A DNA stretch of 27,562 nucleotides from a virus. The notes under the pieces are model-generated. The model saw only the letters and a program-made list of their open reading frames with translations, was not told the origin of the DNA and made no database searches. Numbering within the stretch: the first letter of the stretch is position 1; each line of letters begins with the position of its first letter. Shown here one piece after another: positions 1 through 27,562 of this stretch. The translations under genes were made by a program, and so were the position numbers. The stretch lies in the IMG/VR virus record IMGVR_UViG_3300017752_000118, positions 1-27,562 of that record. The stretch is one strand, 5' to 3'.

Positions 1-269
1 TTCAGAAAATGGGACAAATGAACAGCAGATATGATGTTTATAAAAACCCATACATGACTGAAAATGTAATATTAATGGGATATAGAGGTTCTCAGTTCTT
101 AGAAACTGGTGCTGTATTTGCCCCTTATATTCCATTGATCATGACTCCACTAGTATACGATCCAGACACTTTCACACCAAGAAAAGGTCTATTAACGAGA
201 TATGCTAAGAAAATGATCAGACCAGAATTCTATGGTAGAGTATTTGTTAACGACTTAGCGTCTGTATAA
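1..269 (+). CDS. 23: Major capsid protein, C-terminal end (gp23-like), partial
   Basis: This is the 3' end of a gene that begins upstream of the window; the frame is open to base 3 and stops with TAA at 267-269, leaving about 89 codons. The visible residues include YKNPYM, GYRGSQFLETGAVFAPYIPL, YDPDTFTPRKGLLTRYAKK and RPEFYGRVFV. These match the conserved end of T4-type major capsid proteins (HK97 fold), especially marine relatives; I recognise them from memory, not from a search. gp23 forms the hexamers of the head shell. A Met codon at 9 is internal and should not be taken as the start. Codon choice here (more C-ending codons such as AAC and GAC) differs from the AT-ending neighbours downstream, as expected for a highly expressed gene. 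An intrinsic terminator follows at once. Confidence 0.9.
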   Translation, partial: QKMGQMNSRYDVYKNPYMTENVILMGYRGSQFLETGAVFAPYIPLIMTPLVYDPDTFTPRKGLLTRYAKKMIRPEFYGRVFVNDLASV

Positions 270-295
270 TAAGTAACTAACATAAGTTCAAAATT

Positions 296-324
296 AAGCC
301 CGGCTTTTTAGCTGGGCTTTTTTT
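296..324 (+). terminator. Intrinsic terminator after the capsid gene
   Basis: The arm AAGCCCGGCT (296-305) pairs with AGCTGGGCTT (310-319), giving a 10-bp stem with one G-T wobble and a TTTT loop. The T run at 318-324 follows directly. It lies 26 bases after the capsid stop codon and closes that transcription unit. Confidence 0.9.
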
Positions 325-344
325 ATTCTACTTTTATTTTCTAA

Positions 345-353
345 TATTTATAA
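345..353 (+). promoter_or_regulatory. TATTTATAA motif, candidate phage promoter (copy 1)
   Basis: An exact TATTTATAA nonamer lies between the capsid terminator and the gp13-like gene, 10 bases before its ATG. It is one of eight exact copies found before genes in this window. A promoter just after a terminator makes sense as the start of a new transcription unit; the function is inferred. Confidence 0.55.
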
Positions 354-363
354 CAAAATACTT

Positions 364-1542
364 ATGAATATTCCAATTTGGACAGGCGTATCAACATTTG
401 CAGCAGGTCAAACCCCTTTTGGCTTTTATGATAGCCAGTCTGATTTTGCAACAGATGCTAATAAAGTAGCTGATTTTTGTGCTCGTAGATTAGGTTATCC
501 CTTAGCTGATGTAGAATTACAATCAGGTTCTTTCTTTACAGCATTTGAAGAAGCAGTTACTACATATGGAAATGAGTTATATGCTTATAAAGTAAGAGAA
601 AATTATTTATCCTTAGAAGGTTTTACCACAGGTTCTGTAGCTAATAAAAAATTACTAAAACCAAATATGGCAGGATTAGTAAGAATATCTGAACAATATG
701 GTGAAGAAGCAGGTGTAGGGGGTAATGTAACATGGCATACAGGATCTTTACCCTTAAATAGTGGTCAACAAGATTATGATATGAATGCTTGGGCTCAAGC
801 AAGTGCAAGTATTAGTGCAAGTGATGGTATAGAAATAAAACGAGTATTTTATGAAGCACCTCCTGCTATTACAAGATATTTTGACCCATATGCAGGTACA
901 GGTACTGGTATGATTGATTTGATGGATTCATTTGGTTGGGGTAGTTATTCACCAGCTATTAACTTTTTAATGATGCCATTAAATTATGATATGCAAGTAA
1001 TTCAAGCTATAGAATTAAATGATAAAATTAGAAGATCAAATTATTCATTTGAATTAGTAAATAATAGATTAAGAGTATTTCCTATCCCAGCAGCAGGAAC
1101 TTTTGGAAATAATTATACTGGGGCTCATTGTGGTAATTTAAGATTTGAATATATAATCAAATCAGAAAGACAAAACCCCTATATAAATGGTACAGAAAAA
1201 ATTACAAACGTAGCAGAAGTACCATTCGAAAACCCAAATTATAATTTTATAAATTCTATAGGCAGACAGTGGATATTTGAATATACTTTAGCTCTAGCTA
1301 AAGAAATGTTAGGATATATTAGAGGAAAATATAGCACAATCCCAATACCAGATTCAACAGTAACATTAAATCAATCAGATTTACTATCAGCAGCAACAGC
1401 AGAAAAAAATGCATTAGTAGAAAGATTAAGAGGATATTTTGATGAAACTTCTAGAGATAAATTACTAGAAAGAAGATCATTAGAAGGAGATTATTTACAA
1501 AAGGAATTAAATAAAGTTCCTTATACAATATATATAGGATAA
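364..1542 (+). CDS. 13: Neck protein (gp13-like)
   Basis: A 392-residue protein whose position, just upstream of gp14- and gp15-like genes, and whose C-terminal region suggest the T4 gp13 neck protein. gp13 joins the portal end of the filled head and, with gp14, allows the tail to dock. The diagnostic part is around residues 315-365: a helix with EYTLALAKEMLGYIRGKYS, then IPIPDSTVTLN and a charged helix (AEKNALVERLR). It has the layout of the gp13 end, where a KY helix is followed by a P-rich beta-strand, a polar turn and a helix; the protein finishes in YIG. At 392 residues it is longer than T4 gp13 (about 309). The central part (roughly 120-280) is not recognisable to me. The ATG at 364 follows a TATTTATAA motif and a short A-rich leader. 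Stop and next start are separated by one base, so it is probably co-translated with gp14. The family assignment is by weak similarity plus order. Confidence 0.65.
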   Translation: MNIPIWTGVSTFAAGQTPFGFYDSQSDFATDANKVADFCARRLGYPLADVELQSGSFFTAFEEAVTTYGNELYAYKVRENYLSLEGFTTGSVANKKLLKPNMAGLVRISEQYGEEAGVGGNVTWHTGSLPLNSGQQDYDMNAWAQASASISASDGIEIKRVFYEAPPAITRYFDPYAGTGTGMIDLMDSFGWGSYSPAINFLMMPLNYDMQVIQAIELNDKIRRSNYSFELVNNRLRVFPIPAAGTFGNNYTGAHCGNLRFEYIIKSERQNPYINGTEKITNVAEVPFENPNYNFINSIGRQWIFEYTLALAKEMLGYIRGKYSTIPIPDSTVTLNQSDLLSAATAEKNALVERLRGYFDETSRDKLLERRSLEGDYLQKELNKVPYTIYIG

Positions 1543-1543
1543 T

Positions 1544-2107
1544 ATGGCTTTATATGGTAGTCAACGTGATGTAAGTCTAATAAGGCACGTAAATAGAGAA
1601 TTAATAGCTGATATTATATCTCAAGAATGTGCTTATTATAAATTTAAATTAGAAGAAACAAAAACTAATATATATGGTGAAGCTGCAGGTTCAAAATACT
1701 ATTATCCCCCCGTGTTATTAAGTTGTTTAATTGATCATCAACCACAATCATACCCAGATGATGAGTTTGGTGTACGATATTACAGAAATGTTGATTTTAA
1801 ATTTTTACGTGATGATTTATTGCAGAAAAATTTAGATTTTAATAAAAATTACGACCAAGCAGATTATTTTGGAGCAGATTTAGAACCAGAAGTAGGTGAT
1901 ATAATATATTATTATGGAGGGTATTATGAAGTAGATGATATAATAGGCAATCAATATTTTGTGGGCAAAGACCCTCAGTACAATTATGAAGTTAATCCTA
2001 TAAATCCTCGGTTAGAAGATTTTGGAAGAGATTTATCTATTGTATGTAAAACTCATTACCAACCCGCAGATAAAGTTCAATTAGAAAAAGCAAGAATAAA
2101 TGGCTAA
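1544..2107 (+). CDS. 14: Neck protein (gp14-like)
   Basis: A 187-residue protein beginning MALYGSQRDVSLIRHVNREL. Around residues 117-152 it carries VGDIIYYYGGYYEVDDI followed by KDPQYNYEVNP. This matches the T4 gp14 block in which a GDLIYFP-type strand is followed by an F/Y-E-I/V strand and a DPFYQLG-like segment. An earlier KYYYPPVL resembles the YYVPREY part of gp14. gp14 works with gp13 in the neck that connects head and tail. It is shorter than T4 gp14 (256 residues), mainly at the C-terminus. It starts one base after gp13 and overlaps the next gene by 8 bases, so the three form one translationally coupled unit. Assignment rests on remembered family motifs and on gene order. Confidence 0.7.
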   Translation: MALYGSQRDVSLIRHVNRELIADIISQECAYYKFKLEETKTNIYGEAAGSKYYYPPVLLSCLIDHQPQSYPDDEFGVRYYRNVDFKFLRDDLLQKNLDFNKNYDQADYFGADLEPEVGDIIYYYGGYYEVDDIIGNQYFVGKDPQYNYEVNPINPRLEDFGRDLSIVCKTHYQPADKVQLEKARING

Positions 2108-3086
2108 AAATTATTATAGAAAACCTATACCTAAAACACAAAGGGAAATTTCAACAGATTTACAAACTCCAACATCTGCAGAATATGGTAATCCTAATGA
2201 TGCAGCTAATAATAACCAATTCCCTCCAGAAAATCAAGCAAATCTTCCTTTTAACAGATCTGAAAAAATGTCATTTAAAGGAGATGATATTAAACCTTTT
2301 TCAATTGGTATAAAAGATATTGATGAATCTATAATGTATTATTTTAATAATGTTATTAGACCCTCAGTAATACAAAATGGAGAACGTATACCTGTGCCTA
2401 TTATATATGGTTCTCCTGAAAGATGGAAATCAATACAAAAAGACGCATATTATAGGGATAAAAAAGGTGCTTTAATGATGCCTATTTTAATGTTTAAACG
2501 AGATAATTTAGAAAAAAATAGAAAATTAGCTAATAAATTAGATGCTAATATGCCTAATTTATATACATCTTGGCAAAAATCTTATAATCAAAAAAACTTT
2601 TATAGCAATTTTAATTTACTTAATAATAGAGTCCCAACTAAACAATATATAGCTAATGTAGTACCTGATTATGTTAATTTAACTTATAGTTGCATAGCAC
2701 AAACTTATTATGTTGAACAACTTAATAAAATAATTGAAGCAATAAATTATGCTTCTGATTCTTACTGGGGAGATCCAGAAAGATTTAAATTTAGAGCAAG
2801 AATAGACAGCTTTGCTACTGTAACTGAATTACAACAAAGCCAAGAAAGATTAGTAAGGGGCACATTTCAGTTAAAAATGTATGGGTATATAGTCCCAGAT
2901 ATTGTTCAAAAAGATCTTAACTCAGTTAAAAAATATAATGATAAATCTAAAATAATTTTTTCAATGGAAACCGATTCACTTCCCCAACGCTATGAAGCAA
3001 ACCCTACTACTACAGAAGATGGTAGAACTCAATCTAATATTGATGGTGAAAATACAAGAATAAATTTAAAAGACTCATATAGTTGA
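2100..3086 (+). CDS. 15: Tail completion / sheath terminator protein (gp15-like)
   Basis: A 328-residue protein. T4 gp15 forms the ring that caps the tube and sheath at the head-proximal end and connects to the neck. Visible gp15-like features are VPIIYGSPERWKSIQ (residues 98-112), comparable to the VPITYASKEHF strand of gp15; MPILMFKRDN (127-136), comparable to MPRINLHLVD; YVNLTYSCIAQTYYVEQLNK (191-210), comparable to the inner strand and helix; and RLVRGTFQLKMYGYIVPD (250-267), comparable to the strand ending in GWMYPP. The first ~60 residues (rich in N, P and Q) and the last ~50 look unstructured and explain the extra length over T4's 272 residues. The start overlaps the gp14-like stop by 8 bases. 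No terminator follows; the fibre gene begins 40 bases later behind its own motif. Confidence 0.7.
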   Translation: MAKNYYRKPIPKTQREISTDLQTPTSAEYGNPNDAANNNQFPPENQANLPFNRSEKMSFKGDDIKPFSIGIKDIDESIMYYFNNVIRPSVIQNGERIPVPIIYGSPERWKSIQKDAYYRDKKGALMMPILMFKRDNLEKNRKLANKLDANMPNLYTSWQKSYNQKNFYSNFNLLNNRVPTKQYIANVVPDYVNLTYSCIAQTYYVEQLNKIIEAINYASDSYWGDPERFKFRARIDSFATVTELQQSQERLVRGTFQLKMYGYIVPDIVQKDLNSVKKYNDKSKIIFSMETDSLPQRYEANPTTTEDGRTQSNIDGENTRINLKDSYS

Positions 3087-3098
3087 TTTTTATTAATG

Positions 3099-3107
3099 TA
3101 TTTATAA
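3099..3107 (+). promoter_or_regulatory. TATTTATAA motif, candidate phage promoter (copy 2)
   Basis: Exact nonamer 19 bases before the ATG of the large fibre gene. Between it and the ATG is AAAGGGGA (3113-3120), one of the few clear Shine-Dalgarno-like sequences in the window, so transcription and translation signals appear side by side here. Confidence 0.55.
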
Positions 3108-3126
3108 CTAACAAAGGGGATTTAAG

Positions 3127-6100
3127 ATGTCAAAAGTAAGATTTACAGATAGTTTAACAGTAAATTCATTCGGTAATGTAATGCCCGAAGCTATTATAAC
3201 AGCTTCTGGAGGTGTAGGTAATATTGTTTTTACTAAAGCAAATGGGAGTCAAATTACATTACCTTTAGCAGCATCTGCTAGTAATGCAACAGCTTTAATA
3301 ACAGCATCAGCTAATGAAAATGTAATTACTTTTACTTTTGGAGACTTATCTACTTTTGATGTAACTGTAGCCACAGGTTCGGGTGGGGGTGGAAGTATAG
3401 ATACAGGATCTTTACTTACAACAGGTTCAGTTTCAGGTAATGTTTTAACATTTACTAAAGGGGATGGTACTAGTTTTACTATGACAGTAGATACAGGTTC
3501 AAGTTTACCTTCAGGAGTAATATCTAGTTCAATACAAATTTCAGAATTAGGATTTGTTACTAGTTCAGCTACTGCATCATTTGTAACAAATTCACAGACA
3601 AGTTCAATGTCTGTTTTATCAGCTCAAACAGCATCATATGTTTTAAATGCAGTTTCAAGTTCATTTTCATCATTTGCTGTAAGTGCTTCATATGCAATTT
3701 CATCATCCCATGAAATAATAAAAGAAGTATCATCATCTCATGCAAATTTTGCAGATACTGCTTCTAAATCTTTAGATAATGTATTAACTGCCTCTGTATC
3801 TAATAATACTATTACATTTACAAAAGGAGATAATACTACATTTGCCTTAACAATAGATACAGGATCAGGTGAACCTTTACCATCAGGTACAGTATCATCA
3901 TCAACACAAATTTCAGAATTAGGATTTGTAACAAGTTCAGCTACAGCATCCTTTATAACAAATTCTCAGACATCATCTATGTCTGTAGCAACAGCATCTT
4001 TTATAACAACAGCTCAAACAGCGTCATATGTTTTAAACTCAGTTTCAAGCTCATATGCTTTAAGTGCATCTTATGCAGTTTCGGCCTCTCATGAAATTAT
4101 AAAAGAGGTATCTTCAAGTTATGCAGATACTGCTTCATATGTAGAAAATGCTCAAACAGCATCATTTGTAACAACAGCACAAACAGCTAGTTTTGTTACA
4201 ACAGCTCAAACAGCATCATTTGTAACAACAGCTCAAACAGCTAGTTTTGTTACAACTGCTCAAACAGCATCTTATGTTTTAAATGCTGTTTCAAGTTCAT
4301 ATGCATTAACTGCTTCATATGCAGTTTCAGCTTCAGTTGAAATAATAAAAGAAGTATCTTCATCTTATGCAGATACTGCTTCATATGCTGAAACGGCACA
4401 AACTGCTTCTTATATACAATCTTCAAATGTAGATGGTAATTTTACAACATCTTCAATAACTAATTTCCCTACAGAAGTATCTAGATCTGCTGCAGCTGCT
4501 GGATTTGGAGACGGTGGAGAATCTATACCATCAGGTACAGTTTCAAGTTCGGCTCAAATAACAGAATTAGGATTTGTACAAAGTTCAATAACAGCTTCTT
4601 CTTTAGAAACTGCCTCTGTATCTAGTAATACTATAACATTTACAAAAGGTAATGGAGATACATTTTTAGTAACAGTAAATACTGGATCAGGCACATCTAT
4701 AGATACAGGTTCATTTGTTCAAAATGATCAAACGTCTTCAATGACAGTAGGGACAGCATCTATTGCTAATTTTATACCTTTTGATGGTAATAGATCTGTA
4801 TCAAATCAAAATCAACCTTCAGGTATTAGAAATGTTAATTTTGGGGCAAATGGGTTAGCAGATTTTATTAATAAAGTATATTTTACAAATTCAGCTCCTG
4901 TTTTAGCTGCCCAAAGTATTACAATAGAGGAATTTTTATCAAGTGGGTCTACAGTTGCTACTGTAACAGCTACTGATGCAGAAACACAATCTATTTCATT
5001 TGGTACTGCCAGTACATATACTGATGACTTTTTTAGAATAAATAGTAGTACAGGTGTTATTACAATAAATGTTAAATCAACTGCATCAATGAATACTTTT
5101 AATGATGGAGGAGTATTAAAAGCACCATTCCCAGTTACAGCAACGGATACATTTAATGAATCAGGCTCAAGAACTTATTATATTAGAATTACACCTAACA
5201 CAGCTCCTATATGGAGTGAAAACTCAGGAGTAGGTAATGTTACAGATATTACAGAATCTATAGCTGAAGATTCTTCAGCAGGAACAAATAAAGATAGATA
5301 TTATTTTAGAGATACTGAAGGAGATACTATTACAATAGGATCAGGTTCATTTTCACCACATTTCACTACAGCTTTTGCTTTAACAAAACAAAGTGGATAT
5401 GTAAGATTAGATCAAATCACAGCATCATTAGATTATGATACTTATCCTTCATATAGTTTTGTTTTAACAGCTAGTGATGAACATTATCAAAGTGGAGATG
5501 ATCCCAACTCTATAACATATTTACCTGTTAAAATTAATGTAACAGACAATATTGCACCCTCAATCAACAACCAACCTCTTACAGGAGTAAATGAAAAAAG
5601 TAATACTGGTGCTGTAGCAGGTACTGTATTTGCTAGTGATACTGAAGGAAACACTATAACCTATTCTCAATTTATATTAAAAAGTGCATTTTTAAATAGT
5701 AACCCTACGGTTAATTTAACATCTTCATTAGGTGGAGCTTCATTACAAAACCCATCCTCGGATCCATTTTCTATAAACCCTAGTACAGGTCAGGTTACAA
5801 GAAAAGCAGGCCAATTTTTAAATGTAGATATAGCAGATAGATATGTTTATACTACAACAGTAAGAGATAATTTCAACCCAGTCTCAGCATCTGCAGATGT
5901 TACTATTCCAATAGCAAATCATATTGCAAATACCATTTCTATATCTAATAATGCTAATATAATAGAAACAGCTACTGCAGGAGATACAATAAAAAGATCT
6001 TCAACGGGGCTAGGAGGAAATAATACAATTTTATCAGCAGCTAATAATTCAATACAAAGATGGGAAATTACATCTACCCCAGATTTAATAGAAGCTACAA

Positions 6101-7830
6101 ACATAACAGCGTCATCTACTACATTAAGATTAAAATCTGATTTAAGTGGATCTTCTACAGTAGGGGGAGATATTATAACATTACGAATAACAGCATCCCA
6201 AAATGATTTTGATACTACAATACAATATTTAGATAAAGTTGTAGATGTAGAATTAATGGCTGCCCCAGTATTAACACCTTCAGACTTTAATCTTGGAGCT
6301 AATCTAAATACTAATGGTGCTAGAGGGAGTAATAATTTAATATTAGTATCGATTACAGACCCTCAATCATTTACAATAGACCATTCTACATGGACCTTTA
6401 CACCAAATGCAGGACAAGCTTTAGAAGCAGTTCAAAATGGTGGAGCAAATAGTTACTATGTACGTCCAACATCTAATTTAGCAGCTGGAACTTATGGATA
6501 CACAGCTAGCATATTCAACGATAAAGGATTTAGAGCAGGTGAATTAAAAGATGAATTTACAATAGCACAAGCCCCAGTAGGTAGTTTAACTACAAATGGT
6601 ACTTTTTACATAATAGAATCGGCATTAACAAATAACCCTGTAGTACTTGATGATGATGGTAGAACAGGAACAACAGGTAGTTTAGGAGTAACATACTCCC
6701 CAGAATATAATTCAGCTGAAGTACAATCATTCGCATCCTCAAATGCAGCAATAGCAGTAGCAAGCAATGGAAATTTAACAGCAGGAGAAAATGTTAGTGG
6801 TTCATCCAACACTTACCCTGGAACAATTACTTCAAACATTACATGGCAAGATCAATATGGTAATGCAGGTGGACCTACAGCTATAACAGTTAACATAGCA
6901 GAAAATACAGCTCCAAGCGCAACAATAACTAAAGTTTCAACACTCAATGCTCCACAAAATGCAGGAACTAAATTAGCAGATGTTTCAATTTCGGATACTG
7001 AAGGAGATACACCATTTAATTTATCATTAACAGGTACAGATGCAGCTTCACTAGTTGCTTTCCCTACAAATGCTAATTCCTCTTCATATGAAATTAGATT
7101 AGCTGGAAATGAAAGCGTGGGTGTTAATTTTACTTATAATGCTGTAGTTAAAGATAATTTTGGATCTACTCAAACCCTATCAAATCAAACCTTAGAACTT
7201 ACAGAAGCATTCCCTACAATGTATATTTACACAGTTGACCAAAGTGAATATGGATCTGGCCAAACATATAATAATGTTTTAGGAATTGCTAGTGAGGATG
7301 GTAGTACTCCTCCTGTAGCAACTATTCAAGCTACTTTTGGAGTGTTAGAAGCAGTTAAAAATGATAATGTATTAGGAAATGCAACTTTTACTTGGCAATA
7401 TGGAGGTGATAAAACAGCAACAAGAAGAGGTAATCCTCAAGCTGCAACTGTAGATTTAGCCATCTCAGGATCTAATTTTGGACCAGGATCAGGTACCCCA
7501 ACATTAAGAGCATTATTATTTGTACCTAGTGGTTCAAATGTAGATGAAGTTCCAACAAGCTTTGTAACAAGCGACCCTAGTTCAGGTAATACCACAGTAG
7601 GACAATATGTAATGTTTGTATCTCATGAAAATGAATTTCAAAATAGTAGTGGAGGATTATCAAATGATATTAAACAAGCAAATGTAAATAAAATAACAAT
7701 AGATACAGCTGTTGATGGGTATACAGATTGGTTAGTATATGGAACTGATGCGGATTTTGCATCATCAGATGGAAACTTATATTGGAGATTCTTACCAGCA
7801 AATGCTGCTAGTGGATCAACACCAAGTTAA
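3127..7830 (+). CDS. Large repeat-rich tail fibre / adhesin with cadherin-like domains
   Basis: A 1567-residue protein without a signal peptide, so it is a virion part rather than a secreted protein. Residues 1-560 are low-complexity, rich in S, T and A. Here a beta-type module (N-x-I/L-TFTKG-x-x-x-TF, then a V/I-x-TGSG turn and SGxxSSSxQIxELGFV) alternates with QTASFV/SYALTASY strings and three copies of EIIKEVSSS. Residues ~588-1360 contain about six domains of ~110 residues with cadherin-like features: N-x-AP starts (NSAPVL, NTAPIW, NIAPSI, NTAPSA), DTEGDT/DAETQS turns, and FRINSSTGVITI or FSINPSTGQVTRK strands. Residues ~1365-1567 form a unique C-terminal domain that could be the receptor-binding tip. 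Cadherin-like and Ig-like repeats are common in phage adhesins; the exact role is inferred. It starts behind a strong Shine-Dalgarno sequence. The stop is 10 bases before the next fibre gene, so the two probably share a transcript. Confidence 0.75.
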   Translation: MSKVRFTDSLTVNSFGNVMPEAIITASGGVGNIVFTKANGSQITLPLAASASNATALITASANENVITFTFGDLSTFDVTVATGSGGGGSIDTGSLLTTGSVSGNVLTFTKGDGTSFTMTVDTGSSLPSGVISSSIQISELGFVTSSATASFVTNSQTSSMSVLSAQTASYVLNAVSSSFSSFAVSASYAISSSHEIIKEVSSSHANFADTASKSLDNVLTASVSNNTITFTKGDNTTFALTIDTGSGEPLPSGTVSSSTQISELGFVTSSATASFITNSQTSSMSVATASFITTAQTASYVLNSVSSSYALSASYAVSASHEIIKEVSSSYADTASYVENAQTASFVTTAQTASFVTTAQTASFVTTAQTASFVTTAQTASYVLNAVSSSYALTASYAVSASVEIIKEVSSSYADTASYAETAQTASYIQSSNVDGNFTTSSITNFPTEVSRSAAAAGFGDGGESIPSGTVSSSAQITELGFVQSSITASSLETASVSSNTITFTKGNGDTFLVTVNTGSGTSIDTGSFVQNDQTSSMTVGTASIANFIPFDGNRSVSNQNQPSGIRNVNFGANGLADFINKVYFTNSAPVLAAQSITIEEFLSSGSTVATVTATDAETQSISFGTASTYTDDFFRINSSTGVITINVKSTASMNTFNDGGVLKAPFPVTATDTFNESGSRTYYIRITPNTAPIWSENSGVGNVTDITESIAEDSSAGTNKDRYYFRDTEGDTITIGSGSFSPHFTTAFALTKQSGYVRLDQITASLDYDTYPSYSFVLTASDEHYQSGDDPNSITYLPVKINVTDNIAPSINNQPLTGVNEKSNTGAVAGTVFASDTEGNTITYSQFILKSAFLNSNPTVNLTSSLGGASLQNPSSDPFSINPSTGQVTRKAGQFLNVDIADRYVYTTTVRDNFNPVSASADVTIPIANHIANTISISNNANIIETATAGDTIKRSSTGLGGNNTILSAANNSIQRWEITSTPDLIEATNITASSTTLRLKSDLSGSSTVGGDIITLRITASQNDFDTTIQYLDKVVDVELMAAPVLTPSDFNLGANLNTNGARGSNNLILVSITDPQSFTIDHSTWTFTPNAGQALEAVQNGGANSYYVRPTSNLAAGTYGYTASIFNDKGFRAGELKDEFTIAQAPVGSLTTNGTFYIIESALTNNPVVLDDDGRTGTTGSLGVTYSPEYNSAEVQSFASSNAAIAVASNGNLTAGENVSGSSNTYPGTITSNITWQDQYGNAGGPTAITVNIAENTAPSATITKVSTLNAPQNAGTKLADVSISDTEGDTPFNLSLTGTDAASLVAFPTNANSSSYEIRLAGNESVGVNFTYNAVVKDNFGSTQTLSNQTLELTEAFPTMYIYTVDQSEYGSGQTYNNVLGIASEDGSTPPVATIQATFGVLEAVKNDNVLGNATFTWQYGGDKTATRRGNPQAATVDLAISGSNFGPGSGTPTLRALLFVPSGSNVDEVPTSFVTSDPSSGNTTVGQYVMFVSHENEFQNSSGGLSNDIKQANVNKITIDTAVDGYTDWLVYGTDADFASSDGNLYWRFLPANAASGSTPS
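4150..4284 (+). repeat. Tandem 27-bp repeats coding for AQTASFVTT, alternating in codon use
   Basis: Five 27-bp units begin at 4150, 4177, 4204, 4231 and 4258. The first four encode AQTASFVTT; the fifth diverges (AQTASYVLN). Units 1 and 3 are identical and use TCA and GTA codons. Units 2 and 4 differ at two bases and use AGT and GTT at the same places. The period of near-identity is therefore 54 bp, suggesting duplication of a two-unit block. Confidence 0.9.
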
Positions 7831-7840
7831 ATAATAGAAA

Positions 7841-8410
7841 ATGGCAATACAAGTAAATGATAATTTAATATTAAACCCCGCTTTTACGGGATCTAAGCAA
7901 TTTGCTGATATTAATTATATCAAAGGAGCATTTAAAGTTTATGAGTCTGGTTCTGATATGACTTCTGCTCCTATTGTTAGTGTTGACAATAATCAAATAG
8001 TATGGGTTGAAAATAGCCAATCATTATACAAGGCAACAAAAACTTTAGCAAACCCACCCTTTACATTTGTAGATACTGTTGAATGGAATACTTTTTCATT
8101 TAGTACAGGTTCAGGTGGAGGAGGAACTCCAGGAGGTTCACCAGGAGAAATTCAATTTAATGATGGTGGTGCATTTGGAGGAGATCCTAGATTTATATTT
8201 GAAAAAACAACAGGGCTAACTACATTAAGTGGAAGCCTACAAATTACAGGCTCAACTGATAATATATTCTTAATAAAAAGTGGCAGTGTTGATTTACTCC
8301 GAGTTAGTTCTTCGGGAGCTATAGTATTTGGTGATCTTCAACATACTCCGCCGCCTGTTGCAGGAGGATTCTTTTATTCTTCTTCAGCTTTTTATGTAGG
8401 AGTAGAATAG
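7841..8410 (+). CDS. Small fibre / virion structural protein
   Basis: A 189-residue protein following the large fibre by 10 bases. Residues 1-85 include NLILNPAFTGSKQFADI and a strand-rich region (IVWVENSQSLYKATKTL). A glycine-rich hinge (TGSGGGGTPGGSPG, about 91-104) follows, then GEIQFNDGGAFGGDPRFIFE and LQITGSTDNIFLIKSGS. The sequence QFNDGGxFGGD after a Gly linker is a recurring element in phage tail fibres, where it precedes a shaft of short beta repeats. The protein may be a fibre adaptor or the base of a fibre whose distal part is another gene. No catalytic motif is visible. The ending FFYSSSAFYVGVE is hydrophobic and aromatic, as in trimer-forming fibre ends. The function is inferred from composition and position. 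Confidence 0.6.
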   Translation: MAIQVNDNLILNPAFTGSKQFADINYIKGAFKVYESGSDMTSAPIVSVDNNQIVWVENSQSLYKATKTLANPPFTFVDTVEWNTFSFSTGSGGGGTPGGSPGEIQFNDGGAFGGDPRFIFEKTTGLTTLSGSLQITGSTDNIFLIKSGSVDLLRVSSSGAIVFGDLQHTPPPVAGGFFYSSSAFYVGVE

Positions 8411-8416
8411 GTTACA

Positions 8417-8425
8417 TATTTATAA
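8417..8425 (+). promoter_or_regulatory. TATTTATAA motif, candidate phage promoter (copy 3)
   Basis: Exact nonamer 7 bases after the stop of the small fibre gene. Unlike the other copies it lies 92 bases before the next ATG (8518), leaving a long leader that contains a perfect hairpin. Confidence 0.5.
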
Positions 8426-8453
8426 TATGAATAAAATAACGAATTAAAAATAA

Positions 8454-8472
8454 TGTTGTACGGAGTACAACA
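8454..8472 (+). promoter_or_regulatory. Perfect 8-bp hairpin in the leader of the 438-residue fibre gene
   Basis: TGTTGTAC (8454-8461) and GTACAACA (8465-8472) pair perfectly around a GGA loop. No T run follows; the sequence after it is A-rich, so it does not look like a terminator. It lies between the candidate promoter and the ATG and could stabilise the 5' end of the mRNA or be a protein-binding site. Confidence 0.6.
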
Positions 8473-8517
8473 CTTTAATAAATAAATAAAAAAAACAATA
8501 ATTAAAATTTAACAATT

Positions 8518-9834
8518 ATGGCAACATGGAAAAAAGTAGTCGTCTCCGGTTCATCAGCAGAATTATCTGGATTGACACTAGACACGGCATTAGCAACAAC
8601 ATCAGGTGGTACTGGTCTAACGGCATTAGGAACAGCAGGATCTGATATTTTATCATTAGATAGAGGAAGCTCAGAACAAGTATTAAGAGTTAACTCAGCA
8701 GGTAACGGATTAGAATTCGCAGCTGCAGCATCAGGTGATGTTACAGGCATTGATGCTGGAACTGCTATCACAGTTACTGATCCAGATTCAGCAACCCCAA
8801 CAGTTAGTGTAACAGCTGCAGGAATTACTGAAACTCAATTAAACGCTTCAGTAGCAGGTAATGGTTTAGCAGGTGGTGCTGGTACAGCATTAAGTGTTAA
8901 CGTTGATGATTCATCAATTGAAATTGATACAGATTCTTTAAGAGTTAAAGCATTAGGTGTTACTAACGGTATGTTAGCAAATAAGGATATTACCATTGGT
9001 ACTACAGCAATTGACTTAGGTGCCTCTAGTACAACACTAGCTGGATTAACCTCAGTAACTGCTACAACATTTACAGGTGCTTTAGTTGGTAATGCATCTT
9101 CAGCAACTACAGCAAATGGTGTTGCAGCAGATTCTGTAGCATTAGGAAATGATACAACAGGAAACTATGTTTCAGCCCTTGGAACTGGAACTGGTGTAAC
9201 AATTGCTTCAAATACTGGCGAAGGTTCTTCTCCAACAATTGCAGTAGATTATGGTTCAAATGCTAATGAAGCAGTACAAGGTAATCAAACTATTTCTGTT
9301 AGTGGTACGGCTAACGAGGTTGAAATTACTGGTACAACTGCACAAGCCCTTGGTGGTGGAGCAAGTTATACTATTGGTTTACCTTCTGATGTAACAATTG
9401 GACAAGATTTAACTGTAACAAGAGATCTTACTGTATCTAATGATTTAGATGTTAGTGGAGATTTAAAAGTTGCAGGAACAGCTTCATTTAGCCATTCAAC
9501 TAATTTAGCAGTAGCAGATAAATATATCCTATTAAATTCTGGATCTTCATCTACTGGAGATGGTGGTTTTGTAGTACAACAGGGTACTAATGGTACAGGT
9601 GAATTATTTGGATATGACAAAGATTCAGGTACTGGAGGTAGATGGGGTGTTGTTTCAGGATTTAACGCAGACACATCAGGAGATTTCACACCAGCAGCAT
9701 TTATGGCTACAGTATCGACAGGTACTGCAACTACTGCAGCAACAATTGCAACTGCTGTAGGTACAACCTATAGTAAAGCAGGTAATATTTACACAGTATC
9801 ATCAGGAGATAATGATATTTGGATTTATTCTTAA
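8518..9834 (+). CDS. Tail fibre / virion structural protein
   Basis: A 438-residue protein made largely of short beta repeats rich in T, S, A and G. Visible parts are an N-terminal TSGGTGLTALGTAGSDIL (about 28-45); repeated V/L-T-x-T strands (TTFTGALVGNASSATTANGV); a run of D-L-T-V/D-V-S strands (QDLTVTRDLTVSNDLDVSGD); then VADKYILLNSGSSSTGDGGF and RWGVVSGFN. The NTG/D-L-x-V repeats and the ADKxILLNSG element recur in marine phage fibres and putative trimeric shafts. No enzymatic motif is seen. Its codons are somewhat richer in C and G than those of the neighbours, which may mean strong expression. It has its own candidate promoter and a long leader with a hairpin, and a strong terminator follows, so it is probably a single-gene unit. 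It could equally be a head decoration or whisker protein. Confidence 0.65.
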   Translation: MATWKKVVVSGSSAELSGLTLDTALATTSGGTGLTALGTAGSDILSLDRGSSEQVLRVNSAGNGLEFAAAASGDVTGIDAGTAITVTDPDSATPTVSVTAAGITETQLNASVAGNGLAGGAGTALSVNVDDSSIEIDTDSLRVKALGVTNGMLANKDITIGTTAIDLGASSTTLAGLTSVTATTFTGALVGNASSATTANGVAADSVALGNDTTGNYVSALGTGTGVTIASNTGEGSSPTIAVDYGSNANEAVQGNQTISVSGTANEVEITGTTAQALGGGASYTIGLPSDVTIGQDLTVTRDLTVSNDLDVSGDLKVAGTASFSHSTNLAVADKYILLNSGSSSTGDGGFVVQQGTNGTGELFGYDKDSGTGGRWGVVSGFNADTSGDFTPAAFMATVSTGTATTAATIATAVGTTYSKAGNIYTVSSGDNDIWIYS

Positions 9835-9863
9835 TATTGTAAAGTAAATAATTTAAATAATAC

Positions 9864-9895
9864 AAGGGCTGTCTTTAATTAGTCAGCCCTTTTTT
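9864..9895 (+). terminator. Intrinsic terminator after the fibre block
   Basis: AAGGGCTG (9864-9871) pairs with CAGCCCTT (9884-9891) around a 12-base loop, followed by T at 9890-9895. It lies 29 bases after the stop of the 438-residue fibre gene. Confidence 0.88.
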
Positions 9896-9909
9896 AAAAC
9901 AAAATAGTT

Positions 9910-10110
9910 ATGGGACTAATAAATAAATTAACAAATACAAAAATAAATAACCCAATACTTTCTTCTAAAGATAATTTGGATATTAATGAAATATCACTTA
10001 TATTAAATCTAATTAAAAATTCTCCATTTAAGGGGGGTGATATAGAAATAATTTATAACCTAGTTATAAAATTACAAAACCAATATTCAAAATTAGAAAA
10101 TAATGTTTGA
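9910..10110 (+). CDS. Small protein, paralogue of its downstream neighbour
   Basis: A 66-residue protein of unknown function. Its core, NEISLILNLIKNSPFKGGDIEI followed by YNLVIKLQNQ (about residues 25-59), lines up with the core of the next gene (NEINVLIAALNAFHIKGADA, then YSIQIKLKEE). The pattern of a helix, a K-G-G/A-D turn and a second amphipathic helix ending in IKLQ/KE suggests a small two-helix bundle. It starts just after a strong terminator and lacks the TATTTATAA motif, so its transcription depends on read-through or on an unseen promoter. Its end overlaps the next start by 8 bases. The position between fibre and sheath genes suggests a minor tail or assembly factor, but that is only context. 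Confidence 0.7.
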   Translation: MGLINKLTNTKINNPILSSKDNLDINEISLILNLIKNSPFKGGDIEIIYNLVIKLQNQYSKLENNV

Positions 10111-10309
10111 CAAAAATGAAATTAATGTTTTAATAGCAGCTTTAAATGCTTTTCATATTAAAGGAGCAGATGCAGCTTATGTCTATTCAATTCAAATAAA
10201 ATTAAAAGAAGAATTAGAAAGACAAATAAAATTAGAAAAAGAAGAAGAAGAGAAAGTTAAATCAGGTCCTCCTGAATCTTTAGAAAAAAAAGAAAAAATT
10301 AAAAAATAA
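10103..10309 (+). CDS. Small protein, paralogue of its upstream neighbour
   Basis: A 68-residue protein. Residues 5-36 repeat the two-helix pattern of the upstream gene around FHIKGADAAYV. The rest (about 37-68) is a highly charged K/E tail, probably helical or disordered, that the neighbour lacks. The overlap of 8 bases indicates translational coupling and probably equal production, as in a heteromeric pair. I do not recognise a named family. Confidence 0.7.
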   Translation: MFDKNEINVLIAALNAFHIKGADAAYVYSIQIKLKEELERQIKLEKEEEEKVKSGPPESLEKKEKIKK

Positions 10310-10331
10310 TAATTTTAATATAAAAATTTAA

Positions 10332-10340
10332 TATTTATAG
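10332..10340 (+). promoter_or_regulatory. TATTTATAG motif, variant of the repeated element (copy 4)
   Basis: Differs from the consensus only at the last base and lies 2 bases before the ATG at 10343. If it acts as a -10-like element, the transcript would start at or inside the start codon, giving a leaderless message. Confidence 0.4.
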
Positions 10341-10342
10341 TT

Positions 10343-10603
10343 ATGGCAAAAACAGCAGAAAAAACAGTTTTAACAAAAGAAGAAATTGAAAATTTAACTT
10401 CGTTACAACAACAACAAAATGATTTAATATTTAACTTGGGACAAATTGAATACCAGTTAAATTTTTTAAAAAAACAAAAAGATCAAATTCAACAACAATT
10501 TTTAGATTTAGAAAATAAACAAACTGAAGGAGCCCAAAAAATAGAAAAAAAATATGGGCAGGGAACGGTAAATTTAGAAAGTGGTGAATTTATTAAGGCT
10601 TAA
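10343..10603 (+). CDS. Small coiled-coil protein of unknown function
   Basis: An 86-residue protein. Residues 13-70 are rich in Q, E, K and L with heptad-like spacing (LTSLQQQQNDLIFNLGQIEY, then LNFLKKQKDQIQQQFLDLEN), predicting two antiparallel helices in a prefoldin-like hairpin. The tail KYGQGTVNLESGEFIKA ends with a short strand-like segment. Proteins of this shape occur between structural genes in marine T4-like phages, but I know no assigned function. It sits directly upstream of the sheath gene and could be a sheath or tube assembly helper; this is inferred only from position. A weak terminator-like hairpin overlaps its stop codon. Confidence 0.65.
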   Translation: MAKTAEKTVLTKEEIENLTSLQQQQNDLIFNLGQIEYQLNFLKKQKDQIQQQFLDLENKQTEGAQKIEKKYGQGTVNLESGEFIKA

Positions 10604-10623
10604 TCGCATTTTTAAGTCTTTTT
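10595..10623 (+). terminator. Possible weak terminator
   Basis: AAGGCTTAA (10595-10603) can pair with TTAAGTCTT (10612-10620), a 9-bp stem with one G-T pair and an 8-base loop, followed by T to 10623. The stem includes the stop codon of the coiled-coil gene and is AT-rich, so it would be a weak terminator. Confidence 0.5.
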
Positions 10624-10627
10624 GTAG

Positions 10628-10636
10628 TATTTATAA
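10628..10636 (+). promoter_or_regulatory. TATTTATAA motif, candidate phage promoter (copy 5)
   Basis: Exact nonamer 21 bases before the sheath gene ATG and 5 bases after the weak terminator, consistent with separate transcription of the sheath gene. The leader between is A-rich with no Shine-Dalgarno sequence. Confidence 0.55.
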
Positions 10637-10657
10637 ACAAAACAAACATATTATAAA

Positions 10658-12379
10658 ATGGCAGAAGTACTTTTATCCCCAGGCGTATTAGCAAGAGAAA
10701 ACGACCAATCTTTTATAACTGCACAACCTGTACAAGCAGGAGCAGCTATAGTAGGACCTACAGTAAAAGGTCCAGTTGGAATCCCAACAGTTGTTACATC
10801 ATATTCAGATTATACAAACACTTTTGGTGCTAAAGTAGAAAGTGGTAGTGCAGAATATTCATATTTCACTTCAATTTCAGCATACAATTATTTCCAACAA
10901 GGAGGAGATTCATTATTAGTAACTAGAGTAGTATCAGGTTCTTTTACTTCTGCAACTTCCTCTAAAATAGATAATGGAGATTCCAACAATGCTTTTGTAT
11001 TAGAAACATTAACAGAAGGTGAAATAGCAAACAGTACTTCTACAGAAGGAACTAATAATACTTTACCTAGTGGTAGTAATGATAATTTAAGATGGGAAAT
11101 AGTTTCTCCCAATACATCCTCTGGAACATTTAATTTATTAGTTAGAAGAGGTAATGATAGTTCTAAGCAAAAAGTAGTATTAGAAACTTGGCCTAATTTA
11201 TCTTTAGACCCAAATTCTGATAATTATATAACTAAAGTAATTGGAGATGCTAAACAAACAGTAAGAAATGATGGAAGTAATGACTATTTTTTACAATATT
11301 CAGGTTCATATAATAACATTTCTAGATATGTAAGAGTAAAATCAGTAGATACACCAACTTTAAATTATTTAGATAATAATGGTGCTGCTAAAACTGCTTT
11401 TGAAAGTCTAATTCCAGTAGCTGGATCAGGATCATTTGGTGATGCCGAAGGATCAAATATTCCAACGGGAAGAGCAGCTAACTATTATCAAAATATAAGT
11501 AATACAGATTCTCAAGGATTAATAGCTACCGATTATGCTACTTCTATAAGTTTATTAGCTAACCAAGACTTATTTCAATATAATATTATTACTGTCCCAG
11601 GATTAGTAAAGAATTTTTCTTCTAATAGTGGTACATTAACTACATTAGTAGATAATGCTCAAACTAGAGGTGATAATTTAGCAATAATTGATTTAGTACA
11701 ATATGGACAAAACATAGGAACTGTTACAAGTAAAGCTACTGATATAGATTCTTCATATGCTGCAACATATTGGCCTTGGCTACAAACAATTGATCCAGAT
11801 TTAGGATCACAAGTATTTGTTCCAGCTTCTGCTATGATGCCAGGTGTATTTGCTTTTAATGATAGAGCAAGTGAAACTTGGTTTGCACCTGCAGGTTTAA
11901 ATAGGGGTGGACTATCAACAGTAATAAGAGCTGAAAGAAATTTAACAAATAGTAATAGAGATACTTTATATACTGCAAATGTTAACCCAATAGCTACATT
12001 CCCAAACACAGGAGTAGTAGTATTTGGACAGAAAACACTTCAGAAAAAACCAAGTGCTTTAGATAGAGTAAATGTTAGAAGATTATTAATTACTATTAAA
12101 TCATTTATCTCACAAATAGCAGATAATTTAGTATTTGAACAAAACTCAGTAGCTACTAGAAATAATTTTTTAAGTCAAGTAAATCCTTATTTAGCAAGTG
12201 TACAACAAAGACAAGGATTATATGCTTTTAAAGTAGTAATGGATGAAAGTAATAATACACCAGATGTTATTGATAGAAATCAATTAGTAGGACAAATATT
12301 TGTACAACCAACTAAAACAGCTGAATTTATATACCTAGATTTCAATGTATTACCAACTGGAGCTACTTTCCCAGCATAA
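10658..12379 (+). CDS. 18: Tail sheath protein (gp18-like)
   Basis: A 573-residue contractile sheath protein. Polymerised around the tail tube, it contracts on infection to drive the tube through the envelope. The N-terminus has the sheath signature LLSPGVLARENDQS, then QAGAAIVGPTVKGPVGIPTV (about 26-45), SYSDYTNTFG, and YNYFQQGGDSLLVTRVV. The C-terminal domain (about 465-573) has DRVNVRRLLITIKSFISQIA, LVFEQNS, the QGLYAFKVVMDESNNTPDVI core and QPTKTAEFIYLDFNV, the part that forms the inner sheath layer. The middle (about 100-400) is variable, as usual. It is somewhat shorter than T4 gp18 (659 residues). The next gene is the tube protein, the usual pairing, with its own motif between them. 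Confidence 0.95.
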   Translation: MAEVLLSPGVLARENDQSFITAQPVQAGAAIVGPTVKGPVGIPTVVTSYSDYTNTFGAKVESGSAEYSYFTSISAYNYFQQGGDSLLVTRVVSGSFTSATSSKIDNGDSNNAFVLETLTEGEIANSTSTEGTNNTLPSGSNDNLRWEIVSPNTSSGTFNLLVRRGNDSSKQKVVLETWPNLSLDPNSDNYITKVIGDAKQTVRNDGSNDYFLQYSGSYNNISRYVRVKSVDTPTLNYLDNNGAAKTAFESLIPVAGSGSFGDAEGSNIPTGRAANYYQNISNTDSQGLIATDYATSISLLANQDLFQYNIITVPGLVKNFSSNSGTLTTLVDNAQTRGDNLAIIDLVQYGQNIGTVTSKATDIDSSYAATYWPWLQTIDPDLGSQVFVPASAMMPGVFAFNDRASETWFAPAGLNRGGLSTVIRAERNLTNSNRDTLYTANVNPIATFPNTGVVVFGQKTLQKKPSALDRVNVRRLLITIKSFISQIADNLVFEQNSVATRNNFLSQVNPYLASVQQRQGLYAFKVVMDESNNTPDVIDRNQLVGQIFVQPTKTAEFIYLDFNVLPTGATFPA

Positions 12380-12395
12380 AAATTAAAGAATTAGA

Positions 12396-12404
12396 TATTT
12401 ATAA
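12396..12404 (+). promoter_or_regulatory. TATTTATAA motif, candidate phage promoter (copy 6)
   Basis: Exact nonamer 21 bases before the tail tube ATG, almost the same spacing as before the sheath gene. An A-rich leader ending in AACAAC follows. Separate promoters would let tube and sheath be made at different levels. Confidence 0.55.
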
Positions 12405-12425
12405 CAAGAAATAAATTAGAACAAC

Positions 12426-12914
12426 ATGCCAGTATTAGATCCAAACGAAATATTTTTTACCGCTTTTGAACCAAAGCAAGCCAACAGGTTTATCCTTTAT
12501 ATGGATGGTATTCCAAGCTTTATTATTAAAGGAGTAGCAGCTGTAAATGTATCTCAAGGTACAGTAGCTTTAAATCATATCAATGTTCAAAGATATGTAA
12601 AAGGTAAAACCACTTGGGGAACAATATCAATGACATTATTTGATCCAATTACACCTTCAGGTGCTCAAGCAGTAATGGAATGGGTAAGATTACACCATGA
12701 ATCAGTTACTGGTAGAGATGGATACAGTGATTTCTATAAAAAGGATCTTACAGTTAATGTATTAGGACCAGTAGGTGATATTGTTTCTGAATGGGTAATA
12801 AAAGGTGCTTTAATTACTGAAGCTACATTTGGTGATTACAATTGGGATACTGAAAATGAAGCAAAAGAAATTGCTTTAACTGTTCAACCTGATTATTGTG
12901 TATTAAATTTCTAA
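12426..12914 (+). CDS. 19: Tail tube protein (gp19-like)
   Basis: A 162-residue protein that fits T4 gp19 (163 residues) in length. gp19 hexamers stack into the inner tube through which DNA passes. The expected order is visible: an N-terminal strand with the F-x-P-K-Q-A-N-R-F motif (about 14-22), corresponding to ARPNLF in T4; GKTTWGTISMTLFDPI (about 60-75), the strand before the conserved helix; AVMEWVRLHHESVTGRDGY with the helix and loop; KKDLTVNVLGPVGDIVSEWV; and the end GDYNWDTENEAKEIALTVQP, equivalent to LDWDSNNEIQTFEVTLALD in T4. It is preceded by the sheath gene and followed by a strong terminator, so it is the end of the sheath and tube unit. Confidence 0.93.
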   Translation: MPVLDPNEIFFTAFEPKQANRFILYMDGIPSFIIKGVAAVNVSQGTVALNHINVQRYVKGKTTWGTISMTLFDPITPSGAQAVMEWVRLHHESVTGRDGYSDFYKKDLTVNVLGPVGDIVSEWVIKGALITEATFGDYNWDTENEAKEIALTVQPDYCVLNF

Positions 12915-12939
12915 ACACACTTAAATATTTTTTTAAAAG

Positions 12940-12967
12940 GAGCTTGGCTATGTCAAGCTCTTTTTTT
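12940..12967 (+). terminator. Intrinsic terminator after the tail tube gene
   Basis: GAGCTTG (12940-12946) pairs with CAAGCTC (12954-12960) around a 7-base loop, followed by seven T (12961-12967). A-rich sequence before the stem can pair with the T run and make termination possible in both directions. Confidence 0.88.
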
Positions 12968-12974
12968 ATATTGG

Positions 12975-12983
12975 TATTTATAA
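12975..12983 (+). promoter_or_regulatory. TATTTATAA motif, candidate phage promoter (copy 7)
   Basis: Exact nonamer placed 7 bases after the T run of the tube terminator and 30 bases before the ATG of the gp26-like gene. Terminator followed at once by the motif repeats the arrangement at 296-353. Confidence 0.58.
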
Positions 12984-13013
12984 TAAATTAAAGTTATTAA
13001 CAAATAAAAGATT

Positions 13014-13739
13014 ATGGCCGAATTTAAATTTCCTACTGAAGAAGTAGAATTACCCTCAAAAGGATTAGTATACCCTAAAGACCACCCATTATCAAGTGGA
13101 AAAGTAGAAATAAAATATATGACTGCTAAAGAAGAAGATATTTTAACTAATCAAGCATACATAGAAAAAGGAATAGTTTTAGATAAATTATTAGAATCTG
13201 TTATTGTATCTAAAATTAATTTAAAAGATTTAATTATAGGTGATAAAAATGCAATATTTGTTGCTACTAGAATCTTAGGTTATGGAAAAGATTACACTTT
13301 TAGTTATTTAGGAGAAGATCAAAGCTTAGATTTAACAACTTTAAAAAATAAAGAATTTGATACCTCTTTAATTACTGAAGGGAAAAATGAATTTAAATAC
13401 AAATTACCTCATACAGGCAATGAAATTACTTTTAAAATATTAGATGGCTATGATGAAAGTAAAATTACTAGAGAATTAGAAGGTCTTAAAAAAATAAATA
13501 AAGATGCTTCACCTGATTTATCTACTAGATTAAAATATATAATAACCTCAGTAGGAGAAGAAACAGAACCTAAAGCTATAAGAGAATTTGTTGATAATTA
13601 CTTATTAGCAAGAGACTCTAGAGCTTTAAGAGAATACATTAATGAAGTCCAACCAGATATAGATTTAAATTTCATCAGTGATGATGGAGAGGAGGTAAGA
13701 GTCCCTATAGGACTCAACTTTTTTTGGCCTGACGTCTAA
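13014..13739 (+). CDS. 26: Baseplate hub assembly protein / tail assembly chaperone (gp26-like)
   Basis: A 241-residue protein resembling the T4 gp26 baseplate hub family as found in marine T4-like phages. Signature parts are FPTEEVELPSKGLVYPKDHP (5-24), VEIKYMTAKEEDILTNQ (31-47), DKLLESVIV, GDKNAIFVATRILGYGKDY (76-94) and the C-terminal DDGEEVRVPIGLNFFWPDV. An N-terminal LPSxG strand, an MTxxEEDIL helix and a carboxy-terminal P-x-x-x-x-FFWP motif are what I recall of this family. Its place between tail tube and tape measure is exactly where other long-tailed phages carry their frameshifted tail assembly chaperones. The last sense codons lie on a run of seven T (13719-13725) that overlaps a second open frame carrying the next entry. 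A chaperone role is inferred from position and architecture; gp26 in T4 is called a hub protein. Confidence 0.75.
   Translation: MAEFKFPTEEVELPSKGLVYPKDHPLSSGKVEIKYMTAKEEDILTNQAYIEKGIVLDKLLESVIVSKINLKDLIIGDKNAIFVATRILGYGKDYTFSYLGEDQSLDLTTLKNKEFDTSLITEGKNEFKYKLPHTGNEITFKILDGYDESKITRELEGLKKINKDASPDLSTRLKYIITSVGEETEPKAIREFVDNYLLARDSRALREYINEVQPDIDLNFISDDGEEVRVPIGLNFFWPDV
13719..13725 (+). other. T7 run, putative programmed frameshift site
   Basis: In the gp26 frame the codons are TTT TTT TGG CCT, four sense codons before the stop. A +1 slip, or a -2 slip with Phe-tRNA re-pairing on the T run, moves translation into the next frame, which is open from 13711 to the stop at 14017-14019. The shift would give a fusion of about 334 residues. 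Transcriptional slippage on the T run is another way to reach it. Confidence 0.6.
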
Positions 13740-14019
13740 TATAGTTCCTCAAGTTAGGGTTAATTTATTTACCCAAATACATCAAATATTATTTCATGGT
13801 AAAGGCGGTTATGATTATGCTACAGTATATAACATGCCTACATGGTTAAGAAAATTTACTTTATCAGAAATTCAAAAATTCTATGATAATGAAAAAAAAG
13901 AATATGATAAAGCTAACAATGAAGGTAAATCAAATCTTTTAAATTCAGATGGTACAGCTAATGTTCCAGCATTTGCACAAGCTTCTAAACCTTACCAAGG
14001 TAAAAGTTCATATAAATAA
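13726..14019 (+). CDS. Second-frame extension of the gp26-like gene (gp51-like / chaperone T-like)
   Basis: This frame encodes GLTSNIVPQVRVNLFTQIHQ, then ILFHGKGGYDYATVYNMPTW and LRKFTLSEIQKFYDNEKKEY, with an N/S-rich tail. Between the in-frame stop at 13708-13710 and the ATG at 13834 there is no ATG, GTG or TTG codon, although the residues there read as a continuous structured domain (an L-F-x-Q-I-H-Q-I-L-F-H helix, then G-K-G-G-Y). The ATG at 13834 would make a 61-residue protein starting inside that domain, with no visible ribosome site. The simplest reading is that the frame is entered by frameshifting from the gp26-like gene, yielding a long and a short product, as with the gpG/gpGT chaperones of lambda-type tails. 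In T4 the gene conventionally paired with 26 is 51. A stand-alone short protein from 13834 is the alternative. Confidence 0.6.
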   Translation, partial: GLTSNIVPQVRVNLFTQIHQILFHGKGGYDYATVYNMPTWLRKFTLSEIQKFYDNEKKEYDKANNEGKSNLLNSDGTANVPAFAQASKPYQGKSSYK

Positions 14020-14032
14020 TTAATTTTTTTAA

Positions 14033-14041
14033 TATTTATAA
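14033..14041 (+). promoter_or_regulatory. TATTTATAA motif, candidate phage promoter (copy 8)
   Basis: Exact nonamer 15 bases before the tape measure ATG. It also forms the right arm of an imperfect inverted repeat with TATAAATA at 14011-14018, across the run of T between them. The fold could be a weak terminator for the upstream gene or chance in AT-rich DNA. Confidence 0.5.
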
Positions 14042-14056
14042 TAAACACTATTTTTA

Positions 14057-17000
14057 ATGACCGAAGCAGAAGAATTACAAAAAATTCAAGAAGAACTTAA
14101 AAAAGTTTTAAATCTAAAACAAACCGTAAGAGATTTAGGTAGGGAAGATACTGAAACTTATAAAGAAACTTTACAAGATTTACAAAAACAAAATGCTTCG
14201 TTAGAACAATTCCAACAATTACAAAAATCAATAAATAGAGATTTAATTGAAGCTCAATCTGCAATTAATGGCATTAGAGATGCTTTTGCAGCATCTGTAA
14301 ATGAGTTAACTGGCATGAATGCTGGTTTAAATAGGGCTAAAAAATCATTTAGGGGATTAGAAAGTTTAGCAGATAAATTATCTAATGATCAGGCTGATAT
14401 ATCTAGAATGAGTATAAAAGAACTTAAAACTATAGAAGAAAAAGTTCTAAAAAGACAACAAGAATTAAAAGTAGCTGAATTTTCTTTACAAAATGAAGTA
14501 GATAATTTAAAATCCCAAAAAAATCTTAGTAATAAAGAAAAAGAAAAATTAAAAATAAAGCAAGCAGCTTTAAATGCTACTCAACAAGAACTCTCAGATT
14601 TTGAAAAAGGAATAGGCCTTTCCAAAGCTTTAATAGACCAAGCTAAAAATAGGATAGAAGCTGAAGAAACAATAATTAAAACTATGGGTATGGCTCCAGC
14701 CCTATTAGAGGGGATAGGGAAAGCTTTACAAAAAATTGGATTACCTGATTTTGGAGTAGCAGAAGCAGTTCAAAACACTAAAGATATTATTAGGTTAAAA
14801 AATGAAGAACTCGATTTAGCTAGAAAAATTAAAATAGAAGCAACTCAAGAAAATTTTGAACGACTCGCTAGAGCAGGAGCATCTAAAAAAAGGCTTAAAT
14901 TTGAGTTAGATAAACTTAATAAACTTAAAAAAACAGAAGCTGAAAGAGTTAGTAGTTTGGGAGCTTTATCTATACTGGTAGGTCAAGTAGGGCAAAAACT
15001 TAAAGATCAATTTACAACAGCAAATCTAACCCAGGGAGCTATTACTTTACTAGTTTCTACGATGATGCAATTAGATAATTTATCTGGTAAACTTGCTAAA
15101 AACATTGGAATAAGCTATGATGAAAGTCTAGCTATGCAAAAGAATTTTAATCAAATTGCATTAACTTCTGACCGTATAATGGTTAGTACTTCTAATTTAA
15201 ATGCAGCTTTTACATCATTAAATCAAAGATTTCAAGGAGCAACAGGTTTTAGCAATGAAATGCTTGAATCTTTCACAGCATTAACAAAACAAGCAGGATT
15301 TTCAGAAGAAGCTGTTGGTAATTTAGCAGTAATAACGGGCACACAAGGAAAAGAATTAGAAAATAATTTAGCTTTAATGCAGGGTCAGTTAACTGTAATG
15401 AATGCCCAAAATGGTACTTCATTTAGTGAAAAACAATTACTTGAAGGTATAGGTAAAATAAGTAAAGCTACACTATTAACATTAAGAAATCAACCTAAAG
15501 CATTAACTAGAACTTTGATGACATCATCTAAATTAGTTTTATCTTTTCAAGAAATGGAAAATATAGCTTCTAATTTATTAGATTTTGAGGGTTCTATTGG
15601 TGCAGAATTAGAAGCAGAATTACTTACAGGTAAACAAATAAATTTAGAATCTGCAAGATTATTAGCATTAAAAGGAGATATAGCGGGAGCAGCCGCTGAG
15701 GTAGCTAAAGAAGTAGGATCGGCAGCTGAATTTGAAAAAATGAATGTAATTCAGCAAGAAGCCCTTGCTAAAGCAGCAGGATTAACGCGAGAACAGCTAG
15801 CAAGCAGTTTAATGGAGCGAGAGGCACTAGTTAAATTAGGAGGCCAGGATAAAACAGCTTTAGAAGCTTATAATAGATTAAAAGCAAAGGGATTATCTGA
15901 TGAGGCAATAGCAACTAAATTAGGAGATAAAAAATTAGCAGACCAATTAAAATCTCAATCAGTTCAAGAAAGATTTACAGCTTCTGTTGAAAGACTTAAA
16001 GAACTATTTGTAGATGTAAGTACAGCTATAATGCCCATAGTATCGTTAATTGCTGATGCTGTCGCAGGTGTAGCTAAATTAGTAACTAAATTTCCAACAG
16101 TAACTAAAGCTATAGTTGGAGCTGTTTTAGCTTTGAAAGTTTATAAATCTTTGACTGGGGGGATAGGAAAATTAAATAATTTAAATTTACTCACAAAATT
16201 AAAAGAATATAAATTACAATTAGGACTTGGCAACCTATTCAAAAAGGGATATATTCAAGCAAAAGCCGCTTACATTTTAAATAAATTAGGATTAGTAACA
16301 GATAAACAAGCAGCATTTTTTAAAGGAAGAATAACATTTTTCCAAAAAGCAAGTAATAAAACAGCAAAAAATAATTTAATGTATGAAAATGCTAGTTTAT
16401 TTGCTGTTTTAAAAAGAAATATAGCTGAAAAAGCAGGAAATGCTCTTAAATTTATAGGACTACAATTTACTAAAGAGGGTTATATTTATCAAGGTTTAAT
16501 ATTCATAAAAGAACAAGCCATAAATGCCTTAAGAGTTATAGGAAATGCTTTAGGTCTTACTTCATTAAGTACTACAGTAGCTGAAGGTGCTGCTGAAACT
16601 GTAATAACAACAAATAAAGCAGCCCAAAATACTAGTATGATAGGGTTAATTGCTAAAGGCCTTACTTATTTGGGGGTATTAATAGCACAAGCAGCAGCAG
16701 CTATAACAACAATATCAGTAGAAACACTTGGTATTGGTACTATAATAGGATTAGCGGCAGCCGCAGCTGGTATAGCTATTTTGTATAGCATGACTAAACC
16801 TAAAAAAGCAGGGGATATGATGGGTAATGCAGATGGTAAAACCCAAGTATCACCTGCAGAAGGAGGATTATTTGAATTATCCAATAATGATCAATTTATA
16901 GCAGCCCCTGGAGTTGCAGATGCTGTTACTGGAAGAAATAGAAATCAAAGAAGAGAAAAAAGGCAACAAAGAAGAGAACAAAGAAGAGAACAAAGACAAA

Positions 17001-17140
17001 ATGATAATGTCAAACTAGAACAAAGTATGAATAAAACCAATAAAATTTTAGAAGTAGTAGCTGCTAATTTAAGACCTAAACCATTACTAGGAAGTGAATC
17101 TGGGCAAGCTATTCACAATGGAACATACAACGTACAATAA
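14057..17140 (+). CDS. Tail tape measure protein
   Basis: A 1027-residue protein with the composition of a tape measure: residues 1-290 are almost wholly helical and coiled-coil (rich in Q, E, K and L), as needed to span the tube lumen. A middle region (about 295-650) with QLDNLSGKLAKNIGISYDES resembles phage tape measure cores. Two hydrophobic stretches (about 654-693 and 861-912) can insert in membrane at DNA ejection, and a C-terminal segment SPAEGGLFELSNNDQFIAAP precedes a short Arg-rich stretch at about 958-981. The EGG-x-F-x-x-x-x-N-D pattern resembles the EGGIV end element of other tape measures. The protein governs tail length and helps DNA entry. It lies directly after the gp26/gp51-like assembly genes, the usual chaperone-then-tape order. 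In T4 the equivalent is gp29; sequence homology to it is not evident by eye. Confidence 0.85.
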   Translation: MTEAEELQKIQEELKKVLNLKQTVRDLGREDTETYKETLQDLQKQNASLEQFQQLQKSINRDLIEAQSAINGIRDAFAASVNELTGMNAGLNRAKKSFRGLESLADKLSNDQADISRMSIKELKTIEEKVLKRQQELKVAEFSLQNEVDNLKSQKNLSNKEKEKLKIKQAALNATQQELSDFEKGIGLSKALIDQAKNRIEAEETIIKTMGMAPALLEGIGKALQKIGLPDFGVAEAVQNTKDIIRLKNEELDLARKIKIEATQENFERLARAGASKKRLKFELDKLNKLKKTEAERVSSLGALSILVGQVGQKLKDQFTTANLTQGAITLLVSTMMQLDNLSGKLAKNIGISYDESLAMQKNFNQIALTSDRIMVSTSNLNAAFTSLNQRFQGATGFSNEMLESFTALTKQAGFSEEAVGNLAVITGTQGKELENNLALMQGQLTVMNAQNGTSFSEKQLLEGIGKISKATLLTLRNQPKALTRTLMTSSKLVLSFQEMENIASNLLDFEGSIGAELEAELLTGKQINLESARLLALKGDIAGAAAEVAKEVGSAAEFEKMNVIQQEALAKAAGLTREQLASSLMEREALVKLGGQDKTALEAYNRLKAKGLSDEAIATKLGDKKLADQLKSQSVQERFTASVERLKELFVDVSTAIMPIVSLIADAVAGVAKLVTKFPTVTKAIVGAVLALKVYKSLTGGIGKLNNLNLLTKLKEYKLQLGLGNLFKKGYIQAKAAYILNKLGLVTDKQAAFFKGRITFFQKASNKTAKNNLMYENASLFAVLKRNIAEKAGNALKFIGLQFTKEGYIYQGLIFIKEQAINALRVIGNALGLTSLSTTVAEGAAETVITTNKAAQNTSMIGLIAKGLTYLGVLIAQAAAAITTISVETLGIGTIIGLAAAAAGIAILYSMTKPKKAGDMMGNADGKTQVSPAEGGLFELSNNDQFIAAPGVADAVTGRNRNQRREKRQQRREQRREQRQNDNVKLEQSMNKTNKILEVVAANLRPKPLLGSESGQAIHNGTYNVQ

Positions 17141-17147
17141 ATTTAAA

Positions 17148-17156
17148 TATTTATAA
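17148..17156 (+). promoter_or_regulatory. TATTTATAA motif, candidate phage promoter (copy 9)
   Basis: Exact nonamer 16 bases before the ATG at 17173. It precedes a run of tightly packed genes ending at 26872, none of which has another copy before it, so this may drive the whole baseplate and lysin operon. Confidence 0.55.
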
Positions 17157-17172
17157 TTAAAAAACAATAATC

Positions 17173-17409
17173 ATGGGATTAAAAGATAAATTAACACAAC
17201 AAGGATCTCCATTATCACAAGCAAATGGAGGTGCTATTCCTACACCAGTAGGAGCAACGGATCAATCAACGTTACATTATAATTATTCATTAAATGGTAA
17301 TCCAAATGTAGCTAATAAACCTATACCATCATCATTAGATTTAAATGGTCAAAAACCATCTAATTCATATGATAGCACAGCTCCAACAGAAGGAATAGGA
17401 AACATATAA
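17173..17409 (+). CDS. Small protein of unknown function, baseplate operon leader gene
   Basis: A 78-residue protein: MGLKDKLTQQGSPLSQANGG, then a P/N/S-rich low-complexity remainder ending APTEGIGNI. No fold, membrane segment or motif is recognised. It begins with the same MGL-x-x-K-L-T start as the 66-residue protein at 9910 (MGLINKLTN), which may be coincidence. It is separated from the next, GTG-started gene by one base, so the pair is likely translationally coupled. Because it opens the baseplate operon it may be a minor tail component or an assembly helper; this is inferred from place only. Confidence 0.65.
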   Translation: MGLKDKLTQQGSPLSQANGGAIPTPVGATDQSTLHYNYSLNGNPNVANKPIPSSLDLNGQKPSNSYDSTAPTEGIGNI

Positions 17410-17410
17410 A

Positions 17411-20400
17411 GTGAGTAGAGGTTTACTAACATACAGAACTGATTTAAAATCTTTAAAATTTGGTAATGATAGGCCTGGATTAAATAGCAGTAACCAACCA
17501 TATATCGAATCGGACATCCCATCAGAGGAAGAAGATATTAAGAGTAATCAGGGAGATCAAGATTTTATATTAAGGGGAGGAATAGGAGCCCCTTTAGATG
17601 CTGTTGATGATGTAGTTAGATTAACTAAATATTTTACAGACCTTAAATCTGTAAGTGGGCCTTTATTTGTAGTTAAACAAAATGTATTATCTAGAATTGC
17701 ACCTGCAACTCAAGCTAGTGGAAGACTAAATTGGACAAAAGCTGCTTTAAATGAAGGAGTTTATACTCCATTATCTACTTTAGCTCAAGCCGGTATAGGA
17801 TTTTTAGGGGGTCATTTAGATAAACAGGGAATAAACCCAATAACAGGAATAAAAACCTACTCAGATGTAGCTTCATTAGTAATTGGTACTTCCTCGGGGA
17901 ATGGTAATAGATTAGTAGATTTAACTAATACTAATAAAGGAGTATTTTCAGGACCTACTATATTTTCATACTCAGGAGGTCCTAATTCTGCAGTAGGAAT
18001 AGGAAGAACTAATATTAAATACGCTAAGGATAATCAAGGAGGTACTTTAAGAGTATTAGGCAATGAATCTTTTACTGATTCTTTTATTAAAAACCAAACC
18101 GGATTAAAAAAATCAGACACTGATAGAGCAGGAATTACAGATGAATTTAGGGCACCTTGGGGAGCTACTAAAAAGTTTGCTAAAATAGCAGGTGGTAAAA
18201 TTGAAAATTTTAATAATCCTAATAACACAAATCAAATTTTCAATTTAAATGGGGTAGATCTTGATTTTATTTCATCTGAAGATGGTGTAACTTGGGATAA
18301 CGTAATAAAAAATACTACAATTGACCCCTATACTAAACCCACAATACTAGCAAGTAGTAAAAAAGGATACACAGGACAAAATTTATCTTCTCAATTTAAA
18401 GCTCCTTGGGGGGCTACTAAGCAATTTGCTAAAATTTCAGGGGGTTCAGTTAAAACTGCAGGGGATACACAATTATATTTTTATACTAAAGATGAATTAC
18501 TTACTGATGTTCTTTCTTCAAGTAATGGAAAAACTTGGGAAAACCTAGAAGTAAATCCTTTTATGAATCCCTACACAACAAAACCTAAAGATTTAAAACC
18601 TTCAGTTAAAAAAGATTCTTCTGATTTATTTAAAAGTCCTTTAGCTGCGAGTAGAAAATATGCTATTTTTACTGGAGGACAAATAAATACCTCTTCAACA
18701 GGTATTACTGCAGCTGAAGGAGGAGGAAGCCTAGGTGGTCTTGTTTCAATAACAAAAAATAAGGGAGTTTGGGAAACTGTGATAAACAATATTCCCCAAA
18801 GAATACCTAACCCAACTAGTCTTTTTAAATATAATAAACCAAATACACCTTTAAATAAATTTATCTTAATAAATAAAGCAGCAGGTGGTCAAAGAGCAAA
18901 ACTTGCAAGTGCAGTAGATCCAAATTCTTTAAATTATTCTACAAGTAATGGTCTTTCTTGGCAAGTCCCATTTACTAACCCTTATGCTACAGGAGTAAAA
19001 GGTACATTATCTACTGGGGTTTTTAAAGATGATATAAATAGACGTGCAAGTTGGGGACCTAATAGTGATTTAATTACATATAAACGTAATGATTATGCTA
19101 GTGGATTCTTTAATCAAATAATCTCAGGTTCAAACTATACTCCTATAGACACACAACTAATAGGAGAAATAAGTGCAAGAGGAGGGAGAAATGTAAAAAA
19201 TAGAACTATTACAGTAGGATATACTAATACAGCTAATTCTGTTTATGAAGGTTATTCCTTAGATCCTAGTTTATTAATTAAAGATGCTACATCTTTTAAT
19301 ACGCTAACACAACTTCAAATATATAAACTATCACAAGATCTCAAAAACGTAGATAAGGGATCAAATATAACAGATTTTAGAAAAGGTCTTATAAAAGATG
19401 ATCCTACTACGGGAAAGAAAAAAAGTACTATAATGAGTATAGCCCCTGACTATGCTACTTCACAAGCAGTTATAGATAATATTACAGGGACTAATAATTA
19501 CCATTATACAACCCCGGGTCAAAAAGGAGATATTACTAGTTATACAAAAGGTAAGATAGTGGAATCCACTGGTGAACTTTCAGTTGTAGATAAAATTAAT
19601 GCATATCCTATATATCAATCTACTGAAGTTAAACCAGAAACGGATAAATTTGGAGTAGGTGATTTAATTAATTTTAGAATAGAAGCTATTGGGAACCATC
19701 AAGGTTCTAATCCCACCCAAAAACAATATATCCATTTTAGGGCATATATTGATAGTTTTGAAGATAGCTATACTGGAAATTGGGATTCTCTACAATACAT
19801 GGGTAGAGGAGAAAAATTTCATAAATATCAAAGTTTTGAAAGATCAATTTCTTTAGCTTTTACAGTAGCTGCTCAATCTAGACCTGAATTAATGGCACAA
19901 TATAAAAAATTAAATTATTTAGTTTCTAATTTAGCACCTTCATATAGTGAACAAGGATATATGGGAGGACCTTTAGTTATGTTAACTATGGGAAATTGGT
20001 GTTTTGAACTTCCTGGATTTATAGGTGGAGTTAGTTTAGGAGTCCCTGAAGAATCACCATGGGAAATAGCTATTGATGATAAGGGAAATAGAAACCCAGA
20101 TGAAGGTATAATGCAATTACCCCATATAGTTAAAGTTTCAGGTTTTAATTTTACACCTATTCATACATTTAGACCATCAAAACAAAGTCTTACTTTTAAT
20201 GATGATGATACTATTACATACGGTATTCAAAAATATTTAGCCTATAGAAAAACTAAAGTTGAAGAAGAACCAACCGATGAACCTATAATTGAAGAAGAAG
20301 AAGAAGTAATAGTTGAGGATCGAGTAATAGAAGGAACTCAATTTCCAGAACCTACAGTAGATCCAGTAGCAATAGATAAAACTTATAATGACATGAATAC

Positions 20401-20683
20401 ATCTGTAGGTACAGGCACCTATGAATATCAACAAAACCAAACCCTTCAAGGGTTAATTGATAAAGTTGATATGGATGCTATTAGAGCAGCCCAATCTAAT
20501 CAACCCCCAGTTGTAGATCCTAACACAGGCCTATTTAACCCAGATGCATATTTACCACAATCAGAAGCTGATAAAGAAGCAGAAAATAATCAATTTCTAT
20601 TTTTTAACACCCCTTCTAATAATAATCCTGAAAGTATTAACACAGATTCTGATACTTTAATAGATTTAGATAACATAACATAA
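17411..20683 (+). CDS. Large baseplate protein with tandem repeats and tube-initiator-like domain
   Basis: A 1090-residue protein starting on GTG one base after the preceding stop; the next Met codon in this frame lies hundreds of residues downstream, so the non-ATG start is secure. Residues 1-50 contain TDLKSLKFGNDRPG and SSNQPYI, also seen in marine phage baseplate proteins. Residues 246-527 hold four tandem ~80-residue repeats (described separately). Residues ~740-935 read VGDLINFRIEAIG, IHFRAYIDSFEDSYTGNWDS, RSISLAFTVAAQSRPELMAQ, LVMLTMGNWCFELPGFIGGV and VKVSGFNFTPIHTF. This order of strands and helix resembles T4 gp48/gp54 tube-initiating baseplate proteins. The C-terminus is acidic and low-complexity (EEEEEVIVED), probably flexible. 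It likely links the tail tube base to the baseplate. The match to gp48/gp54 is by pattern only. Confidence 0.6.
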   Translation: MSRGLLTYRTDLKSLKFGNDRPGLNSSNQPYIESDIPSEEEDIKSNQGDQDFILRGGIGAPLDAVDDVVRLTKYFTDLKSVSGPLFVVKQNVLSRIAPATQASGRLNWTKAALNEGVYTPLSTLAQAGIGFLGGHLDKQGINPITGIKTYSDVASLVIGTSSGNGNRLVDLTNTNKGVFSGPTIFSYSGGPNSAVGIGRTNIKYAKDNQGGTLRVLGNESFTDSFIKNQTGLKKSDTDRAGITDEFRAPWGATKKFAKIAGGKIENFNNPNNTNQIFNLNGVDLDFISSEDGVTWDNVIKNTTIDPYTKPTILASSKKGYTGQNLSSQFKAPWGATKQFAKISGGSVKTAGDTQLYFYTKDELLTDVLSSSNGKTWENLEVNPFMNPYTTKPKDLKPSVKKDSSDLFKSPLAASRKYAIFTGGQINTSSTGITAAEGGGSLGGLVSITKNKGVWETVINNIPQRIPNPTSLFKYNKPNTPLNKFILINKAAGGQRAKLASAVDPNSLNYSTSNGLSWQVPFTNPYATGVKGTLSTGVFKDDINRRASWGPNSDLITYKRNDYASGFFNQIISGSNYTPIDTQLIGEISARGGRNVKNRTITVGYTNTANSVYEGYSLDPSLLIKDATSFNTLTQLQIYKLSQDLKNVDKGSNITDFRKGLIKDDPTTGKKKSTIMSIAPDYATSQAVIDNITGTNNYHYTTPGQKGDITSYTKGKIVESTGELSVVDKINAYPIYQSTEVKPETDKFGVGDLINFRIEAIGNHQGSNPTQKQYIHFRAYIDSFEDSYTGNWDSLQYMGRGEKFHKYQSFERSISLAFTVAAQSRPELMAQYKKLNYLVSNLAPSYSEQGYMGGPLVMLTMGNWCFELPGFIGGVSLGVPEESPWEIAIDDKGNRNPDEGIMQLPHIVKVSGFNFTPIHTFRPSKQSLTFNDDDTITYGIQKYLAYRKTKVEEEPTDEPIIEEEEEVIVEDRVIEGTQFPEPTVDPVAIDKTYNDMNTSVGTGTYEYQQNQTLQGLIDKVDMDAIRAAQSNQPPVVDPNTGLFNPDAYLPQSEADKEAENNQFLFFNTPSNNNPESINTDSDTLIDLDNIT
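18146..18992 (+). repeat. Four tandem ~80-residue repeats with Asp-box-like turns
   Basis: The repeats begin near residues 246, 328, 407 and 480. The first three open with F-R/K-A/S-P-W/L-x-A-x-R/K-K/Q-F/Y-A (FRAPWGATKKFAKIAGG, FKAPWGATKQFAKISGG, FKSPLAASRKYAIFTGG). Repeats 1, 2 and 4 contain SSEDGVTW, SSSNGKTW and STSNGLSW, and all end near N-P-x or D-P-Y. The S-x-x-x-G-x-T/S-W turn resembles the Asp-box of beta-propeller and BNR repeats. Repeat 3 is expanded by a Gly/Ser insert and has KGVWETV instead. Confidence 0.7.
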
Positions 20684-21030
20684 TGAAAAGATACCAAAAT
20701 ATACCAGTTATAAAATCCCTTAATGGAAAAAGAATGTATCCTACAGTACGTTACCCTAATATACCTCTTACCCAAGAAGATATTTATATTTATACTTCTA
20801 TAGGAGATAGGTTTGATACTTTAGCCCAACAATATTATGGAAATTCTTCATATTGGTGGATAATTTCTATAGCAAATAAAAATATTCTTCAAAATTCTTT
20901 AACACCTCCAACAGGAGTACAAATTAGAATCCCAAATAATGTATCAAGCATTATAGCAAATTTTCAATCATTAAACCCCTTTACTACAGTTTCTGATGAA
21001 GGGAGTGGGAATGTACAAAATAGTTATTAA
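20683..21030 (+). CDS. Baseplate protein with LysM-like domain (gp53-like)
   Basis: A 115-residue protein. Residues 34-85 read YIYTSIGDRFDTLAQQYYGN, then SSYWWIISIANKN and PPTGVQIRIPNN. This is a LysM-like fold, with D-R-F-D-x-L-A-x-x-x-Y-G-N-S-x-Y-W and a P-x-G-x-x-I-R-I-P strand. The same layout is seen in T4 gp53 (PEELANAIYGNPQLYWVLLM) and in the tail protein X family of P2-type phages. gp53 belongs to the baseplate wedge; gpX binds the hub. Here the gene lies between two large baseplate/hub genes, so it could be either. The start ATG shares its A with the preceding stop (TAATG), so it is coupled. It is shorter than gp53 (196 residues), with only a small tail after the domain. Confidence 0.7.
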   Translation: MKRYQNIPVIKSLNGKRMYPTVRYPNIPLTQEDIYIYTSIGDRFDTLAQQYYGNSSYWWIISIANKNILQNSLTPPTGVQIRIPNNVSSIIANFQSLNPFTTVSDEGSGNVQNSY

Positions 21031-21041
21031 ATTATAAAGGT

Positions 21042-24000
21042 ATGGCAAATTTATTAGGTTCACCTTTTAGAAAATATGTAAATGAAACGGTTACAACTAG
21101 ACAACGTGTTAGTGGTCTTACTGATAAAAAACTAAATTATAACCCAAATTCTCCCAGATCTTTAGAAGTTATTTCAGCTTTAAATAGTAGGAATGCATGG
21201 GTTAAATTAGCATCTTCAGTGGTTGTTGAACCTAATAGGTTAAATATTTTAAAAAAAAATTATATAAATAACCCTTTAATAGATAATGTTAACCCTGGTA
21301 TAGATTTAGCAATACAAAATGTCCTTCAGGGGGGTTTAGTATCAAAAGGAACTGATAAGTATAATGAATCATCATTAGGGTTACAAGAATTTGATTCTCA
21401 ATATCCTGAAACATGGAGAGAAACAGTAAATAATTCTATAAACTTTTCTACTGATCATAGATCGGGCATATTAGGATATAATGCTAACCCTGCATATGGG
21501 GTAGGAGGATTAGAGTTTGGATATTCCCCTATGCCTGGTATAGTAGATATAGACATTACTGATTTAAATAGAGGTTCTATTAAAAAATCAAAATTAAACA
21601 TAAAATGCCATAACAGAGCTCAGTTTGATGTTATTGATGTTTTATATTTAAGATTAGGATATACAGTATGTTTAGAATGGGGTTGGAATCAATATATAGA
21701 TGTTAATAATGAAACTGGAGAAATTTATCCTGTTTACTTAGGTAATACTTTAATAGATGATGAATTTTGGAAAATAAAAAATGAAGAATATTCTGATTTT
21801 TTAGAAAAAATAGAAAATAAACGAAAACTTTATAAAGGGAATTATGATGGAATAATTGGAGTAATATCTAATTTTTCATGGGATTTTCAACCTGATGGAA
21901 CTTATGATATAAGGTTAGAAATAACAAGTTTAGGAGATGTAATAGAATCTTTAAAAGTAAATCTTCCACCTTTAGTAAAATCAAAAAATGACCCATATGC
22001 TGAAAGCAGATTTAAAGAATTATTAGACGAGTTAAAATCTAGAGCAACCACAGAAGATGAATTTTATAATGTACTTTATCCTGGATTAAGAGATGAACTA
22101 AGTATAATTTATGATTCTTTAAATCAATATGTTGAAAATAATATTCCTATTTTTTCTTTTACAAGTATTAGTACTAGTAATTTAATTGATAATCCTCATT
22201 TACTATGTAGCTTAGACCAAAGCATAAATATACCTCCTATTAGATGGGAGAATGTTGCTAATGTAAATGGTATTAGAGATAGACTTTCACCAATAGTAGG
22301 AGATAAATTTGATTGGGGTCATATTTTTGGAGCAAATCCTATAAATTTAGGTAGTAAAGGTGGTGTAGTTCAAGCTAAATTAGGTCCCGATATAAAGAAT
22401 ATTAGAGGTGAAGATTCAGGTGACCATATAGGCAGTATTAATTCTAATTCTTGGACTTTATATAGATCCCCAAGTGATGCTAATATTGAAGATCTTTCAT
22501 CTTCACATTTCTCTAGAGTGGATACTCCAATGACAGTTACTGCTACGGATACTTCAATAGTATATAAAAAAGATGGTAAATGGCAAAGGAGTAGTTTTTT
22601 ACGATCTAAAACCCTTTTATATTCAACATTAACAGGGTATGAGTCCACAGATTATGAATTTCCACAATCAGTTATACAAAGTTTTGATGAATATTTTTTA
22701 ATAGGATGGACATCACCAACTCAAGAAGTAAAAAATTTAAACTACATAGGTGGTTTTTTAGGTGATTTTAAATGGTTTGAGAATGATAATGAAGTAACGT
22801 GGTTAGATTTATTATCTCGCCCTGTTGATTCTAATAAATCTTTATTTGCATATTATGGAAAACCTCAATTTTTAACATTGTTTTATAATTGGGCTATTTT
22901 TAATGGTTATGCTGGTGGAAAAGGTGATGACCTTATCCAAAGTGCAAATGACAAGGAAGAAGAAGATGATAATGAATTAAGTGATAGAGATAAAGAACTT
23001 TCTCAACAAATTTTAGAATTTAAGAATTCAACAGAAAGAAGTAAATTTAAAAATAAAATAAATAATTACTTTTTTAATGTAAGGGATTTACATGCTGATA
23101 GTACTTATAACTTAAAAATATATGATCCTTGGACATTTTCTAACCCCCCCGATGATGGTGATGATGATGCCTTAGTACTAAATGATGGAACTTTAATAGG
23201 AGATTATAGAACTTATGGAACTTATGGCTCAGAAGAAGCCAATGAAGATTTTACTAATATGGGGGCCCTTGCAGGAGACAAATACATTACTTTAGAGGGA
23301 CCTAAGTTTAAAGCTACTAGCACACAAAATGGAAAAATATACATGGATAAAGTAGGAGCTGCTTTAAATTTTATAACAAATTGGAATACAGATATAGGTT
23401 TTCCTACATATCCTTACTCTGGAGATGGTCTTTTTAAAGATGAAATAGGAAAACATCCTATTGATTTTTTTAAATTAGATTTTCAACCTATAAGGGATAG
23501 TTATTTTATAAGGTTTAAAGTACTATTAAATTATATAAATGATTTTTTAATACCTAAAAAGAAAACCAAATCAAACAATCAACCTATTATACAAATTAAC
23601 ACTGAAACTAAAACAAATATATGTTATACAATAGACAATGTAATTTCAGTCAATCCTAGAAAAGTAATAATAAAAAATAGTAAGTTTTATACAAACCAAA
23701 ACTCATCTCAAAAAAATATTTATGAGAAAATATACCCTGAATTAGAAAATTTTCATGTGCATGGTGGGGATGGTAAAGAAGAATTTAGATATGGTCAAAT
23801 TATGAATGTTTATTTTAACTTTAATAGAGTTGAAGAAATATTTAACAGTGTAGATAAGAATAACCAAGTAAGTCTGTTTACGGTTTTAAAATCCTTATGT
23901 GATGATATAAATGAAAGTTTAGGAAGTATTAATAATATTGAACCTGTAATTGATAAAGATTTAAATGAAATACAATTAATTGATCAAACTTCAATCCCTA

Positions 24001-24779
24001 ATTTAGAGATAATTAGAAAAAGTGGAAATTTAGGTGAACTTTTTAAAAATGACTCAGCCTTAAAAGAACTTCAGACCCCTATTGAAGTTTTTGGATATAG
24101 TACCTTACCTGGGTTTGAAGGTAGTGCAGCCTTTACTAGGAATGTAGGAATAACTACAGAAATAAGTAAAAACTATGCCACAGCTATAACTATTGGGGCA
24201 ACAGCTAATGGTGAAGTACCAGGGATGGAATCTACAGCTTTTTCAAGGTGGAATATAGGTTTAGTTGATAGGTTTAAAGAAAATTTAACTGATGGAGAAA
24301 ATAAAGTTACTGAACCAACCCCATTAGATAAATCAAACGAGCAAATTATTTCAAACTACAAAGCATTTATTAGTTCAGGTTATACTAAATTAGGGTTTAG
24401 TCGAAAAAGTCAAGACCTTACGATAAATGGAGATTATATTAGTACTAATAAGAATGTAGTTAAGAATTTTTATAGTTATGCTCAAGCAGAAACTACTTTA
24501 CAAAATTACGATTCTGGGTCTAATCAAGGTATAATTGAAAGTTCACTTGGTTTTTTGCCTATAAATTTAAAAATAGATATGGATGGTTTAGGGGGAATTA
24601 GAATTTATGACTTTGTAAAAATTAATACTTCATTTTTACCTTCAAACTATCCCCAAACTTTAGAATTTATATGTACAGGAGTAAATCATAAATTAGTAAA
24701 TAATGATTGGGTTACTAGTTTAAAAACAATAGCTACTTACACAGATAAGGGAAGCAAATCAACTTCGGCAACATCATGA
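21042..24779 (+). CDS. Large baseplate hub-like protein
   Basis: A 1245-residue protein. Conserved-looking blocks are SALNSRNAWVKLASSVVV (about 45-62); SPMPGIVDIDITDLNRGS and KLNIKCHNRAQFDVIDVLYL; and LGYTVCLEWGWNQYID (about 164-223). Together they read as a hub-type beta-barrel with an inserted helix. C-terminal residues 1185-1245 (GLGGIRIYDFVKINTSFLPS, FICTGVNHKLVNNDWVTSLK) resemble the last beta-domain of phage hub proteins, where TGVxHxIxNNxWxTSLxT is typical. The middle has long acidic and Asn-rich stretches (about 630-700). It begins 11 bases after the LysM gene, and its TGA overlaps the amidase ATG. Such a protein could combine the roles that T4 splits between gp27 and gp5, with the lysin as a separate gene; this is inferred from order and pattern. 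Confidence 0.6.
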   Translation: MANLLGSPFRKYVNETVTTRQRVSGLTDKKLNYNPNSPRSLEVISALNSRNAWVKLASSVVVEPNRLNILKKNYINNPLIDNVNPGIDLAIQNVLQGGLVSKGTDKYNESSLGLQEFDSQYPETWRETVNNSINFSTDHRSGILGYNANPAYGVGGLEFGYSPMPGIVDIDITDLNRGSIKKSKLNIKCHNRAQFDVIDVLYLRLGYTVCLEWGWNQYIDVNNETGEIYPVYLGNTLIDDEFWKIKNEEYSDFLEKIENKRKLYKGNYDGIIGVISNFSWDFQPDGTYDIRLEITSLGDVIESLKVNLPPLVKSKNDPYAESRFKELLDELKSRATTEDEFYNVLYPGLRDELSIIYDSLNQYVENNIPIFSFTSISTSNLIDNPHLLCSLDQSINIPPIRWENVANVNGIRDRLSPIVGDKFDWGHIFGANPINLGSKGGVVQAKLGPDIKNIRGEDSGDHIGSINSNSWTLYRSPSDANIEDLSSSHFSRVDTPMTVTATDTSIVYKKDGKWQRSSFLRSKTLLYSTLTGYESTDYEFPQSVIQSFDEYFLIGWTSPTQEVKNLNYIGGFLGDFKWFENDNEVTWLDLLSRPVDSNKSLFAYYGKPQFLTLFYNWAIFNGYAGGKGDDLIQSANDKEEEDDNELSDRDKELSQQILEFKNSTERSKFKNKINNYFFNVRDLHADSTYNLKIYDPWTFSNPPDDGDDDALVLNDGTLIGDYRTYGTYGSEEANEDFTNMGALAGDKYITLEGPKFKATSTQNGKIYMDKVGAALNFITNWNTDIGFPTYPYSGDGLFKDEIGKHPIDFFKLDFQPIRDSYFIRFKVLLNYINDFLIPKKKTKSNNQPIIQINTETKTNICYTIDNVISVNPRKVIIKNSKFYTNQNSSQKNIYEKIYPELENFHVHGGDGKEEFRYGQIMNVYFNFNRVEEIFNSVDKNNQVSLFTVLKSLCDDINESLGSINNIEPVIDKDLNEIQLIDQTSIPNLEIIRKSGNLGELFKNDSALKELQTPIEVFGYSTLPGFEGSAAFTRNVGITTEISKNYATAITIGATANGEVPGMESTAFSRWNIGLVDRFKENLTDGENKVTEPTPLDKSNEQIISNYKAFISSGYTKLGFSRKSQDLTINGDYISTNKNVVKNFYSYAQAETTLQNYDSGSNQGIIESSLGFLPINLKIDMDGLGGIRIYDFVKINTSFLPSNYPQTLEFICTGVNHKLVNNDWVTSLKTIATYTDKGSKSTSATS

Positions 24780-25930
24780 TAAAAAATAATAGCATAATAA
24801 ACACACCTAAATTATTGCAGAATGCTTTATCTTTAAAATCAGAAAGTGATGGTCAAACTTCATCTTCCCCTGTAGTAACTTTAACAAAAGAAGAAATTGA
24901 AAAAGAGCAACAAGAAAAGCTTAGAACTATAGGGGCTGAAAGAGGAACCTATATAGAAACTAATTCTAATAATGTTAATACTAATACTGATACTTTAGAA
25001 GATGGAGAATTTTGGACAAAAGCCGCAGACAAAAAAGAAGCTTTACAATCTGGACGTTGGGATAAATCAAAACCAAATGGTTATAAAATAGGTCAAAATC
25101 AAATAGGAGGAAAATATGCCCCTTTCAAGATGAAAACTATTTCTATGATTATTTTACACCATACAGCTACAATGCGTACAGTTAAATATGAACAAGAAAA
25201 ATTTTCTAAAAAATCAATTTCATCTAATGCCATAATTGGTGTAGATGGTCAAATTGAATATGTTGTTCCACTTCCTTTCATAGCTAATGCCCAAGGAATG
25301 AATCTTTTTAATAATGGTAGAGAAAATGTAAAAGGAAGATTTAATACTCTTTGTACTTCAGTTGAGCTTACTAATGTAGGATATTTAAATAAAGAAACTA
25401 CAAAACAAGGTAAAACCTATTGGAGCAGAGGTAATTATGAATATGAAGAATCCTTAGTTTCTCAGGCATATGACTTTAATGGAAATCCTCTTAAACTATA
25501 TAAATCAGCTAAAAGATGTTTAGAATATACAGATGTCCAACTTAATGCTATGGTAAAATGGATTAAAAAACAACAGAATTATATAGCTGAAAATTACCCT
25601 GAAAATTCAGAAATTTTAAATTGGAAATTTACTCAAGAAACGTATAATCAAATGTTTCCTAATTTTCAATCTAAAAAACTTCCAAAATCATTTAAAAGCA
25701 AAGGAGGAAAATATTTTGATGGACCTAACAATGAATATTTAATAGCAGGAATGACTAGAAAAAAAGATAATGGGAAAGCATATAATTCAAACAAATATGG
25801 GTTTGCTGTTAGTAAGGATGCTTGGGACTATAAACCAGGAATATATAGTCATAATTCAATAGATGCAGGTAAATCTGATGTTTTTCCTACTAAAAAAATG
25901 GTAGAATGTTTAAAAAATAATTTTGGATAA
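24776..25930 (+). CDS. Tail-associated N-acetylmuramoyl-L-alanine amidase (amidase_2 / PGRP-like)
   Basis: A 384-residue enzyme predicted to cleave the amide bond between N-acetylmuramic acid and the stem peptide of peptidoglycan. The catalytic domain spans about 118-384. MIILHHTAT holds the first zinc ligand (HH at 128-129), SSNAIIGVDGQIEYVVP is the expected strand and hairpin, CTSVELTNVG contains the conserved Glu (197), and the C-terminal SHNSIDAGKSDVFP supplies the second His (359), a catalytic Lys (366) and the third ligand as Asp (368), where T7 lysozyme has Cys. All key residues are present, so it should be active. Residues 1-115 are a charged, Asn/Gln-rich extension that could anchor it in the tail. 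There is no signal peptide or transmembrane segment. Its start overlaps the hub stop (ATGA), which argues for a virion-bound lysin opening the wall during entry rather than a late-lysis endolysin. Confidence 0.88.
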   Translation: MIKNNSIINTPKLLQNALSLKSESDGQTSSSPVVTLTKEEIEKEQQEKLRTIGAERGTYIETNSNNVNTNTDTLEDGEFWTKAADKKEALQSGRWDKSKPNGYKIGQNQIGGKYAPFKMKTISMIILHHTATMRTVKYEQEKFSKKSISSNAIIGVDGQIEYVVPLPFIANAQGMNLFNNGRENVKGRFNTLCTSVELTNVGYLNKETTKQGKTYWSRGNYEYEESLVSQAYDFNGNPLKLYKSAKRCLEYTDVQLNAMVKWIKKQQNYIAENYPENSEILNWKFTQETYNQMFPNFQSKKLPKSFKSKGGKYFDGPNNEYLIAGMTRKKDNGKAYNSNKYGFAVSKDAWDYKPGIYSHNSIDAGKSDVFPTKKMVECLKNNFG

Positions 25931-25933
25931 GAT

Positions 25934-26872
25934 ATGTATTTTCCTAAATCTCAAATAAAAACAAATTTACACACTAATGGAGGAGAATTTACTCTTTTAG
26001 GTAATAAATCCGAATATATAGGAAGTTATTATTCAACTTCAACAGGAAAATTCTATACAGGTAAAAACCCTAATAGTGGTCAAAATAATGAACTAGTTCC
26101 CTTTACTTCTCCTTTTAATAGTGATATAAATGATTCTATAAAAATGGATGAAGATTTTACTATTGGTAGTAATTTAAATACATCTTTAGACCTAAATATT
26201 GAAAACCCTGATCCTAGTATTCTTCAAGCTGATAGTGAATTATCAATCCCAGATAATGTTGATTGGGAATCTAATTATTTAAACAATGAAGAATATAATT
26301 CTTTAGTACCGACATTACAAGAAAGATTAATACCTTTAGAGAATCCAACAATTCCAACAGTTGAAGAACTTAGCACAGGAAAATATGTAAAATATTATGT
26401 AAAAGACATAAGAAATGTTTCATATTATGAAATTTCTAAAAAAACCTTTAAAGGGATGTATTCAAGTAATTTATATGCTACAGATTTATATGATGCTGTT
26501 TCTATAACTTTTTTAACAGGAACCCAAAATAATACTTCTAACCATTTAAAAATGATTTCTGTAGAATTAAAATATAATTGGAAGGGGTTTGCAGAAACAT
26601 CACCATTTCAAAATAATCAAAATTCTTTATTTACTAATGGAGGAGAATTTTTACTTCCTAACAGAAAAGATTATATTGGTTTTTACCATATCCATAATAA
26701 CCAATTTATGACTGGTAAGGTTCATAAAAACGGCCCTCAAACAATATTAATCCCCCTAAAATCTCAATCTATTTCTACAAGTTTATCATCTTTAAAACCT
26801 TCACCAACAACCCCAAGTTCCCCTTCATCTTTAAGTAGTGGTCAAGGATCTTCAGGTGGGGGTGGATATTAA
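25934..26872 (+). CDS. Virion protein with duplicated TNGGEF domain
   Basis: A 312-residue protein after the amidase, separated by 3 bases. It carries the same ~45-residue element near both ends: residues 11-57 (LHTNGGEFTLLGNKSEYIGS, then YTGKNPNSGQ and LVPF) and residues 231-275 (LFTNGGEFLLPNRKDYIGFY, then MTGKVHKNG and LIPL). The element T-x-G-G-E-F-x-L, Y-I-G-x-Y, M/Y-T-G-K recurs in structural proteins of marine phages, sometimes near baseplate genes. A middle domain (about 145-225) with YEISKKTFKGMYSSNLYATD and AVSITFLTG is strand-rich. The last ~37 residues are Ser/Pro/Gly-rich with a GGGGY end and are probably flexible. The role is unknown; a tail-tip or spike component is suggested by the operon. 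GGEF here is not the diguanylate cyclase motif, because no such domain surrounds it. Confidence 0.65.
   Translation: MYFPKSQIKTNLHTNGGEFTLLGNKSEYIGSYYSTSTGKFYTGKNPNSGQNNELVPFTSPFNSDINDSIKMDEDFTIGSNLNTSLDLNIENPDPSILQADSELSIPDNVDWESNYLNNEEYNSLVPTLQERLIPLENPTIPTVEELSTGKYVKYYVKDIRNVSYYEISKKTFKGMYSSNLYATDLYDAVSITFLTGTQNNTSNHLKMISVELKYNWKGFAETSPFQNNQNSLFTNGGEFLLPNRKDYIGFYHIHNNQFMTGKVHKNGPQTILIPLKSQSISTSLSSLKPSPTTPSSPSSLSSGQGSSGGGGY
25964..26104 (+). repeat. TNGGEF element, first copy
   Basis: First copy of the duplicated domain in the 312-residue protein; it encodes TNGGEFTLLGNKSEYIGSYY and following residues. ACTAATGGAGGAGAATTT is shared exactly with the second copy, 18 bases. Confidence 0.75.
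26624..26758 (+). repeat. TNGGEF element, second copy
   Basis: Second copy, encoding TNGGEFLLPNRKDYIGFYHI and following residues. Outside the shared 18 bases the two copies have diverged in DNA and protein, so the duplication is old. Confidence 0.75.
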
Positions 26873-26897
26873 AAATATCCTTCATATATTTACATAA

Positions 26898-27562
26898 TTG
26901 TTTTGGCTAATTGAAAATACTGACCAATTAAAAGGTTTTTACAATAAAGGTTACAAAGAAGCTTATATAGAAGTTATACCATATTCTTATAAAACTCACC
27001 CTGTAACCAATAAAGTATCCTTAATATATGTACACCCTGTAGATGCACATAAGGGTTACATTATATCAATAAATCACAGCGAATCTATGCCACTAAACAG
27101 TGAGTATATTGCTGAATTAATTAATAGTTATAATACATTATATGTTTGGGGTAAAAAGGAATTTTTACATTATTTTGTGCATAAAAATATTATAGATGTT
27201 TCTTTATCCTCTCCTGAATATGAGATGGAAACTACTAAAGCTCACCAAATTTTATCACAAAGAGCTAAAAATAAGTTGGATATTAACAGAATAGTTCCTA
27301 TCGTTAAACATTACGAAACGTGTGAAAAAAATTACAATAATCTAAAACAACATTTTAATGCACCAATTAACGAATTTTACAACAACCGAGTACCATTGGT
27401 ATTCAACTCCATCGAAAGGAATGGTTTACGAGTTCAAAGAGAACTCTTTAAAGAACACTTCAACCAAGATTGCGGAGATAGAGTTTACACACAATATAAC
27501 TACAGAACAACCACAACAAGACCCTCAAACCGTTTTGGAGGGGTTAACTTTGCAGCATTAAA
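26898..27562 (+). CDS. DNA polymerase, probably family A, N-terminal part (partial, non-ATG start)
   Basis: An uninterrupted frame runs from the TAA at 26895-26897 to the window end (221 codons). Its first ATG is 63 codons in, so the start is probably the TTG at 26898 (FWLIENTDQLKGFYNKGYKE follows it). The sequence reads KVSLIYVHPVDAHKGYIISI, then LYVWGKKEFLHYFVHKNIID; VPLVFNSIERNGLRVQRELF (166-185), the helix before the polymerase domain in family A enzymes; and the end YNYRTTTTRPSNRFGGVNFA (200-219), which matches the T-x-T-T-x-R-P-S-N element preceding catalytic motif A. The N-terminal ~150 residues take the place of a 3'-5' exonuclease domain, but no D-x-E motif is visible, so proofreading may be lost. 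It follows the tail operon by 25 bases with a degenerate copy of the repeated motif (TATTTACAT at 26887). Catalytic residues lie beyond the window. The family call is from memory. Confidence 0.65.
   Translation, partial: MFWLIENTDQLKGFYNKGYKEAYIEVIPYSYKTHPVTNKVSLIYVHPVDAHKGYIISINHSESMPLNSEYIAELINSYNTLYVWGKKEFLHYFVHKNIIDVSLSSPEYEMETTKAHQILSQRAKNKLDINRIVPIVKHYETCEKNYNNLKQHFNAPINEFYNNRVPLVFNSIERNGLRVQRELFKEHFNQDCGDRVYTQYNYRTTTTRPSNRFGGVNFAAL

Follow-up and report, generated by a model that had tools for sequence, protein, structure and literature searches.

How is a frame that has no start codon of its own translated behind a gp26-like gene? The question is raised by one locus of the window (the whole stretch of 27,562 nucleotides of a marine phage that was analysed), whose features all lie on the + strand. 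The short gp26-type gene (ORF1, 13014-13739) encodes 241 aa, matches phrog_150 "baseplate hub" with E 7e-8 and ends with AAC TTT TTT TGG CCT GAC GTC TAA, in which the run of seven T occupies 13719-13725 and the stop codon TAA 13737-13739. A second frame (ORF2; 102 codons) is open from 13711 to 14019 with an offset of +1, equivalently -2, relative to ORF1, and it contains zero ATG, GTG or TTG codons ahead of its first ATG at 13834-13836. The preliminary description had noticed this slip-site end and the overlapping start-less frame, and both were confirmed as written. It had also placed the pair between tube and tape measure genes, where the known tail assembly chaperones (TACs) are encoded, and this holds as well: a tail tube protein (12426-12914; phrog_4542 tail tube, E 6e-22; Phage_T4_gp19, E 3e-4) lies before the gp26-like gene, and a tape measure protein of 1027 aa (14057-17140), recognized by position and length and by its equivalent in Flavobacterium phage immuto, annotated as tail tape measure protein, lies behind it. 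The same gene order is found in immuto and in Microcystis phage Mel-JY01.

The locus is very probably the TAC gene of a T4-type contractile-tailed phage, in which a +1 programmed ribosomal frameshift would yield TAC-N of 241 residues together with TAC-NC, a predicted fusion of 334 residues (13014-14019) whose TAC-C domain (13726-14016) is a C-terminal extension without its own start codon. Sequence comparison supports the translation of the +1 frame ahead of any start, the conserved site, the conserved upstream elements and the membership in the gp26/gp51 family, while we infer the mechanism as +1, a stimulating action of the upstream elements, the ratio of the two products and their function as chaperones.

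With the start-less ORF2 as tblastn query, relatives (immuto, Mel-JY01 and the uncultured 484-kb phage L003) were aligned from query residue 2-3, which is 5' of any start codon. From IMG/VR, 40 more loci were retrieved by the ORF2 query and 80 by ORF1 alone, the latter showing the +1 arrangement likewise, and wherever the site is conserved in these loci, the second frame lies in +1. We then considered all loci from public viral contigs and phage genomes, some of which were retrieved by queries containing ORF2 or the T-run, and these comprise 172 distinct alleles with TTT[T/C]TTTGGCC. It turned out that at least 50 open codons are present in the +1 frame in 172 of 172 alleles and in the -1 frame in 0 of 172; judged from these alleles, the overlap is far beyond chance. 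A sequencing error in the T-run is ruled out by the 172 distinct +1 alleles, which include TTTCTTT alleles without a long run. Generally, the slip site is TTTTTTT (170 alleles), with TTTCTTT in the other 2, and the P-site codon is able to re-pair one base forward as UUU_U in 170 of 172 and as CUU_U in 2 of 172. Among 57 alleles, the Phe-Phe codons are TTT TTT in 55 and TTT CTT, the second encoding Leu, in 2, and Pro239 is CCT in all 57. In the window TTTTTTTGGCCTGA exists as a single copy, and 0 of 100 shuffles have one.

Upstream of the site, the coding sequence contains a Shine-Dalgarno-like (SD-like) AGGAGG (13690-13695), which lies 23 nt before the T-run within a conserved GAG-GAG: Glu226 is GAG in 48 of 48 alleles and Glu227 in 50 of 53, when GAG makes up 17% of Glu codons. 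AGGAGG is found in 47 of 57 alleles, 45 of them at one position, against an expectation of 0.001 per 40 nt. A scan with the pattern AGGAGG-N16-28-TTTTTTTGGCCTGA, in which neither ORF2 nor a hairpin is required, gave at least 120 matches and at least 89 distinct alleles, all with a +1 ORF2 (one ending at a contig edge); among the matches listed, ORF1 ends within 36 nt and the spacing is 23, 26 or, once, 27. The combined alleles contain AGGAGG in 159 of 172, a share inflated in part since one scan required the motif. In the window and the loci L141-L235, the distance from AGGAGG to the T-run takes two main values, 23 and 26 nt, one codon apart. AGGAGG is also frequent elsewhere, with 20 copies on both strands of the window (9.5 expected; 0 of 100 shuffles reach 20), mostly on the + strand and inside genes.

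Between AGGAGG and the T-run lies a putative 5' hairpin, GAGUCC-CUAUA-GGACUC (13699-13715), 3 nt before the T-run, which was identified by folding energy and covariation. Over 57 alleles its mean minimum free energy is -5.52 kcal/mol, compared with -4.37 (sd 0.19) after permutation, within columns, of the codons of each amino acid (0 of 300 reach the observed value) and with -2.40 for random synonymous codons (0 of 200); other windows of ORF1 have mean folding energies from -0.4 to -2.2. Besides, Val GTC occurs with Gly GGA or GGC in 17 of 17 cases and GTG with GGG in 13 of 13, where the energy and covariation statistics alike ignore kinship among the alleles. An energy of -4 kcal/mol or lower is reached in 116 of 172 alleles, mostly with the 3' base 0-5 nt from the T-run, and the hairpin is absent or weak in about one third. 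The case for it is a comparative one, because the hairpin of the window taken alone is unremarkable against shuffles (z -1.36). By inspection, the corresponding region of L003 has GAGGAGG and an inverted repeat CGCATCC-CGTT-GGATGCG. On the 3' side no conserved stimulator was found in the 57 alleles, in which the mean folding energy behind the site is close to the level of ORF1 elsewhere. The conserved AGGAGG and hairpin are candidates for the stimulatory element.

The preliminary description had left the direction as +1 or -2. A shift into the second frame is supported, and of the two directions +1 is better supported than -2. A +1 slip would use the site UUU UUU UGG C (13719-13728), where the tRNA on the P-site UUU (13722-13724) moves one base forward and GGC at 13726-13728 is decoded next. 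In a -2 shift as in phage Mu, the tRNA-Phe on the second UUU would move back two bases and the fusion would have 335 aa. The two frames are identical, TTTTTTT permits UUU re-pairing two bases back in 170 of 172 alleles, and Mu TACs do use -2 (PMC5009743); the TTTCTTT alleles have one first-position U-G pair under +1 and -2 alike. The sites of L003 (AAC TTT CTA TTC) and of Streptococcus phage GXN1 (GAA TTC TTT CGT), however, offer cognate re-pairing for +1 and none for -2, and a conserved 3' structure is not seen in the 57 alleles. A hairpin upstream of the site and beside the E site favours +1 and weakens -1 frameshifting on 70S ribosomes (PMC6321510), and a forward slip agrees with the 5' hairpin and the SD-like element conserved here. 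Because of the conserved 5' hairpin, the L003 and GXN1 sites and the likeness of UUU UGG C (CUU UGG C in two alleles) to the prfB site CUU UGA C, we infer the +1 direction from sequence and regard -2 as unlikely.

The second frame could also be a separate gene that starts at ATG 13834 or, close to the gp26 stop, at a start that is non-standard or coupled, and in GenBank it is annotated in this way: the extension is a separate hypothetical gene in both immuto (L001 3839-3949, immuto35A_232) and Mel-JY01 (L002 3737-3973). In immuto most of the domain is missed because the gene was called from a downstream ATG, and in Mel-JY01 the annotated start lies upstream, inside the overlap. The column of ATG 13834 is indeed ATG in 51 of 57 alleles, but it is TTA, TTT, CTT or CTA in the other 6, and no conserved position of an upstream start codon exists among the 57 alleles, 20 of which have no ATG, GTG or TTG ahead of this column, while an ATG 5' of the slip within the open +1 stretch is found in only 1. 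For the stretch between the ORF1 stop and ATG 13834 (23 codons, 53 gapless alleles), dN/dS is 0.078 in the +1 frame and 1.4 and 2.5 in the other frames, which is strong purifying selection on the +1 frame upstream of the ATG. The low +1 dN/dS, the variable ATG and the lack of a conserved upstream start indicate that this region is translated, though not from a conserved start. The ATG is accordingly read as the internal Met of VYNMP in the conserved sequence GLTx..R..F.QIH.I.FHGKGGYDY..VYNMP.WLRKFT. A separate gene would in addition leave the conservation of the T-run, AGGAGG and hairpin unexplained, and with dN/dS and the non-conserved ATG ruling out a separate downstream gene, we consider this reading extremely improbable. 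The preliminary description had seen a coherent domain across ATG 13834, and the +1 coding constraint reaches upstream of the ATG. The comparison with relatives that it proposed came out in its favour, in that the T-run (T7 in 170 of 172) and the second frame (172 of 172) are kept and the ATG is not fully kept, and the conserved upstream ATG that it named as contrary evidence is absent from the relatives. Its fusion of about 334 residues beside the 241-residue form gains comparative support as well, and an in-frame fusion was found in none of the loci examined.

Transcriptional slippage on T7, in which the mRNA would lose or gain a base and ordinary translation would give the fusion, fits the T7 of 170 of 172 alleles and is nonetheless scarcely credible, as the +1 arrangement persists in the TTTCTTT alleles, L003 and GXN1, where no long run exists, and the RNA elements conserved upstream speak for an event on the ribosome.

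Membership of TAC-N in the T4 gp26/gp51 family is supported by profile and sequence matches. Among the 43 relatives scanned, every one matches phrog_150 and 19 match Pfam T4_baseplate (PF12322; best E 3e-8), a family that is reached through relatives only, with no direct Pfam match of the window's own protein. Both T4 gp26 and gp51 match phrog_150, gp51 over 13-280. The fused sequence matches it over 10-278 of 282 with 37.6 bits, and ORF1 alone over 10-185 with 33.2 bits, a gain of +4.4 bits for the fusion. The AlphaFold model of ORF1 has a pLDDT of 90.8, and its best viral matches include the baseplate hub subunit of Bacillus phage SP-15 and T4-like hub assembly proteins. In the PDB, its best matches are YqbN (3klu; Z 4.8, rmsd 4.0, 88 aligned), which we take to be a member of the XkdN-like TAC family, and the HK97 tail assembly chaperone (2ob9; Z 4.7, rmsd 5.5, 98 aligned), both of which are weak with Z under 8. 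ORF2 modelled apart from ORF1 has a middling pLDDT of 72, and its model has no significant structural match. With hhalign, neither TAC-C alone against -1-type TAC-Cs (E 0.15) nor the fusion against gp51 (E 0.85, in the register expected) gave a significant score.

T4 itself has genes 26 and 51 as separate genes on opposite strands; frameshifting is said to occur in several T4-like groups. We checked the direction in T4-type relatives. A T6-T7 run with the extension in -1 exists in two cyanophages, Methylophilales phage Melnitz-2, Aeh1, LPCS28, Ps15, phiM12, VmeM-32, Vibrio phage 1.081.O and two giant rhizobial phages, and -1 applies to the Straboviridae, cyanophage and rhizobial relatives checked. 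An extension in +1, like that of the window, exists in Rhodothermus phage RM378, Listeria phage LIS04, Streptococcus phage GXN1 and the uncultured L003. In the two sets, one homologous gene is shifted by -1 in some T4-type phages and by +1 in others at the same Phe-Phe, so that lineages differ in direction and the fusion product, rather than the direction, appears to be conserved. In LIS04 (L005), GXN1 (L129) and RM378 (L004), the +1 extension after the gp26-like gene is unannotated or annotated separately. Of two uncultured phages, the 595-kb L006 (LR756511) has the extension after its gp26-like gene in -1 and the 484-kb L003 in +1.

The preliminary description took the link between gp26-type proteins and frameshifted chaperones to be undescribed. 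This unification was anticipated, because TAC genes of T4-like phages had already been identified in a 2022 paper (Vladimirov, Gautam and Davidson, Virology 2022, 566:9-15). According to a 2016 review, tailed phages use -1, -2 or +1 for the chaperone pair, G-T frameshifting is widely conserved with T4 excepted, and +1 among TACs was reported as very likely in archaeal HSTV-2 (PMC5009743). Among open-licence papers, there is no report of the +1 direction in the T4-like lineage or of the AGGAGG-hairpin signal. What appears to be new is therefore the +1 direction and the upstream signal in T4 relatives, frameshifted T4-like TACs being known already. The locus shares with T4-like TACs the homologous TAC-N (phrog_150), the extension in another frame, the slip at the terminal FF and the place before the tape measure gene; those checked have a -1 extension, whereas the window has +1 with AGGAGG, often joined by a hairpin in relatives. 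With lambda gpG/gpGT, P2, HK97 and Mu it shares the place between tube and tape measure and two chaperone forms, short and long, that a frameshift yields from a single start, but lambda uses -1 and Mu -2, and sequence similarity is not detectable. TACs of Vandenendeviridae and Andersonviridae (PMC12846349) are alike in gene position, poly-T site and a downstream frame that annotations had long wrongly treated as a gene of its own; they differ in a -1 shift at GTTTTT, and the available part of that report describes no upstream hairpin or SD element.

In the proposed mechanism, the majority of ribosomes would terminate at 13737 and give TAC-N. In a minority, translation would stall while the P site holds tRNA-Phe on UUU 13722-13724 and the A site holds UGG; the P-site tRNA-Phe would re-pair one base forward, and GGC 13726-13728 would be read next, giving TAC-NC. 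The slip is probably promoted by AGGAGG and, in many relatives, by the hairpin with its end 0-5 nt ahead of the T-run, through refolding or base pairing where the mRNA leaves the ribosome. If the pair works as gpG/gpGT of lambda do, TAC-N in many copies and TAC-NC in few would cover the tape measure and bring in the tube subunits.

The nearest parallel to the signal is prfB (RF2) of F. johnsoniae (AGGAGGUAUCUUUGAC), which shares an upstream AGGAGGU, a U-rich P-site codon and the +1 direction, with UGA in the A site where the window has UGG, and probably a similar type of host (PMC8710568). It differs in that its A-site codon is a stop rather than a sense codon, in gene and purpose, and in distance: the SD of prfB lies 3 nt from the P-site codon and that of dnaX (-1) acts at 8-14 nt, whereas AGGAGG lies 26 nt from the P-site codon here, often with a hairpin between. 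This is too far for any known SD effect there and counts against our explanation. A hairpin lying between would cut the distance, but a third of the alleles have none.

A host among the Bacteroidota is presumed, since the isolates nearest to the window are phages of Flavobacterium and a check by eye of the 19 larger genes showed no strong SD motif in front of any start. Bacteroidota ribosomes largely ignore Shine-Dalgarno sequences at initiation, and their anti-SD is occluded, which for this presumed host counts against AGGAGG acting. To a broader proposal we give an even chance: Bacteroidota phages would carry a distinct cassette, made up of AGGAGG at a constant distance of 23 or 26 nt, in many cases a hairpin with covariation, and UUUUUUUGGC, in which the anti-SD during elongation and the refolding 5' hairpin would push ribosomes by +1; at the homologous position, +1 would have taken the place of the -1 shift found in other T4-type chaperone genes. 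The locus raises the question of a strong SD-like motif acting in elongation where hosts start translation without SD. The alleles also provide many natural examples of what may be a +1 signal preceded by a hairpin, a kind known among open-licence papers mainly from engineered constructs before. The annotation is corrected too, because the second frame of the relatives has been annotated as a separate hypothetical gene.

Elsewhere in the window, two adjacent short overlapping ORFs (9910-10110 and 10103-10309) resemble diverged copies of each other (NEI..I...I..FKGGD/IKGAD..Y...IKL). Within the baseplate gene cluster, the protein of 24776-25930 contains an IILHHTATMR-like motif, which is suggestive of N-acetylmuramoyl-L-alanine amidase.
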